Assembly (NCBI RefSeq): GCF_024498075.1
Contig: NZ_JANHOF010000005.1
Span: 372,001-436,000, forward strand
Origin: Paenibacillus mendelii
GTDB taxonomy: Bacteria > Bacillota > Bacilli > Paenibacillales > Paenibacillaceae
Reading direction: 5' to 3'
Length of the DNA stretch: 64,000 bases
The translations under genes and the position numbers were made by a program. Positions 1 to 64,000 of the stretch are shown in pieces. How positions within the stretch are numbered: the first letter of the stretch is position 1; each line of letters opens with the position of its first letter. The notes under the pieces were generated by a model, which was not told where the DNA came from, searched no databases, and saw nothing but the letters and a program-made list of their open reading frames with translations.

Positions 1-1
1 A

Positions 2-145
2 GACGCGGTTCCGCCAGGTGGCAGCGAGCACCTGGCTCCACTGTTCTATGCGATGGGGGCAGGCGATGAAGGCAGGCAAGCGGAGAGGTTGTTTCAAGGG
101 TATCAATACGGATCTTTAAGCTTGAATGTATGGCAATTTATGTAG
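2..145 (+). CDS. C-terminal fragment of a DODA-type extradiol ring-opening dioxygenase (LigB superfamily)
   Basis: An open frame enters from the left edge and stops with TAG at 143-145, giving the last 47 residues of a protein. The pattern HLAPLFYAMGAGDE followed by YGSLSLNVWQF resembles the C-terminal end of the class III extradiol dioxygenase family (E. coli YgiD and plant DODA: P-x-H-x-x-P-L-x-Y-x-x-G-A, then G-S-x-S-M). These are single-domain cytosolic Fe(II)/Zn(II) enzymes that open catechol-type rings; many bacterial members have no known substrate. The metal ligands lie further upstream, outside the window, so integrity cannot be judged. A terminator follows at 191-224. Assignment rests on the tail motif only. 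Confidence 0.6.
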   Translation, partial: DAVPPGGSEHLAPLFYAMGAGDEGRQAERLFQGYQYGSLSLNVWQFM

Positions 146-190
146 CTGTAATTGTTACAGCGTGACTCATACCACCAATTTACGCATACA

Positions 191-227
191 AGCGGCCCAG
201 CAGGATACTGCGGGCCGCTTTTTTTGG
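191..227 (+). terminator. Rho-independent terminator after the dioxygenase fragment
   Basis: The arms AAGCGGCCC and GGGCCGCTT form a perfect 9-bp GC-rich stem around a 13-nt loop and run directly into a run of T on the plus strand. The other side of the hairpin lacks a U-tract, so it serves the leftward-entering plus-strand gene rather than asnB. Confidence 0.8.
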
Positions 228-248
228 AGCCTGAAGAGAGGGGGCTCG

Positions 249-2093
249 CTATCGGATCGAAACCTTGTATTCGCGGAGCCACATATCGATTTGCAGCAGA
301 TAGGCAAACAGCTGCGGGCCGGACATCAGCTGGCCAAACCAGGGCAGATTGGTGCTGGCGGATTCGGACTCTGCAATTTCGCGAATTTTTTTGACGTCGA
401 TGAGCGGTAATAGCGGTGATGTGCCTTCATGGATTAAGTCCAGCACCTGTGTGCGTACGGCATCTAAGTAATTAGGGTTATGCGTTTTCGGATAAGGGCT
501 TTTTTTGCGATATAGCACATCGTTAGGGAGCACGCCTTCCAGTGATCGGCGAAGAATGCCTTTCTCCCGGTCGCCGGCGGTTTTAATCTCCCAGGGAATG
601 TTGAAGACATAATCGACAAGACGATGATCGCAATAGGGGACGCGGACCTCGAGGCCTACGGCCATGCTCATTCGATCTTTGCGGTCAAGCAGCGTCGGCA
701 TGAAGCGGGTGATATTCAGATAGGACATAATACGCATCCGGGCGGCGGCTTCATCCTCGCCGTTCAAGTGAGGCACCTCGCTGAGGGCATCACTGTAGCG
801 GTCGCCAATATATTCGAGTGGGCGAATCCATGCGGCTACATCTTGAGACAGCAGGCCAGCTCTCATTCCGCTTGCCAACGACCACGGGAATGTATTCGAG
901 TTCAGCGATTCCTCCCGGTGGAACCAAGGGTAGCCGCCGAAGATCTCGTCCGCCGCTTCGCCGGAGATGGCGACAGTCGCTTCTTTCTTAATTTCCCGGC
1001 AAAAGAGAAGCAGCGAAGCGTCGACATCAGCCATGCCGGGTAAGTCCCGTGCCAGCATCGCTTCCCGTAAGGCAGTGATCAGTTCAGGCGTATCGAATTG
1101 TACAGGGTGATGGATTGTGCCCAGATAAGCATTCATTCGCTCGATCCAAGGGGCGTCTGCATTGGGTTGAAAGTCATGCGCCTTAAAATGCTTGTCGTTA
1201 TCGACGTAATCGACCGAGAATGTATGAACGGCTCCTTGACCGGTTTGTTCATAATAGCGGACGGCGAGCGATGTCAATGCGCTGGAATCAAGACCTCCTG
1301 ACAGCAGAGTGCATAAGGGCACGTCGGAGACCAGCTGGCGTTCGACGGTATCCTTCAGGAGCTCGCCTACCGTCTGTGCGGTCTTCTCGGCGTCTTCCGT
1401 ATGAGGGCGGCTTTCCAGACGCCAATATTGGGTTATGGAGACGCCTGAACGGGTGACGGTTGCGCAGTGGCCCGGGAGCAGCTCGCTGATGTCTCTGTAT
1501 ACGCCATGCCCTGGTGTTCGGGCGGGGCCTAGAATGAAGATCTCAGCCAAACCCTCGGGTCCAACCTCTGCTTTCACAGATGGATGCGCGAGCAGTGACT
1601 TCGGTTCCGAGCCAAATATAAAGCGGCCAAGCTGCTTCGCGATGAAGAGCGGCTTCACGCCAAGCCGGTCACGCGCCAGAAACAGCTGCTGCTCCTGTGT
1701 ATCCCAGATGGCAAAGGCGAAGATTCCATTGAATTTCTCTACGCAAGAAGGTCCCCACTCCATATAGGCGACGAGAAGCACCTCGGTGTCGCAGGTAGTC
1801 GTAAACCTTCTGCCTCTTCCCTCAAGCTCCCGTTTCAATTCTAAAGCATTGTAGAGCTCGCCATTATATACGACAACGTAGGTATCATCCCCGGATACTC
1901 GGATCATCGGCTGCGCGCCGTTAGCGGGATCGATGACGGATAAGCGTCTATGTCCGAGCGCGCAATTGGGGGAAATCCAGGTACCCGAAGCATCCGGTCC
2001 GCGATTCGATAACGTCTCCGTCATTCTTTCCAGTATGGCAGCATGTTTGGTGAGGTCGTCGGTCCAATCAATCCAGCCCGTAAATCCACACAT
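249..2093 (-). CDS. asnB: Asparagine synthase (glutamine-hydrolysing)
   Basis: Makes asparagine from aspartate, ATP and glutamine-derived ammonia in the cytosol. The N-terminal class II glutaminase domain begins MCGFTGW, where Cys2 becomes the nucleophile after Met removal. I therefore chose the ATG at 2093 rather than the in-frame ATG at 2102; a GAGAGGA ribosome binding site lies about ten bases before the chosen start. The RRLSVID and NGELYN glutamine-pocket motifs follow. The synthetase half carries the PP-loop SGGLDSS near residues 263-269 and the SGEAADEIFGGYPW segment. At 614 residues it matches the long AsnB class of B. subtilis (AsnB/AsnO). It is transcribed alone, divergent from the 2248 gene. 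Members of this class are also linked to amidation of cell-wall precursors in some Firmicutes, which cannot be decided here. Confidence 0.93.
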   Translation of the reverse strand: MCGFTGWIDWTDDLTKHAAILERMTETLSNRGPDASGTWISPNCALGHRRLSVIDPANGAQPMIRVSGDDTYVVVYNGELYNALELKRELEGRGRRFTTTCDTEVLLVAYMEWGPSCVEKFNGIFAFAIWDTQEQQLFLARDRLGVKPLFIAKQLGRFIFGSEPKSLLAHPSVKAEVGPEGLAEIFILGPARTPGHGVYRDISELLPGHCATVTRSGVSITQYWRLESRPHTEDAEKTAQTVGELLKDTVERQLVSDVPLCTLLSGGLDSSALTSLAVRYYEQTGQGAVHTFSVDYVDNDKHFKAHDFQPNADAPWIERMNAYLGTIHHPVQFDTPELITALREAMLARDLPGMADVDASLLLFCREIKKEATVAISGEAADEIFGGYPWFHREESLNSNTFPWSLASGMRAGLLSQDVAAWIRPLEYIGDRYSDALSEVPHLNGEDEAAARMRIMSYLNITRFMPTLLDRKDRMSMAVGLEVRVPYCDHRLVDYVFNIPWEIKTAGDREKGILRRSLEGVLPNDVLYRKKSPYPKTHNPNYLDAVRTQVLDLIHEGTSPLLPLIDVKKIREIAESESASTNLPWFGQLMSGPQLFAYLLQIDMWLREYKVSIR

Positions 2094-2247
2094 GGTTCTC
2101 ATTCCTCTCTATGCAGGGCATATAGCTTCTATACGGTTTCGAAAACAGCGATACTATGATGGTTATGCGGTGAAAAAGGATAAAATGTCTGTCCCTGTGG
2201 GGATGCTACTTTGGAGGGAAACGTTAGGCTAAGGAGATGAATTTGCT

Positions 2248-2631
2248 ATGCATGAACAACATGACGCTTATAAAGCGGCTGCGGATGAGGATCGAGAAGC
2301 CTTCTACGCCCGCAAACATTACTATGTATCCGTTCAAGCGGGTTCGATCCTGGAGGATCCCGAAGCCGCTGCCTATGAATTGGAGATATGGGCGAATGAA
2401 GAGGAGCTGAACCGGCTGCAGGAGCTATTCGAAGAGCTGGTAAGCGAGGATGAGGCGGAAGCGGCTCATTTCACCTCGCACCCATACGGCAGCACTCCAG
2501 TAGAGCGGATCAATTCGGCTTACGATGGATTTATCGAGGATATCTATAAGCTGCTGCACGAGCTGGGGACGCCGGAGACGAAGCGGCATATCGCATCGAT
2601 GGGATTATTCCCGGAAGGTACGCTGTCTTGA
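2248..2631 (+). CDS. Small acidic protein of unknown function
   Basis: 127 residues, Glu/Asp-rich, predicted mostly helical, with no signal peptide, membrane segment or cysteine cluster. It begins after a good AAGGAG site seven bases upstream of ATG. Sequence includes a Tyr-rich start (ARKHYYVSV) that could form a short strand, then two acidic helical stretches and a C-terminal segment ending GTLS. I do not recognise the family. It is divergent from asnB and followed 82 bases later by another small gene on the same strand, so the two may be co-transcribed. Confidence 0.7.
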   Translation: MHEQHDAYKAAADEDREAFYARKHYYVSVQAGSILEDPEAAAYELEIWANEEELNRLQELFEELVSEDEAEAAHFTSHPYGSTPVERINSAYDGFIEDIYKLLHELGTPETKRHIASMGLFPEGTLS

Positions 2632-2713
2632 TAGAAGCCATGGTAAGGAAAGCTTCGTTCGCGGGCTTTGACAGCCGATAACCGACCGTCTGTGAAGGGA
2701 GGTGACGACTGTC

Positions 2714-2839
2714 ATGGAGCAAATCAAGGATAATAAGAGCCAGAAATACGCGAAGAACCAGAACTATGCGGATGAAGTAATTGAGAAGAACGCCAAGAAG
2801 CCTGCGCAAAACAATGCAAGTACGAGCGTCGATAAATAA
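2714..2839 (+). CDS. Small hydrophilic 41-residue peptide
   Basis: ATG at 2714 is preceded by GGGAGGTGACGACTGTC, a strong Shine-Dalgarno sequence with good spacing, and the frame stops at TAA 2837-2839. The product is rich in Lys, Asn, Gln and Ala, starts MEQIKDNKSQKYAKNQNYAD and ends STSVDK, with no hydrophobic stretch. Its size and composition resemble small sporulation-associated hydrophilic proteins of Bacillales, but I cannot assign a family. The strong ribosome binding site is the main support. Confidence 0.55.
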   Translation: MEQIKDNKSQKYAKNQNYADEVIEKNAKKPAQNNASTSVDK

Positions 2840-2886
2840 TTGCGAACAAACGCAAGCTCCGCCACCGTCTCCTTGGTATTCATTCG

Positions 2887-2895
2887 TGCTACAAT
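2887..2895 (+). promoter_or_regulatory. Extended -10 promoter candidate for the amidohydrolase gene
   Basis: TGCTACAAT (TG at 2887-2888, TACAAT at 2890-2895) matches an extended -10 element about 35 bases before the GTG start at 2931. No clear -35 box is seen at the expected distance. Confidence 0.4.
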
Positions 2896-2930
2896 AGTGG
2901 CGCGTGCGAATGCGAGGAGGCGGTTTTTGC

Positions 2931-4259
2931 GTGGCGACAAAAACATTAATCCGGAATGCGACGATTATGACGATGAATAACCAGGATGAAGTGTTGGCAG
3001 CGGATGTGCTCATAAACGGGGGGATTATTCAGGCGGTTGGGGAACGATTGGATGTGAGTGGTGATACGGCCATCGTTCAGGCGAAGGGGAAAGTACTGCT
3101 TCCGGGCTTTGTACAAACGCATATCCATCTATGCCAAACCTTGTTTCGCGGACGAGCGGATGACATGGCGCTCATGGATTGGCTTCGCAAGCGAATATGG
3201 CCGCTCGAAGCGGCTCATGACGAGGAGTCGGTCTATTACTCGGCAATGCTCGGCATCGGTGAGCTGCTGCGGAGCGGAACGACGACGATTCTTGATATGG
3301 AGACGGTCAGCCATACCGAATCGGCGTTTCGTGCGATAGCAGACAGCGGGATCCGTGCCATATCCGGCAAAGTCATGATGGATGCGGGCGGGGATATTCC
3401 GGTTGGTCTTCAGGAGGACACGAACCGTTCGATCGAAGAGAGCACCGCGCTGCTAGAACGATGGCACGGCTATGACGGTGGACGGATCGGATATGCCTAT
3501 TGTCCGCGATTCGTGGTTTCTTGTTCAGAGCAGCTGTTGAAGGAAGTGCGTGATTTAGCCGCCAAGCATCAAGTACTCGTGCATACGCATGCTGCCGAGA
3601 ATCGGGAAGAAATCGAACTGGTTAGACATCAGCGGGGCATGCGAAATATCGTGTATCTCGATCATATCGGGCTGACTGGCCCCAGGCTCGTTCTCGCGCA
3701 TTGCATCTGGCTGGATGAGGAGGAGAAAGCGATTCTCAGACGCTCGGGTACGAGAATGGCGCATTGTCCAGGCTCGAACCTGAAGCTTTCCTCTGGAATC
3801 GCGACGGTGCCTGAATTGTTGGCGGAAGGCGTCGAGATCGGGATAGGCGCCGACGGTGCTCCCTGCAATAATACGCTGGATATGTTTCATGAGATTCGCC
3901 TGACTGCATTGCTGCATAAGGTGCGCTGCGGACCCGAAGCGATGGATGCACGGACTGTGCTTCGTATGGCAACGATCGGCGGTGCTCGTACACTGGGCCT
4001 CGATCATCTGATCGGCAGCATCGAGGCGGGGAAGCAGGCAGACTTGGTGCTGCTCGACTTGAATGATTACCACACTTTCCCGTCCTACGAGGCGGATCCT
4101 TATTCCCGTATCGTATATGCGGCCTCTCGCGGCAATGTCGACTCGGTCTGGGTTGGCGGCAAGCGTCTAGTCCATAACGGACGTGTGCTTTCAATGGATA
4201 AAAGGGTTGTTCTGCGGGAATCGGACCGCTCGATTAAACGGCTGCTAAAGCGGGTTTGA
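2931..4259 (+). CDS. mtaD: Amidohydrolase: 5-methylthioadenosine/S-adenosylhomocysteine/5'-deoxyadenosine deaminase family
   Basis: A TrzF/AtzB-type metal-dependent amidohydrolase that hydrolytically removes the amino group of adenosine-like nucleosides (MTA, SAH or 5'-deoxyadenosine), a salvage or detoxification step for SAM by-products. Motifs in order: HIHLCQTLFRG (HxH metal ligands), HTHAAEN (metal His), LAHCIWLDEEE (His) and GIGADGAPCNN (catalytic Asp). The family has about 430-450 residues; this is 442. The GTG at 2931 was chosen because GAGGAGGC sits nine bases upstream; an earlier in-frame GTG at 2904 lacks a site. It converges on the SDR gene over a shared terminator. Substrate is inferred from family only; cytosine or guanine deaminase relatives are less likely. 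Confidence 0.82.
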   Translation: MATKTLIRNATIMTMNNQDEVLAADVLINGGIIQAVGERLDVSGDTAIVQAKGKVLLPGFVQTHIHLCQTLFRGRADDMALMDWLRKRIWPLEAAHDEESVYYSAMLGIGELLRSGTTTILDMETVSHTESAFRAIADSGIRAISGKVMMDAGGDIPVGLQEDTNRSIEESTALLERWHGYDGGRIGYAYCPRFVVSCSEQLLKEVRDLAAKHQVLVHTHAAENREEIELVRHQRGMRNIVYLDHIGLTGPRLVLAHCIWLDEEEKAILRRSGTRMAHCPGSNLKLSSGIATVPELLAEGVEIGIGADGAPCNNTLDMFHEIRLTALLHKVRCGPEAMDARTVLRMATIGGARTLGLDHLIGSIEAGKQADLVLLDLNDYHTFPSYEADPYSRIVYAASRGNVDSVWVGGKRLVHNGRVLSMDKRVVLRESDRSIKRLLKRV

Positions 4260-4301
4260 TGGGGGGGATATCAGATTAGGCACAATATGCCATAACATAG
4301 G

Positions 4302-4338
4302 AAACAAGCGGATTGCGTTAAGCAATCCGCTTGTTTGT
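4302..4338. terminator. Bidirectional terminator between convergent genes
   Basis: A perfect 15-bp stem (4302-4316 with 4322-4336, arms AAACAAGCGGATTGC and complement) with a 5-base loop lies between the ends of mtaD and the SDR gene. Both strands have weak T-rich tails through the AAAC/GTTT ends, so it can serve both genes. Confidence 0.75.
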
Positions 4339-4346
4339 ATACTCGA

Positions 4347-5255
4347 CTAACCGTTCACAATTTCTCCGCCGTTAATATGCATTACTTGACCGCTCATGTA
4401 GGACGAATCTTCACTTGCCAGGTATACATATGCCGCAGCCATCTCATCAGGCTGTCCGCACCTTCCCAGAGGCGTGTCCGAGCCGAAGGCCGTTACGGTT
4501 TGCGCATCGAAGGTAGACGGGATAAGCGGTGTCCATACAGGGCCTGGCGCGACGGCGTTGACCCGGATGCCCCTCGCGTTCAGGTTCATGGATAGCGCGC
4601 GGGTAAAGGAGACGACTGCGCCCTTCGTGGCCGAGTAATCAAGCAGCTTGGGACTGCCCTTATAAGCGGTAACGGAAGCGGTATTAATAATGGAAGCGCC
4701 TTTATGGAGATGCGGAGCCGCCGCTTGAGTCAAGTAAAACATGCCGAACACATTCGTTCTGAAGGTTCGCTCCAGCTGCTCTGGCGTAATTTGCTCCAGG
4801 GAATCCTGCGGGTGCTGCTCGGCGGCGTTATTGACGACAATATCGAGCTTGCCGAATTGGCGGATCGTCTCATCAATCGTTTTCTTGCCAAATTCGGGGT
4901 CCCCGATATCGCCTGTTAATAGAAGGCATCGCACGCCGTATGCTTCCGTGAGACGTTTTGTTTCCTGCGCATCGCCGTCTTCATTCAAGTATACGATGAC
5001 CATATCTGCGCCTTCTTTGGCGAAGGCGACGGAGACGGCGCGGCCGATGCCGCTGTCTCCTCCGCTAATTACTGCTACCTTGCCCTTAAGCTTGCCGGCC
5101 GGGAGGTAGGCAGGCGAGTCGAATTGTGGCCGCGGACTCATCTGAGATTCAATTCCGGGCTGCTGATTCTGATGCTGCGGCGGGAACGAGGCCGGCCGCT
5201 GCTGCAGCTGCTGGCTCTGAGGCATGTTATTCTGCTGTTGTGTCAAGGTAAACAC
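4347..5255 (-). CDS. Short-chain dehydrogenase/reductase, YhdF/GsiB-type general stress glucose dehydrogenase-like
   Basis: Classical SDR of 302 residues. After a low-complexity Gln/Pro-rich N-terminal extension of about 50 residues comes the Rossmann fold: GGDSGIGRA (cofactor-binding TGxxxGxG equivalent), NNAAEQHP (NNAG equivalent), active-site Ser in NTASVTAYKG, YSATKGA (YxxxK), and the PGPVWTPLIP segment. The extension and the Asp in GGDSGIG are typical of the B. subtilis YhdF/YdaD/YhxC group, annotated as general stress or spore-associated NADP-dependent oxidoreductases. The ATG is preceded by a GGAGTG-like site (AAAGGAGTGTTTACC on the minus strand). Substrate unknown. Transcribed alone. 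Confidence 0.85.
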   Translation of the reverse strand: MFTLTQQQNNMPQSQQLQQRPASFPPQHQNQQPGIESQMSPRPQFDSPAYLPAGKLKGKVAVISGGDSGIGRAVSVAFAKEGADMVIVYLNEDGDAQETKRLTEAYGVRCLLLTGDIGDPEFGKKTIDETIRQFGKLDIVVNNAAEQHPQDSLEQITPEQLERTFRTNVFGMFYLTQAAAPHLHKGASIINTASVTAYKGSPKLLDYSATKGAVVSFTRALSMNLNARGIRVNAVAPGPVWTPLIPSTFDAQTVTAFGSDTPLGRCGQPDEMAAAYVYLASEDSSYMSGQVMHINGGEIVNG

Positions 5256-5498
5256 TCCTTTCCAAGGGATAGCATTCCTTTCTTGACGCCGTTTTACACA
5301 TTACGGCTATCCTCTATTACCCGATTTGACCGGTGGCAAGCCAATATGGCGGGATCGAATGAGCGAAGGGAACATCTTATATGAGGGGCATATATATGGA
5401 TAGAACAGAATAGATATAGAGTGGGAGACGTGAATGGTTTTACTCTGTGAGAGGAGAAACCGGACCGAAGGAGCATTACACGTTATGGAGGGAATGAA

Positions 5499-5579
5499 AT
5501 GGGAGCAGAGCTGCTCATTCAACTACTCATACTCGTCGTAATGATCATCGAGCTGGCGGCCAGATCTGGCAAATCATAA
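5499..5579 (+). CDS. 26-residue single-membrane-segment peptide
   Basis: ATG at 5499 follows TGGAGGGAATGAA, a good ribosome binding site, and the frame ends TAA at 5577-5579. The product starts MGAELLIQLLILVVMIIELA and ends with a short polar basic tail ARSGKS: one predicted transmembrane helix and nothing else. A strong dedicated terminator follows within 12 bases. The size, topology and isolation resemble small membrane regulators or type I toxin peptides of Firmicutes, but no antisense RNA was identified, so function is open. Confidence 0.55.
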   Translation: MGAELLIQLLILVVMIIELAARSGKS

Positions 5580-5591
5580 CGAAGCCCAAAG

Positions 5592-5635
5592 AAAACCGGA
5601 AGGTTACCGCTATTGGCGGTCCTTCCGGTTTTTGT
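5592..5635 (+). terminator. Rho-independent terminator of the 26-residue peptide gene
   Basis: AAAACCGGAAGG (5592-5603) pairs with CCTTCCGGTTTT (5621-5632), with a further ACCGC/GCGGT inner stem after a two-base bulge, and ends in a T-run. It lies 12 bases after the small ORF stop. Confidence 0.85.
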
Positions 5636-5677
5636 ATATTGTGTATTTTTAATGGATATTTCATGTCCAAAAAGTGA

Positions 5678-5710
5678 CAAATATAAAGCCCCTCTTCATG
5701 AAGAGGGGCT
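5678..5710 (-). terminator. Terminator of tRNA-Arg
   Basis: The palindrome AGCCCCTCTTCATGAAGAGGGGCT (24 bases, 5687-5710; arms AGCCCCTCTTCA/TGAAGAGGGGCT) reads on the minus strand into TTATATTTG, 42 bases past the tRNA 3' end. Confidence 0.7.
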
Positions 5711-5752
5711 GGTTCATTGTATATGTCCTAAAGGAGGCTTTATAATTATAAA

Positions 5753-5829
<77 letters not shown>

Positions 5830-5841
5830 ACGACAAGCGTT

Positions 5842-5871
5842 ATTATAGCACGGTATATTTTATGAATGCAA
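5842..5871 (-). promoter_or_regulatory. Sigma-A promoter of tRNA-Arg
   Basis: On the minus strand TTGCAT (5871-5866) and TATAAT (5847-5842) are separated by 18 bases; the -10 ends 12 bases before the mature tRNA 5' end, as is usual for tRNA promoters. Confidence 0.75.
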
Positions 5872-5914
5872 TAGTTATTTATAATTTATTTCAGATCATT
5901 GACCGTTCGTTCAT

Positions 5915-5943
5915 TTGACATTTGAACATCGGTCAAATAAAAT
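5915..5943 (+). promoter_or_regulatory. Sigma-A promoter of the RND efflux operon
   Basis: TTGACA (5915-5920), a 17-base spacer, and TAAAAT (5938-5943) form a near-consensus sigma-A promoter about 55 bases before the swrC-like GTG start. A repeat element occupies the spacer exactly (see operator entry). A second overlapping pair, TTGAAC (5922-5927) and TATTAT (5946-5951) with 18-base spacing, is possible. Confidence 0.7.
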
Positions 5944-5969
5944 CTTATTATATTCGAACGTTGGTCAAA
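5920..5969 (+). promoter_or_regulatory. Twin operator-like repeats for the TetR regulator
   Basis: Two direct copies of ATTyGAACrTyGGTCAAA lie at 5920-5937 and 5952-5969, identical at 15 of 18 positions and 32 bases apart, about three helical turns. The first also has ATTTGA/TCAAAT inverted arms (5920-5938) and fills the promoter spacer. A poorer inverted copy is at 5900-5916. The TetR gene at the end of the same operon is the natural candidate ligand-responsive repressor; this link is inferred. Confidence 0.55.
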
Positions 5970-6000
5970 ACGGATACTAGAAGAGACAGGGAGTGGAAGT

Positions 6001-9000
6001 GTGAGAGGTATTATTCGGTTTTCACTGAATAACAAGTTTGCCATTTGGATCATGACGCTCATCGTAGTGGCTGGAGGTCTTTATTCCGGTCTCAGCATGA
6101 AGCAAGAAACGATTCCGAATATTAATGTGCCGATTCTGATGGTGAATACAGTTTATGTCGGCGCAGCTCCGGAAGAAGTGGCGGATAATGTGTCCAAGCC
6201 GCTAGAGCAGCGAATCGAGAATTTAAACGGAGTGACATCGGTAAGCTCGACTTCCAGCGAGAATGTCTCCTCCATCGTTGTTGAATATGACTATTCGAAG
6301 GATTTGAAGGAAGCAGAGGCTGAGCTTCGTGATATTGTGGATGGTTATGAGAAGCCTGAAGGGGCTCAAGATCCGCAAATTTCAAAAATTAGCCTGAATG
6401 ATTTCCCAGTCGTCTCACTCAGTGTCTCGGGCAAGGGGATGTCTTTAGAAGAAGTAACGAAGCTCGTGGAGAGCGAACTTAAGCCTGCACTAGAGGGCAT
6501 AGATGGGATAGGAACTGTTGCTATATCGGGACAGAATGTGAAAGAGGTTGTCCTGGTCTTTAATAAAGATAAGATGGATGCACTTGGCCTTTCGGAAGAA
6601 ACAGTGAAAGGAATTGTACAAGCATCGGCAATTAAGGCGCCGCTTGGCTTGTTCGAACTCGACAATTCAGAGAAGACGATTGTCGTTGACGGTAATGTCA
6701 CAACGCTGGAGCAGCTTAATAATGTGGCGATACCGGCTATTCCGTCTTCGGCAGGCGGAGCAGGTGCAGGAGCAGGAGGAGCCGCTGGCACTGGTATGCA
6801 GGCGCCCGGAGCATCTGCCCCAGAAGCACCTGTCGCAGGAGCGCCGGCTGCAGGCGCACAAGGCGCAGCGGGCATTCCTACCGTGAAGCTGTCGGATATA
6901 GCCGATGTTAAGCTTGTCGATAAAGCGGAGTCGATTTCGCGGACGAATGGCGAGCTGTCGATCGGTATTAATGCGACTAAGACTTCGGATGCGAATACGG
7001 TTGAGGTCGTCAATGGCGTGAAGGATGAAGCCGACAAATTCATGAGCAATCATGAGGGTGTCAGTACAGTTGTTCTGTTAGACCAAGGCAAGCCTATCGA
7101 AGACTCCGTAAGTACAATGATTGATAAGGCGCTGTTCGGTGCATTGTTTGCTGTTGTTGTCATCATGCTCTTCCTTCGTAATTTCCGCACGACGATTATA
7201 TCAGTCGTCTCGATTCCGCTATCCCTTGTTATCGCACTGCTTGTATTGAAGCAGATGGATATCACTCTTAATATTATGACTCTTGGGGCCATGACGGTCG
7301 CGATTGGCCGGGTAGTCGATGATTCGATTGTGGTTATCGAGAACAATTACCGGCGGATGGCGATGCGTTCCGAGAAGCTTAAAGGCAAGGAGCTCATTAT
7401 CGATGCGACACGGGAGATGTTTATCCCTATTCTGTCCTCGACGCTCGTAACCATTGCTGTATTCGTTCCGCTTGGCACAGTCAGCGGTCCAATCGGCGAG
7501 ATGTTTATGCCTTTCGCGCTTACGATGGTATTTGCCCTTCTTGCGTCGCTGCTTGTTGCGGTAACGGTCGTGCCGATGATGACGCATATGATGTTCCGCA
7601 AAGGGCTCAAAGCGAGCCAAACGCATGAGGAGAAGCCAGGAAGACTAAGCACTCAATACCGCAAAGTGTTGAACTGGTCGTTGAATCATAAACTGTTCAC
7701 ATTCCTAACGGCGGTTGTCATTCTAATCGCAAGCTGCTTCCTCACCCCGCTTGTAGGGGTCAGCTTCTTGCCGGAAGAAGAAGAAAAGTACGTGATGATT
7801 ACGTATGCGCCGGGTCCTGGCAAACTGCTCACGGACGTAGAGAAAACTTCACTTGAAGCCGAGAAGCTCATAATGAAGCGTGAGGGCATGACGAACCTGC
7901 AGTATTCCGTCGGCGGACAGAATCCGATGAGCTTCGGTCCGAGCAAGAGCGCATTGTTCTACATTCAATATGAGAACGACATGAACGATTTCTCTGCAGA
8001 GAAAGAAAAGCTTGTTGAGGATCTTCAGAAGCTGGAGCCGACCGGTAAATGGAGTCAGATGGACTTTAGCGGTGGAATGGGCGGGAGTAAGCTAAGCCTG
8101 TTCGTTTACGGTGACACGCTGGATGATATCAAGCCAGTTGTGGAGAATATTCAAAGTCTCATGGAGAAAAACAGCTCATTAGAAAAAGTGGATACTTCGC
8201 TTTCCAAAACGTATGAGCAGTACACGCTTGTAGCCGATCAAGAGAAGCTGAGCAGTCTTGGCTTGACTGCTGGTCAGGTTGCGATGAAACTGAGCCCGAT
8301 GCGCGAACGTTTGGTTCTAACCGAAGTCGCTGTGGATGGCAAGCAGTATAAAGTGTATATCGAAGTGGATCAGAAGCAGTACAAGACCATCGCGGATATC
8401 GAGAATGAGACAATCACGTCGCCGCTCGGCGTTACGGTTGCGCTCAAAGACGTAGTGAAGGTCGAGAAGGGGACTTCGTCCAACACCGTTACCCGCAAGG
8501 ACGGCAAGCTCTACGTCGAGGTGTCTGCGAACGTCAAAGATAAGAACGTCGGCAAAGTCTCAACGGATTTGCAGGCAGAAGTAAACAAAATCGAGAAGCC
8601 GGAATCGGTTAAGGTTGATTTCGGAGGCGTGACCGAGCAGATCAACGAAACCTTCACACAGCTTGGACTTGCAATGGCTGCCGCTATCGCTATCGTCTAC
8701 TTGCTTCTCGTAATCACGTTTGGCGGTGCCATAACACCATTTGCCATCCTGTTCTCTCTGCCATTCACGATTATCGGGGCATTGGTAGGTCTTTATTTGG
8801 CAGGGGAGACAATCAGCGCCACGGCCATGATGGGGATGCTCATGCTGATCGGCATCGTCGTGACGAATGCGATTGTACTGTTGGATCGCGTTCTGCATAT
8901 GGAGAAAGCGGGACTGAGCACCCGGGATGCGCTTATAGAAGCTGCCGGAACGCGTCTTAGACCGATTCTCATGACTGCACTTGCAACGATAGGTGCATTG

Positions 9001-9171
9001 CTTCCACTGGTTCTGGGCTTCGAAGGGGGCAGCGGTGGTTTGATTTCGAAAGGACTGGGCGTAACGGTTATCGGAGGTTTGGCCAGCTCAACGCTGCTGA
9101 CGCTGCTTATCGTACCGATCGTTTACGAATTTTTGGCCAAGTTCCGTAGAAAAACCGCAGACGAACAGTAA
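6001..9171 (+). CDS. swrC: RND efflux pump, SwrC/AcrB family
   Basis: Proton-driven resistance-nodulation-division transporter of the hydrophobe/amphiphile efflux family in the cytoplasmic membrane; the B. subtilis relative SwrC (YerP) exports the lipopeptide surfactin. 1056 residues, the usual length. Seen: the first membrane helix (IWIMTLIVVAGGLYSG), the two large outward loops, GRVVDDSIVVIEN with the paired Asp of the proton relay in TM4, and a second half with MLMLIGIVVTNAIVLLDRV. It starts with GTG after AGGGAGTGGAA. Residues 249-291 form an Ala/Gly/Pro-rich insertion in the first extracytoplasmic loop, unlike the flanking conserved sequence. The following TetR gene begins 12 bases later, so pump and regulator share a transcript. 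Substrate is not predictable. Confidence 0.9.
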   Translation: MRGIIRFSLNNKFAIWIMTLIVVAGGLYSGLSMKQETIPNINVPILMVNTVYVGAAPEEVADNVSKPLEQRIENLNGVTSVSSTSSENVSSIVVEYDYSKDLKEAEAELRDIVDGYEKPEGAQDPQISKISLNDFPVVSLSVSGKGMSLEEVTKLVESELKPALEGIDGIGTVAISGQNVKEVVLVFNKDKMDALGLSEETVKGIVQASAIKAPLGLFELDNSEKTIVVDGNVTTLEQLNNVAIPAIPSSAGGAGAGAGGAAGTGMQAPGASAPEAPVAGAPAAGAQGAAGIPTVKLSDIADVKLVDKAESISRTNGELSIGINATKTSDANTVEVVNGVKDEADKFMSNHEGVSTVVLLDQGKPIEDSVSTMIDKALFGALFAVVVIMLFLRNFRTTIISVVSIPLSLVIALLVLKQMDITLNIMTLGAMTVAIGRVVDDSIVVIENNYRRMAMRSEKLKGKELIIDATREMFIPILSSTLVTIAVFVPLGTVSGPIGEMFMPFALTMVFALLASLLVAVTVVPMMTHMMFRKGLKASQTHEEKPGRLSTQYRKVLNWSLNHKLFTFLTAVVILIASCFLTPLVGVSFLPEEEEKYVMITYAPGPGKLLTDVEKTSLEAEKLIMKREGMTNLQYSVGGQNPMSFGPSKSALFYIQYENDMNDFSAEKEKLVEDLQKLEPTGKWSQMDFSGGMGGSKLSLFVYGDTLDDIKPVVENIQSLMEKNSSLEKVDTSLSKTYEQYTLVADQEKLSSLGLTAGQVAMKLSPMRERLVLTEVAVDGKQYKVYIEVDQKQYKTIADIENETITSPLGVTVALKDVVKVEKGTSSNTVTRKDGKLYVEVSANVKDKNVGKVSTDLQAEVNKIEKPESVKVDFGGVTEQINETFTQLGLAMAAAIAIVYLLLVITFGGAITPFAILFSLPFTIIGALVGLYLAGETISATAMMGMLMLIGIVVTNAIVLLDRVLHMEKAGLSTRDALIEAAGTRLRPILMTALATIGALLPLVLGFEGGSGGLISKGLGVTVIGGLASSTLLTLLIVPIVYEFLAKFRRKTADEQ

Positions 9172-9183
9172 TAAGGCGGTGAG

Positions 9184-10077
9184 GTGCGTTTGGAAGGAAA
9201 AAAACAGAAAATCATTCATTCCGCAATCAAATGCTTTTCTGAAAAGGGCTATCGAGGCACTTCCATTCAGGATATAGCGGATTCGATTGGGATTGCGAAA
9301 GGATCGTTATACTTTTATTTCAAGTCGAAAGAGGATCTTCTCTTATCGATTATCAAATATTATTTGAAAACCATTAATGACGAATTCCAAGAATTAATCG
9401 AACGCGTTGATCTATCGACGGAGGATCTGCTTCGCGAGCACGTTATTATGAGCTATCGCATGTACGATAAACACAAGAATTTCTTCTCGCTGCTGATGCA
9501 GGAGAGGCTTGAAGTGAATGCCGAGATGCATGAGCTTATAGTGGGGGCCCGCAGACAGGGACTGTTCTATTGCCATCAGATGATTATACGTGTATACGGG
9601 GAACGTGTGAGGCCTTACGCTTGTGATGCGGCGGTACTCTTTCAAGCGATCATGGATGGCTACCTCGGCCTTGCCGTGATGGGGAACCAGAACTTCGATA
9701 CGGAGAGGCTGGGAAGCTATGTGCGGGATCGGACGGACGTTCTAGTCCATCAGCTGATCGAATCGCAGGCGGCTACCATGCTAGGCGATGAAACCCTGGA
9801 GCAATGGAATGCTACCGTTGTAGCCGGTCAAGGCGGGAAGACGGGGATTCTCTTGGAAATCGATGCCTTGAAAAAGGCGGTGGATCAAGCTGATTTGCAA
9901 GAGGCTGAACTGGACGAGGTTCATTCGACGCTGGAGGTGCTGGGTGCCGAGTTCGAGAAAGCGGAGCCCCAGCCCGTGGTTATTAAAGGCATGCTTGCAT
10001 TGTTGAAGACGATCCATTCGGCCAAAATCAAGAAGCAAGTCGTGAAGCTGGAGAGCCAGGTACTGGAACTTCTATAA
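9184..10077 (+). CDS. TetR-family transcriptional regulator with long C-terminal extension
   Basis: Residues about 9-55 are a typical TetR HTH domain: AIKCFSEKGYRGTSIQDIA then IGIAKGSLYFYFKSKEDLL. The ligand-binding part runs to about 200, and a further ~95 residues form a charged helical tail (ALKKAVDQADLQEAEL and a second helical segment). The length of 297 is much above the common 190-210 and close to that of B. subtilis YerO (about 289), the swrC-linked regulator. GTG at 9184 follows GGCGGTGAG. Its position directly after the pump gene and the repeats in the operon promoter suggest it represses the operon, including itself. Confidence 0.88.
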   Translation: MRLEGKKQKIIHSAIKCFSEKGYRGTSIQDIADSIGIAKGSLYFYFKSKEDLLLSIIKYYLKTINDEFQELIERVDLSTEDLLREHVIMSYRMYDKHKNFFSLLMQERLEVNAEMHELIVGARRQGLFYCHQMIIRVYGERVRPYACDAAVLFQAIMDGYLGLAVMGNQNFDTERLGSYVRDRTDVLVHQLIESQAATMLGDETLEQWNATVVAGQGGKTGILLEIDALKKAVDQADLQEAELDEVHSTLEVLGAEFEKAEPQPVVIKGMLALLKTIHSAKIKKQVVKLESQVLELL

Positions 10078-10080
10078 GCT

Positions 10081-10121
10081 AAAACGCCCGCTGTCCACGT
10101 AAATGGGGAGCGGGCGTTTTG
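10081..10121 (+). terminator. Terminator of the efflux operon
   Basis: AAAACGCCCGCT (10081-10092) pairs perfectly with AGCGGGCGTTTT (10109-10120), starting three bases after the TetR stop codon. Confidence 0.85.
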
Positions 10122-10185
10122 ATGTGTACGATCCTTCATTGACTCGATGGATGCAGGAAGAGATGTGGAGGGGGGAGAGAGGGAA

Positions 10186-10219
10186 AATAAATAAATGCCG
10201 CCGGAAGATCCGGCGGCAG
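10186..10219 (-). terminator. Terminator of tRNA-Gly transcript
   Basis: The hairpin TGCCGCCGGA/TCCGGCGGCA (about 10197-10219) reads on the minus strand into TTTATTTATTTT. It lies some 200 bases past the tRNA-Gly 3' end, beyond a decayed tRNA-like piece. Confidence 0.6.
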
Positions 10220-10256
10220 GTTTGATTTGCAAGTCAAATGTGTATGGATATAAGAG

Positions 10257-10275
10257 TGGAGCTGGTGAAGGGAAT
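10257..10275 (-). pseudogene. Degenerate 3' end of a tRNA-Gly
   Basis: These 19 bases match the 3' end of the intact tRNA-Gly (10423-10441: T-stem strand, acceptor strand and CCA) at 18 positions in the same orientation. No matching acceptor 5' strand or anticodon arm is found in 10276-10422, so this is probably a remnant of a duplicated tRNA gene. The rest of the 300-base stretch between the TetR terminator and tRNA-Gly holds only a T-arm-like AGGG-TTCAATC-CCCT on the plus strand (10385-10399) and no gene that I can support. Confidence 0.5.
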
Positions 10276-10422
10276 ACTCGAAATCTGATTAAAGGGTTCC
10301 CATACGGAAACTTCTTAAATAGGTGGATTTCGACGCTCGTCCTGAGATGATTCACAGAAGCTTCCACGGACGGTCGAACCGGTTAGGGTTCAATCCCCTT
10401 TCTTAAAGCAGCGTAATCATTA

Positions 10423-10496
10423 TGGAGCGGGTGAAGGGAATCGAACCCTCGCCTCAAGCTTGGGAAGCTGGCGTTCTACCATTGAACTACACCCGC
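10423..10496 (-). tRNA. tRNA-Gly (anticodon CCC)
   Basis: The minus strand gives acceptor GCGGGTG/CACCCGC, D-arm GTTC...GAAC, anticodon stem CCAGC/GCTTG (one C-T mismatch at 28-42) with loop TTCCCAA, hence anticodon CCC, and T-arm GAGGG-TTCGATT-CCCTT. Discriminator U and an encoded CCA end the gene at 10423. Reads GGG codons. Confidence 0.92.
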
Positions 10497-10512
10497 AAAG
10501 TTAAGTAGGATC

Positions 10513-10541
10513 ATGATAGCACAGCCTCTCATGGAAATCAA
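10513..10541 (-). promoter_or_regulatory. Sigma-A promoter of tRNA-Gly
   Basis: Minus strand TTGATT (10541-10536), 17-base spacer, TATCAT (10518-10513) with an upstream TG, 17 bases before the tRNA. Confidence 0.65.
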
Positions 10542-10551
10542 TAATAGACAG

Positions 10552-10560
10552 TGTTATAAT
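10552..10560 (+). promoter_or_regulatory. Extended -10 promoter of the 10634 gene
   Basis: TGTTATAAT: a perfect TATAAT (10555-10560) with TG one base upstream. It reads towards the unknown gene starting about 75 bases later. No good -35 is visible. Confidence 0.5.
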
Positions 10561-10633
10561 CGTTAACGAAATAGACAGCGGGGGTTAGGGCCGGCATCTA
10601 ACATTGCTGCACCCGATACAAGGTGGTGATTCC

Positions 10634-11584
10634 ATTACGACTTCAAGAACGTCGCAAGGCGACAACAAGGATAATGTTTATTTGTTCCCAAGCATGCTGG
10701 ATCAATACCAGATTCAGCTGACCCGAATGCTTGAAGCCGAGCAATATGGAGAAGCGAAGACTCTTCTTCTGTTTCTGCTCCGGTGCCAAGGCGAGGACCG
10801 GCGCCATTATGAGGAATGGGGTAATCTCCTTACGTGGCTGGATATGGCTTTTCCTGATACGGGCGGAAGCAATGGGCACAACGATGCTCTATTGGTTCCC
10901 GAAGAGGAGGAAGAAGATGAGGATTCAATCCGGCGGCAGGTGTTAACCTCTGATAAGCAAGACGATGCTTATGTCGAGCAGATTTTGTATATCATGCAGA
11001 ATCATCCTGTCGTTGATCAGCAAATTCTTGCATTAGAACGGGCCGTGCATCTGGATCATCCCGAGGTGGACGAGGCCATCGTTTCTTGGCTCACAGGCAA
11101 AGAGCTGCATCCTGCTCTCCAATTTAAAGCGCTCCAATGTTTGCGGAAGCGGGAAGTTACGGGGCAAATTCGCCTGCAGCGGCTGGGTGAAACCGTTGAT
11201 TTGGAAATCGAAGAGACTCCGCTCTCGATGGATGATTTTCCGGTTGTTGTGACACATGTCGTCGAGAGAGTAGAGTCCGTGACGGAAGTGATGGATTCGA
11301 CGCTGCCGCATTTTGCCAAGGAATTGTGGAAGGAATGCTTGCAATGTCTCTATGGCACATCAGTCTACAACTTGATGGTGAAGGACGAAGAGGAGACGGT
11401 GGATTGCTTTGCAGCGGCACTGCATCAGTCGCTGGAATTGTCATTATACGGAAGATCGGATGACGATCAATTACGCGATACATACGGTATTACGGACGCA
11501 CTTCGCTTCCGGTACGAACAGGCATGTCGGGCTTTACGGATGGTGGCACAATTTCATGGCGACGATAACGGGAGCGAGCCTTGA
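10634..11584 (+). CDS. Conserved-looking acidic protein of unknown function, probable ATT start
   Basis: About 316 residues, acidic and helical, with a Glu/Asp run (EEEEEDED) near residue 90 and later segments resembling helical repeats (DNHPEVDEAIVSWL-like pairs), but no catalytic motif that I recognise. The frame can open at TTG 10604, ATT 10634 or ATG 10694. Only the ATT has a ribosome binding site: AAGGTGGTGA at 10620-10629, nearly the full anti-16S complement, four bases before it. I therefore place the start there with caution. The stop overlaps the tig promoter. Function unknown; adjacency to tig suggests nothing firm. Confidence 0.65.
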   Translation: MTTSRTSQGDNKDNVYLFPSMLDQYQIQLTRMLEAEQYGEAKTLLLFLLRCQGEDRRHYEEWGNLLTWLDMAFPDTGGSNGHNDALLVPEEEEEDEDSIRRQVLTSDKQDDAYVEQILYIMQNHPVVDQQILALERAVHLDHPEVDEAIVSWLTGKELHPALQFKALQCLRKREVTGQIRLQRLGETVDLEIEETPLSMDDFPVVVTHVVERVESVTEVMDSTLPHFAKELWKECLQCLYGTSVYNLMVKDEEETVDCFAAALHQSLELSLYGRSDDDQLRDTYGITDALRFRYEQACRALRMVAQFHGDDNGSEP

Positions 11585-11609
11585 TATTCCGGCCAATGTT
11601 GATTATAAT
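11581..11609 (+). promoter_or_regulatory. Sigma-A promoter of tig
   Basis: TTGATA (11581-11586), 17-base spacer, TATAAT (11604-11609). The -35 box overlaps the stop codon of the upstream gene. The start codon of tig follows 70 bases later. Confidence 0.8.
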
Positions 11610-11678
11610 GTAATGGTTTATGATTCGTGAAACTTGTGCGCATGAATGCGTGATTTTATCTGGAGGGGAAAGCATAAC

Positions 11679-12980
11679 ATGAAAGCAACATGGGAAAAAA
11701 TAGACAAGAATCTTGTCGCCATCGATGTCGAGATCGAAGAGGGACAAGTTACGGAAGCGTTGGACAAGGCCTTCAAGAAAGTCGTTCAGAAAGTTAACGT
11801 ACCTGGATTCCGCAGAGGCAAAGTGCCGCGGGCTATGTTTGAGAAGCGTTTCGGTGCAGAAAGTCTGTATCAGGATGCCATTGATATTCTGCTGCCCGAT
11901 GCTTATTCCTTCGCGCTTAAAGAAACAGGAATCGAGCCGGTTGATCGTCCGGACATCGATGTCGAGCAATTCGGTAAAGGCCAGCCGTTCAAATTCAAAG
12001 CAAAAGTTACGGTTAAGCCGGAAGTTAAGCTTGGCGAATACAAAGGCCTTGAAATTCCTTCTGCTGACGTCAGCGTGAGCGAAGAAGAAATTACGGCAGA
12101 ATTGGATCGTCTGCAGCAGCGTCACGCTGAACTTACTGTCATCGATGAAGGCGCAGCACAAGACGGCGACATGACCGTCATCGATTTTGACGGTTATATC
12201 AATGGCGAGCCGTTCGAAGGCGGCAAGAGCGAGCGTTACTCCCTTGAGCTTGGATCCGGTTCGTTTATCCCGGGCTTCGAAGGACAAGTAGTGGGAATGG
12301 CAACAGGCGACTTCAAGGACATTGAAGTAACGTTCCCGGAAAACTATCACTCCGATGAGCTTGCCGGCAAAGCGGCTACGTTCAAAGTGAAGCTTCACGA
12401 AATCAAACGCAAGAATCTGCCGGCACTCGACGATGAGTTCGCCAAAGACATCAGCGAGTTCGATACGCTTGACGAATTCAAGGAAGATCTTGCGAAGAAG
12501 CTGTCTGAGCGTAAAGAGAAAGAAAACGAGCAAGCCCGTGAAGTTGCTGTCGTGGAGAAAGCTGCAGAAACAGCAGAAATCGAAATCCCGGCTGCTATGA
12601 TCGAAGCTGAAGTTGATTATCTGGTTCGTGATTTCGAGAACCGTTTGCGTTCGCAAGGGATGAACTTGGATCTGTACTACCAGTTCTCCGGTCAAGACGA
12701 GTCCGCTCTGCGCGGTCAAATGAACATTGACGCTGAGAAGCGCGTGCGCAACAACCTGGTTCTGGAACAAATCTCCAAGAACGAAGGCATTGAAGCAGGC
12801 GAGCAAGAATTGAGCGAAGAGCTCGAGAAATTATCAGCTATGTATAACCGTCCTGCTGAAGAGCTTCGCGAGATCTTCTCCGGTAACGGTAATCTGGAGA
12901 ACCTGAAAGCGGATCTCATCATCCGTAAAACCATCAAGTTCCTCCTCGATAACAGCAAAGTCGCTACCGAAGTGGCGTAA
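11679..12980 (+). CDS. tig: Trigger factor, ribosome-associated chaperone and peptidyl-prolyl isomerase
   Basis: Binds near the ribosome exit tunnel and holds or folds nascent chains. 433 residues. N-terminal ribosome-binding domain contains the signature GFRRGKVPR (about residues 44-52); the FKBP-type PPIase domain includes GDMTVIDFDGYINGEPFEGG and the GSFIPGFEGQVVGM strand (about 160-215); the C-terminal helical arm domain fills the rest. ATG at 11679 follows GGAGGGG; the in-frame codon at 11646 has no site. It is the first gene of the tig-clpP-clpX protein quality-control block but is closed by its own terminators. Confidence 0.96.
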   Translation: MKATWEKIDKNLVAIDVEIEEGQVTEALDKAFKKVVQKVNVPGFRRGKVPRAMFEKRFGAESLYQDAIDILLPDAYSFALKETGIEPVDRPDIDVEQFGKGQPFKFKAKVTVKPEVKLGEYKGLEIPSADVSVSEEEITAELDRLQQRHAELTVIDEGAAQDGDMTVIDFDGYINGEPFEGGKSERYSLELGSGSFIPGFEGQVVGMATGDFKDIEVTFPENYHSDELAGKAATFKVKLHEIKRKNLPALDDEFAKDISEFDTLDEFKEDLAKKLSERKEKENEQAREVAVVEKAAETAEIEIPAAMIEAEVDYLVRDFENRLRSQGMNLDLYYQFSGQDESALRGQMNIDAEKRVRNNLVLEQISKNEGIEAGEQELSEELEKLSAMYNRPAEELREIFSGNGNLENLKADLIIRKTIKFLLDNSKVATEVA

Positions 12981-12989
12981 GGAGACTGC

Positions 12990-13048
12990 AGCCGTCCTAG
13001 GACGGCTCATTCTTTCAATGGGCAGGCACGTACATGCGTGCCTGCTTT
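12990..13048 (+). terminator. Tandem terminator hairpins after tig
   Basis: A perfect 18-base palindrome AGCCGTCCTAGGACGGCT (12990-13007) is followed by a second hairpin GCAGGCACG/CGTGCCTGC (13022-13030 with 13037-13045) ending in TTT. Together they should end tig transcripts. Confidence 0.7.
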
Positions 13049-13161
13049 CAACTCAATCGGGATTGTAACCCGTCCCGGAGGGTACATAAGTAATACCTGC
13101 ACCATAGGGCTTGACCCTGTACATATCATTGCGGCACAGCCGTATAATGTATTATTCGGTA

Positions 13162-13238
13162 CCGAGAACAATGCCGTTTAGCGCTGATACAAGCTATCCC
13201 GCTTGAAAAATGACATTGCTCTCGGAACATGATAAAAT
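13162..13238 (+). promoter_or_regulatory. clpP upstream region: promoter candidate inside a long inverted repeat
   Basis: CCGAGAACAATG (13162-13173) and CATTGCTCTCGG (13214-13225) are inverted repeats with one wobble pair, enclosing a smaller CAAGC/GCTTG hairpin (13190-13205). The best promoter, ATGACA (13210-13215) with 17-base spacer and TAAAAT (13233-13238), overlaps the right arm. A TATAAT at 13143-13148 lies just left of the left arm but lacks a good -35. The rest of the 396-base gap from tig to clpP holds no ORF. No CtsR heptad repeat (GGTCAAA pairs) was found. Confidence 0.45.
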
Positions 13239-13376
13239 AACATAGAAACCACAACTATCCTTATACGCCAGTTTTGAGTCAACCCATTGAGGGCTATACT
13301 TGATGTGGACAGCGCTTTAGGATATTGATGCGTTTATGGAATTTGGAGTCACACCACATTAAAGGAGGTTGGTCGC

Positions 13377-13964
13377 ATGAATCTGGTACCAATTGTCGTT
13401 GAACAAACGAATCGAGGAGAACGTTCTTACGACATTTACTCCCGTCTCTTGAAGGATCGGATTATTTTTCTAGGAAGTGCGATCGACGATGATGTTGCGA
13501 ATTCCATCATTGCGCAGCTGCTTTTTCTAGCGGCAGACGATCCGGAGAAGGATATCCACTTGTACATTAACTCGCCAGGCGGTTCAGTTACCGCTGGTAT
13601 GGGTATTTATGATACGATGCAGTTCATTAAACCTGATGTATCGACGATTTGCGTCGGCTTGGCTGCTAGCATGGGTTCACTGCTGCTTACGGCAGGCGCG
13701 AAGGGCAAGCGGTTTGCGCTTCCTAACAGCGAGGTTATGATTCACCAGCCTCTCGGCGGTGTACGAGGGCAAGCGTCCGATATCAAGATACATGCCGATT
13801 GGATACTCAAAACCAAACAGAAGCTGAACCAAATTCTAGTCGACCGTACCGGTCAGCCGTATGAGAAGGTCGACCGCGACACAGACCGTGATTATTTCAT
13901 GAGCGCGGAAGAAGCGCTGAACTACGGGCTTATCGACAAAGTCGTAACTTCATCGGTTCAGTAA
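13377..13964 (+). CDS. clpP: ATP-dependent Clp protease proteolytic subunit
   Basis: Serine peptidase that assembles into a 14-subunit barrel and degrades substrates fed by ClpX or ClpC. 195 residues, the standard length. The catalytic triad is visible: Ser98 in GLAASMGS, His123 in MIHQP and Asp172 in the DTDRDYF segment. ATG follows AAAGGAGGTTGGTCGC. It lies 24 bases before clpX, so the protease and its unfoldase are made together; in B. subtilis clpP is elsewhere on the chromosome and only tig-clpX are neighbours. Confidence 0.97.
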
Positions 13965-13988
13965 TCTACGAAATGAAGGGGTGATCCC

Positions 13989-15245
13989 ATGTTTAAATTC
14001 AACGACGAAAAAGGCCAGTTGAAATGCTCGTTCTGCGGTAAATCGCAGGATCAGGTGCGCAAGCTGGTTGCCGGTCCCGGCGTCTATATATGTGATGAAT
14101 GTATCGAGCTGTGTACGGAAATCGTTGAGGAGGAGCTCGGACACGAGGAAGAACTTGATCTGAAGGACATTCCGAAGCCGAAGGACATCCGCAACATTCT
14201 TGACCAATATGTAATTGGTCAAGAGCAAGCGAAGAAATCGCTATCCGTAGCCGTATACAACCATTACAAACGCATTAATTCGCAAAACAAACTTGAGGAT
14301 GTCGAGCTTCAAAAGAGCAACATCCTGCTTGTCGGCCCTACGGGTTCCGGTAAGACGCTCCTCGCCCAAACGATGGCGAAGATCTTGAACGTACCTTTTG
14401 CTATTGCTGATGCGACTTCACTGACTGAAGCCGGTTATGTCGGTGAGGACGTCGAGAATATCTTACTGAAGCTTATTCAAGCAGCAGATTACGATGTGGA
14501 GAAAGCGGAACGCGGCATTATCTACATCGATGAAATCGATAAAGTAGCCCGTAAATCGGAGAATCCATCGATTACCCGTGACGTATCTGGTGAAGGCGTA
14601 CAGCAGGCGCTGCTTAAAATCTTGGAAGGAACGGTTGCATCGGTTCCGCCTCAAGGCGGGCGTAAGCATCCGCATCAAGAGTTTATCCAAATCGACACGA
14701 CGAGCATTCTCTTTATTTGCGGCGGCGCGTTCGACGGTCTGGAGCAGCTCATCAAACGCCGTATCGGTAAGAAAGTCATTGGCTTTAATACCTCCGGTGA
14801 TGGCCAGAAGGACTTGAAAGCTGGCGAATATTTGTCCATGGTACTTCCAGAGGACTTGCTCAAATTTGGTCTGATTCCAGAGTTTGTCGGCCGTCTGCCG
14901 GTCATCTCGACGTTGGAGCCGCTTGATGAGCCCGCACTTGTCCGGATTCTGTCCGAGCCGAAGAATGCGCTCGTGAAGCAGTACCAGAAGCTTCTGGAGA
15001 TGGATAATGTGAAGCTCGACTTTGAGCCTGCAGCTCTTGAAGCCATAGCCAAGGAAGCCATGAAACGAAATACCGGCGCCCGCGGCCTGCGGGCAATTAT
15101 TGAGGACTTTTTGCTCGAAGTGATGTACGAAGTGCCATCACGCGATGATGTCGCCAACTGCATGATAACGGAGAAGGTTGTTCAGGAGAAGATTATGCCT
15201 GAGTTGACGTCGAAGAAGGGCAAGAAAAAAGAAGAAAGCGCCTGA
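13989..15245 (+). CDS. clpX: ClpX unfoldase, ATP-binding subunit of the ClpXP protease
   Basis: Hexameric AAA+ unfoldase that recognises substrates and threads them into ClpP. 418 residues. N-terminal zinc-binding domain with Cys13, Cys16, Cys35 and Cys38; Walker A GPTGSGKT near 116-123; Walker B IIYIDEID near 180; the ClpP-docking IGF-type loop is seen as [12 protein letters not shown] around 265. The lysine/glutamate-rich tail ends the protein. ATG follows AAGGGGTGATCCC. Confidence 0.97.
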
Positions 15246-15339
15246 TCCACTATATACTGTCAATCATCCACCTTTGATAGACGGCTTCAAAGCCGTTTAT
15301 ACAGGGGTGGACTTTGACGTTCATGGGAGAGGTTACCTG

Positions 15340-16455
15340 ATGTATTTAAGAAAAGACACAGTTCCGGTTAAAGTGGGATTCCATACGATCGGCGGTAGTG
15401 ATGAAGTCATTATTCAAAGCATGTGTACGACAAAAACAGCGGATGTGGAAGCAACCGTTGCCGAGATTTTGCGCTTGGAAGAAGCGGGCTGTCAGATGGT
15501 CCGTGTTACGGTAAACAACAAAGAAGCGGCGGCTGCGATTAAGGAAATCAAAAAGCGGATTCATATCCCTCTTGTAGCGGATATCCATTTTGATTACCGC
15601 CTTGCGCTGGCTGCCATCGAGAACGGTATCGATAAAGTACGGATCAACCCGGGCAATATCGGTAAGCGGGACAAGATCGAGATGGTCGTACGGGCCTGCA
15701 AGGAGCGCGGGATTCCGATTCGGATCGGCGTGAACGCAGGATCCCTGGAGAATCATCTTCTTGAGAAATACGGTTATCCTACACCGGAAGCTATGGTCGA
15801 GAGCGCTTTGTTTCACATCGGGATTTTAGAAGAGCTCGATTTTCACGATATTATTGTTTCTCTTAAAGCATCAGACGTACCGATGGCTATTGCAGCCTAC
15901 CGGATGGCTGCAGAGCGTATTAAATACCCGCTGCACCTGGGGATTACCGAAGCCGGAACGCTTCACTCCGGTACGATCAAGAGCTCGGCAGGGATCGGTG
16001 CCTTGCTTGCAATGGGAATCGGCAACACGCTGCGCATCAGCTTGAGCGCGGACCCGGTAGAAGAAGTGAAGGTGGCACGCGAACTGCTTAAGTGCTTCGG
16101 CCTGATTACGAATGCGGCAACGCTCGTTTCATGCCCGACATGCGGTCGCTTGGATATCGACCTGTTCTCTATTGCTAACGAGGTAGAAGAATATATCAGC
16201 AAAATTAAAGTGCCGATTAAAGTGTCGGTCCTTGGTTGTGCTGTCAATGGTCCAGGTGAAGCGCGCGAGGCGGATATCGGCATCGCGGGAGCGCGTGGCG
16301 AAGGGTTGCTGTTCCGTTATGGAGAGATGATCCGTAAGGTGCCTGAAGCGGAACTGCTCAGCGAGTTGAAGAAGGAAATTGACGAAATCGTACGCGTCTT
16401 TGAAGAGACGGGTGAGATTCCTGGACGTAAAGAACATCATGTTTCGTCCATATAA
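15340..16455 (+). CDS. ispG: 4-hydroxy-3-methylbut-2-en-1-yl diphosphate synthase (IspG/GcpE)
   Basis: Penultimate enzyme of the methylerythritol phosphate isoprenoid pathway; a [4Fe-4S] enzyme reducing MEcPP to HMBPP. 371 residues. The TIM-barrel start reads [12 protein letters not shown] then [10 protein letters not shown]; the cluster cysteines are in [12 protein letters not shown] and [12 protein letters not shown], followed by the domain with [14 protein letters not shown] at 15340 follows GGGAGAGG; the longer frame from TTG 15274 crosses a small hairpin (15282-15297) and has no site. It sits between clpX and lonB, where B. subtilis has no such gene, so it has been inserted in this protease block in an ancestor. 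Confidence 0.95.
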
Positions 16456-16497
16456 CGATTGATTCGCCGCAAATTTGCGAGCTCATAGCGATTATTC

Positions 16498-16555
16498 CAT
16501 CCGGCAAGGGGCAATACTGACAAGTATGAGTCCCGGTATGCCGGATGTTTTTTTT
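16498..16555 (+). terminator. Terminator after ispG, abutting the lonB ribosome binding site
   Basis: CATCCGGCA (16498-16506) pairs with TGCCGGATG (16539-16547), with an inner ATACT/AGTAT hairpin, then eight T (16548-16555). The lonB Shine-Dalgarno GGAGAGGAG begins at the very next base. Confidence 0.8.
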
Positions 16556-16574
16556 GGAGAGGAGTAATTACGCT

Positions 16575-18278
16575 ATGAGCCTAAGTTTGATTCTAATGCT
16601 AATTCAAGTGTTCTTTGCCATCGTGATTGGACTGTATTTTTGGAACCTGCTTCGCAATCAGAAATCGAACCGCAGTGCTGTGGATAAGGAATCCCGCAAG
16701 GAAATGGACAAATTACGGAAGCTTCGTTCCATATCGCTGACGAAACCGCTCTCGGAGAAGACGCGCCCGCAAACGATGAACGACATCGTCGGCCAGCGTG
16801 ACGGGCTTCGTGCGCTTAAGGCGGCACTTTGCAGCGCGAATCCGCAGCATGTCATCATTTACGGACCTCCGGGCGTAGGTAAAACGGCTGCGGCCAGAGT
16901 CGTCTTGGAAGAAGCGAAGAAGAATCCGACATCGCCGTTCCAGCAGGAGGCGAAGTTCACCGAAATTGATGCGACTACGGCCCGGTTCGATGAGCGTGGA
17001 ATTGCCGACCCGTTAATTGGTTCGGTTCACGATCCGATCTACCAGGGTGCCGGCGCCATGGGCGTGGCGGGAATTCCGCAGCCTAAGCCGGGAGCGGTCA
17101 CGAAAGCGCATGGGGGCATGCTGTTTATTGATGAGATCGGCGAACTGCACCCGATTCAGATGAATAAATTACTGAAAGTACTAGAGGACCGGAAAGTGTT
17201 TTTGGAGAGTGCGTATTACAACTCCGAGGATACGAACATTCCGACATACATCCATGACATCTTTCAGAATGGCTTGCCCGCTGATTTCCGGCTTGTTGGA
17301 GCAACGACGCGTTCGCCGCAGGAGCTGCCACCTGCACTGCGATCGCGCTGCATGGAGATCTATTTCCGGCCGCTGCTTGCCGAAGAAATCGGACAAATTG
17401 CCGTTAACGCATTGAAGAAAATCGGGCTGCCTCCTTGTCAGGAGGCAGTGGAGGTCGTACAGCGCTACGCAACGAATGGCCGGGAGGCGGTCAATGTTAT
17501 TCAGCTTGCCGCAGGTCTGGCTTTGTCGGAGAAGCGGGATGGCATCACAGCGGCGGATATCGAGTGGGTCGTCAACAGCAGTCAGATTCCGCCTCGTCCC
17601 GACCGTAAGGTTCCTGCAGCCCCTCAAGTGGGCTTCGTCAACGGTTTGGCTGTATATGGTCCCAACATGGGCACGCTGCTGGAGATCGAGGTCAGCGCGA
17701 TACCGGCCCGTACCGGCCGGGGCCGCTTCACGATAACGGGCGTTGTCGATGAAGAGGAACTGGGCGGCGGAAGCCGGACACTGCGGCGTAAAAGCATGGC
17801 CAAAGGGTCGGTTGAGAATGTATTGACGGTCCTCCGCCGTATTGGGTATAAACCCGAGAACTACGACTTGCATATTAACTTTCCCGGCGGAACGCCAATT
17901 GACGGCCCGTCAGCCGGAATCGCAATGGCTACTGCTATCGCATCGGCCATTAAAGGCGAACCGATTGACAATAAGCTCGCGATGACCGGTGAAGTGGGTA
18001 TTCACGGGGACGTGAAGCCGGTAGGAGGCGTACTGGCTAAAGTCGAAGCCGCATTCCAGGCGGGGGCAACCCGCGTTATCATTCCGCGCGAGAACTGGCA
18101 GGTTATATTTGCTGATCTGCAAGGGCTGGAGGTCATTCCAGCGGATCATATCAATGATGTGCTCAAGCATGTGTTTCCGCTTGAAGAGCCAAGAGTTTCG
18201 CCCTTGCAGCAAGCCCAAGCTTCGGATGTTTTCATCGCCACCGGCTTGCCCTATTTGCAGGCGGATTCGGTTGAGTGA
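16575..18278 (+). CDS. lonB: Membrane-anchored ATP-dependent protease LonB
   Basis: 567 residues with an N-terminal membrane helix (LILMLIQVFFAIVIGLYFW, about 4-24), an AAA+ domain with Walker [11 protein letters not shown] near residue 97 and Walker B GMLFIDEIGEL, and a C-terminal Lon peptidase domain with catalytic Ser near 446 in DGPSAGIAMATA and Lys near 489 in VGGVLAKVEAA. In B. subtilis LonB acts in the forespore under sigma F. ATG at 16575 was chosen from the GGAGAGGAG site 11 bases upstream. Only about 90 bases separate it from lonA. No clear sigma-F promoter is visible upstream; the space is filled by the ispG terminator. Confidence 0.93.
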   Translation: MSLSLILMLIQVFFAIVIGLYFWNLLRNQKSNRSAVDKESRKEMDKLRKLRSISLTKPLSEKTRPQTMNDIVGQRDGLRALKAALCSANPQHVIIYGPPGVGKTAAARVVLEEAKKNPTSPFQQEAKFTEIDATTARFDERGIADPLIGSVHDPIYQGAGAMGVAGIPQPKPGAVTKAHGGMLFIDEIGELHPIQMNKLLKVLEDRKVFLESAYYNSEDTNIPTYIHDIFQNGLPADFRLVGATTRSPQELPPALRSRCMEIYFRPLLAEEIGQIAVNALKKIGLPPCQEAVEVVQRYATNGREAVNVIQLAAGLALSEKRDGITAADIEWVVNSSQIPPRPDRKVPAAPQVGFVNGLAVYGPNMGTLLEIEVSAIPARTGRGRFTITGVVDEEELGGGSRTLRRKSMAKGSVENVLTVLRRIGYKPENYDLHINFPGGTPIDGPSAGIAMATAIASAIKGEPIDNKLAMTGEVGIHGDVKPVGGVLAKVEAAFQAGATRVIIPRENWQVIFADLQGLEVIPADHINDVLKHVFPLEEPRVSPLQQAQASDVFIATGLPYLQADSVE

Positions 18279-18344
18279 TAAAATGGAATAGATAGGTGGA
18301 AAATGCTTCAGCGAGTTTTCTATACAAACGAAGTTATAGAAAAC
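18255..18344 (+). promoter_or_regulatory. lonA promoter and leader inverted repeat
   Basis: TTGCAG (18255-18260), 18-base spacer and TAAAAT (18279-18284) form a promoter overlapping the end of lonB. In the leader, GTTTTCTATA (18315-18324) and TATAGAAAAC (18335-18344) are a perfect 10-base inverted repeat, and CTTCAGCGA occurs just outside each arm (18307-18315 and 18344-18352) as a direct repeat. No CIRCE or CtsR consensus is present. Confidence 0.5.
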
Positions 18345-18368
18345 TTCAGCGATAATGGAGGTGCTGGT

Positions 18369-20711
18369 ATGGGACCTGCTAAATGGAAAGGTCGTCGGCT
18401 GCCCCTACTGCCACTCAGGGGGCTCCTTGTATATCCCAGCATGGTGCTTCACCTTGATGTGGGTAGGGAAAAGTCCGTTCGCGCGCTAGACCGCGCTATG
18501 ATTGACGATCATATGATTTTGCTTTGTTCGCAGTCGGAGGTCAATATTGAAGAGCCGTCTCAGGAAGACATCTACCGTGTGGGGACGATTGCACGGGTAA
18601 GGCAGATGCTAAAGCTGCCGAATGGTACGATCCGAGTACTCGTAGAAGGCGTCGTTAGGGCGGAAATTGTCGATTATTTGCCTAATGACGATTTCTATGA
18701 GGTGACGGTGAAGGAAAAACCGGAAGCTGAATCGACAGATCCTGAAATCGATGCACTGATGCGGACGGTATTGAATCAGTTCGAGCATTACATCAATTTA
18801 TCGAAGAAAGTGACGCCAGAAACACATGCAGCCGTTTCTGACATCGATGAGCCGGGGCGGCTTGCCGATGTCATAAGCAGTCATTTGTCCTTAAAGATTA
18901 AAGATAAACAGGACATTCTGGAGACGATCGACGTTCGAAAGCGGCTGGAGAAGCTGCTCGACATCTTGAACAATGAACGCGAAGTGCTTGAGCTCGAACG
19001 CAAGATCAGCCAGCGCGTCAAGAAACAGATGGAGAAGACGCAGAAGGAATATTACTTGCGCGAGCAAATGAAGGCGATCCAGAAGGAGCTTGGAGAGAAG
19101 GAAGGCCGTGCGGGCGAGGTAGAAGAGCTGCGCACACAGATGGCCGAAGCCGAGCTGCCGGAGAAAGTAAAAGAGAAGGTCGAGAAAGAAATCGACCGTC
19201 TAGAGAAGATGCCGTCCACTTCTGCAGAAGGCGGCGTCATCCGCAATTATATTGATTGGTTGCTCTCGCTTCCATGGAGCAAATTGACGGAGGATGACCT
19301 GGATATATCCAAAGCCGAGGCGATCCTGAACGAGGATCATTACGGTCTCGAGAAGCCGAAGGAACGGGTGCTCGAATACTTGGCTGTTCAACAGCTCGTA
19401 AAGAAGCTCAAGGGCCCGATCCTGTGCCTGGTCGGTCCTCCGGGTGTCGGCAAGACGTCCATGGCCCGTTCCATTGCCAAGTCGCTTGGACGGCAATTCG
19501 TCCGGATTTCACTTGGCGGGGTTCGCGATGAGGCCGAAATCCGCGGTCACCGGCGCACGTATGTAGGCGCCATGCCGGGACGGGTCGTTCAAGGGATGAA
19601 GTCGGCAGGAACGTCTAATCCGGTCTTCCTGCTGGATGAAATCGATAAGATGGCGATGGATTTCCGCGGCGACCCTGCATCTGCTTTGCTGGAGGTACTT
19701 GATCCGGAGCAGAATAATACCTTCAGCGACCACTTTATTGAATTGCCCTTTGACCTGTCCAAAGTCATGTTCATTACGACAGCCAATGCGATTCATAATA
19801 TCCCGCGTCCGCTGCTTGACCGCATGGAAGTGCTCTATATTCCAGGGTATACGGAGCTGGAGAAAATGCAGATCGCCGAGCGCTATTTGCTGCCGAAGCA
19901 AATAGGCGAGCATGGATTAAAGCAGGAACAGATCGAAATAACGGAAGATGCGCTGATGCTCGTCATCCGAGAGTATACAAGGGAATCCGGTGTCCGGAAC
20001 CTGGAGCAGCAGGTGGCGTCGTTATGCCGCAAAGCCGCCAAAACGATCGTTTCAGATCCGGATCGAACCGCGATTCAGGTCGACCCGGATAAGGTTAAAG
20101 AATGGTTGGGACCACCGAAATTCCGCTATGGATTAGCGGAGGCCGAGGATCAGATCGGAGCGGTAACCGGATTAGCCTGGACCGAGGTTGGCGGAGACAC
20201 CCTCGTGATTGAAGTGACCGTGCTGCCGGGAAGCGGGAAGCTCACCTTAACGGGCAAGCTCGGTGATGTTATGAAGGAATCGGCTCAAGCGGCATTCAGC
20301 TATACGCGATCCAAAGCCAAGGAGCTGCAGATCGAACCGGATTTCCATGAGAAGAACGATATTCACATTCATATCCCGGAAGGGGCCATCCCCAAGGACG
20401 GACCTTCTGCAGGAATAACGATGGCTACCGCGTTAATCTCGGCATTGACCGGACGCTATGTTTCGAAGGAAGTCGCCATGACAGGAGAAATCACGCTCCG
20501 TGGACGGGTTCTGCCGATTGGCGGGCTCAAGGAAAAGTCGCTTGCCGCACATCGCGCAGGGATTCGAAAGATACTGATGCCGAAGGATAACGAACGCGAC
20601 CTTCGCGACATTCCGGAAAGCATTAGAGGCGATATGGTCTTTATTCCGGTTGGTCATATGGATGAAGTATTGGAGCATGCGCTGGAACAGGCACCAGTGG
20701 AAACGCACTAG
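18369..20711 (+). CDS. lon: ATP-dependent protease LonA
   Basis: Cytosolic hexameric AAA+ serine protease for damaged and regulatory proteins. 780 residues: N-terminal substrate domain ([15 protein letters not shown]), coiled-coil middle, Walker [10 protein letters not shown] near 356, Walker [11 protein letters not shown], and the Lon peptidase with Ser near 679 in [12 protein letters not shown] and Lys near 721 in [17 protein letters not shown] at 18369 follows GGAGGTGCTGGT; the longer frame from 18303 would run through the leader inverted repeat and lacks a ribosome site. The lonB-lonA-engB order matches B. subtilis. Confidence 0.96.
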
Positions 20712-20718
20712 AAAATCG

Positions 20719-20748
20719 GCCTCCTGCATCATGACTGATGCAGGAGGC
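20719..20748 (+). other. Stable hairpin between lonA and engB
   Basis: GCCTCCTGCATC (20719-20730) pairs perfectly with GATGCAGGAGGC (20737-20748) around a 6-base loop, but no T-run follows. It may be an RNA-processing or stability element, or a weak terminator that lets some transcripts reach engB. Confidence 0.6.
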
Positions 20749-20780
20749 TGAGGATTGAAGAAAGCGGGTTAACGAGAAAT

Positions 20781-21383
20781 ATGAAGATTACGCAGGCTGA
20801 ATTCGTCATCAGCGCGGTCAAGCCGCATCAATATCCCGAGGACGCCTTGCCGGAGATTGCTCTGGCAGGGCGTTCGAATGTCGGAAAATCGTCACTTATT
20901 AATAAAATGCTAGAGCGTAAAGCGCTTGCCCGTACAAGCTCGCAGCCAGGCAAGACACAGCAGTTGAATTATTACCGAATCAACGATCAATTATATTTTG
21001 TCGACTTTCCCGGTTATGGCTATGCGAAGGTTTCGAAGACACAGCGTGAGCAATGGGGCGGTATGATCGAGTCGTTCCTGCGCGACAGGGAACCGCTTAA
21101 GATGGTGCTGCACATTATCGATGTCAGGCACCCTCCTTCCAAGGACGATTGTCTGATGTATAAATGGCTAAAACATTTTCAGATCCCTGTTTGCATCGTC
21201 GTCACGAAAGCGGACAAAATTCCGCGCAGTAAATGGGATAAGCATATGAAGATTGTCAAAGTAACGCTGGAAGCCGATCCGGCCGACCCGATGGTGCTGG
21301 TATCCTCGGAAACGGGTCTTGGACGTGATCAACTTTGGAGCGTCATTATGAAAGCGATTGAGGATCCGGCAGAAAGTCAGTGA
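20781..21383 (+). CDS. engB: Ribosome biogenesis GTP-binding protein EngB (YsxC/YihA)
   Basis: Small GTPase needed for 50S subunit assembly. 200 residues with all G motifs in order: G1 GRSNVGKSS near 30-38, G2 threonine in [13 protein letters not shown]3 [10 protein letters not shown]4 VTKADK and G5 SSETGLG. ATG at 20781 has a poor ribosome site, so expression may be low or depend on the upstream transcript. It follows lonA as in B. subtilis. Confidence 0.95.
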
Positions 21384-21590
21384 TGTTCCCTTCGAAAAGT
21401 GAGGATAACGGATAATATGACGGACTCAACGTAAAATCCCCGTGTTTTTTCTGAAATATGCGTGAATATCAAGACCAAGCGGCAGGAATAAACAGCTCTT
21501 ATCAAGTATAATATACGTAAGCAAGAAACAATCGGTTGACGCCCGTCTAAGTGACGGAACGTGCAAGTTTATAGAATTGAGGAGATTTTT

Positions 21591-22181
21591 ATGGCTCAGC
21601 GGATAGCCACGGAATACGTTAAAGCTTCTCTGCAATTAACTTCTGAAGAGATGGCGGGATTTGTCCGGTTTTTTGAAGAGCAGCATGTGAGACAGCAGGT
21701 GCGGGTGCTCGATAACGGCAATCACGAAATGGTTCTCGAAGACGACGCAGGGCGGGAAGAAGTCCGCTTAATTTTTGAGCGTCAACAGGATCGTTATGTA
21801 TGTGTACTATCCTGCCGCTTGATTTATCCGAAATTAACGAATGCCATGCGCAAGGCGGTTTCGACCTTTCACGGGGATGCCATCGTAAATCGTATTTATC
21901 CGAACTATACGATGAATTATCAGTATGAACAAGGTGCGGTTCGCAAGATTACAGAACATGCGAAAGGCGAAGCAAGAGTCGTGTTCGAATACAAAGATAC
22001 GCTCGGCATGCTGGAGGCGCAATTCCAGAGCAACATGATTGAGCAATCCATCGACAATTTGCAGAGCACCATTAATGAGCTGCTTGATTTGCGGAACCAA
22101 TGCACGGATCGTGCCCAAATTGACTTGATTGATGAGAAACTGAAGAATTATACACATCAGCTGTTTGTTTTGGAGGCGTAG
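21591..22181 (+). CDS. Conserved-looking protein of unknown function upstream of speD
   Basis: 196 residues starting MAQRIATEYV at the ATG preceded by TTGAGGAGATTTTT; the longer frame from 21561 has no site. No membrane segment or known motif. The first ~130 residues look alpha/beta, including a strand-rich HEMVLEDDAGREEVRLIF, and the last ~60 are a likely coiled coil (QSIDNLQSTINELLDLRNQ). It stands alone between engB and speD with its own terminator. I do not recognise the family. Confidence 0.75.
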   Translation: MAQRIATEYVKASLQLTSEEMAGFVRFFEEQHVRQQVRVLDNGNHEMVLEDDAGREEVRLIFERQQDRYVCVLSCRLIYPKLTNAMRKAVSTFHGDAIVNRIYPNYTMNYQYEQGAVRKITEHAKGEARVVFEYKDTLGMLEAQFQSNMIEQSIDNLQSTINELLDLRNQCTDRAQIDLIDEKLKNYTHQLFVLEA

Positions 22182-22210
22182 CACTCAAGTCCTTTACAGA
22201 ATAAGACCTA

Positions 22211-22240
22211 AAGCCGCGAATAAGCGGCTTTTTTTATTTT
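22211..22240 (+). terminator. Terminator of the 21591 gene
   Basis: AAGCCGC (22211-22217) and GCGGCTT (22224-22230) around a 6-base loop, then a run of T interrupted by one A. Confidence 0.85.
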
Positions 22241-22340
22241 GGAACGTCCCGAAGACCGCTCACAGGACAACTTCCTGTGACATACGCTTATTACTGGAGT
22301 TGCAACTTGCCGCCAATTGAATCTGTTTTTAAAAAAAGGG

Positions 22341-22369
22341 TTGCATTTCTCTCTGATAGATGTTATTTT
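22341..22369 (+). promoter_or_regulatory. Sigma-A promoter of speD
   Basis: TTGCAT (22341-22346), 17-base spacer, TATTTT (22364-22369), predicting a transcript start near 22376 and a leader of about 140 bases. Upstream, a TCACAGGA/TCCTGTGA hairpin lies at 22260-22280. Confidence 0.55.
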
Positions 22370-22390
22370 TATTCTCGTTGAAATGAAAAA

Positions 22391-22517
22391 TAGGAACCAG
22401 GATTCACTCAGGACATGGTAATGTTGCGAGAGATTATTCCCTCGGGCAGTGAATGACGTAGGTCCTAGCGGATGAAATTTTTCAAACATTTTATTCCTAG
22501 GAAGGGGGAACCGGAAG
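22391..22517 (+). promoter_or_regulatory. Structured 5' leader of speD with alternative helices
   Basis: Within the leader, ATTCACT (22402-22408) can pair with AGTGAAT (22448-22454) around a CGAG/CTCG hairpin (22427-22444), while AGGAC (22410-22414) can pair with GTCCT (22462-22466). The two helices cross, so they are either mutually exclusive or a pseudoknot. A TAGGAACC at 22391-22398 competes for the same GGTCCT. The ribosome site GAAGGGGG is at 22501-22508. No known riboswitch class is recognised. Confidence 0.35.
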
Positions 22518-22916
22518 ATGGAATACTCAACTTTCGGAAGACACGTTGCTGTAGATACTTGGGGTGTAGACTTTGAGTTACTCAACAACGCGGAATTTTT
22601 ACAAGCCCAAATGGTGGAGGCTGCCGAAGCGTGTGGCGCTACCGTACTCTCTGTGCAGTCCAAACAATTCGAGCCACAAGGAGCAACTGTGCTCGTACTG
22701 TTGTCTGAAAGTCATCTCTCGATTCACACGTATCCGGAAAAAGGTTTTGCTGCACTTGATTGTTACACTTGTGGCGAGACAGTGGATCCGCAGCTTGCGA
22801 TCGATTATATGCTTTCCGTGCTTAAGCCTACAACCACGCATGGGAAGAAGCTCGTTCGGGGAATGGGCGAACTGAAGGTCGTCGAGCCCGAAATGAAACA
22901 GCCGCAATACGTCTAA
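22518..22916 (+). CDS. speD: S-adenosylmethionine decarboxylase proenzyme
   Basis: Pyruvoyl enzyme that decarboxylates SAM to give the aminopropyl donor for spermidine. 132 residues, the short bacterial class (B. subtilis SpeD/SpeH). The self-cleavage site is LSES-HLSIHTYPE: cleavage before Ser65 turns it into the pyruvoyl group. The downstream DCYTCGE contains the conserved Cys. ATG follows GAAGGGGGAACCGGAAG. It is a single-gene unit with its own promoter, structured leader and terminator; no spermidine synthase gene is next to it. Confidence 0.95.
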   Translation: MEYSTFGRHVAVDTWGVDFELLNNAEFLQAQMVEAAEACGATVLSVQSKQFEPQGATVLVLLSESHLSIHTYPEKGFAALDCYTCGETVDPQLAIDYMLSVLKPTTTHGKKLVRGMGELKVVEPEMKQPQYV

Positions 22917-22938
22917 CACTACCAACAAAGATCCGAAA

Positions 22939-22966
22939 GGCCATGGGAAATTCCATGGTCTTTTTT
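22939..22966 (+). terminator. Terminator of speD
   Basis: GGCCATGGGA pairs with TTCCATGGTC (22939-22960, two G-U pairs) and is followed by six T. Confidence 0.88.
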
Positions 22967-23042
22967 AATGCCGGCAGACGCATCTCCGACACATCGTTTT
23001 CAAAAATTTTTCATATTTGCGGGGGTACATGTTGTCGAATTG

Positions 23043-23051
23043 TGCTATACT
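23043..23051 (+). promoter_or_regulatory. Extended -10 promoter of the heme operon
   Basis: TGCTATACT: TG at 23043-23044 and TATACT at 23046-23051, about 43 bases before the hemA start. No good -35 element is seen. Confidence 0.5.
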
Positions 23052-23093
23052 AATTGATGATGAAAACACTAATGAAAGGGCAGGTGAACGCGC

Positions 23094-24500
23094 ATGCACA
23101 TCGTCGTTGTGGGGCTTAATTACAGGACGGCACCCGTTGAAGTTCGCGAACGGTTTACATTTGCGGAACGGGACTTGCCGGAAGCTCTCCTGCAGCTCAA
23201 GCAGACGAAGGGCATCATGGAGTGTGTCATTGTGGCGACCTGCAATCGTACGGAGTTGTATGCGGTAGTCGACCGGCATCAATTGTGCGGGCATTACATT
23301 CGTAACTTTATGGAGCAGTGGTTCAAACTGCCTAGACAGCAGTTTACCAATCATTTATACATGTATGAGGATGAGCAGGCTATCGATCATTTGTTCCGTG
23401 TAACATCGGGGCTGGATTCGATGGTGATCGGCGAAACTCAAATCTTGGGTCAAGTTCGAAATGCTTTCTTGCTTGCTCAGGAGCACAAGACGACAGGTAC
23501 AATTTTTAACATGATATTCAAGCAAGCCGTAACGGTGGCTAAACGAGCGCATTCCGAAACTTCGATCGGCGAAACCGCGGTATCCGTCAGCTATGCAGCA
23601 GTAGAGTTGGGTAAGCGCATATTCGGCCACTTCGGCGGCAAAACCGTCATGATTCTGGGTGCTGGCAAGATGAGCGAGCTGACGGCAAAGCATCTATATG
23701 CGAACGGCATTGAACGGGTCATTGTCGTAAACCGGACCTATGATCGGGCAGTGGAGCTTGCGGACAAGTTTAACGGAGTTCCATACTCCATGGCCGATGC
23801 GATCGACCGGCTGCATGAAGCGGATATTCTGATCAGTTCAACAGGCTCGGAAGGTTACGTCTTGAATCGCAAACAAGTTGCCGCAGCAATGGCGAGGCGC
23901 AAGTCGAGACCGTTGTATATGATTGATATCGCGGTGCCTAGGGATTTGGATCCCGCAATTGCTTCGGTGGAGAACGTCTTCTTGTACGACATTGACGACC
24001 TGGAAGGGATTGTAGAGAGCAATCTGGAGCTGCGGCGTCAGGAAACGGCTAAGATTGATTCGTTGATTGCAGCGGAGCTGGATGTATTCCGGCAATGGTA
24101 TAAGACGCTTGGCGTCGTACCGCTCATTCAAGCGCTTCAAGATAAAGCCGTTACCATTCATGAAGAAACGATGTCCAGTCTGACCAAGAAGCTGCCGAAC
24201 CTTGATGAACGTGAGATGAAGGTCATTCGCAAGCTCACGAAAAGCATCGTCAACCAAATGATGCAGGATCCGATACTTCGGATCAAAGAAATGGCTGGCG
24301 AGAAGCATAGTGATGAAGCGATGGATATGTTTGTGAAATTGTTTGCACTTGAAGAGACGATTACACAAGGGAAAGAAAAGCTTCGATCTGCTTCGCCAGA
24401 ACCGCACGCCGTTACCTCTACTCAGCGCGTGCAAAGGAACTCTCCGAGTATGAAGGTTCCTGCAGTCGCTTCAGCGATTGCGGCTGCCGTTACGCACTAG
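23094..24500 (+). CDS. hemA: Glutamyl-tRNA reductase
   Basis: First committed enzyme of C5 heme synthesis: reduces glutamyl-tRNA to glutamate-1-semialdehyde with NADPH. 468 residues. Catalytic Cys50 is in ATCNRTELY; the SGLDSMVIGETQILGQ signature lies near 105-120; the NADPH fold has ILGAGKMSEL; the C-terminal dimer helix follows. ATG 23094 has a GGCAGGTGAA site. First gene of hemA-hemX-sirC-hemC-cobA/hemD-hemB-hemL. Confidence 0.96.
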   Translation: MHIVVVGLNYRTAPVEVRERFTFAERDLPEALLQLKQTKGIMECVIVATCNRTELYAVVDRHQLCGHYIRNFMEQWFKLPRQQFTNHLYMYEDEQAIDHLFRVTSGLDSMVIGETQILGQVRNAFLLAQEHKTTGTIFNMIFKQAVTVAKRAHSETSIGETAVSVSYAAVELGKRIFGHFGGKTVMILGAGKMSELTAKHLYANGIERVIVVNRTYDRAVELADKFNGVPYSMADAIDRLHEADILISSTGSEGYVLNRKQVAAAMARRKSRPLYMIDIAVPRDLDPAIASVENVFLYDIDDLEGIVESNLELRRQETAKIDSLIAAELDVFRQWYKTLGVVPLIQALQDKAVTIHEETMSSLTKKLPNLDEREMKVIRKLTKSIVNQMMQDPILRIKEMAGEKHSDEAMDMFVKLFALEETITQGKEKLRSASPEPHAVTSTQRVQRNSPSMKVPAVASAIAAAVTH

Positions 24501-24575
24501 AACAAGGTTGCAGAAACGCCCTGGATGCAAGCGTGCTTGTGGACGATACTGATACCGTAAAGTGTGGAGGCACAC

Positions 24576-25394
24576 ATGGTTACGCAAAACTTTCTATATG
24601 ACGCGATGCTTATTATCTACGCCCTGAGCCTCCTGTTTTACTTCTCCGATTTCGTCGACCGAAACCGGAGAGCGAAACAGATGGGAACAGGGCTCCTTAT
24701 TTTCGTATGGGTTTTACAAACCGTATTTCTCGTTCACCGCATTTGGTCTCATTTGGATATGACGACGCTCTCTTTATTTGAAAACTTGCTCTTGTTCTCA
24801 TGGCTGCTTGTTACGATTTCACTTGTCGCCAGCCGTTTTTTTCGAATTGAGTTCTTCGTTTTTATTGTGAATGTCGTCGGCTTTGCCGTGCTGGCCTTGA
24901 ATTTATTCGACATCGGTTCGGGCGTATCGCTTGACCGTTGGGAAATTGTAAGGAAGCTGCTATATGCTCATATTAGCTTAATGATTTGCGCTTATGCAGC
25001 TTTGACAATCAATGCGATTTTTTCGGGGATGTACTTATTTCTGCACAGAAGGTTGAAGGGAAAGCAGTGGACGCAATCGGTGAGAAGGCTGCCGAGTCTC
25101 GAGATGATAGATCGCTTCATGTGCCGATGTGCGCTGATCGGGACTCCGCTGCTGATGATGTCGCTTGCGATCGCAGTGACATCCATATTGACGGAAGGCC
25201 GATATGGACTTCTGCTTGATTTGAAAGTGCTAGCTTCACTTCTCGCATTGGGACTTTATATCGGAACCATCCTGCAGCGGTATTGGTTTGGAGGTCCGAG
25301 CTGGAAGACGGCCAGGTGGAATCTGTTCAGCTTTGCGGTCATGCTGTTGAACCTGTTTCTAAACCATGCTTCTTCGTTCCACAGCTGGTCTTGA
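24576..25394 (+). CDS. hemX: HemX, membrane protein of the CcsA-like family
   Basis: 272 residues with about eight hydrophobic segments, e.g. LIIYALSLLFYFSDF and FVFIVNVVGFAVLALNLF, and the WxxxH-like end (LNLFLNHASSFHSWS) typical of the cytochrome c assembly/CcsA superfamily. In B. subtilis HemX lowers the HemA level and so tunes heme synthesis. ATG 24576 follows TGTGGAGGCACAC; the frame could open earlier at GTG 24564, which overlaps the site. Lies between hemA and the precorrin-2 dehydrogenase gene. Confidence 0.88.
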   Translation: MVTQNFLYDAMLIIYALSLLFYFSDFVDRNRRAKQMGTGLLIFVWVLQTVFLVHRIWSHLDMTTLSLFENLLLFSWLLVTISLVASRFFRIEFFVFIVNVVGFAVLALNLFDIGSGVSLDRWEIVRKLLYAHISLMICAYAALTINAIFSGMYLFLHRRLKGKQWTQSVRRLPSLEMIDRFMCRCALIGTPLLMMSLAIAVTSILTEGRYGLLLDLKVLASLLALGLYIGTILQRYWFGGPSWKTARWNLFSFAVMLLNLFLNHASSFHSWS

Positions 25395-25437
25395 CGGGAG
25401 CAACAGTGTTCAAAAAAACCGGAGGGAGCCCTATAGG

Positions 25438-26103
25438 ATGGCCGGCTACTACCCGTTAATGCTGGATTTGAAAGGGAAGCTATGCGTTGTGATCGGTGGC
25501 GGATCGGTGGCTGAGCGTAAGATTCGCAGCCTGCTGGATGCTGATGCTGACCGTGTGCGAGCCATAAGTCCGGTCGTGACGGAAGGCATTGAAGGACTGG
25601 CGGCTGGCGGGTCTATCGTTCTGGAACGAAGGGAATACCTAGAACAGGACTTGAATAACGCGAGTCTCGTATTCGCAGCAACCGACGACCCGATATTGAA
25701 TCATTCCTTGGCCGCCGCTGCAACTGCCGTGGGGGCATTGGTCAATGTAGCCGATGACTCGCATCAGGGGGATTTCGTTACGCCAGCAGTGATCAGGCGC
25801 GGTGATTTAGTCATAGCGTTGACAACAGGAGGCGCAAGTCCGGCACTAGCAAGCTTAATCGGCCGTGAGCTCCAGGTGAGGTACGGTCCCGATTATGCAG
25901 GGAAGGTCGTGCGTTTACGAGAGCTGAGAGAGCAGGTGTTGAAGCGTCTCTCCAATCCGGAAGAACGCCGTGCCGTGCTAAGACTGGCGGCTGAAGAATT
26001 GAACACTGCATCCTCGGCTGAGCCAAGTGATGACGGTGATGAAGAGCAAATGGAAGAATGGATAAGGCGGCTGCAAGCGGCGGCCGACAGGAGGCTGACA
26101 TAA
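25438..26103 (+). CDS. Precorrin-2 dehydrogenase (siroheme synthase NAD domain, YlnF/SirC/Met8-like)
   Basis: Oxidises precorrin-2 to sirohydrochlorin with NAD, the second step of siroheme formation from uroporphyrinogen III. 221 residues: Rossmann start [16 protein letters not shown], the [12 protein letters not shown] segment and the Met8-type [30 protein letters not shown] 25438 follows GGAGGGAGCCCTATAGG; the frame opens earlier but overlaps hemX. With the methyltransferase half of the cobA/hemD gene the operon can make sirohydrochlorin; whether this protein also inserts iron cannot be judged. Confidence 0.9.
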
Positions 26104-26104
26104 G

Positions 26105-27067
26105 ATGAAACAGGCGATCAAGCGTACTATCGTCGTGGGCACAAGGCAAAGCGCACTTGCGCTCACTCAGACAGGGCAAGTCATCGAGCAACTCAAGGCC
26201 GTATGCAGTGAGCATAACCTGCCATACGATTTCGAAGTGCGCAAGATTGTGACGAAGGGTGACCGGATTCTGGATGTCATGCTTTCGAAGGTCGGCGGTA
26301 AAGGACTATTCGTTAAAGAAATCGAGGAATCGCTGCTGAACAAGGAGATTGACTTTGCCGTACACAGTATGAAGGATATGCCTTACTCCCTGCCGGAAGG
26401 CTTAATGAACGGCGCGATTCCGAAGCGGGTCGATCCGCGCGATTGTCTGATCACGAACGGGGGACTAACGTTTGACCAGCTGCCGGAAGGGGCTTTGGTT
26501 GGGACGAGCAGTCTGCGGCGCGCCAGCCAGCTGAAGCACATTAGACCGGACTTGCGTATGGAGTCCGTCCGGGGCAACATTGACACCCGTATTCGCAAGC
26601 TGGAAACCGAAGGATTCGATGCGGTCGTTCTTGCCGCGGCAGGGCTTTACCGGATGGGCTGGGAGGATCGGATTTCCTCATACGTACCCGTGGATGTATG
26701 TGTACCGGCGGTCGGGCAAGGCGCCCTTGGTATTGAGTGCCGGGTGAACGACAGCGGGGTTCGCGAATTGCTGGACATGATTAACGATCCGGAAACGGCA
26801 TTCGCTGTTCAAGCGGAACGCAGCTTTCTAGGTGCGCTTAACGGAGGATGTCAAATTCCGATCGGCGCTCATGCGACATTGCTTGAAGAGCGGGCGGCTG
26901 ATGGTTCGCTGCAATTGTCGTTGACAGGGATTGTCGGATCACCGGACGGATCCGTTCTGTTGAAGGAAACCCGCCTCGGAACGGATCCCCAGCGGGTTGG
27001 AATTGAAGCGGCAGAGGCGCTCAGGGCGAGAGGGGCAGACCGCATACTTGCGGAAGTTGGAGGATGA
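26105..27067 (+). CDS. hemC: Hydroxymethylbilane synthase (porphobilinogen deaminase)
   Basis: Joins four porphobilinogens into hydroxymethylbilane. 320 residues: [12 protein letters not shown] at the start, [35 protein letters not shown] (catalytic Asp), [13 protein letters not shown], and the dipyrromethane-carrying Cys near residue 249 in [12 protein letters not shown]. It begins one base after the previous stop codon, so translation is likely coupled. Confidence 0.97.
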
Positions 27068-27070
27068 ACG

Positions 27071-28648
27071 ATGGACATGGGGAAAGGGAAAGTCTACCTC
27101 GTAGGTGCCGGTCCCGGCGATCCGAAGCTGATCACGCTTCGCGGTCTGGAATGTATTAAAGCTTGCGACGTGATCGTATACGATCGGCTGGCCAGCCCGC
27201 GATTGCTTCGTGACCTTAAGCCTGGCGCGGAGAAAGTGTATGTGGGCAAGCTGCCTGACCGGCATACGATGAAGCAGGTGGATATCAATCAGCTTCTCGT
27301 TGATTTGGCCCTGCAGGGGAAAGTCGTGACCCGCTTGAAAGGCGGAGATCCGACCATCTTTGGCCGTGTAGGTGAAGAAGCCGAGCTGCTGCATGACAAT
27401 GGCATCGAATTCGAGATCGTACCTGGTATTACATCTGCGATCGCCGTTCCAGCGTATGCCGGCATTCCCGTTACGCATCGTGATATGGCGTCATCGTTAT
27501 CGATCATTACCGGACATGAAAGTCCGGACAAGCTGGATCGATCCATACACTGGGACAAGGTGACGAACGCAACCGGTACGCTTATCTTCCTCATGGGCGT
27601 GTCTAAAGTCGGTTATATCTCGGAGCAGCTGATGAAGCACGGGAAGCCGCCGCAAACGCCTGTCGCATTAATTCGCTGGGGAACACGCGTTGAACAGGAA
27701 ACCCTTGTGGGCACCCTGGAGACGATCGAAGCAATCGTGAATGCGGCTAATTTTCAGCCGCCGGCCGTTATCGTCGTCGGCGACGTGGTCAAGCAGCGTC
27801 AGAAGCTGCAGTGGGTAGAACGTAAGCCCTTGTTCGGGACCCGGGTTCTGGTCACGCGGGCGAGAACGCAGAGCAGCGAGCTGGCCGATCAGATTGAATC
27901 GCTTGGGGGCGAGGCCTGCGAGTTCCCCGTAATCGAGATGCGGGAACCGAATGACAGCGAATCGATCGGCAAGCTGGAAGCCGCTCTGACGGATGCGGAA
28001 AGCTATGATTGGCTCATGTTCACGAGCGTGAACGGCGTCGATTATTTCTTCAAGTGGTTGAAACGGTTTGGTATCGATATCCGGCGCTTTCATCGCGCAC
28101 GGATCGCCGCTGTCGGGCCGAAGACGGCAGAAGCACTGGAGAATCGAGGCTTGTCCATTGACGTTCTTCCGGTTCTATTTCAGGCGGAAGGTCTGCTAGA
28201 GGGTTTACAAGGCTCGCTTCTTCCCGGACAACGGGTGCTGCTGCCCCGCGGAGATCTTGGACGGGATATACTGCCCCGCGAGCTTGCAGCTTGGGGGTTA
28301 ACGCCAATCGAGCTTGATGTCTATCAGACGGTGATTGCCGAGAATCAGGATGAGGAAACGTTGGAGCTGCTCAAGGAAGGTAAAGTTCATATTATTACCT
28401 TCGCCAGCTCATCGACTGTCACGAATCTGCTCGCCGTCCTGAGGCGAATGGGAGTAGAGGATCCAGTGGCGTTGTTGAAGGACGTAACGATTGCTTGCAT
28501 TGGGCCGGTTACGGCCGAGACGGCGATCAAGGCTGGGCTGCATGTGAATATACAACCGAATGATTCAACGCTCGATGCACTTATCGAAGCTATGGCCGCT
28601 TATCGATTGGAATCAAGGTTGAATAAGAAGGAGGCGCATGAACAATGA
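27071..28648 (+). CDS. cobA/hemD: Fused uroporphyrinogen-III C-methyltransferase / uroporphyrinogen-III synthase
   Basis: 525 residues in two parts. Residues 1-245 are the SAM-dependent methyltransferase ([50 protein letters not shown]), which makes precorrin-2. Residues about 255-515 are the HemD synthase ([39 protein letters not shown]), which makes uroporphyrinogen III. The fusion makes and consumes the branch-point compound in one chain. B. subtilis has separate genes; the fused form is usual in Paenibacillaceae and some clostridia. ATG follows GGAGGATGAACG. Confidence 0.94.
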
Positions 28649-29640
28649 GTTACCCGATCACAAGACTGCGTCGTCTGCGCCGTACTCCGGCACTTCGTAA
28701 TTTAGTGCGGGAGACGACACTGTCGACGAATGATTTCATATATCCGATATTTGTCACGCATGGAAGCGGCATTAAGGAAGAGATTCCTTCGATGCCGGGT
28801 GTTCATCACTTCTCGATCGATCTTCTTAAGGAGGAGATTGATGCCGTTGTGGCAGCTGGCATTCAATCTGTTCTGCTGTTTGGCGTACCGGACCGGAAGG
28901 ATGCTACAGGCACCTCCGCCTATGATCCGAACGGCATCGTGCAGGAAGCGACGCGGGCCGTCAAAGCATGGGCGCCGGAGCTTGTGGTGATTGCAGATAC
29001 ATGCCTCTGCCAGTTTACCGACCATGGCCATTGTGGAGTCATTCATCAGAACATGGCAACGGGGATTGCGGAAGTATCGAACGATGCTTCTCTAGAGCTG
29101 CTGGTCCGTACGGCCGTTTCTCAAGCGGAGGCCGGAGCCGATATTATTGCGCCATCCAATATGATGGACGGCTTCGTGCATGCGATTCGTGAAGGATTGG
29201 ATGCAGCGGGCTTCGAGGATATCCCGATATTATCATATTCGGTCAAGTACTCCTCCGCGTACTATGGTCCCTTCCGTGACGCTGCGCATTCCGCACCACA
29301 GTTTGGCGACCGTAAGACGTATCAGATGGATCCGGCCAATGTGCGTGAAGCTCTGCGCGAGGCGGAAGCGGATGTAATCGAAGGCGCAGATATGCTGATG
29401 GTAAAACCGGCGCTTGCCTATCTGGACGTACTCCGCATGCTGAAGGAGCATTTCGATCTTCCAGTTGCGGCATATAACGTGAGCGCGGAATACTCGATGG
29501 TTAAAGCCGCGGCTGCGAACGGTTGGATCGACGAGAAGTCGATCGTGCTTGAGACGCTGCTTGGTATGAAGCGGGCCGGAGCCGATCTGATTATCACGTA
29601 CCATGCTTTAGATGCCGCTCGCTGGTTGAAGGGCGAATAG
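28645..29640 (+). CDS. hemB: Porphobilinogen synthase (delta-aminolevulinate dehydratase)
   Basis: Condenses two aminolevulinate molecules into porphobilinogen. 331 residues. The zinc site is present as [15 protein letters not shown] (three Cys), with Schiff-base lysines in [14 protein letters not shown] and [15 protein letters not shown] overlaps the preceding stop by four bases (ATGA type), indicating coupling. In gene order it acts before hemC. Confidence 0.97.
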
Positions 29641-29658
29641 TTCATAGACATTAGAGGC

Positions 29659-29705
29659 TCCAGCTGCTTCGGGCTTGACTGCCCACCGGGTAGCTGGACT
29701 TTCTT
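29659..29705 (+). terminator. Hairpin, possible partial terminator between hemB and hemL
   Basis: TCCAGCT (29659-29665) pairs with AGCTGGA (29692-29698), a 7-bp stem with a long 26-base loop, followed by CTTTCTT. Probably weak, allowing hemL read-through. Confidence 0.45.
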
Positions 29706-29747
29706 CCATTATTCGATCACATAAACGATAAGGCAGGAGTGTCGACA

Positions 29748-31049
29748 ATGAGCGAAAAGGTTCAAAAACGGCAGGATGAGCGATCCAAAGAGGCATTCGC
29801 CAAAGCAAAGACGGTTATTCCAGGCGGAGTTAATTCACCTGTGCGCGCATTCCGTTCGGTAGGGCTGAATCCGGTATTCGTGGATCGCGGGGAAGGGTAC
29901 CGCGTCTATGATATCGATGGCAACAGCTATATCGATTATGTGGGTTCTTGGGGACCGCTTATCATGGGTCACGCCCATCCGAAAGTCATTGAAGCGATCG
30001 TGCGTACCGCTGAGAAAGGGACAAGCTTCGGGGCTCCGACCGAGCTGGAAACCATGATGGCGGAGATGGTCTGCGAGCGTGTTCCCTCCGTGGAAGTCGT
30101 CCGAATGGTAAACTCCGGCACAGAGGCGACAATGAGCGCACTGCGCCTGGCACGCGGCTATACGAAACGCACCAAGATCTTGAAATTCGAAGGGTCATAT
30201 CATGGACATGCCGACAGCCTGCTGATTAAAGCCGGCTCTGGCGTAGCTACGCTGGGTCTTCCAGATAGCCCAGGTGTACCCGAAAGCATCGCGTCGCACA
30301 CGATTACTGTTCCGTATAACGATCTGCAAGCAGTCAAAGCTGTGTTCGAGAAATTCGGGGAACAAATCGCATGTATAATCGTTGAACCGGTCGCAGGCAA
30401 TATGGGCGTTGTGCCACCGCTGCCTGGCTTTCTGCAAGGGCTTCGCGATGTGACGACTACATACGGAAGCTTGCTCATCTTCGATGAAGTCATGACCGGA
30501 TTCCGCGTTCATTATAACTGTGCGCAAGGTTTATTCGGAATTACGCCGGATTTGACCTGCATGGGAAAAGTAATCGGCGGCGGCCTTCCTGTAGGCGCAT
30601 ACGGCGGGAAGCGTGAAATTATGGAGCAGATCGCGCCAAGCGGCCCGATTTATCAAGCCGGGACGTTATCCGGCAATCCGTTGGCGATGGCGGCTGGCTA
30701 CACGACGCTTAGTCTATTGACGCCAGAAGTCTACGAGCTGCTTGAACGGCTTTCTGTGCGGCTGCAGCTCGGATTTGAAGCCAATGCCGCGAAGTATGGG
30801 ATTCCGAGCACCATTAATCGCGTCGGGTCAATGGTATGCCCGTTCTTTACCGAGATGCATGTGGTCAATTATGACACAGCCAAAACGTCTGATCTGGAAC
30901 GATTCAAAGCATATTTCGCTAACATGCTCGATCTTGGCGTAAGTGTTGCGCCTTCTCAATTCGAAGGCATGTTCGTGTCGGCCGTTCATGATGAAGCAGC
31001 GATTGACGCTACGATTGCGGCGCATGACGAAGCGCTCCGTCGTCTGTAG
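29748..31049 (+). CDS. hemL: Glutamate-1-semialdehyde 2,1-aminomutase
   Basis: PLP enzyme that converts glutamate-1-semialdehyde to aminolevulinate, the step after HemA. 433 residues. N-terminal [37 protein letters not shown] and the PLP lysine near 274 in [20 protein letters not shown] 29748 is set by the GGCAGGAG site; GTG 29739 is too close to it. Last heme gene of the cluster. Confidence 0.96.
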
Positions 31050-31063
31050 CCAGGAGCGGCATC

Positions 31064-32044
31064 ATGTTCACTTATAGATCTGAATTCACCCGTAATAGGC
31101 AGTGGCTCGAGATTCCGCTCGAAGCGCTCAACCGCTTCGAGCATACCGGTATTGCGGGCGTTCTTCAGCCCTTGGGGGCTGGCAGTCATCCGCATGACGT
31201 GCGGCAGCGGCTGCTGGCTCTTGCTGTATTTCCAGCCAAATGGATTAACCGGTTGTTCTCGGTAGGGGGCATTCGTATCGAGAATGGCATCGTAGGTTTG
31301 CGCACATTCGTACCTGTTGACATTGAGGCTGAACCGATCTATCAGCTTGCGCAGCTAAAGAGTGGGGATACTGCTGTGGATCATGTCCCCGTCCTCTATG
31401 AGGATGACTGGTGCCTTGTATTCGATAAGCCAACCGGGATGCCCGTTCATCCGAATGCTCCCCGGCAGCGGGGGACGCTTGACGAGGCTGCAGCCCGCCA
31501 CTGCCTGCAAACCGGAGATGCGCTGCCGGTGAAACATATTCATCGTCTCGATGACGATACGGCTGGGCCGGTCCTATATGCCAAGAATGATCTGGCACAG
31601 ATGGTTCTGGACGAGGCGATGCGAGATAAGCGAGTTGATAGACAGTACGAAGCGCTCGTTCACGGGAAGCCCGCGAAGAGCCGGGGAACCATCAACGAAC
31701 CGATTGGCAAGGACCGCCATCACGGGGCAAGACGTCGCGTCACCCCAACAGGCGATCATGCCGTAACCCATTATGAGACGCTAGCCGTCTACAAGAGTGC
31801 CTCGCTGCTTCGCCTTCAGCTGGAGACGGGCAGAACGCATCAAATTCGGGTGCATCTGAGCCATGCAGGATATCCGATCGTTGGTGATCAGCTCTATGGA
31901 GGACGCGTTGATTTATTGCGCCATCAAGCGCTTCGGGGTGAACGGCTGCTATTCCCCCATCCCTTAACCGGTTTACCCGTCATGGTTAATTCGGTTGAAC
32001 CTGACTGGTTCCGCGCCTTGCGGCAAAAGCTTAGCGTTCTGTGA
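31064..32044 (+). CDS. RluA/RluD-family pseudouridine synthase
   Basis: Converts uridine to pseudouridine in RNA. 326 residues. The catalytic Asp is in HIHRLDDDTAGPVLYAK (family HRLDxxTSG; here Ala replaces the Ser), with VLYEDDWCLVFDKPTGMPVHP before it and LETGRTHQIRVHLSHAGYPIVGD after. The first ~100 residues are an RluD-like start without a clear S4 match. ATG 31064 follows AGGAGCGGCATC. It is inserted between hemL and spoVID, which are adjacent in B. subtilis. RNA target unknown. Confidence 0.9.
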   Translation: MFTYRSEFTRNRQWLEIPLEALNRFEHTGIAGVLQPLGAGSHPHDVRQRLLALAVFPAKWINRLFSVGGIRIENGIVGLRTFVPVDIEAEPIYQLAQLKSGDTAVDHVPVLYEDDWCLVFDKPTGMPVHPNAPRQRGTLDEAAARHCLQTGDALPVKHIHRLDDDTAGPVLYAKNDLAQMVLDEAMRDKRVDRQYEALVHGKPAKSRGTINEPIGKDRHHGARRRVTPTGDHAVTHYETLAVYKSASLLRLQLETGRTHQIRVHLSHAGYPIVGDQLYGGRVDLLRHQALRGERLLFPHPLTGLPVMVNSVEPDWFRALRQKLSVL

Positions 32045-32139
32045 AAATCGTAGTCATGCCCGCCTACCCCTTGCCATATAGATAAATAGGGAAGATAGCT
32101 ATAACCAAGCTATGAGAAGGGGAAAGGAGGATGACTAAC

Positions 32140-33498
32140 GTGTCGAACTTTACGAGCGGTTTACGATTTGACGTGTACGAACGCGTACATTTGCCCGAAG
32201 ACGTGGCGGGTATTGATGAGCTGGACGAAATCGAGCTTGTCCCCCGCATTCAAATCGTACAGCAAGGCGAGCAGGTGCTGTTAAAGGGCCACCTGCTGCT
32301 TACTGGAAGTTATCGCGCGCAGACCGAACGATCCGAGATCCAATCGCTTGAGCATTGGATTCCTGTTGAGATTACGTTACCCCTCAATCGGGTGAACCGG
32401 CTGGACGACATATCGGTGGAAATTGATAATTTCGATGTGGACCTGCTTTCGGCAAGAACGCTTAATATAACCGGCGTTCTGTCGCTGCTTGGCATCGAGG
32501 TGGAACAGCCGCGGGAAACGGAGGGCTGGCACGAGGAACCGTTCACCGTTGTCCACAGGCGGGAGCCTGTTGAATCGGGAGAGCTCTCATCAGCTCCTGA
32601 GCAGGAGCCGCAAGCCTCTCCGTTTTTTCAACCGGTTACGGACGCTCAAGGTTGGGCTGCCGATCCCTCCCAATCGTCTCAAGAGTCGATTAATCGGGAG
32701 GCATCGGGCCGGGAAGCTGAAGAACGTGAACATCAAGCAGAGTTGATACGGGAGGCGGAGCGGGAACAGGAAGCCGCTTATTTACAAGAACTCGCAGAGC
32801 AAGAGCGGCATGAAGCCTATATGCTTGAAATCGCCGAACGGGAGCGTCAACAAGCCGAGCAGCAGGAACGCGAAGCCGCCGAGCTGCTTGAGCGCGAAGC
32901 CGCTGCTCACGAAGCGATACTGCGTGAAGCTGCTGAGCTTGAATCCTTTGGCCAGGAAACAGTGGAAGCTCAGGACGATCAGCAGCTTGATCGAAGCAGT
33001 GAGATTGACGAGCTCGTAGCCCAGATCGAAGAAGCAGACCAGGATGTTCTGGAGGCTGAAGCGGAGATCCCGATACAAGCCTATGGGGATATGAGTCTTG
33101 CCGAAGCAGAGCCAACCCGGAAGGAAATGCGGGTTGCACTGGGAAGCAAGCCTTCGTCGGATGAGGCTGCGCAGCCATCCGGAGGAGTTGGGTTCCGTTC
33201 TTTGCTGCAGTCGAGCAAGCGAGAGCAGGAAGCCAGGGCTGTTGCAGAGCAGTCTGCACAACGAGCGGCGGAGGAGGCGAAGCAGTCTTCCGGCGACGAG
33301 ATCGAATGGAAGACGCTTTTCCTAAATCGAACCTCTGACGATAATTCGTTCCGCAAGGTGCGCATCTGCATCGTGCAGCGGGAGGAAACGCTGGAGCTCA
33401 TCGCGGTCAGGTACCATCTCCAGCCGCGGGAGATCGCGTTGTACAACCGTTTAGCGGATCAGAACGTAGCGGAGGGGCAAGTATTATATATCCCTTGA
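32140..33498 (+). CDS. spoVID: Stage VI sporulation protein D (spore coat encasement)
   Basis: Needed for the coat to encircle the forespore; binds SpoIVA and SafA in Bacillus. 452 residues: an N-terminal beta-rich domain (LRFDVYERVHLPEDV through SLLGIEV, about 1-125), a long Glu/Gln/Ala-rich coiled region (about 190-280, e.g. REAEREQEAAYLQELAEQE), an acidic linker, and a C-terminal LysM domain (VQREETLELIAVRYHLQPRE). GTG 32140 was preferred because AAAGGAGG ends directly against the ATG at 32131. It follows the heme cluster as in B. subtilis. A CCATATA (32074-32080) with ATAGCTAT (32095-32102) could be a weak sigma-E promoter. Confidence 0.9.
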   Translation: MSNFTSGLRFDVYERVHLPEDVAGIDELDEIELVPRIQIVQQGEQVLLKGHLLLTGSYRAQTERSEIQSLEHWIPVEITLPLNRVNRLDDISVEIDNFDVDLLSARTLNITGVLSLLGIEVEQPRETEGWHEEPFTVVHRREPVESGELSSAPEQEPQASPFFQPVTDAQGWAADPSQSSQESINREASGREAEEREHQAELIREAEREQEAAYLQELAEQERHEAYMLEIAERERQQAEQQEREAAELLEREAAAHEAILREAAELESFGQETVEAQDDQQLDRSSEIDELVAQIEEADQDVLEAEAEIPIQAYGDMSLAEAEPTRKEMRVALGSKPSSDEAAQPSGGVGFRSLLQSSKREQEARAVAEQSAQRAAEEAKQSSGDEIEWKTLFLNRTSDDNSFRKVRICIVQREETLELIAVRYHLQPREIALYNRLADQNVAEGQVLYIP

Positions 33499-33512
33499 TT
33501 TGGATGTAAATG

Positions 33513-33553
33513 AACCCCCGAAGATGAACGATCATTCATCTTCGGGGGTTTTT
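33513..33553 (+). terminator. Terminator of the hem-spoVID region
   Basis: A perfect 16-bp stem (33513-33528 with 33535-33550, arms AACCCCCGAAGATGAA and complement) followed by T-run. Confidence 0.92.
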
Positions 33554-33597
33554 GTCGTTTGGATGCGATTAGAGGCTGTCTTTTAAGCCTATTTGGG

Positions 33598-33627
33598 TTG
33601 ACTATAATAAATAATTACGTGTATGAT
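33598..33627 (+). promoter_or_regulatory. Sigma-A promoter of the valS T-box transcript
   Basis: TTGACT (33598-33603), 18-base spacer, TATGAT (33622-33627), just upstream of the T-box leader. Confidence 0.75.
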
Positions 33628-33639
33628 AGTTAAGATACG

Positions 33640-33925
33640 GTAATACTTTCTTCTAAAGACGTTGAAGGGGAAGAGTGGCAGTGATGCCTTCAGAGAGCGG
33701 AACCGATAGGCTGCGAGGTTCTGCAGGATGAAACTGCGACAGGTCGCCCCGGAGTTGCCGGAATGAATCGAGACTTCTTATCCTCGTTAGTTCCCGCCGG
33801 TCCGCAGCCGTTATCTGCTTGAGGTGTCGCATGAGCTAAGTACAGCGCCGTGCGAAACAAAGGTGGTACCGCGGAAGCTTAACCTTTCGTCCTTTGCAAC
33901 AAGGGCGAAGGGTTTATTTTTTTGC
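33640..33925 (+). promoter_or_regulatory. T-box riboswitch leader of valS
   Basis: Senses uncharged tRNA-Val and controls read-through into valS. The T-box core AAAGGTGGTACCGCG is at 33859-33873, directly before the terminator AACCTTTCGTCCTT/AAGGGCGAAGGGTT (33881-33914) with its T-run to 33923. Stem I runs from about 33662; the AGAGAGCGGAACCG stretch (33693-33706) is S-turn-like. A GTC at 33743-33745 is the likely Val specifier, by position and because valS is downstream; the exact loop was not folded. Confidence 0.88.
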
Positions 33926-34009
33926 CATACACGATAATTAAACGACATCCGGAGAGGCGTTCATAAGCGTCAACAACCGGTTTGCGACATTCATTGGAGG
34001 TAGGAAGCC

Positions 34010-36673
34010 ATGTCTGATAATCAAACGACGACCACTGCCATGCCGACGACTTACGATCCGAAGGCGTCGGAAGCGAAGTGGTACGAATATTGGATGAAAG
34101 GAAACTTTTTTGAAGCCGGCAAAAGACCGGATGCGGAGACGTTTACGATTGTAATTCCGCCGCCGAACGTAACGGGCATGCTGCATATCGGGCATGCGCT
34201 CGATTTTACGCTGCAGGATATTATGATCCGAGCAAAGCGTATGCAGGGCTTTGACACCTTATGGCTGCCTGGCAGCGATCATGCAGGCATCGCAACGCAA
34301 ACCAAGGTTGAACAGAAGCTGCGTGAAGAAGGTCTTTCCCGTTACGATCTCGGCCGAGAGAAATTTCTGGAGAAAGTATGGGAGTGGAAGGATCTCTATG
34401 CGAACACGATTCATGATCAGTGGGCGAAGATGGGCTTCTCGCTCGACTATTCACGCGAACGCTTTACGCTCGACGAGGGTCTTTCCCAGGCTGTTCGCGA
34501 AGTGTTCGTTAAGCTCTATGATAAGGGCTTGATCTATCGCGGCAAGAAGATTATTAACTGGGATCCGGCTGCCCGCACAGCGCTGTCGGATATCGAGGTT
34601 GAATATAAAGAAGTGAACGGCCATCTCTATCATTTGCAGTATCCGCTCAAAGACGGCAGCGGTTATTTGACGGTTGCGACGACGCGTCCGGAGACGATGC
34701 TTGGCGATACCGCCGTAGCTGTTCATCCGGAAGACGAGCGCTATAAGCATTTGATCGGTAAGTCGCTGATCCTGCCGATCATTGGACGGGAAATACCGGT
34801 TATTGCAGACGAGTACGTGGAGAAGGAGTTCGGCTCTGGTGCGGTGAAAATTACGCCAGCACATGATCCGAACGATTTCGAGGTGGGGGCCCGTCACGCG
34901 CTTCCGCAAATCGTCGTAATGGACGAGAGCGGAATCATGAATGACGAGGCTGGACCGTATAAAGGACTTGACCGGGCGGAATGCCGCAAAGCGATCGTAG
35001 CGGATCTACAGGAGCAGGGCGTGTGCATCCGTATCGAGGATCACGTCCATCAAGTGGGTCATAGCGAGCGCAGCGGTGCCGTGGTTGAGCCGTACTTGTC
35101 GACACAGTGGTTCGTGTCCATGAAACCGCTGGCGGAAAGAGCGATCGAAGCACAGCGCGCGGGCGGTGGCGTACAATTTGTACCGGACCGATTCGAAAAG
35201 ATCTATCTGAACTGGATCGAGAATGTTCGCGACTGGTGCATTTCCCGTCAATTATGGTGGGGCCATCGCATTCCGGCTTGGTATTGCGACGGCTGTGGCG
35301 CCATGCATGTTGCTCGTGAGGATCTGACCTCTTGCGACAAATGCGGAAGCACTTCGCTCCGTCAAGACGAGGATGTGCTGGATACCTGGTTCAGCTCCGC
35401 GCTGTGGCCGTTCTCCACGCTCGGCTGGCCGGACGAAACGAATGATCTCAAACGATTCTATCCGACCGATGTGCTTGTGACCGGTTACGATATTATATAT
35501 TTCTGGGTTGCACGGATGATCTTCACGGCGCTTGAATTCACGGACCAGATTCCGTTCAAGGATGTGCTCATGCACGGTCTTGTTCGCGACGAGAATGGAC
35601 AGAAGATGTCCAAATCAAAGGGCAACGGCGTCGACCCGCTCGAAGTAATTGAGAAATACGGTGCCGATGCGATGCGCTTCATGCTGTCCACGAGCAGCAC
35701 GGCAGGACAGGATTTGCGCTTCCGTTGGGAACGTGTGGAGCAGGCGCGCAATTTCGCCAACAAGATATGGAATGCTTCCCGATTTGCGCTGATGAATCTA
35801 GAGGGCGTTACAGCGGCTGATATTGATATTACAGGCAAGCTGGGCACAGCGGACCGTTGGATTCTGCACCGGCTGGGTGAAACATCGCGTGAGGTTACCC
35901 GTCTGATCGATAGTTATGAATTCGGCGAGACAGGCAGATCGCTGACCAACTTTATTTGGGACGATCTTTGCGATTGGTATATTGAATTCGCGAAGCTTAA
36001 CCTGTATGGCGAGGATGCCGAGGCTAAACGCGCGACACAATCGGTCTTGGCGTATGTATTGGACCGTACACAGCGGCTGATCCATCCGTTCATGCCGTTT
36101 ATAAGCGAAGAGATCTGGCAGCACTTGCCGCACGAGGGCGAGACGATTACTCTGGCCGCCTGGCCGGTGTATGATGAGGCTCTCGAAGCACCGGATGCTG
36201 TAGCAGAGATGGAGCTGTTGATGGATCTGATTCGCGCTGTACGCAATATTCGCGCGGAAGTGAACGTTCCGATGAGTAAGAAAGTCGAATTGCTCATCAA
36301 GCCTTCCAGTGAAGCTGCAGCGGCAATTCTCAGCCGCAACGAGGAGTTTGTCAGCCGTTTCTGCGGTACCTCTAAGCTAGTAATCAGCCTGGAGCTATCG
36401 GCTCCGGACAAGGCGATGACTGCTGTCGTAACGGGTGCGGAGCTGTATTTGCCGCTTGCGGGATTGATTGATATTACGCAGGAAATCGTCCGTCTTGAGA
36501 AAGAAATCAGCCACTTGACTGCCGAAGTGGAGCGCGTGGAGAAGAAACTCGCGAATGCCGGATTCGTTGCGAAAGCACCGGAGAAGGTCATTGAAGAGGA
36601 ACGGGCGAAGATGGCTGATTATGCGGACAAACGCGATAAAGTACAAGCAAGATTGGCGGAGCTTCGCGCATAA
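34010..36673 (+). CDS. valS: Valyl-tRNA synthetase
   Basis: Class I enzyme charging tRNA-Val. 887 residues. HIGH is at 59-62 ([10 protein letters not shown]), the editing CP1 domain contains [17 protein letters not shown], a zinc ribbon CDGCG/CDKCG lies near 425-445, KMSKS is at 532-536, and the C-terminal ~60 residues form the ValRS coiled coil ([19 protein letters not shown]). ATG follows GGAGGTAGGAAGCC. It is controlled by the T-box leader and followed by folC 51 bases on. Confidence 0.97.
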
Positions 36674-36724
36674 TGCGAAGCTCGGCTAGTAAATGAAGAT
36701 AGCAGGAAGAAGGAAGAGAGAGCC

Positions 36725-38101
36725 ATGACGGATCAGTTGGAGAAGGCTGCCGCGCAATCGTTTGCGACGTATCAGGATGCAAGAGCTTGGATTGAAGGGC
36801 TTGTGCCGTTCGGTATTCGCCCGGGCATGGAACGAATTAACCAGCTTATGGAGGCCTTTGGAAATCCGCAGCGCCGGTTAAAGTTTATTCATGTTGCCGG
36901 AACGAACGGCAAAGGCTCCGTTTGCTCTTACTTGACTAGCGTGCTGCTGCAATGCGGTTATGATGTAGGGACCTATACGTCCCCGTACTTAACGAAGTTC
37001 ACAAACCGATTTCAATATAATGGAACGGATATACCGGAAGAAACGCTTCTTCGGTTAACGAACCGCTTGAAGCCTCATGTTGACGCCATCGCAGCAACGG
37101 AGCTTGGTTCGCCGTCCATGTTCGAGGTATCCACTGCACTGGCCATATTGTATTATGGCAGTGAGTCTTACCCCGACTACGTCGTCTGGGAGACCGGTCT
37201 TGGCGGCAGGCTTGACGTGACGAATATCGTGACGCCGGTCGTCTCGATCATTACGAATGTCGGTCACGACCATATGGACATTCTCGGCAATACGATCGAA
37301 GAAGTGGCGCGGGAGAAGGCCGGTATTATTAAATCCGGCGTGCCTGTTATAAGCGCTGTCACCCAGCCAGAAGCGGCTCAAGTCATCATTGACACCGCAA
37401 AGGCGAATAACAGCGCGTTGTATCTATTGGGAGAGCAGTTCACGGAGACGCCTCTGATGCTGCGCGAGGATGAGCAATCATTCCGGTTCGACGGACCGTT
37501 CCGCTCAATCGAGCCGCTAGCTATCACGATGAACGGTGCGCATCAGCGCATGAATGCCGCTGTAGCTGTGATGGCGCTGGAAGTGCTGCGTCAATATTAT
37601 GCCTTAATCGTCGATGAGGAGAATCTACTGCAAGGGTTGCGCAATGCGACATGGCCAGGACGGCTGGAGATGGTCAAGCAGTCACCGCGTCTTCTTCTTG
37701 ACGGTGCCCATAATCCGGAAGGAGCAGAGACGCTTGCGGCTGCGCTAAGGGATACATACCGGTACGAGCGTCTTCATCTCATGATGGGTATGCTGGCAAA
37801 TAAGAATCATCATGACACATTACGGCATATACTACCTCTAGTGGATACGCTAGTTGTGACCGAGCCTGATTTTCGTAAGGCGATGCCCGCAGGAGAACTA
37901 GCGGAACTCGTGCATTCTATGCGAGAGCAGAGCGGCCGTTCCTTCGAGCTCATCGTAGAACCGAATTGGAAGCAGGCGCTTCAGCAGCTGCAGACGCTTT
38001 CCGGCGAAGCCGATTTGGCGGTCGTAACCGGAACGCTCTATTTGATTGCCGACGTCCGCTCCAAGTTGCTCTATAATACGGAATCTGAAAAAGGATGGTG
38101 A
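36725..38101 (+). CDS. folC: Folylpolyglutamate synthase / dihydrofolate synthase
   Basis: Adds glutamate to folates, a Mur-ligase-like ATP enzyme. 458 residues: GTNGKGSVCSYL P-loop near 59-66, FEVSTALAILYY, WETGLGGRLDVTN, NVGHDHMDILG, EKAGIIKSG and LLDGAHNPEGAE. ATG follows GGAAGAGAGAGCC. As in B. subtilis it lies between valS and the spoIIB region; the following murC starts eight bases after its stop. Confidence 0.95.
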   Translation: MTDQLEKAAAQSFATYQDARAWIEGLVPFGIRPGMERINQLMEAFGNPQRRLKFIHVAGTNGKGSVCSYLTSVLLQCGYDVGTYTSPYLTKFTNRFQYNGTDIPEETLLRLTNRLKPHVDAIAATELGSPSMFEVSTALAILYYGSESYPDYVVWETGLGGRLDVTNIVTPVVSIITNVGHDHMDILGNTIEEVAREKAGIIKSGVPVISAVTQPEAAQVIIDTAKANNSALYLLGEQFTETPLMLREDEQSFRFDGPFRSIEPLAITMNGAHQRMNAAVAVMALEVLRQYYALIVDEENLLQGLRNATWPGRLEMVKQSPRLLLDGAHNPEGAETLAAALRDTYRYERLHLMMGMLANKNHHDTLRHILPLVDTLVVTEPDFRKAMPAGELAELVHSMREQSGRSFELIVEPNWKQALQQLQTLSGEADLAVVTGTLYLIADVRSKLLYNTESEKGW

Positions 38102-38108
38102 ACCGTCT

Positions 38109-39509
38109 TTGAATACGGCAGAACACGTTCATTTCATCGGTATCGGCGGTTACGGCATGAGCGCCATCGCGCGAGTAATGCTGGAAATGGGCTATAAAGT
38201 ATCGGGCTCTGACGTTGTGCTTCAGGAGCTTGCAGAGAAGTTGGCGGCTAAAGGTGCACGCATTTATATCGGCCATGAACCAGAGAATGTCAAAGGTGCG
38301 GATCTTGTTGTCTATTCGACGGCGTTATCACGCGATAACGTAGAGCGGAAGGCTGCGGAAGAGCTTAATATTCCAATTCTGCATCGGGCGCAAATGTTGG
38401 CCAGGCTGATGAACAACGGTAAAGGCGTAGCTGTAGCCGGCGCTCACGGTAAGACAACGACGTCCTCCATGATTGCATTGGTCATGGAAACTTGTAAGCT
38501 CGATCCGACCTATATCATCGGCGGTGAAATTGTGAACGTCGGCACTAATGCGAAGGCGGGTAAAGGCGAATATGTAGTTGCGGAAGCGGATGAGAGCGAC
38601 GGTTCTTTCCTGCAGTATCATCCTAGCGTTGCGATTGTAACCAACATCGAACCGGATCATCTCGAAAACTACGATGGCGATTTTGCGAAATTGAAAGCCG
38701 CTTATCTGCAGTTTTTGAGTCAAGTTAAGCCAGGCGGCAATGCAATCGTCTGCGCAGATGACGAAACGATTCGGGAATTACTGCCCCAGCTCGAAACTGA
38801 GCCGCTGGGCAGCGGGGCGCTCGTTACGTATGCGATCGACCGGGAAGCGGCCTACACCGCACGAAATATCGTGCTGGGCGACCGGAAGGTCTCGTTCGAT
38901 ATGGCACATCATGGAGTTGTGCTCGGTCGGATCGATTTATCGGTACCGGGCCGCCACAATGTTTATAATGCAATGGCCACGGTCATTACATGTCTGGAAG
39001 CGGGTGTTTCATTCGAAGCGATCGCGGCGGCGATTGTCGAGTTCCGCGGCGCCAAACGGCGGTTCCAGGTGCTCGGAGAAGTGAATGATATACTCGTCAT
39101 CGACGATTACGCGCATCACCCGACTGAAATTCAAGCGACGATCAGTGCTGCTAAGGCGACAGGGAAACGTATTATCGCGATTTTCCAGCCGCAGCGCTAT
39201 ACGCGCACCTATTTCCTTCTGGAACAATTCAGCCGGGCGTTTACGGAAGCGGACGAGGTCATTATTACCGACATTTACTCTCCTGCCGGCGAACAGCAGA
39301 TCGAGGGCGTCCATTCCAAGAAGCTAGTCGAGATGATCATTAATAATAGCAATGCGAACACGACATACATTCCGACCAAAGAAGAAGTGCAGCATAATCT
39401 TGCGGAACGCGTGGCACCAGGAGATCTTGTCATTACGATGGGGGCCGGCGACATTTGGAAAGCGGCCGATGGTCTGGCTAAAACTTTGCGAGTTCAATAC
39501 GGTTCATAA
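38109..39509 (+). CDS. murC: UDP-N-acetylmuramate-L-alanine ligase
   Basis: Adds the first L-Ala to the cell-wall precursor. 466 residues: N-terminal VHFIGIGGYGMSAIA, P-loop GAHGKTTTSSM near 111-121, AEADESDGSFL, NIEPDHLENY and DDYAHHPTEI. The TTG at 38109 is chosen: AAGGATGGTGA ends eight bases before it, and the homologous N terminus begins there. Longer frames reach into folC. In B. subtilis murC is elsewhere; comC holds this place. Confidence 0.94.
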   Translation: MNTAEHVHFIGIGGYGMSAIARVMLEMGYKVSGSDVVLQELAEKLAAKGARIYIGHEPENVKGADLVVYSTALSRDNVERKAAEELNIPILHRAQMLARLMNNGKGVAVAGAHGKTTTSSMIALVMETCKLDPTYIIGGEIVNVGTNAKAGKGEYVVAEADESDGSFLQYHPSVAIVTNIEPDHLENYDGDFAKLKAAYLQFLSQVKPGGNAIVCADDETIRELLPQLETEPLGSGALVTYAIDREAAYTARNIVLGDRKVSFDMAHHGVVLGRIDLSVPGRHNVYNAMATVITCLEAGVSFEAIAAAIVEFRGAKRRFQVLGEVNDILVIDDYAHHPTEIQATISAAKATGKRIIAIFQPQRYTRTYFLLEQFSRAFTEADEVIITDIYSPAGEQQIEGVHSKKLVEMIINNSNANTTYIPTKEEVQHNLAERVAPGDLVITMGAGDIWKAADGLAKTLRVQYGS

Positions 39510-39512
39510 CAA

Positions 39513-39563
39513 ATAACCGGTTCGATCGCCATACAACGGCGGGAGAGCCGGTTATTGTTTTTC
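39513..39563 (+). terminator. Terminator after murC
   Basis: AATAACCGG (39513-39521) pairs with CCGGTTATT (39549-39557), with an inner CGCC/GGCG, followed by GTTTTT. The remaining ~220 bases to spoIIB show no gene or clear promoter. Confidence 0.82.
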
Positions 39564-39783
39564 TGCAGGCCGAGCTGGTTTGATCCGGTGAACAGAATAG
39601 GTAAATCTTGTTCATTGAGCTTTCTCGATCTTTCTAGTAAGTTTTTAAAGCAAAGGCTGCCTGACTGTCGTCTTAATAAGTGACACATAATCGCGGCGGT
39701 TCGCGAGCAGGCAATTCAGGTTCTAATTCTCTCATTTCGTTCATAATCTACTAAAAGTAGAATGTGGACAAGGAGAGAGTGAC

Positions 39784-41229
39784 ATGAATTCTAAAGCTCG
39801 CATTACGTATCGCTTCGACAAGAACAATGGATCGCGCATGGAACGGAAGCCGGAGCCCTCAGCCCCCCCTGTCAAATCGAATGTAGTGCCTTTCTTCCAA
39901 GAGGAGTTGAAATTCACATCGGAAATCGGAACATGGAACAGCCCTTTTCAGGACGATGCCCATGCGCTCGAACAGCTCATTCGAGATACAGAACGCGAGA
40001 AGACAGAAGCCTCTGCCGCAAATAATCACCGTCAGGATGAGCCGCGCGGAAGCGGCCTGAATAAAACCGAAACTACGTCAATTACGTATAAGTTTGGGCC
40101 AAATACTCCAAATGGGCTGCCCCTGGAGGAAGAGAAAGCAGAGGACTTGAATTCGATTCCGCTGGGCGATGCATTTGATGGATATGGGCCGGGTACGGAC
40201 TTATATCGGGGAGTAACGACGAAAGATCTGGTTAGCGAAGGCCCAGTCATTGATCCTGAGCTAGACCCAAGGCAACCGGCTAAAGGACCTGCAGAATTCC
40301 ACAGGGAGCCTTCCTATCGTACCTCCCGGGGGCCTTCGTGGTATAAAGTATTCGCATCGGTTACGGGAGCAGTCGCAACTGGGGCAGTCTTCGGTTATCT
40401 TGTACTAACTTTGTTCACCGGCGGCGGTTCACCCGGGGAATCCAATGTGCTGACAGAGCCGGCAGGCAGCAGCGCGATCGTCGAGCCGGGTGGCAAAGGA
40501 AACGGAAATGCCGGCAGCGGGAACGCCACTGCAGGGGGCAAGACTGATAAACCGCAAGCAAGCGGGGCAGACGACAGCGCAAACCCTACATCGAATTCCG
40601 GAGCAGCAGTCAATAGTGTCGCCATCCAAGTCCCGCAATCTGACTATTATATGCTTCAATACGGTGTCTTCAGCAATAAAGAGGGCATGGATAACGCCAT
40701 TGCTGAGCTGAAAGAGAAAGGTCTTGCGGCGGCTTCCTTAACGACGGGAGAAGACTTTAGAGTTTACATTGGAATGGCTGCCGACCAAAGCAATGCCCTT
40801 ATGCTCAGTCAGCTGCTCGCCGATCGAGAGGTCTACATGAAGCTGATCGAAGTTCCGGCACTTGCCAAGTTTCCTTTCGCCGGTGAAGCGTCTGCGGCAC
40901 AAACTTTTCTGAATCAGACAAGAGAGCTCATACATGCTCTGAGTACGTTCACGTCCGCGAATCTCGGAGAGCAGAAGCAAGAAGCGGGAGATTGGAAAGA
41001 AGCCCATCAGAAATGGACGCGTGAACGGGCGGGCATGGAAGCGGGAATTAAGGATCAAGCGGGAATAGAGGCATTCCGCAAGCTTGGCCAAGCGCTTAAT
41101 AATGCAGCCGTTGCGGCAAGTGAATATGAGAATAAAGCCTCGGAAGCCCACTTATGGTCGATTCAATCGTCGCTCATGGAGGCCATCTTTATCGAGAAGA
41201 CATGGTTTACATCGATCGATGGATTGTAA
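39784..41229 (+). CDS. spoIIB: SPOR-domain sporulation protein, SpoIIB-like
   Basis: 481 residues: a long polar cytoplasmic N terminus (1-185), one membrane helix (about 186-212), a Gly/Ser/Asn-rich linker (215-280), then a SPOR peptidoglycan-binding domain (about 288-357) beginning YYMLQYGVFSNKEGMDNAI, and a C-terminal helical part. B. subtilis SpoIIB has this architecture and position (between folC and maf) and aids septal wall thinning during engulfment. ATG 39784 follows AAGGAGAGAGTGAC. The identity rests on architecture and position rather than strong sequence signature. Confidence 0.82.
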   Translation: MNSKARITYRFDKNNGSRMERKPEPSAPPVKSNVVPFFQEELKFTSEIGTWNSPFQDDAHALEQLIRDTEREKTEASAANNHRQDEPRGSGLNKTETTSITYKFGPNTPNGLPLEEEKAEDLNSIPLGDAFDGYGPGTDLYRGVTTKDLVSEGPVIDPELDPRQPAKGPAEFHREPSYRTSRGPSWYKVFASVTGAVATGAVFGYLVLTLFTGGGSPGESNVLTEPAGSSAIVEPGGKGNGNAGSGNATAGGKTDKPQASGADDSANPTSNSGAAVNSVAIQVPQSDYYMLQYGVFSNKEGMDNAIAELKEKGLAAASLTTGEDFRVYIGMAADQSNALMLSQLLADREVYMKLIEVPALAKFPFAGEASAAQTFLNQTRELIHALSTFTSANLGEQKQEAGDWKEAHQKWTRERAGMEAGIKDQAGIEAFRKLGQALNNAAVAASEYENKASEAHLWSIQSSLMEAIFIEKTWFTSIDGL

Positions 41230-41289
41230 AGCGTTTCTATCGCGCGTATAATGAAGAGGGTGTCAAAATATGGCGAGGGACGTTGGAAG

Positions 41290-41532
41290 ATGAAGAAAAA
41301 CTTTTGGATATTGCTGCTATTCATCCTCATTGGCATGTTGGCTGGGGCACTGGTATCACGGTGGCTGCAGCCAGTTCCCGGACTTTCCTTTCTAACGAAA
41401 ACTTCACCAGTCGTCTGGTCGCCAGCAGCCGATCTGCTTGTACTCAGCTACGATCTCACCATTCGAATCGAGGTCAGCCTGCTGAGTGTTATTGGACTAA
41501 TCATCGCAATATGGTTGTATCGTAAAATGTAG
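41290..41532 (+). CDS. Small two-helix membrane protein (DUF4321-like)
   Basis: 80 residues starting MKKNFWILLLFILIGMLAG, with a second hydrophobic helix near the end (LLSVIGLIIAIWLYRK). The pair of helices separated by a VPGLSFLTKTSPVVWSPA loop matches the DUF4321 family, found next to maf/radC/mreB in Firmicutes. ATG 41290 follows GAGGGACGTTGGAAG; the frame could be read from 41251. Function unknown. Confidence 0.8.
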   Translation: MKKNFWILLLFILIGMLAGALVSRWLQPVPGLSFLTKTSPVVWSPAADLLVLSYDLTIRIEVSLLSVIGLIIAIWLYRKM

Positions 41533-41577
41533 GGAAATCTATATCGATATCCCCTGCCTCAAGGAGTGCTTACAAGG

Positions 41578-42207
41578 ATGGATATTTCCCTCTCAACTCA
41601 TTCATTACACATTCGCCAGCTTGTTCTGGCTTCATCTTCTCCGCGCCGGCGGGAACTGGTCGCATCGCTCGACCTCTCCCTGCCGGTTCTCATTTTGTCG
41701 ACAGATGCGGACGAGACGACGCCTGCGGATTGGGCGCCAGCTTATATTGTCGAGCAGCTTGCACTTCGCAAAGCGAGAGCTGCTATCGAATCACTTCAGG
41801 GTGACCTAGTGCTAAACTCGGTCGTTGTAGGTGCGGATACGATCGTTGTGCAAGGCGGAGAAGTAATGGGCAAACCAAAGGATGCGGCGGATGCCGTGCA
41901 GATGCTTAGCCGCTTGCAAGGGCGGGAGCATCAGGTTTATACCGGCGTCGCATGCATCGGAACCGGCGATGGCAAGGAGCTTGTCAGACACCGCATGACA
42001 CGCGTGAAGATGAAGGCATTGGATACGGATCGAATCGAGCGCTATGTGGCCACCGGTGAACCGATGGATAAAGCGGGAAGCTACGCCATTCAAGGGCTGG
42101 GCGCAGTCATCGTCGACTCGATCGAGGGATGCTACTTCAACGTCGTCGGACTGCCGATATCTCTGCTAGCGGAGATGCTGTCAGCTTACGGCGTCGAGGT
42201 GTTTTAG
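41578..42207 (+). CDS. maf: Maf-family nucleotide pyrophosphatase
   Basis: Hydrolyses modified or non-canonical nucleoside triphosphates and is linked to septum control in Bacillus. 209 residues with LVLASSSPRRRELV, VGADTIVV, GKPKDAADAVQML and DKAGSYAIQGLGA. ATG 41578 follows AAGGAGTGCTTACAAGG; GTG 41566 overlaps the ribosome site. Confidence 0.94.
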   Translation: MDISLSTHSLHIRQLVLASSSPRRRELVASLDLSLPVLILSTDADETTPADWAPAYIVEQLALRKARAAIESLQGDLVLNSVVVGADTIVVQGGEVMGKPKDAADAVQMLSRLQGREHQVYTGVACIGTGDGKELVRHRMTRVKMKALDTDRIERYVATGEPMDKAGSYAIQGLGAVIVDSIEGCYFNVVGLPISLLAEMLSAYGVEVF

Positions 42208-42243
42208 AGGATCCACCACACTGGCGATAAGGCGGGGAAGGAC

Positions 42244-42933
42244 ATGGAAGCGCACCAATACGTGCTGCGGGATGTCCCTAACGAAGAACGACCTAGAGAG
42301 CGCTTGATGACTGTTGGGGCTGAGGCGTTAAGTCATGCGGAATTGCTTGCTATATTATTAAGAACGGGAACGAAGAGCGAGTCGGCTGTGCTGCTTGCTT
42401 CCCGAATTTTGAAGGAAAGCGGCAGCCTGCTTGGATTGGTCGATATGAGTATTGAGGAACTGACCGCGATCCGAGGCGTCGGCCCCGTAAAGGCCGTACA
42501 GCTTCGAGCGGGTATCGAGCTCGGACGCCGGCTAGCTAAGAGCCGTCAAGGGGAAATGCCTGCGATCCGCAAGCCAGCCGACGCCGCAGAGCTCATGATG
42601 GAGGAGCTTCGTTACTTCAAGAAAGAACACTTCGTCTGCCTCTTTCTGAATACCAAGAATCAGGTCATTGCTAAAGAAACATTGTCCGTCGGAACCTTAA
42701 ATGCATCGCTCGTTCACCCTCGCGAAGTATTTCGCGCCGCCATCAAGTGCAGCAGCGCTTCGATCATTTGCTTACATAATCATCCGAGCGGAGATCCAAC
42801 TCCTAGCCCGGAAGACATTGCGATGACTAAGCGTTTGCAGGAAGCGGGCGAGCTTGTCGGCATCGACGTGCTTGATCATCTGGTAATCGGTGACAACCGT
42901 TTTATCAGTTTGAAGGAGCAGGGTCTGATGTAA
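42244..42933 (+). CDS. radC: RadC-family JAB/MPN domain protein
   Basis: 229 residues: N-terminal helix-hairpin-helix-like region (RGVGPVKAVQL) and a C-terminal metal-binding MPN+ motif HNHPSGDPTPSPED. The family name refers to an old DNA-repair assignment now doubted; biochemical role is not settled. ATG follows GGGGAAGGAC. Keeps the maf-radC-mreB order of B. subtilis. Confidence 0.94.
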   Translation: MEAHQYVLRDVPNEERPRERLMTVGAEALSHAELLAILLRTGTKSESAVLLASRILKESGSLLGLVDMSIEELTAIRGVGPVKAVQLRAGIELGRRLAKSRQGEMPAIRKPADAAELMMEELRYFKKEHFVCLFLNTKNQVIAKETLSVGTLNASLVHPREVFRAAIKCSSASIICLHNHPSGDPTPSPEDIAMTKRLQEAGELVGIDVLDHLVIGDNRFISLKEQGLM

Positions 42934-42939
42934 TATAAT
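42910..42939 (+). promoter_or_regulatory. Sigma-A promoter of the mre-min operon
   Basis: TTGAAG (42910-42915), 18-base spacer, TATAAT (42934-42939), overlapping the end of radC and 39 bases before mreB. Confidence 0.7.
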
Positions 42940-42977
42940 AAATAGGATTGTCTTTCAAAAGGAAAGGAAGAATGAAT

Positions 42978-44009
42978 ATGTTTGGTGGCTCTAAGGATTT
43001 GGGAATTGACCTCGGAACGGCGAATACGCTTGTTTACTTGAGAGGCAAAGGCATTGTCGTCAGAGAACCGTCTGTGGTTGCTCTGCGTACCGATACAAAA
43101 ACAATCGAAGCGGTAGGCGAATCGGCGAAGAAGATGATTGGCCGTACGCCTGGCAACATTCGTGCCGTTCGTCCAATGAAGGACGGCGTCATCGCCGATT
43201 TTGAAACAACGACGACGATGATTAGATATTTTATAAGACAAGCCCAAAAGAGCCGCAGCTTATTTCCGCGCCATCCCAATGTAATGGTATGTGTGCCGTC
43301 GGGGATTACAGCCGTTGAGCAGCGTGCCGTGAAGGATGCGACAGAGCAAGCCGGCGCGAAGGAAGCCTTCACGATCGAAGAGCCGTTCGCAGCGGCAATC
43401 GGAGCGGATCTGCCGGTATGGGAACCGACAGGCAGCATGGTAGTTGATATTGGCGGAGGCACGACGGAAGTTGCCGTCATCTCTCTGGGCGGTATCGTTA
43501 CAAGCCGTTCGATCCGCATTGCTGGCGATGAGATGGACGAAGCGGTCACGCAATATATCAAGCGCATGTATAACTTGATGATCGGTGAGAGAACGGCGGA
43601 GCAATTGAAGATGGAGATCGGTACGGCGCTTGCGCTGGAAGAGACGGAAACTACCGAAATCCGCGGCCGCGACCTCGTCACAGGCTTGCCTAAGACACTC
43701 ACGATTACTTCCGATGAAATTAACGAAGCTCTTACCGACACGGTGAACTCGATCGTTGATGCTGTGAAGGTTACGCTGGAGAAATGTCCGCCGGAGCTGT
43801 CGGCCGATATTATGGACCGCGGCATCGTGCTGACGGGCGGAGGGGCGCTGCTCCGCAATCTGGACAAGCTGCTGGCCCGTGAAACCGGCATGCCGGTCAT
43901 CGTAGCGGAGAATCCGCTCGATTGCGTAGCAATCGGAACCGGACGTGCGCTTGATAATATCGATTTGTTCAAAACACGGGGAGGCCCGGTTTCCCGTTCC
44001 AAGCGCTAA
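42978..44009 (+). CDS. mreB: Rod shape-determining actin-like protein MreB
   Basis: Actin-family ATPase that organises lateral wall synthesis. 343 residues starting [20 protein letters not shown]; phosphate motifs DLGTANT and [11 protein letters not shown], adenosine motif LTGGGALL. The in-frame ATGs at 42948 and 42972 are less likely; GGAAAGGAAG is spaced best for 42978. First gene of mreB-mreC-mreD-minC-minD. Confidence 0.97.
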
Positions 44010-44064
44010 TCTCCGGATGGGGAAATAGGACGGACGGATGATTGGAATGGGCGGGTGAAGATAC

Positions 44065-44940
44065 GTGTTTAATTGGATGCGAAACAGACGGATGTTCGTG
44101 CTGATGATAATCGTAGTCTTGTTTGTGGCAGTTATGGGTTTCTCGATCGGGGACAGGAAGAAGCTGACCTGGCCGGAAAACTTTGTACTCGATGCTTCTG
44201 GAGTCGTGCAGCAATGGTTCTACAAGCCCGCTGGATACATAGCGGGCTTGTTTGAAGATTTGACCAACCTGCGCGGCATCTATAAAGAGAACGAGGAGCT
44301 CCGCAAGATGGCTGCGGCTTATGCGCGAGATAAGAACAAATACAATATTTCCGAGCAACAAAATAAAAGGTTGAAAGAAGATCTAAACTTTACTGAAAGG
44401 CAAAAAGGTCTGAATGATTACCGCTACTTGATTGCTCAGGTGATTGCGGTGAGCAACGATCCGTACAATCAGACCATCCGTATCAATCTCGGTTCCAAGG
44501 ACGGGATCCAACCGAACATGGTTGTCGTCACAAGGGATGGCCTAGTCGGGCACATTAGCCGAGTCACGCCATTCTCGTCTAACGTTATGCCGCTGACAGA
44601 GCTGGATGACAAATCGCCGGATTCGAAGCAGTATGCCGCTACGGTACTCGGTAAGGAAAGCTTATCATTCGGAATGGTGGACAATTTCGATGCCGAAACC
44701 GGGAAGCTGTCAATGTCCAGAATTGCAGAGAATGACCCCTTGACCAAGAATGATGTCATTATTACATCGGGCCAGGGCAATGTATTCCCACAAGGAATGA
44801 TTATCGGTACGGTTGAGAATGTACAGGTTGGCGACATCGGTCTGACCCGTACGGCCACGATTAAACCGGCGGCTGATTTCGATCACTTGACGGAAGTGTT
44901 CGTCGTCGAGGTACCGAGCATGGAGGAGACCGCGGAATGA
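44065..44940 (+). CDS. mreC: Rod shape-determining protein MreC
   Basis: Bitopic membrane protein linking MreB to wall enzymes. 291 residues: N-terminal helix FVLMIIVVLFVAVMGFSI (10-27), coiled coil (about 70-112), beta-rich outer domain (VIAVSNDPYNQTIRINLGSK). GTG follows GGGCGGGTGAAGATAC. Its stop overlaps mreD by four bases. Confidence 0.95.
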   Translation: MFNWMRNRRMFVLMIIVVLFVAVMGFSIGDRKKLTWPENFVLDASGVVQQWFYKPAGYIAGLFEDLTNLRGIYKENEELRKMAAAYARDKNKYNISEQQNKRLKEDLNFTERQKGLNDYRYLIAQVIAVSNDPYNQTIRINLGSKDGIQPNMVVVTRDGLVGHISRVTPFSSNVMPLTELDDKSPDSKQYAATVLGKESLSFGMVDNFDAETGKLSMSRIAENDPLTKNDVIITSGQGNVFPQGMIIGTVENVQVGDIGLTRTATIKPAADFDHLTEVFVVEVPSMEETAE

Positions 44941-45461
44941 GTATGCAGCGGATTATTCCCATTATGCTGCTCATCTTCTTCATAGAAGGCACGATCTTCT
45001 ATTGGCTGCTGCCGGGAAACCTCGTATCTCGTGTCGTTCCTCATTTCACGCTGGCTTTCGTGCTGTTCGCTTCGTTGTACCGCGGGCGCCATACGGCTGT
45101 GCTGCTAGGCTTGTCCTTCGGACTCCTTCAGGATATTGTCTATTATGGAAACATCATCGGCGTGCATTCGTTCTCGATGGGATTGGTTGGTTACATGACA
45201 GGACTTCTTTTGGAACGCAAAAGAAGTACGCTGTTGATGGCTCTTACAATGATTTTACTATCTACGCTTGTGTACGAAACGGTCGTCTATTTTGTTTATA
45301 GAGTGTTCCGCCTGACGCATCAGACTTATGAATGGGCACTTATGGATCATATAATTCCGAGTCTCTTCTTACAGCTTGGCTTTGTGCTTGTCATCTACGT
45401 ACCGGCTCGGCGATGGTTCGAGGGCACGGCGAAAAAGAAAGGTGAAGAAGAAGAAGAATAG
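44937..45461 (+). CDS. mreD: Rod shape-determining protein MreD
   Basis: 174 residues, five to six hydrophobic helices from MLLIFFIEGTIFYWLLPG to LFLQLGFVLVIYVPARRW, then a Lys/Glu-rich tail. ATG overlaps mreC by an ATGA, so translation is coupled. Membrane partner of MreC in the elongation machinery. Confidence 0.94.
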   Translation: MSMQRIIPIMLLIFFIEGTIFYWLLPGNLVSRVVPHFTLAFVLFASLYRGRHTAVLLGLSFGLLQDIVYYGNIIGVHSFSMGLVGYMTGLLLERKRSTLLMALTMILLSTLVYETVVYFVYRVFRLTHQTYEWALMDHIIPSLFLQLGFVLVIYVPARRWFEGTAKKKGEEEEE

Positions 45462-45524
45462 AGCGGATAAGCAGGAATCGGCACGTATCGGAAAGAATCG
45501 TATACGTATAGGGGAGGGACGAGC

Positions 45525-46184
45525 GTGACCGAGAAGCAGCATATTACGATTAAAGGCGTCAAAGAAGGTCTCGTGTTTCTACTTGACGATGCCTGCGATT
45601 TTTCCGTGTTGCTTGAAGAACTGCAGTACAAATTGGAAAAGTCGCATCAGCAGCTGCTGACGGGTCCGATCGTTCACGTTCAAGTCAAGCTGGGTTCCCG
45701 CCATCTCTCCGAGGAGGAGCTGGAGCAGCTTCGAACGATTATACGGGCGCAGGGCAATCTGCTCGTACAGTCGATCGAGAGCGAGGCCCCTGCGATTCCG
45801 GAGGATGAACCAGGCAACAATATTAAACTGCTGACCGGCATCGTCCGTTCAGGCCAGACCGTGGAGCATGAAGGAAACCTGCTGCTCATGGGAGACTTGA
45901 ATCCGGGCGGATCCTTGCTCTGTACAGGCGATATCTACGTATTGGGGGCTCTTCGCGGGCTGGCGCATGCGGGGAAAGACGGACGTACGGACGTCGTCAT
46001 TGCGGCTTCACTGCTGCGGCCTACGCAGCTTCGTATCGCAGATGTCATCAGCCGGCCGCCTGACGAGTGGATAACCGGGGATGCCTCAATGGAGTTCGCT
46101 TACTTGAACGAAGGCGTCATGAAGATCGACAAGATGACGCAGCTGAACCGTTTACGAAAACAACCGATTCTATTTAAAGCATAA
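45525..46184 (+). CDS. minC: Septum-site-determining protein MinC
   Basis: Inhibits FtsZ assembly away from mid-cell when bound to MinD. 219 residues: N-terminal FtsZ-inhibiting domain (ITIKGVKEGLVFLLDDACDF) and C-terminal beta-helix (SGQTVEHEGNLLLMGDLNPGG, DIYVLGALRGLAHAG). GTG follows GGGGAGGGACGAGC. Confidence 0.94.
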   Translation: MTEKQHITIKGVKEGLVFLLDDACDFSVLLEELQYKLEKSHQQLLTGPIVHVQVKLGSRHLSEEELEQLRTIIRAQGNLLVQSIESEAPAIPEDEPGNNIKLLTGIVRSGQTVEHEGNLLLMGDLNPGGSLLCTGDIYVLGALRGLAHAGKDGRTDVVIAASLLRPTQLRIADVISRPPDEWITGDASMEFAYLNEGVMKIDKMTQLNRLRKQPILFKA

Positions 46185-46240
46185 TCGTATAGACGATCGG
46201 TGACAGGGCCGGATCGAATTAGCAGTGGGGAGTGTCTGTC

Positions 46241-47032
46241 ATGGGTGAGGCGATTGTAGTAACATCGGGTAAGGGCGGAGTAGGGAAAACGACGACATCA
46301 GCCAACTTAGGTACGGCGTTGGCTCTGCTCGGCAAAAAAGTATGCATGGTGGATACGGATATCGGATTACGTAATCTGGATGTCGTGATGGGTCTTGAGA
46401 ATCGGATTATTTACGATTTGATTGACGTTGCGGAAGGGCGCTGCCGGCTTAATCAAGCGCTTGTGAAGGATAAGCGGTTCGATGAGCTGTATATGCTTCC
46501 CGCTGCGCAAACCAAAGATAAGCAGGACGTTTCTCCGGAACAAGTGCGGGATATCATATTGGAGCTCAAGAAAGAGTTCGAATATGTCGTTATCGATTGT
46601 CCCGCGGGCATCGAGCAAGGATTCCGCAATGCGGTTGCGGGCGCGGACAGGGCTATCATCGTTACGACGCCTGAGAATGCTGCAGTCAGAGATGCCGATC
46701 GGGTGATCGGTCTGCTCGAGCAAGCCAGTGTACCTGCCCGTTTGATTATTAACCGTATTCGTGCCAGCATGGTGAAATCGGGTGAGATGCTCGATATTGA
46801 CGAGATCTGCCAAGTATTGGCGATTGATTTGCTCGGCATTGTACCCGATGATGAGAAAGTGATCAAAGCGGCCAATTCGGGTGAACCAACCGTCATGGAT
46901 CCGACGTCACGCGCAGCCATTGCTTACCGGAACATCGCTCGGCGCATGCTTGGCGACATGGTTCCGCTTATGCCATTGGAGGAAAAATCGGGCGTTCTGA
47001 AACGGTTCCGAAAGTTTCTTGGGATAGGATGA
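46241..47032 (+). CDS. minD: Septum site-determining ATPase MinD
   Basis: Membrane-cycling ParA-type ATPase that recruits MinC. 263 residues: deviant Walker A GKGGVGKTT (about 10-18), VDTDIGLRNLD, switch VIDCPAGIEQG, and the C-terminal amphipathic membrane-binding helix GVLKRFRKFLGIG. ATG 46241 follows GGGGAGTGTCTGTC; GTG 46232 is too near the site. Confidence 0.97.
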   Translation: MGEAIVVTSGKGGVGKTTTSANLGTALALLGKKVCMVDTDIGLRNLDVVMGLENRIIYDLIDVAEGRCRLNQALVKDKRFDELYMLPAAQTKDKQDVSPEQVRDIILELKKEFEYVVIDCPAGIEQGFRNAVAGADRAIIVTTPENAAVRDADRVIGLLEQASVPARLIINRIRASMVKSGEMLDIDEICQVLAIDLLGIVPDDEKVIKAANSGEPTVMDPTSRAAIAYRNIARRMLGDMVPLMPLEEKSGVLKRFRKFLGIG

Positions 47033-47039
47033 TTTAATC

Positions 47040-48212
47040 GTGTTAGGTAAACTGAAGAAAATCGACTGGGGTATCATTCTTATTCTCCTCGTCCTAATGG
47101 TTATAAGCACCTTGCTTGTTCGAAGCGCGACTTTCGGCAATCCTGGTTATGCGAATTATGATACGAAGACACTTATTTTCTACGGAGCGGGCTTTGTTCT
47201 CGCCATTATGATGACGCTTCTGGATTACCGGGTTTTGTTAAAAGGCTGGTACGTCCTGTACGGAATCGGTATCGTCCTGCTTATCGTGGTTTATCTGACC
47301 GCTGAGGAGATCAACGGCGCCCGCGCATGGTTTGAGCTTCCCGGCGGACTGCAGTTTCAGCCGGCCGAGATGGAGAAGATCATCCTCATTATTACGATCG
47401 CTTTCTTGATGGGGCGGCGCCAAGGGGATCCGCTTCGCATCCGGCATGACTTACTCGTCGTGGCCGCCTTCTCCTTCATTCCGTTCGCGCTCGTCATGAT
47501 TCAACCGGATCTTGGGAATGCGATCATCTATCTGGTGATCGTGCTAGGAATGCTGTGGATCGGCAATGTCAAGTACACCCATGTACTCATAGGACTGGTC
47601 ATCGTTGTCGGCGGACTCATGGTGTCTGTCTTTCTATTTAATCAATACAGCCAAGAGATCCATGATTACTTGGACAGCAAGAATAAGGTCCACTGGTATG
47701 AGAGGATCAACGGCTTCATTAACCCGAACGAAGCCTCTGACAAGGAAGTTTATCAGGCGAATAAAGCTAAAATTGCTATCGGCTCAGGTGGTTTAACAGG
47801 CGATGGTTATATGCAGGGGGATTCCAAGAACCGAAAATTCATTCCCTATCCGTATTCGGATGCCATATTCGTCGTTATCGGCGAAGAGTTCGGCTTCCAA
47901 GGCGCTGCGGTCGTGCTGCTGCTTTATTTTCTGCTCATATATCGGATGATCATCATTTCCTTCCACTGCTATGATATACGAGGCTCATTTATCATCATTG
48001 GCATCGTATCGATGTACGTGTTCCAAATTTTCCAAAATATCGGGATGATGATCGGACTTATGCCGATTACCGGTATTACACTGCCCTTTATCAGCTATGG
48101 CGGTACATCCTTGCTTCTTAACATGCTCTGTATCGGCCTGGTGTTCAGCGTTAAGGCACATCAGGAGAAATATGAGATCGAACATGTAGCCGTTCAGCGG
48201 ACCGCCCGCTGA
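47040..48212 (+). CDS. rodA: RodA/FtsW-family peptidoglycan polymerase
   Basis: SEDS-family glycosyltransferase for lateral wall growth. 390 residues with about ten membrane helices; conserved VYLTAEEINGARAWFELPG, QPAEMEKI, IQPDLGNAIIYL (the catalytic Asp follows QP) and the GITLPFISYGGTS signature. GTG follows AGGATGATTTAATC, seven bases after minD. Its placement with mre and min genes supports RodA rather than FtsW or SpoVE. Confidence 0.92.
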   Translation: MLGKLKKIDWGIILILLVLMVISTLLVRSATFGNPGYANYDTKTLIFYGAGFVLAIMMTLLDYRVLLKGWYVLYGIGIVLLIVVYLTAEEINGARAWFELPGGLQFQPAEMEKIILIITIAFLMGRRQGDPLRIRHDLLVVAAFSFIPFALVMIQPDLGNAIIYLVIVLGMLWIGNVKYTHVLIGLVIVVGGLMVSVFLFNQYSQEIHDYLDSKNKVHWYERINGFINPNEASDKEVYQANKAKIAIGSGGLTGDGYMQGDSKNRKFIPYPYSDAIFVVIGEEFGFQGAAVVLLLYFLLIYRMIIISFHCYDIRGSFIIIGIVSMYVFQIFQNIGMMIGLMPITGITLPFISYGGTSLLLNMLCIGLVFSVKAHQEKYEIEHVAVQRTAR

Positions 48213-48227
48213 GACGGCTTTTTTTTA
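48188..48227 (+). terminator. Terminator overlapping the end of rodA
   Basis: AGCCGT and ACGGCT with an inner CAGCGG/CCGCTG (48188-48219) precede eight T. The left arm lies in the last rodA codons, so the mre-min-rodA transcript ends here. Confidence 0.82.
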
Positions 48228-48393
48228 TTGGACCAGAACAAGGACGATTCGGCAAGTACAACATAATTAGGTTTCCTCTCACATATACATAAATCGAACA
48301 AGCTGCTGCTTGTCTGTATGTATAAGCACGTATAACACACAGGTGCCGCTAGGACTTGAGGACAGGCATGCCGATTGTATGGAGGGGATGAAC

Positions 48394-49341
48394 ATGGATA
48401 CGAAAAGCGGGGTTCGGCATCGCCGTCAAGAGCGGATACGCCGTATCATGGAGGAACAGCAGAACCTTGCAAAGCCGCCGAGTTCAACGGCAAAAGAAGA
48501 TCGCAATCAGAAGCTTCCGATTCCGCTGCAAGAAGTAAAGTCATCCAGAGATAGCGAATATTCTCCTGGCAGTGTACCGGTTGACCGATTGGCAGAACGT
48601 GATCCTGAGCGGGATTGGAAGGAACGTACCAGCCCGTGGGAGAACGCCGGGTGGAATATGACTACCAAGCTAGCTCCTAAAGGCGAGAGAGCTTCGGTCA
48701 AAAGCGGCGGTCCTGGCGGAGGTACTTTCATACGCGGTCTATTCATTCAAACGATTATTGCGGGTATTCTCTTCGTCATCGTATTCGCTATGTATAAATT
48801 GGACCATCCGATTGCTAAGAAGGGACAGCAAATCGTGACAGCCGCGCTCACCGACACACTGGACTTCCAATCAGCCGCGGAATGGTACCGTTCGGTGTTT
48901 GCAGGGGCACCTTCGTTTATTCCGATATTTGACGGTTCTAATACCAAGCAAGCTGAGTTAGCCGAGGGCGATATCGAGCTCCCGACGTTTGCTCCGCTGA
49001 AGCAAGGTACGATCGTCAGGTCGTTTGCGGAGACACTTAGCGGCGTCGATATCGCCGGTAATGCCAATGAAGATGTATTGGCTTCGGAAACCGGGCGCGT
49101 GCTGCTTGTAAGCGAAGATGAGAAGACCGGGAAGACGGTTGTGATCCAGCATGCGAATCAGCGGGTAACGGTTTATGGCATGCTGGAGGAAACGCAGGTT
49201 GCCTTGAACGATTGGGTGGAAGCAGGCCGGCCGATCGGGAAGCTCAAAGCCGCGGCAGATGGAGAGAACAGCTTGTTGTTCTTTGCGGTGAAGGAGAAAG
49301 GCCGGTACGTCAATCCCGCTGACGTCTTCCCGATTGATTAA
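48394..49341 (+). CDS. spoIVFA: Stage IV sporulation protein FA, degenerate M23 peptidase domain
   Basis: Anchors and inhibits the SpoIVFB protease in the outer forespore membrane until SpoIVB cleaves it. 315 residues: polar N terminus, membrane helix at about 110-135 (GLFIQTIIAGILFVIVFAM), then an M23/LytM-like domain (about 210-312) with SGVDIAG, KTVVIQHANQRVTVYGML and LLFFAVKE. The usual M23 histidines are missing at the HxGxD and HxH equivalents, so it is not an active peptidase. ATG 48394 follows GGAGGGGATGAAC. Confidence 0.92.
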   Translation: MDTKSGVRHRRQERIRRIMEEQQNLAKPPSSTAKEDRNQKLPIPLQEVKSSRDSEYSPGSVPVDRLAERDPERDWKERTSPWENAGWNMTTKLAPKGERASVKSGGPGGGTFIRGLFIQTIIAGILFVIVFAMYKLDHPIAKKGQQIVTAALTDTLDFQSAAEWYRSVFAGAPSFIPIFDGSNTKQAELAEGDIELPTFAPLKQGTIVRSFAETLSGVDIAGNANEDVLASETGRVLLVSEDEKTGKTVVIQHANQRVTVYGMLEETQVALNDWVEAGRPIGKLKAAADGENSLLFFAVKEKGRYVNPADVFPID

Positions 49342-50218
49342 GTTTCGCGGCATCGTATGGTCCATCCATCCTCTCTTTGTGCTCGTCATGATCGCTTCCA
49401 TCGTGACGGGCTATTTTGCAGAGCTGATCACCCTATTTGGCATCGTCCTTGTTCACGAGCTTGGTCATGTAATCGTCGCCCGCGGCTATGGATGGACGAT
49501 CCGCGAGGTGAAGCTGCTGCCCTTCGGCGGCGTTGCTGAGGTGGAGGATACGGGAGGCTTGCCTGCCAAGGAAGAGGCAGTCGTGGTCTTAGCGGGTCCG
49601 CTGCAGAACGTATGGATGGGGGCAGCTGCATGGGGGATGGGGCAATTAGGCTGGTGGGACAGCGAATGGGCGGCATATGTTCTTCAAGCGAATATCATGA
49701 TCGGCTTATTCAACCTGCTCCCCATCCTGCCCCTCGATGGCGGTAAGCTGCTACAGGTTGTCTTAAGTCGCTCGCTTACCTATCACCAAATGCTGACGTG
49801 GGGGGCTCGCATTAGCCTGCTGCTGAGTGCGGGGATGGTCTTATACGCCTTCTCGCCTTTGTTTCAAGGAGGCGGCAGAGGGATACAGTTAAATCTGCTT
49901 GCCGTCGGGATCTTTCTGTTTATGACGAATTGGACCTACAATCGTCATATCCCGTTTCTGTTTCTGAGATTCTTGACGAGCCGCGGAACGGCCTCGACCC
50001 GTCACATTATTAGAGGTGTTTGGGCACAGCCGATCGTGGTGTCGCAGCGGCATACCGTGACAGCGGCACTAAGGCTTTTTAAGCGGGATCGTTATCACCT
50101 TATCGTTGTCATGGAAGAGCGGGGGCGCATACTTGGCATCCTTCCAGAGCAGCAGCTCGTTAACGGATTTTTAGAAGATGGGAAGCCAGACCGTGCAGTT
50201 TGCGACCTTTTCATGTAA
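49334..50218 (+). CDS. spoIVFB: Stage IV sporulation intramembrane metalloprotease (pro-sigma-K processing)
   Basis: Site-2-type zinc protease that activates sigma K in the mother cell. 294 residues: HELGH at 41-45, LPLDGGK with the third ligand Asp near 135, about six membrane helices, then a C-terminal CBS-like domain. It begins at TTG inside the last codons of spoIVFA (8-base overlap) and has no clear Shine-Dalgarno, so it is probably made by translational coupling. Confidence 0.94.
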   Translation: MIKFRGIVWSIHPLFVLVMIASIVTGYFAELITLFGIVLVHELGHVIVARGYGWTIREVKLLPFGGVAEVEDTGGLPAKEEAVVVLAGPLQNVWMGAAAWGMGQLGWWDSEWAAYVLQANIMIGLFNLLPILPLDGGKLLQVVLSRSLTYHQMLTWGARISLLLSAGMVLYAFSPLFQGGGRGIQLNLLAVGIFLFMTNWTYNRHIPFLFLRFLTSRGTASTRHIIRGVWAQPIVVSQRHTVTAALRLFKRDRYHLIVVMEERGRILGILPEQQLVNGFLEDGKPDRAVCDLFM

Positions 50219-50266
50219 AATAGACCTGAACAGCAGACTAGGCTGGGATAGGTGGTCGAATTTGCG

Positions 50267-51511
50267 ATGAAACAAATGTTGGTACATAGTCAAAGCGATA
50301 TGCTGCAAACGGCGATTATACAAGAAGGTCGTCTCGTGGAATTTGATATGGAGAAAACCGAGGCTGCGGGGCAATTGGTCGGCAGCTTGTACAAAGGGAA
50401 GGTTATTAACGTGCTGCCTGGCATGCAGGCCGCTTTTGTCGATATCGGATTGATCAAGAATGCATTCCTCTATATTGACGACGTGCTGCATCCGCATCTG
50501 GAGCGGCAGCCGAAGGAAAAACCGTTGATAACGGAGCTGCTGCAGCCGGGGCAGGAGCTGATCGTTCAGGTGGTGAAGGAACCGCTTGGCGGTAAAGGTG
50601 CAAGAGTTACGACGCACTATTCCCTGCCTGGACGTTACTTGGTGTACATGCCCGAGGCGGATTATGTCGGTGTATCCAAGAAGGTGAACGGTGAGCAAGA
50701 GCGCGGCCGGTTGCGTTTTGTTGGCGATTCCATCCGGCAGGAGGGCGAAGGCGTCATCTTGAGAACGGCGGCGGAAGGCGAGAGTGTCCAGTCCCTTCAA
50801 GGGGATGTGGATTTCTTGCGGGGGTTGTGGTCAGGCATCGAGGAACGCGCCCGGCGAATGACCGCTCCGGCAGAGCTGCATCGTGAAGCCGGCCTTGCCC
50901 ACCGAATCGTTAGAGACTTCCTGACCGCCGAAACCGACGAGGTATGGATCGATGACCGCAATCGGTTTATGGAAACGGAAACGCTCATTCGTCAGATGGC
51001 CCCTTCGATGCTGAAGCGGCTGAAGCATTACGAGCAGCGCGAAGCGATGTTTGCCCGCTATCGGATCAACGTTCAATTAAACGAGGCCTTCGATCGTCGA
51101 ACAAGGCTCGATTGCGGAGGTGACCTGGTATGGGATACGACAGAAGCCTTGACGGTCATCGATGTCAACACAGGAAAATTCGTTGGGACAAGTGATCTTG
51201 AAGATACAGTATTCCGCACGAACATGGAAGCAGCCGAACAAATTGCCAGACTGCTCAGGCTCCGGGATGTAGGCGGTATTATTATCGTTGATTTCATCGA
51301 CATGGAGCTGGAGCAGCACCGCGAACAGATTCTGCATCGGCTTGAAGCGCTTGTCCGGCTGGATCGGACCAAGTGCCAGGTCGTCGGCTGGACCCGGTTA
51401 GGCTTACTTGAACTGACGCGCAAGAAGGCCCGCAATCATGCGATGAACCAACCTTACGAAACATGCATGAGCTGTAAAGGCCGGGGAAAGATTCAATCCC
51501 TCGGCAAATGA
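50267..51511 (+). CDS. rng: Ribonuclease G/E family endoribonuclease
   Basis: Single-strand endoribonuclease acting in RNA processing. 414 residues: an S1-like domain (LVGSLYKGKVINVLPGMQAAFVDIG, about 30-115), the catalytic DNase I-like part with Asp near 299 in LTVIDVNTGKF and near 342 in IIIVDFIDME, and the zinc-link CMSCKGRG at about 400-403. ATG 50267 is taken; GTG 50252 overlaps the GGATAGGTGG site. Placement between spoIVFB and rplU is common outside Bacillus in Firmicutes. B. subtilis lacks the enzyme and uses RNase Y/J instead. Confidence 0.93.
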   Translation: MKQMLVHSQSDMLQTAIIQEGRLVEFDMEKTEAAGQLVGSLYKGKVINVLPGMQAAFVDIGLIKNAFLYIDDVLHPHLERQPKEKPLITELLQPGQELIVQVVKEPLGGKGARVTTHYSLPGRYLVYMPEADYVGVSKKVNGEQERGRLRFVGDSIRQEGEGVILRTAAEGESVQSLQGDVDFLRGLWSGIEERARRMTAPAELHREAGLAHRIVRDFLTAETDEVWIDDRNRFMETETLIRQMAPSMLKRLKHYEQREAMFARYRINVQLNEAFDRRTRLDCGGDLVWDTTEALTVIDVNTGKFVGTSDLEDTVFRTNMEAAEQIARLLRLRDVGGIIIVDFIDMELEQHREQILHRLEALVRLDRTKCQVVGWTRLGLLELTRKKARNHAMNQPYETCMSCKGRGKIQSLGK

Positions 51512-51728
51512 TAAATTGGCAAGAGGCCAAGATCTCCATCCCTGGAATCTGATCGATCGGATTGACCTCCAACAAGCAAGGATACAACCATGGATACCGC
51601 CATGGCGCGGCTTGGCATTACTGGAATTGTACAAGGATCCTAAGCAGCCTCGTGTACGTTTGTGCTCCTGCCGGTATCATGGTTGGGAGCTTGGATCGTT
51701 GCGAGCAGCCCCCTTTGTTCCCCGCGTT

Positions 51729-53096
51729 TCAATAAATCCAGTTGACCCAGTAGTAGAGAACGAATAATGTAAAGACGACTGTCGGAGGTATGACGATAAT
51801 CGTCACGCGTGTGTAATCCTTCCAATGGATCTTCACTTTGTTTTTTCGTAAAATGTGCATCCATATTAGGGACGCCAACGTTCCGATCGGAAGCAGCAAG
51901 GAGCCGATATCACTCCCGATGACATTGGCCAAATAGGCGATTTTCAGCGATAAGGGGTCCAAATTCATTTCAGTCAGGGTCAATGTGCCGATCATGAGCG
52001 CTGGATGATTGTTGAACAGTGTGGACATGAGGCTCTGGATGCCGCCCATAATTAGGCTGGCGTTCAGCAGACTGCCGCTGACAAGGGGATGGAACAAAGC
52101 GACGAGCCAATTCGTGAACCCGATGTTATGCATCCCGTAGATGATGACATACATGCCGAAGGCGAAGATAAGAATATGCCAGGGTGTCTTCTTCAGCATA
52201 TCCAGCGGTGCCATTTTCAGGTAATACCACCGCCAGCCGAGGAGCAGGAAGGACCCGATCACAGATACGAGTTCAATGGGCACGTGAAAATAAGAAGCGA
52301 TGAATAAGCCGGCTCGCACCAGGAACACGAACACTAATATTTTTTGCATAAACCGGGTCTTCTGCTTGGCATCCATAGGTATATGCGGGGATTTCGGCTG
52401 GGTCTGCAGGGGATGCTTTCGGGCGTCACTAGACAACCACATGCTGCCAGCGATGGGCGGTAATTTCTTCGGAAGGATCCGGTAGCTGCACAGGAACAGT
52501 AACAAAACGAGAAACAGCAAACCGAGCGACGAAGGTACGAACATCATCAGGGTATGCATGTACAAATCCATATGAACGATTTTCATGGCGATGAGATTCA
52601 CGATATTACTGACGCCGATCGGTGCGCTCGATGCCGTTGCAACAAGGGCCCCCGAGAGTAAATACGGAATTTTCTGATGATGCTTGAGCCGGAAGTTCTG
52701 CAGCAGGATGAGGAGAATCGGCGTAGTAATCAGAATGCTTCCGTCATTATTGAAGAAGAGTGTCATTAAAAAACAAATGAGATTGACATACCAAAAAAGG
52801 CGGATACCGGAGCCCTTTGCTCTGGCCGCTAATCCTTCCGCCGCCCAAACGAAGAAGCCGAAGCTTTCCAGGACGACCGCCATCACAATGGTTGACATAA
52901 TCGTGATAGCCGCGCCGCTTACAGTGGAGCTAATCTGACCGAAATCGGATAGGGAAACGCTCCCGCTGGCAAGGACAAGCGCAGCTCCGATCGTCGAAGG
53001 TATCGCTTCATTCATGTCTTTAGGTCGCCATAGGATTAGCAGTACCGTCATAGCAAACGCGAAGATGGTTAGCGTAGTGGTGACGGGCCCATACAT
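51729..53096 (-). CDS. ArsB/NhaD-type ion transporter (IT superfamily)
   Basis: About 455 residues with 11-12 hydrophobic helices. Conserved pieces include LFFNNDGSILITTPI, SSAPIGVSNIVNLIAM and LFNNHPALMIGTL, the paired NDG/NNHPA motifs of the ArsB, NhaD and SLC13-related superfamily, with a polar central loop near 215-245. Such proteins export arsenite or exchange sodium and protons, or carry dicarboxylates; substrate is not decidable here. No arsR or arsC is near, which argues weakly against an arsenic role. ATG at 53096 fits the AGGGGTGAG site better than the ATG at 53102. It runs against the conserved block. Confidence 0.82.
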   Translation of the reverse strand: MYGPVTTTLTIFAFAMTVLLILWRPKDMNEAIPSTIGAALVLASGSVSLSDFGQISSTVSGAAITIMSTIVMAVVLESFGFFVWAAEGLAARAKGSGIRLFWYVNLICFLMTLFFNNDGSILITTPILLILLQNFRLKHHQKIPYLLSGALVATASSAPIGVSNIVNLIAMKIVHMDLYMHTLMMFVPSSLGLLFLVLLLFLCSYRILPKKLPPIAGSMWLSSDARKHPLQTQPKSPHIPMDAKQKTRFMQKILVFVFLVRAGLFIASYFHVPIELVSVIGSFLLLGWRWYYLKMAPLDMLKKTPWHILIFAFGMYVIIYGMHNIGFTNWLVALFHPLVSGSLLNASLIMGGIQSLMSTLFNNHPALMIGTLTLTEMNLDPLSLKIAYLANVIGSDIGSLLLPIGTLASLIWMHILRKNKVKIHWKDYTRVTIIVIPPTVVFTLFVLYYWVNWIY

Positions 53097-53126
53097 AGTC
53101 ATCTCACCCCTTTCAGATCCGGATCA

Positions 53127-53291
53127 TTACAGATGAATGCGTGTGTGCTGCGGCAGCTCGGATTGATGAACAGGTGCATCGGCTTCATGGAAGCTCTCGA
53201 GCTGTGGAGATGCTTCCGTCTCAGAAACAGCGGGTTTCAACAGGGCATAGAGGACAGAGCCCGCAATCGCGATAACAAGTAAAACAAACAT
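53127..53291 (-). CDS. Small single-pass membrane protein upstream of the transporter
   Basis: 54 residues starting MFVLLVIAIAGSVLYALLKP, a signal-anchor helix, then a polar Glu/His-rich tail. The ATG at 53291 follows AGGAGGCGAATAACC, a strong site. It precedes the ArsB/NhaD-like gene by about 30 bases on the same strand and is likely co-transcribed. No family recognised. It could be a small accessory subunit or unrelated. Confidence 0.7.
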   Translation of the reverse strand: MFVLLVIAIAGSVLYALLKPAVSETEASPQLESFHEADAPVHQSELPQHTRIHL

Positions 53292-53458
53292 GGTTATTCG
53301 CCTCCTATGACAATTATCTGAAACTACCAAATGTCCTTAGTAGCTATTGATACTGTTAATCTATGTCCTGCCAATAGAGTTGGAATGGACGAATGGCGGC
53401 GAAATGAGCGGAATGAATGAACATTTCATCCCCAGAAGAAACTTTTTTGAGCAGGTTA

Positions 53459-53488
53459 TTGCTCTTGGGCGTGCCCGTGTGGTAGAAT
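53459..53488 (+). promoter_or_regulatory. Sigma-A promoter of the rplU operon
   Basis: TTGCTC (53459-53464), 18-base spacer, TAGAAT (53483-53488), about 130 bases before rplU. Confidence 0.6.
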
Positions 53489-53489
53489 G

Positions 53490-53619
53490 TTATGGTGCGT
53501 GTGGAAGAGCTATCTTCTTCACATGCTCAATACCGCACAGAACAGGTCAAGAAGCTTGAATGGCTCAGTCGTTCAACACCTGCATCAGGCGAGTCTTCGA
53601 CAATAAGGAGGTGCAACCC
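53490..53619 (+). promoter_or_regulatory. Probable L21 leader (r-protein autoregulation)
   Basis: The rplU leader can fold as hairpin GAAGA/TCTTC (53504-53517) and a second element GTCG/CGAC (53568-53601) with inner CCTG/CAGG (53579-53589), ending close to the AAGGAGGTG ribosome site (53605-53613). Bacillales carry a known L21 leader at this place, thought to bind a ribosomal protein. The fold is by eye, not computed. Confidence 0.5.
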
Positions 53620-53931
53620 ATGTTCGCAATCATTGAAACCGGTGGAAAGCAATACAAAGTCCAAGAAGGCGATGTCTTGTACATCGAGAAATTGGAAGTA
53701 ACGGAAGGCGACAGCGTTACGTTTGATCGCGTACTAGCTGTTTCTAAAGGTGACGGTCTCGTAACCGGCACTCCGATCGTTTCCGGCGCAACCGTTTCGG
53801 CTAAAGTCGAGAAACACGGCAAAGGTCAAAAAATTATCGTCTACAAATATAAGGCGAAAAAGAACTACCGCCGCAAGCAAGGCCATCGTCAACCGTACAC
53901 GAAAGTAACAATCGGCAAGATCCAAGCGTAA
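53620..53931 (+). CDS. rplU: 50S ribosomal protein L21
   Basis: 103 residues, [18 protein letters not shown] at the start and the basic [17 protein letters not shown] tail that binds 23S rRNA. ATG follows AAGGAGGTGCAACCC. First of rplU-prp-rpmA. Confidence 0.97.
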
Positions 53932-53941
53932 GGACAATGCC

Positions 53942-54277
53942 ATGATTATCGTTACGATCGAACGTTACACGGATGACAAGCGAATCGCAGCATTCGCCGT
54001 TGAAGGCCATGCCAAGTTCGCCAAGCCCGGTAAGGATATCGTGTGTGCTGGTGTTTCAGCCGTTACGGTAGGAACAGTTAACGCCATCGAGCAATTAACG
54101 GGTCTCGAGCTTCCGGCTTCCATGAAGAACGGTTGGCTGCAATCCGATATTCCCGCGCAGGAGAACGACTCGGTTAACGAGAAGGTTCAATTGCTGATAG
54201 AATCTATGATTGTCATGCTCAGCACGATTGCCGAATCCTATGGGAAGTACGTCGAAGTTAGGGAACAATATCGGTGA
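53942..54277 (+). CDS. prp: Ribosomal-processing cysteine protease Prp (YsxB)
   Basis: Cuts the N-terminal extension of ribosomal protein L27. 111 residues with the catalytic His in EGHAKF and Cys in [10 protein letters not shown]. It lies between rplU and rpmA, as in other Firmicutes, and the L27 here indeed carries the extension. ATG at 53942 has only a weak upstream site. Confidence 0.95.
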
Positions 54278-54293
54278 TGAAGGAGGAAACACT

Positions 54294-54605
54294 ATGTTGA
54301 AACTGAATCTTCAGCTATTCGCTTCGAAGAAAGGTGTCGGTTCCACACGTAACGGTCGCGACAGCCAATCGAAACGTCTTGGCGCGAAGCGTGCAGACGG
54401 TCAGACGGTAACGGCTGGCAGCATTCTTTACCGTCAACGCGGAACGAAGATCCATCCAGGCAACAATGTCGGGATCGGTAAAGACGATACGCTTTTTGCT
54501 AAAGTAGAGGGCGTTGTCAAGTTTGAACGTTGGGGACGCGATCGTAAGAAAGTTAGCGTTTATCCAATCGATGCTGCTCCGGTAGCCGCAGCAGTGGAAG
54601 TTTAA
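54294..54605 (+). CDS. rpmA: 50S ribosomal protein L27 with cleavable N-terminal extension
   Basis: 103 residues. The start [13 protein letters not shown] contains the Prp site: the short extension ends at LQLFA, after which mature L27 begins with the ASKKGVGS segment that reaches the peptidyl-transferase centre. Also [12 protein letters not shown] and [17 protein letters not shown] follows GAAGGAGGAAACACT. Confidence 0.97.
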
Positions 54606-54616
54606 TCGTCATGAAT

Positions 54617-54650
54617 GCCTCGGTCTGCTTTGCAGGCCGGGGCTTTTTTA
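54617..54650 (+). terminator. Terminator of the rplU operon
   Basis: GCCTCGGTCTGC (54617-54628) pairs with GCAGGCCGGGGC (54632-54643, two wobble pairs), then TTTTTT. Confidence 0.88.
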
Positions 54651-54759
54651 TGTGAATCCCTATGATCAGCACAACCCTCTTCCATGTGTTATTCGCGTGA
54701 TCTTTCTGTGCTGTCGTGCTATACTATTTAGGGCTAGGAAAGAATAGGAAGGTAGGATT

Positions 54760-55503
54760 GTGGGCATGAATCGCATAAGAACAATGAAGCACTATGCGGC
54801 CGCATCCATACTGCTTCCTGCGGCAAGCGTACTGATCTGGCGCTCGGAGTTGTGGCTTCTTGCCGTCTTTATCGGCTGGGTTGCTGCAGCTGCGGTGTTA
54901 TGGGTATGGTGCGAGCGGCAAGAGCAATCGAATCGAATGAGCAGAATGACTCACGCCCTGCAAACCGCATCGATTCGCACGCTCAATCACCACCGCCATG
55001 ACTGGATGAATGATCTCCAGGTATTGTATGGTTATATTCGCATGGGAAAAGCGGATAGATCTGTACAGTGCGTGGAACAGATAAGAGACAGAATGGTGAC
55101 AGAAAGCAAGATCGCCAAGCTCGGTATACCCTCGCTAGTGACGTATATACAATCGTTCCGTACAATGACGAACTCCCTTTTGCTGGAAGTGGATATTGAC
55201 GGGGAACTTAATTTATCACAGCTGCCGCTGGATGGAGAACGTGTATCTAACGCAATAGTGGAAATCATTAATGTATATCGATTTGCAATCAAACCCGGCT
55301 TGGGGGAAGTGGCCAAGCTGACCGTCGAGCTTGATTTGGACGAGAAGGGGCTGCAGCTCGCTTTCTTATTCGAGGGTGAGATCGGCGATGTGAACGAATG
55401 GCAGCAGAAGTGGAGGCAGCGGGTGAAGGATACGCCGCTGCAGCCGCTGGGAGCCAAGCAACTGCCGGAGCAATTGCTGCTTCAGGCGGAGCTCGGAAAT
55501 TGA
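54760..55503 (+). CDS. spo0B: Sporulation phosphotransferase Spo0B with N-terminal membrane segments
   Basis: Relays phosphate from Spo0F to Spo0A in the sporulation phosphorelay. The active-site motif [17 protein letters not shown] is present, the phosphorylated His being the one before DWMN (about residue 80), in a four-helix-bundle region, then a degenerate kinase-like ATPase fold. 247 residues from GTG 54760 (ATG 54766 equally possible after AAGGTAGGA). Two hydrophobic helices at 12-50 ([31 protein letters not shown]) precede the bundle; soluble B. subtilis Spo0B lacks them. Confidence 0.88.
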
Positions 55504-55516
55504 ACGGAGGAACATC

Positions 55517-56839
55517 ATGTTTGTCGATAAAGCGAAGATATTTGTAAAAGGCGGCAACGGCGGCGACGGAATTGTCTCGTACCGTCGGGAGAAATATGTA
55601 CCGGAAGGCGGACCAGCAGGCGGCGACGGCGGCAAAGGCGCAGACGTAATATTCCGAGTGGACGAGGGACTGCGTACGCTTATGGATTTCCGCTATCAGA
55701 AGCATTTCAAGGGCGAGCGCGGTGAACGGGGCAAGGTCAAGAGTATGCATGGCGCAAATGCGGAGAAGATGATCGTTCGCATTCCTCCGGGGACCATTAT
55801 TCTCGATGAGGATACACAGGAAATCATTGCCGATATGACGCGGCATGGTCAAGAAGTAGTGGTTGCTCGCGGCGGACGCGGCGGACGCGGCAATGCGCGC
55901 TTTGCCACGTCGAGCAATCCTGCGCCGGGGTTCGCCGAGAATGGTGAAGAGGGCCAAGAGCGCTGGGTAATTCTCGAGCTGAAGGTTATGGCGGATGTCG
56001 GTTTGGTCGGATTCCCAAGCGTCGGCAAGTCGACATTGCTGTCGGTCGTCTCGGCCGCTACTCCGAAGATCGGCGCCTATCATTTTACGACGTTAACCCC
56101 GAATCTGGGCGTGGTGGATGTTGGTGATGGCCGGAGCTTCGTAATGGCAGATTTGCCTGGGCTGATCGAAGGAGCTCACGAGGGCGTTGGTTTGGGACAT
56201 GATTTTCTGCGTCACGTGGAACGTACTCGTGTCATTCTTCACGTGGTGGACATGTCCGGCTCCGAAGGCCGCGACCCGTTCGAGGACTGGATCAAAATTA
56301 ACGATGAATTGAGGCAGTACAATCCGCTTCTCGCGGAACGGCCTCAGATCATTGTCGCCAATAAGATGGATATGCCGGATTCGGATGAACAGCTTGCCAT
56401 GTTCCGGGAACAGTTGGCTGAGCATGACACGGATATTCAATATGATATCGTCCCGATGTCCTCGCTGACCAAGCAAGGCGTTCAAGAACTGCTCTATAAG
56501 GCGGCAGACCTGCTGGAGACCGTTCCAGAAATGCCGCTTATCGAGGAAGTAAGAGACGTTGCGGAGCGCAAGGTCTACACGCTCGAGAAGCAGGAAGACC
56601 AATCGTTCACGATCCGCAGGGAAAATGAGTCGTTTGTCGTCGAGAGCGAATCCATCGAACGGTTTATCAAGCGTGTAAACTTGAATTCATATGACGCGAT
56701 TATGCGGTTTGCCCGCACAATGCGCAAGATGGGCCTGGATGACGCTCTTCGTAAAGCAGGAGCGAAGGATGGCAGTCTCATATTGATCGGTGACTTCTCG
56801 TTCGAGTTTTTCGAAGGCAGCGACTATATGTACGAATAA
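55517..56839 (+). CDS. obg: Obg-family GTPase ObgE/CgtA
   Basis: Ribosome-assembly and stress GTPase, essential in B. subtilis and needed for sporulation. 440 residues: Gly-rich Obg fold ([23 protein letters not shown]; 1-157), G domain with [11 protein letters not shown] near 166, [18 protein letters not shown], and a C-terminal OCT domain. ATG follows CGGAGGAACATC, 14 bases after spo0B, as in B. subtilis. Confidence 0.97.
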
Positions 56840-56889
56840 CCATCCAGTTAGACGTTTCGAAGGGCTGTCCCGCCAGTGGTCTGCATATT

Positions 56890-56920
56890 GGACTGACTGC
56901 GCGCGGGTCAGTCCTTTGTT
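56890..56920 (+). terminator. Terminator after obg
   Basis: GGACTGAC (56890-56897) pairs with GTCAGTCC (56907-56914), followed by TTTGTT. Confidence 0.75.
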
Positions 56921-56940
56921 GTATTCAAACGTATTGCCTA

Positions 56941-56969
56941 TTGCCGATAAACGTATTTTTCGATATAAT
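56941..56969 (+). promoter_or_regulatory. Sigma-A promoter of the pheB-hom-thr operon
   Basis: TTGCCG (56941-56946), 17-base spacer, TATAAT (56964-56969). It lies 44 bases before the GTG of the ACT-domain gene. Confidence 0.8.
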
Positions 56970-57012
56970 GTCCACTATACGAGAACAAATGTCTTTTATA
57001 GGAGGACGGTCG

Positions 57013-57450
57013 GTGGGAGAACGATACTTTGTCGTCCGCGAGGACATTTTACCTGAAGCGATCGTCAAGACGATCCAGGTCAAAGATATGCTCCAGCGCG
57101 GCGAAGCGGCTACAGTCCATGAAGCGACAGAACGTGTGGGACTAAGCCGAAGTGCCTTCTATAAATACAAAGACGGCGTCTATACGCTTAACCAATTGCA
57201 GCGTGAGCGAATCGTTACAATCTCGATGGACTTGGAGCACCGCTCGGGCGTATTGTCCAAAGTGCTGGGCTTGCTTGCCGGCTCAGAAGGGAATGTGCTC
57301 ACGATTCACCAGACCATTCCGCTGCAAGGATTGGCGAATGTTGTCATCTCTATGGATACATCAGGGATGAATGACGGATTGTCCGAGCTTATCGATGCGA
57401 TTCGAAGTCAGGATGGCGTACGTAAGACTTCAGTCATCGGACAAGGATAG
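57013..57450 (+). CDS. pheB: ACT domain-containing protein PheB (YszB-like)
   Basis: 145 residues: a short HTH-like N terminus (AIVKTIQVKDMLQRGEA, LSRSAFYKYKDGVY) and an ACT domain (TISMDLEHRSGVLSKVLGLLA). The B. subtilis relative sits in the obg-pheB-pheA locus and was called a chorismate-mutase-like gene, but no mutase activity follows from the sequence. It is more likely an amino-acid-sensing regulator. GTG 57013 follows ATAGGAGGACGGTCG. Here it heads an operon with hom and thr genes. Confidence 0.88.
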   Translation: MGERYFVVREDILPEAIVKTIQVKDMLQRGEAATVHEATERVGLSRSAFYKYKDGVYTLNQLQRERIVTISMDLEHRSGVLSKVLGLLAGSEGNVLTIHQTIPLQGLANVVISMDTSGMNDGLSELIDAIRSQDGVRKTSVIGQG

Positions 57451-57474
57451 AACGAAAAGATGGGGGAGACGCAT

Positions 57475-58761
57475 ATGAAACCGGTAAAAGTAGGATTGCT
57501 CGGACTCGGAACGGTCGGTACGGGTGTTGTTCGCATCGTAGAAGGTCATCAGGTTGATTTGGAAAGCCAGGTTGGCTCGCCGATCATTATCGAGAAGGTG
57601 CTCGTACAGAATAAGAGTAAGGCTCGGAGTATTAACATAGATCCCGATAAGTTGACTGAGGATCCATGGGAAATTATTCATAACCCTGAAATCGATGTTG
57701 TCGTTGAAGTTATGGGCGGCATTGAGCAAACCAAAGGTTATATTCTTGAAGCGCTTGCACGCGGTAAGCATGTCGTAACAGCCAATAAGGATTTAATGGC
57801 GCTACACGGTCCGGAAATTTTGGCAAAGGCGCAGGAGCAGCAGTGCGACATCCTATATGAAGCGAGCGTTGCCGGCGGAATTCCAATCATACGGACACTG
57901 ATCGAGGGCTTCTCATCCGATCGGATTACGAAAATAATGGGCATCGTGAACGGCACGACCAACTATATCCTGTCGAAGATGAGTCAAGAAGGCGCTGCCT
58001 ATGCTGACGTGCTGAAGGAAGCGCAGGAGCTTGGTTATGCAGAGGCCGATCCGACATCCGATGTCGAAGGACTGGATGCGGCGCGTAAGATGACGATTCT
58101 TGCGACACTCGGCTTCCGAGCGAACGTTGCACTCGAGGACGTCGATGTGAAAGGGATATCGTCGGTTAGCCGCGAAGACATCGCTTACGGTAAGCGGCTT
58201 GGCTATGAAGTGAAGCTGCTCGGCATTGCGGAGCGTCAAGACGAGTTTATTAGCGTCAGCGTACAACCGACCATGGTTAGAAACACGCATCCGATCGCGG
58301 GCGTCAACGGTGTATTTAACGCCGTTTATGTATATGGCGAAGCGGTTGGAGAGACGATGTTCTACGGAGCGGGTGCAGGCGAGCTGCCGACGGCAACATC
58401 TATTGTAGCCGATCTGGTGGCTGTCGTTAAGAATTTGAAGCTCGGCGTCAACGGCAAACAACTGACACTGACATATAAGGAGAAGAAGCTCAAAACGGAC
58501 GAGCAGATTTCTTCGAAATATTTTATGCTGCTGCATGTGGATGACCGGGCTGGCGTTCTCGCTCGTATTACACAGGCGTTCGCGGACACCGAGGTCAGTC
58601 TGGAATCCGTTGTTCAACAGCCTAACCCGTCCCATCCGGAAGCGGAAATCATCATCATTACACATGACGCGAGCAAAGCATCGGTGAACAAGGTGCTTGC
58701 GGCGTTCAACGATATGGACGTTGTGAAGTGCGTGAAGAGCGTGTACCGCGTCGAAGGCTAA
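57475..58761 (+). CDS. hom: Homoserine dehydrogenase
   Basis: Reduces aspartate semialdehyde to homoserine for threonine and methionine. 428 residues: GLGTVGTGVV NAD(P) loop, TANKDLMALHG, the substrate-site YEASVAGGIPIIR, NGTTNYIL, and a C-terminal ACT domain (about 350-425: DDRAGVLARITQAFADTEV) for feedback control. ATG 57475 follows GGGGGAGACGCAT. Confidence 0.96.
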   Translation: MKPVKVGLLGLGTVGTGVVRIVEGHQVDLESQVGSPIIIEKVLVQNKSKARSINIDPDKLTEDPWEIIHNPEIDVVVEVMGGIEQTKGYILEALARGKHVVTANKDLMALHGPEILAKAQEQQCDILYEASVAGGIPIIRTLIEGFSSDRITKIMGIVNGTTNYILSKMSQEGAAYADVLKEAQELGYAEADPTSDVEGLDAARKMTILATLGFRANVALEDVDVKGISSVSREDIAYGKRLGYEVKLLGIAERQDEFISVSVQPTMVRNTHPIAGVNGVFNAVYVYGEAVGETMFYGAGAGELPTATSIVADLVAVVKNLKLGVNGKQLTLTYKEKKLKTDEQISSKYFMLLHVDDRAGVLARITQAFADTEVSLESVVQQPNPSHPEAEIIIITHDASKASVNKVLAAFNDMDVVKCVKSVYRVEG

Positions 58762-58796
58762 CCAATACCCTTACAATAAAGGAGTCTTAACCGTTT

Positions 58797-59864
58797 ATGA
58801 GATACATGGGATTGATACAAACATTCAAAGAGAACTTGCCGGTTACCGACAAGACACCGTTGCTTACCCTTCAAGAAGGCAATACACCGCTCGTGCGGGC
58901 GGAAAATTTGTCGGAAGAGCTCGGGCTGGATCTTTACTTTAAATATGAAGGCTTAAACCCTACTGGATCGTTCAAAGACCGCGGTATGGTTATGGCAGTA
59001 GCCAAAGCGATGGAGGAAGGCAGCAAGACGATAATGTGCGCCTCTACGGGTAATACGTCGGCTGCAGCGGCGGCTTATGCGGCACGCGGCGGGTTGAACT
59101 GCATCGTCATCATTCCGAATAATAACATTGCGCTCGGTAAGCTTGCTCAAGCCATCATATATGGTGCCAAAGTTATTGCCATCGAAGGCAACTTCGACCG
59201 GGCATTGGAAATCGTTCGCGAAATTACGGCCAAGCATCCGATTACGCTAGTCAATTCTGTCAATCCATACCGGATTGAAGGGCAGAAAACGGCTGCATTC
59301 GAAGTGAGCGAGCAGCTTGGCAAGGCTCCGGACTACCTAGCGATTCCTGTAGGTAATGCGGGCAACATTTCCGCTTACTGGAAAGGCTTTAAGGAGTATC
59401 ATGCCGCAGGCAAGATCTCTTCTCTGCCGAAGATGGTCGGCTTTGAAGCCGAGGGCGCAATGGCCATCGTCAAAGGAGAGCCAATTGCGGATCCGGAAAC
59501 AGTGGCGACTGCCATCCGTATCGGTAACCCGGCCAGCTGGAAAACAGCTGTTGCGGCGGCGGAAGAATCAGGCGGGCAAATTAACTTTGTCACGGATGAA
59601 GAAATTCTTCATGCTTATAAGACGATTGCTGCACGCGAGGGGATATTTGCGGAGCCTGCGTCGGCAGCCTCTATTGCAGGCGTAATGAAATTGAAGCGCG
59701 AAGGCGTGTTCAAGGGCGGCGAGACGGTCGTCTGCGTGTTGACAGGCCATGGTCTGAAGGATCCTAATATCGCGATTAAAAGCGTGAATGCAGAGCCGAT
59801 GGTCGTTGCGGATACCGAAGAGGCGGTTATGGAGGCAATTCGCAAGCTGGAAGGTGAAGCGTAA
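58797..59864 (+). CDS. thrC: Threonine synthase
   Basis: PLP enzyme converting O-phosphohomoserine to threonine. 355 residues with the lysine near residue 60 in [37 protein letters not shown] and TGHGLKD. ATG follows AAAGGAGTC at a rather wide spacing. The stop shares one base with the start of thrB. Confidence 0.96.
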
Positions 59865-60841
59865 TGACAGAACGCCGGGTAATCGTGAAGGTGCCGGCCA
59901 GTACGGCCAATCTCGGACCGGGATTCGATACGCTCGGCATGGCGCTATCGCTGTATGCTTGGATCGAGCTAGCAGCATCTGAAGATGAAACGGTTATTAA
60001 CCTTTATGGCAGCGGTTTGGAAGGTGTGCCTAGGGACAAGTCCAATCTGATCTATAAAGTTGCGCAACTTGTATTTAAAGAAGCGGGTGTCGCTGTACCC
60101 GAGCTGCATATTTCGATGTACAGCGACATTCCGTTAACAAGAGGGCTAGGCAGCAGTGCGTCAGCAATCGTTGGGGCGCTGGTTGCGGCGAATGCGCTCA
60201 TCGGAAGTCCGCTAACCGAGGATCGCTTATTCCAGCTAGCAACCAAGCTCGAAGGGCATCCGGACAATGTTGGGGCATCGCTGTTCGGCGGCATTGTCGT
60301 CTCCGCTTGGGATGGTACCCGGGCGGAGAAGGTGCGGCTGGAGCCGCATCCGGAGCTGGAAGTGCTCGTTGCTATACCGGCGTTTCAATTGGCTACTGAG
60401 AAAGCGCGTCATGCGCTTCCGAAGGAAATTGCAATGGGAGATGCCGTCTTTAATGTCGGCTGCAGTTCTCTTCTTGTTGCAGCTTTTGCAAGCGGTCAAT
60501 TGGAGCTGATCGGACATGCCATGCGGGACCGGCTTCACCAGCCTTATCGCGCTGCTTTCATTCCGGGAATGGCGGAGATTCTGGAGAAAGCGACGGAACA
60601 TGGCGCGCTGGGAACTGCGCTGAGCGGAGCCGGACCAACGCTGTTGGCACTAGTCGAAGCAAGCAGTCCACGGAAGGACGAGCTTGAGCAATTTCTGCTT
60701 GCAACGCTGCGCAGAGAAGGTATCGAGGCAAAGACTTTATGGCTGAAGCCATGCGCAGGCGGACCAGAGGTAACCACGCTGGTACGCGATGAAGTCGTTC
60801 CGGCTTTCATGGAGCGCATTAAAGGAGAAGTCAAGGCATGA
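59864..60841 (+). CDS. thrB: Homoserine kinase
   Basis: GHMP kinase making O-phosphohomoserine. 325 residues: VKVPASTANLGPGFDTLGMAL, ATP loop PLTRGLGSSASAIVGAL and GTALSGAGPTLLAL. Starts on the last base of the thrC stop (taATG) and overlaps pheA by four bases, so these genes are translationally coupled. Confidence 0.96.
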   Translation: MTERRVIVKVPASTANLGPGFDTLGMALSLYAWIELAASEDETVINLYGSGLEGVPRDKSNLIYKVAQLVFKEAGVAVPELHISMYSDIPLTRGLGSSASAIVGALVAANALIGSPLTEDRLFQLATKLEGHPDNVGASLFGGIVVSAWDGTRAEKVRLEPHPELEVLVAIPAFQLATEKARHALPKEIAMGDAVFNVGCSSLLVAAFASGQLELIGHAMRDRLHQPYRAAFIPGMAEILEKATEHGALGTALSGAGPTLLALVEASSPRKDELEQFLLATLRREGIEAKTLWLKPCAGGPEVTTLVRDEVVPAFMERIKGEVKA

Positions 60842-61704
60842 TTAATGTAGCATTGCTGCCGCAAGGTTCGGTCTCGGACGAAGCGGCCCGTTATCTGTTT
60901 GCAGGAACAGAGGTGGACCTGAACTACCATAAACTCATTGCGGATGTTTTTCTATCGACAGCTAACGGCCGTACCGATTACAGTGTCATTCCAATCGAGA
61001 ACACGATTGAAGGATCCGTAAGCTTGCATATGGATTGGATCGTTCATGAGGTCGATCTCCCGATTCAGGCGGAGTGGATCTATCCATCCATTCAAAATTT
61101 AATTGGTCGTCTCGATGAACTCGCCGGCGATAATCAAGCGGTTGATTACAGCCGCGTTGTGAAGGTGTTAAGCCATCCTGTCGCTATGGCGCAGTGCCTG
61201 CAATACATCCGCGAGCATCTGCCTCACGCTGACCTTGAGCATGTGAGCAGCACCGCTGAAGCCGTCAGAATCGTACGCGATCACCCTCAGAGCGGTTGGG
61301 CGGCGATCGGCACTACGATAGCAGCGGCAAACAACGGATTGGATGTCTTGGACAAGGGCGTAACGGATCATGATAACAATTACACACGTTTCCTTCTCGT
61401 TGGCGAGAAGCCGTTCACGGTCCGATCCTCGGAGAAACAAAAGACAAGCATCCTCGTTACGCTGCCGGAGGATTTCCCTGGTGCCCTGCATCAGCTGCTT
61501 TCGGTATTCGCATGGCGCCGCATTAATCTATCGCGCATCGAATCGCGCCCAACGAAGAAGAAGCTGGGCAACTACTATTTCTTTATTGATATCGAGATGT
61601 CGCTCGATTCCGTCTTATTACCGGCTGCTTTCACCGAAATCGAAGCGCTGGGCTGTCAAATCCGAATTTTAGGTAGCTATCCGAGCTTTACATATGAAGG
61701 CTAA
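60838..61704 (+). CDS. pheA: Prephenate dehydratase
   Basis: Turns prephenate into phenylpyruvate in phenylalanine synthesis. 288 residues: the catalytic region includes YSVIPIENTIEGSV and, near the end of the domain, NNYTRFLLVG; the C-terminal ACT domain has GALHQLLSVFAWRRINLSRI and the Phe-binding ESRP. The N-terminal motif is LLPQGSVSDEAARYLF instead of the common GPKGTFS, so the family start is divergent. ATG overlaps thrB (ATGA). Confidence 0.93.
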   Translation: MINVALLPQGSVSDEAARYLFAGTEVDLNYHKLIADVFLSTANGRTDYSVIPIENTIEGSVSLHMDWIVHEVDLPIQAEWIYPSIQNLIGRLDELAGDNQAVDYSRVVKVLSHPVAMAQCLQYIREHLPHADLEHVSSTAEAVRIVRDHPQSGWAAIGTTIAAANNGLDVLDKGVTDHDNNYTRFLLVGEKPFTVRSSEKQKTSILVTLPEDFPGALHQLLSVFAWRRINLSRIESRPTKKKLGNYYFFIDIEMSLDSVLLPAAFTEIEALGCQIRILGSYPSFTYEG

Positions 61705-61740
61705 CGAAAGGTTCAATTAACCTGGAGGTGTTTACCTATC

Positions 61741-62622
61741 ATGGCAGAGCAAGTTATCTATTTAAACGGAGAGTTCGTCACGAAAGAAAATGCAAAAGTC
61801 TCGGTATACGATCATGGCTTTCTATACGGAGACGGTATATTTGAAGGCATTCGCATCTATAACGGGAACATTTTCAAATGCAAGGAGCATCTTAATCGAC
61901 TGTACGATTCAGCCAAATCGATCATGCTGGACATTCCCCTCTCCTATGAAGAGATGGAGGCAGCATTAGTGGAAACGATTCAGCGCAATGACATGCAGGA
62001 CGGTTATATCCGCCTCGTGGTTTCCCGCGGACCGGGCAATCTGGGGCTTGATCCGAAACGCTGCCCGAGTGCATGGGTTATCATTATTGTCGAACAGCTG
62101 GCGATTTACCCTGAGGAGGCGTATAAGAACGGCTTGATTTCGGTCTCGGTATCTCAGCGCCGCAATATTCCGGATGCGCTTAATCCTAAGATCAAATCCT
62201 TGAATTATTTGAATAATATTCTCGTGAAGATTCAAGCTAATCTAGCCGGCGTCGGCGAAGCCATTATGCTTAATTCGCAGGGCTATGTAGCCGAAGGGTC
62301 CAGCGACAACATCTTCATCATTAAGAATGACGTGGTATACACGCCGCCTTGTTATGTTGGAGCGCTTGAAGGAATTACGCGAGCGGCTATTATGGAACTA
62401 TGCGATAAACTGGGCTATACGCTGAAAGAGATTCCTTTCACATTGCATGATGTTTATGTTGCGGATGAAGTCTTCTTCACGGGCACGGCAGCGGAAGTCA
62501 TTGCGGTTCGCGAAGTAGATGGACGTACGATCGGCACAGGGAAAGCGGGTCCGATTACCACGCATTTGCTGGAAGAATTCCGCAAGCTAGTCGATATCGA
62601 TGGCGTGCAGGTGTTTAAATAA
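61741..62622 (+). CDS. ilvE: Branched-chain amino acid aminotransferase
   Basis: Class IV PLP aminotransferase for the last step of Val, Leu and Ile synthesis. 293 residues: DHGFLYGDGIFEGIR near 23-37, PLP Lys152 in IKSLNYLNN, EGSSDNIFII and TGTAAEVIAVREVDGR. ATG follows TGGAGGTGTTTACCTATC. A D-amino acid or aminodeoxychorismate lyase role is possible for class IV, but the length and motifs fit IlvE. Last gene of the operon. Confidence 0.9.
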   Translation: MAEQVIYLNGEFVTKENAKVSVYDHGFLYGDGIFEGIRIYNGNIFKCKEHLNRLYDSAKSIMLDIPLSYEEMEAALVETIQRNDMQDGYIRLVVSRGPGNLGLDPKRCPSAWVIIIVEQLAIYPEEAYKNGLISVSVSQRRNIPDALNPKIKSLNYLNNILVKIQANLAGVGEAIMLNSQGYVAEGSSDNIFIIKNDVVYTPPCYVGALEGITRAAIMELCDKLGYTLKEIPFTLHDVYVADEVFFTGTAAEVIAVREVDGRTIGTGKAGPITTHLLEEFRKLVDIDGVQVFK

Positions 62623-62633
62623 CGAATAGAAAG

Positions 62634-62679
62634 TTGAGGCTCTTGCCGGCGGTATGCCGGACGGGTCTCAATTTTTTTT
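62634..62679 (+). terminator. Terminator of the pheB-ilvE operon
   Basis: TTGAG (62634-62638) pairs with CTCAA (62667-62671), with an inner CCGGC/GCCGG stem (62646-62660), then eight T. Confidence 0.85.
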
Positions 62680-62784
62680 TGCCTCTTGGGGGGACACTCG
62701 CCCACGTTCTGCATAGGATGTAGGGATTGATAACGGGCGATTGCCTGTTACGAATGTAAGAACGTGTCAGGAGGTTAGTGGCGA

Positions 62785-64000
62785 GTGAAAATTCATATTG
62801 TGAAAAAAGGCGAATCATTATACTTGATCGCACAGAAGTACGATGTCTCGCTGGAAGAAGTGCTGAAGCTTAACCCGAACATCACGAACCCGGACGTGAT
62901 TGATGTCGGAGAGAAAGTGAAGATCCCTTCATCGAAGCCTGCCGACATGAACATTCTACACCAGCATGTGGTGGTTCAGGGCGACACGCTGTGGAAGCTG
63001 TCTAAGGCTTGGGGTGTACCGTTAAGCGACATGATCAAGGCAAATCCGCAGCTGAAAAACCCGAACGTGCTGCTGACAGGTGAAGTGGTCAATATTCCGA
63101 AGCCGGGAATGACGGCCACGTTACCGGGCACGAATGAATCCCAGAGTGAAGAAGGAACGCATCATCCGCTTCATCCGATGTCTGTGATGCAAGGCGTTCA
63201 AGGCTTGATGGGCAAAATTCCAACAGGCAAAATACCTACAGGAGCGCTTGGAGCGCTTGTCGGTAAGAAACCAACGGCTCCGATCGCGACAAACGTTCCT
63301 AAAGCGGAGACGGCACCGAAGGAGGTTCCTTCACCGGTACCAGCGCCTGCATCCAATCAGGCACCGGATGTTTCGTCGAACGTTACGCCGAATGTATCGC
63401 CTAATGTACAGCCTAATATATCGCCGAATGTTAACGTTGCACCGAACATCGCTCCTAATGTAGCACCAAATGTGTCGCCTAACGTAGCGCCAGCTCCAAT
63501 GCCGCTGCAAAAACCTGCGGCAGAAAAGCCAGCAGAGAAGAAGGGTTACCCGGTACATGTACAATATGAGCAGCACATCGATTTATTTCAACAATACGGC
63601 GTGCCTGCGACTGAAGTGATGTCACTATATGATATGCCGACAATGCCGGAGGCTGTGTCTCCTGTACAGATGGGTCATCATGGCTATGGTTACGGTCAGC
63701 CGCAAGTCTCGCCGACAGCCGGCGGCTACGGCTGGCAGCAGCCGCTCGTCAGCCCAGCCTCGCAAGGAATGCCGGATTGGTGTCCACCCGAGAATCTTGG
63801 AGCATCTACGCTGCCATGGGGAGCGCCGAATCCTGTTCCGCATGGCTATGGTTACCAAGCCACGCCTTACCAAGAGACGGGTTTGAGCCCATTCGGGATG
63901 GGTGAAGATTGCGGACCTTATGGACTGTCGCCGATGAGTGAAGGCCCGCATGGATACGGATATGGCTCCGGAATGGTGTCGCCGATGAGTGAAGGCCCGC
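62785..64000 (+). CDS. safA: SafA-like spore coat assembly protein with two LysM domains (3' end outside window)
   Basis: Open from GTG 62785 to the window edge, at least 405 residues, without a stop. AGGAGGT lies nine bases before the GTG. Residues 2-48 (VKKGESLYLIAQKYDVSLEE) and about 57-105 (VQGDTLWKLSKAWGVPLSD) are two LysM peptidoglycan-binding domains. Then come a Pro/Ala linker, a repeat array of P-N-V-x units (about 195-235), and a Gly/Tyr/Pro-rich tail with HGYGYG and SPMSEGP repeats. This fits SafA, which targets inner coat assembly through SpoVID; the spoVID gene is at 32140. In B. subtilis SafA has one LysM domain. Confidence 0.82.
   Translation, partial: MKIHIVKKGESLYLIAQKYDVSLEEVLKLNPNITNPDVIDVGEKVKIPSSKPADMNILHQHVVVQGDTLWKLSKAWGVPLSDMIKANPQLKNPNVLLTGEVVNIPKPGMTATLPGTNESQSEEGTHHPLHPMSVMQGVQGLMGKIPTGKIPTGALGALVGKKPTAPIATNVPKAETAPKEVPSPVPAPASNQAPDVSSNVTPNVSPNVQPNISPNVNVAPNIAPNVAPNVSPNVAPAPMPLQKPAAEKPAEKKGYPVHVQYEQHIDLFQQYGVPATEVMSLYDMPTMPEAVSPVQMGHHGYGYGQPQVSPTAGGYGWQQPLVSPASQGMPDWCPPENLGASTLPWGAPNPVPHGYGYQATPYQETGLSPFGMGEDCGPYGLSPMSEGPHGYGYGSGMVSPMSEGP

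Follow-up and report, generated by a model that had tools for sequence, protein, structure and literature searches.

The window, meaning the whole stretch of 64,000 nucleotides that was analysed, comes from the 8.13-Mb genome of a soil bacterium related to Paenibacillus. It contains a swrC-like pump gene, followed on the same strand by a gene for a long TetR-family regulator, with 12 bp between the end of swrC and the start of tetR. A tRNA-Arg gene lies upstream of swrC on the opposite strand, and the 170-bp interval between the two (G+C content 33%) holds a predicted promoter and its operator-like sites. The features of the locus are listed below.

5753-5829, minus strand: tRNA-Arg gene (ARAGORN, run on the window only)
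5899-5914, no strand assigned: site A, a probable weak operator, TTGACC-GTTC-GTTCAT, with a 4-bp gap, directly upstream of the -35 box
5915-5920, plus strand: predicted -35 box TTGACA (promoter scan; TTGAC fixed in 7/7 genus promoters)
5921-5937, no strand assigned: site B, a putative operator, TTTGAAC-ATC-GGTCAAA, with a 3-bp gap, equal to the complete 17-nt spacer
5938-5943, plus strand: predicted -10 box TAAAAT (promoter scan; TAnnAT, four of six columns, fixed in 7/7 genus promoters)
5953-5969, no strand assigned: site C, a putative operator, TTCGAAC-GTT-GGTCAAA, with a 3-bp gap, over the expected transcription start
5990-5996, plus strand: ribosome-binding site GGAGTGG of swrC (from sequence; unchanged across the seven-row genus alignment)
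6001-9171, plus strand: gene for the swrC-like RND efflux pump, with a GTG start and 1056 aa (Pfam ACR_tran)
9184-10077, plus strand: gene for the long TetR-family regulator, with a GTG start and 297 aa (Pfam TetR_N; fold)
10196-10218, no strand assigned: terminator-like hairpin downstream of tetR (on both strands; consensus match only)

By eye, an opposite-strand tRNA-Arg gene, whole or partial, stands directly upstream of swrC in all seven genus rows (the window and L036-L041).

The pump matches the ACR_tran family of RND permeases (PF00873) with an E-value of 1.2e-197; it scores below the curated threshold of every one of the 19 NCBIfam models listed and thus receives no named subfamily there. 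The name swrC-like is an assumption that follows the original prediction. The regulator encoded from 9184 matches TetR_N (PF00440) over residues 10-55 (E 5.5e-18; score 64.9 bits, cut-off 24), and its structural model, built from a two-row alignment with a mean pLDDT of 66.7, is predicted to adopt the all-helical TetR-family fold over about residues 1-195. The best fold match of this model is FasR (6o6p; Z 15.8, 186 residues, rmsd 2.9). FadR of Bacillus and FasR of Mycobacterium tuberculosis share the same TetR fold over about residues 1-190 (Z 14.4-15.8), but their identity to the window regulator is only 13-21%, and the latter continues for about 100 residues beyond the shared fold at its C-terminus. 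In the window this extension corresponds to 9784-10074 (residues 201-297), where the model is of low confidence and Pfam gives no match. Among solved structures, those nearest in sequence align with nothing beyond the N-terminal portion of the regulator and do not narrow the ligand; the fold matches likewise leave the ligand unnamed, because many TetR-family chains score nearly equally.

The best promoter-like site between 5000 and 10500 is TTGACA-17-TAAAAT, which agrees with 11 of the 12 consensus positions. Since TTGACA begins at 5915, 17 nucleotides intervene and TAAAAT ends at 5943, the spacer is exactly 5921-5937. The original prediction described two 18-base repeats, 32 bases apart, one of which fills this spacer, and reading of the sequence bears this out: the 18-mers ATTTGAACATCGGTCAAA (5920-5937) and ATTCGAACGTTGGTCAAA (5952-5969) are identical at 15 of 18 positions and start 32 bp apart. 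Strictly, 17 of the 18 bases of the first copy lie in the spacer, because base 5920 is the final base of the -35 box. The two copies are indeed similar, but the description of them as direct repeats is incomplete, as each copy is itself an inverted repeat and a probable third site lies upstream. Sites B and C are imperfect palindromes of the form TTTGAMC-N3-GKTCAAA, shaped like TetR-family operators, with six of eight dyad pairs in site B and five of eight in site C. Site A, TTGACCGTTCGTTCAT, is an inverted repeat that agrees with 11 of 12 half-site positions, and its left half, TGACC, is found again in five of the seven genus rows. A repeat search gave no direct-repeat family at 5920-5969, because it starts from exact 9-base seeds and the two 18-mer copies share no more than 7 identical bases in a row.

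Downstream of this promoter, no plus-strand promoter-like site occurs among the matches listed between 6723 and the scan end at 10500. With the regulator gene placed behind the pump gene in the same orientation, one promoter would serve both.

The arrangement in the 170-bp region is rare in dinucleotide shuffles: an 18-mer repeat with at least 15 identities within 80 bp arose in 1 of 300, and two similar 17-bp near-palindromes, a criterion set post hoc, in 1 of 2000. Single sites carry less information. In the 64-kb window the motif with up to three mismatches was found three times, one of these being site B read on its other strand, where 1.05 matches were expected; three matches were also reached in 10 of 100 shuffles. 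This test is weak, because three mismatches are tolerated whereas the real sites have none, and the motif was derived from them. In the whole genome TTGAMCNNNGKTCAAA occurs exactly at site B alone, on both strands. With up to one mismatch it gives 14 forward and 16 reverse matches, compared with 12 and 10 in a backwards control (the surroundings of 12 of these 30 near-match loci were inspected by eye). The looser rule TYGAMCNNNGKTCRA is matched exactly at eight places genome-wide versus six in the backwards control, so that single sites are at chance level and it is the pair in the promoter, together with its conservation, that carries weight. The 4-bp form with up to one mismatch is common in the genome (79 matches, site A one of them, versus 57 in the control), and site A is therefore weak when taken alone.

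The conservation of the sites was assessed in 22 genomes of the genus, of which 16 contain a TetR match with an E-value of at most 1e-20 and seven, the window's own included, a close one (identity of at least 48%). The same seven genomes carry the pump at E 1e-200 or better, and swrC and tetR are adjacent in all of them. Each of the seven promoters consists of TTGAC[AT], then a 17-bp palindrome, then TAnnAT. When they are aligned ungapped on site B, five of six columns are invariant in the -35 box, 10 of 17 in site B and four of six in the -10 box; in the flanks, invariance is limited to 2 of 54 columns on the upstream side and 3 of 44 on the downstream side. All seven promoters have a counterpart of site C whose centre is 32-33 bp from that of B. 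Both sites are present before the pump in 6/6 of the other genus orthologues, where their absence would have told against the original prediction. The TTGAC-[palindrome]-TAnnAT block occurs in exactly those seven of the 295 family genomes that possess the close SwrC-TetR pair, and it is absent from the 288 remaining family genomes searched; the pattern was written from the seven, so only the absence elsewhere counts as a test. In this respect the proposal that the repeats are operator-like elements of the swrC promoter, tied to this TetR, has held (seven pair-bearing genomes, 0/288 others). Putative palindromic operators, characteristic of the TetR family, are found by sequence and conservation at the operon's own promoter.

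For a wider survey across Bacilli, long-TetR searches were made in 295 family (E 1e-40), 296 order (E 1e-36) and 398 class (E 1e-33) genomes, which are overlapping sets drawn from larger groups, and gave matches in 18, 21 and 16 genomes, respectively. Of 66 fetched regions, 38 have a SwrC of at least 50% identity near the TetR gene and 28, which were left unscanned, do not. The promoter regions of the 38, together with the window, were searched for inverted pairs of T[TC]GA[AC]C half-sites separated by gaps of 0-8 bp. Four regions (L050, L052, L150 and L153) extend 150 bases beyond the inferred start, SwrC being aligned there in part, and L159 and the seven divergent regions differ in length from the others. 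At least one site scoring at least 11/12 with a 3- or 4-bp gap was detected in 31 of the 39 SwrC promoter regions beside a long-TetR gene: 28 of 31 with the order swrC>tetR, three of seven divergent ones and none of the one with the order tetR>swrC. All 15 regions that had been viewed before the half-site rule existed are site-positive, as are 16 of the 24 not viewed before. Over the 39 regions there are 22 sites with a 3-bp gap versus about 0.27 expected and 43 with a 4-bp gap versus about 0.16; mononucleotide shuffles of all 39 regions, which preserve base composition only, gave 0.15-0.31 sites per gap. Counting all gaps, the genus rows contain 12 sites at 3 bp, three at 4 bp and two at 0; outside the genus there are 10 three-bp sites, 40 four-bp sites and eight with a gap of 0, 1 or 5. 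Of the six hits at 0 bp, five overlap sites of the 4-bp form. No 11/12 site was found in eight of the 39 regions (L152, L157, L159, L162, L167, L172, L175 and L181), among them four of the seven divergent regions and the sole tetR>swrC region; six of the eight have 10/12 sites at a 4-bp gap, and L152 and L159 have none.

The 3-bp form is present in 12 promoters, namely the genus seven (window included) and L146-L150, and 19 promoters have the 4-bp form only. In a tree of 38 TetR proteins, in which seven rows are without a gap label, all 12 three-bp rows fall inside one branch (98/96), which also holds L166, with 4-bp sites, and L152, with no site. The label needs two changes on this tree, a number that none of 500 shuffles matched or undercut; 34% of 200 bootstrap trees need one change, and holding the 12 three-bp rows together is not rejected (p-AU 0.228). 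In these sequence comparisons the half-site gap tracks the ancestry of the operon's own TetR. The 3-bp and 4-bp groups differ little in the recognition-helix region, which reads IAKGSLYFYFKSK in the window. A residue next to position 108 is missing in 12/12 three-bp proteins and present in 18 of the 19 four-bp proteins, and this position falls between modelled helices 98-105 and 113-138, at the junction of helices 6 and 7. The missing residue is a candidate cause of the 3-bp gap, confounded with ancestry; L166 and L152 also lack the extra residue, and the idea is weakened because L166 nevertheless has 4-bp sites.

In 10 of the 12 three-bp promoters the operator is centred exactly in the 17-nt spacer; in L148 the site in the spacer scores 10/12, and in L149 the -10 box is only weak (both by eye). 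The in-spacer layout is not unique to the 3-bp form, because the four-bp promoters L049 and L050 also have a site within the spacer, half a base off centre. In L040 and L041 the spacer holds a 3-bp site, yet the gap of site C is 4 bp, and site A of the window is also of the 4-bp form; in L040 and L041, where both gaps occur in one promoter, one repressor would need to read both. We consider it possible, although somewhat doubtful, that a branch of these repressors shifted its half-site reading from 4 to 3 bp with the half-sites unchanged, and that the resulting 17-bp operator became locked into the 17-nt spacer. If such a shift took place, these promoters would provide a natural series on how a dimeric repressor alters its half-site distance.

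The centre-to-centre spacings that recur among the operator pairs are 32-33, 66, 80-81 and 99-101 bp, and those of 12, 18, 20, 22.5, 34, 40, 74 and 85 bp appear once or twice each. In five four-bp rows two sites lie 66 bp apart; a promoter-like site lies between them in four and none is listed for L161. It had been argued that the 32-bp spacing places both repeats on the same face of the helix. Same-face spacing was rejected as a general rule, since relatives have their sites at 66 bp (6.29 turns) or at 99-101 bp (about 9.5 turns). As a separate observation, three of the four recurrent spacing classes are near multiples of 33.

Taken together, the sites and their fit to the promoter, the order of the genes, and the way in which the sites are conserved along with this regulator very probably mark a control region of an autoregulated TetR/RND-efflux operon. 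Beyond the sites and the gene order, we infer the steps of co-transcription, binding, repression, induction and transport from the TetR family in general. The protein encoded at 9184-10077 would bind, as a dimer, to the palindromic sites within its own operon's promoter. A dimer at sites B and C would be expected to keep RNA polymerase off, because B sits between the -35 and -10 boxes and C at the expected start. A substrate or membrane-active compound, one that the pump removes, would then free the repressor, and after its release pump and repressor would be made together from one transcript.

Conservation beside a neighbouring regulator does not by itself prove which protein binds, and the palindromes alone leave their protein unnamed. 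Another TetR-family paralogue could occupy the sites in place of the operon's own regulator; the genome contains a second long TetR of 25% identity (G000:C1:49654-50514), and the recognition-helix region is widely kept among aligned relatives. We regard this as improbable, since the block is missing in all 15 genus genomes without the close pair, nine of which have a TetR match at E<=1e-20, and since the half-site gap follows the operon's own TetR. A different type of repressor is suggested by the GAAC and GTTC arms present among the sites, which recall SOS boxes bound by LexA. The Gram-positive LexA box is GAAC-N4-GTTC, with a 4-bp gap, whereas sites B and C depart from it in their 3-bp gap and in their GGTC arm. 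This 3-bp gap led us to drop the SOS reading, and the GACC/GGTC arms in many relatives and the link between the gap and the ancestry of the adjoining TetR render it very improbable.

The repeat might also reflect promoter constraint and chance, and bind nothing: the two promoter boxes, TTGACA and TAAAAT, are conserved for reasons of their own, near-repeats occur in A+T-rich promoters, and single sites in the genome are no commoner than in the control. Such an explanation is scarcely credible in view of the 10 of 17 spacer columns that are invariant in seven genomes as against 5 of 98 flank columns, the rarity of the repeat (1/300) and of the double palindrome (1/2000) in shuffles, and the recovery of the sites outside the genus.

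In Bacillus subtilis, a YerO regulator, as we take it, adjoins swrC; a literature search, mostly outside subscription papers, retrieved no paper naming both YerO and swrC. SwrC (YerP) of that species is described as a surfactin exporter (PMC12096827, PMC10988940), and the pump of the window, being of the RND family, is of the same broad type. The text of these two papers contains neither "TetR" nor "YerO". In titles and abstract openings, again mostly outside subscription papers, we found no description of an operator for a SwrC-linked TetR. A testable operator is now proposed for the recurrent pair of SwrC-type pump and long TetR.

Autoregulated TetR-pump units are of a standard kind, already known. 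As described in PMC3511530, TetR/tetA-type pairs have in common with the present locus a TetR-family gene beside a pump, paired palindromic operators and presumed release by a ligand; here, in contrast, the regulator gene lies downstream of the pump gene and is read in the same direction, not divergently. The same paper assigns 15% of 372 Streptomyces TetR-family genes to a co-transcribed class and 67% to a divergent class (PMC3511530). A closer parallel for the gap is AmtR of Corynebacterium glutamicum, also a TetR-family protein with operator half-sites at a fixed gap: according to PMC2723105, the amtR upstream site with a gap of 3 bp, not 4, is unbound, and one added base restores binding. 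The AmtR half-sites are different, and its 3-bp site is unbound, whereas 3-bp sites predominate in the branch described here, two genomes of which combine both forms in one promoter. Judged by sequence, this branch would be a notable variant beside the unbound 3-bp gap of AmtR. If the shift in spacing is true, it can be asked whether promoter geometry drove a change of gap that blocks binding in AmtR (PMC2723105).

Some further observations concern the surveyed regions and the genome of the window. The alignment of SwrC is split into three pieces in L165 and into two overlapping ones in L048, where the gene is seemingly broken or frameshifted in both cases; the fragmentation could be due to sequencing error. 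L053-L065, which include the second long TetR of the window's genome, form another long TetR-family set of about 25-30% identity, with no nearby SwrC of at least 50% identity. The eight exact TYGAMCNNNGKTCRA places in the genome comprise sites B and C and six others, four of them lone and two paired on contig C33; apart from B and C, this pair contains the only such places less than 50 bp from each other. At G000:C33:18378-18441 (L092, about 1501-1565) there are two copies, 47 bp apart, of a perfect 17-bp palindrome with a 3-bp gap, GTTGACCATAGGTCAAC, inside a tandem repeat between an ABC-transporter permease-like gene and a sensor-like gene (both named by eye). The C33 pair could be a second target of the regulator encoded from 9184, or the operator of something else.
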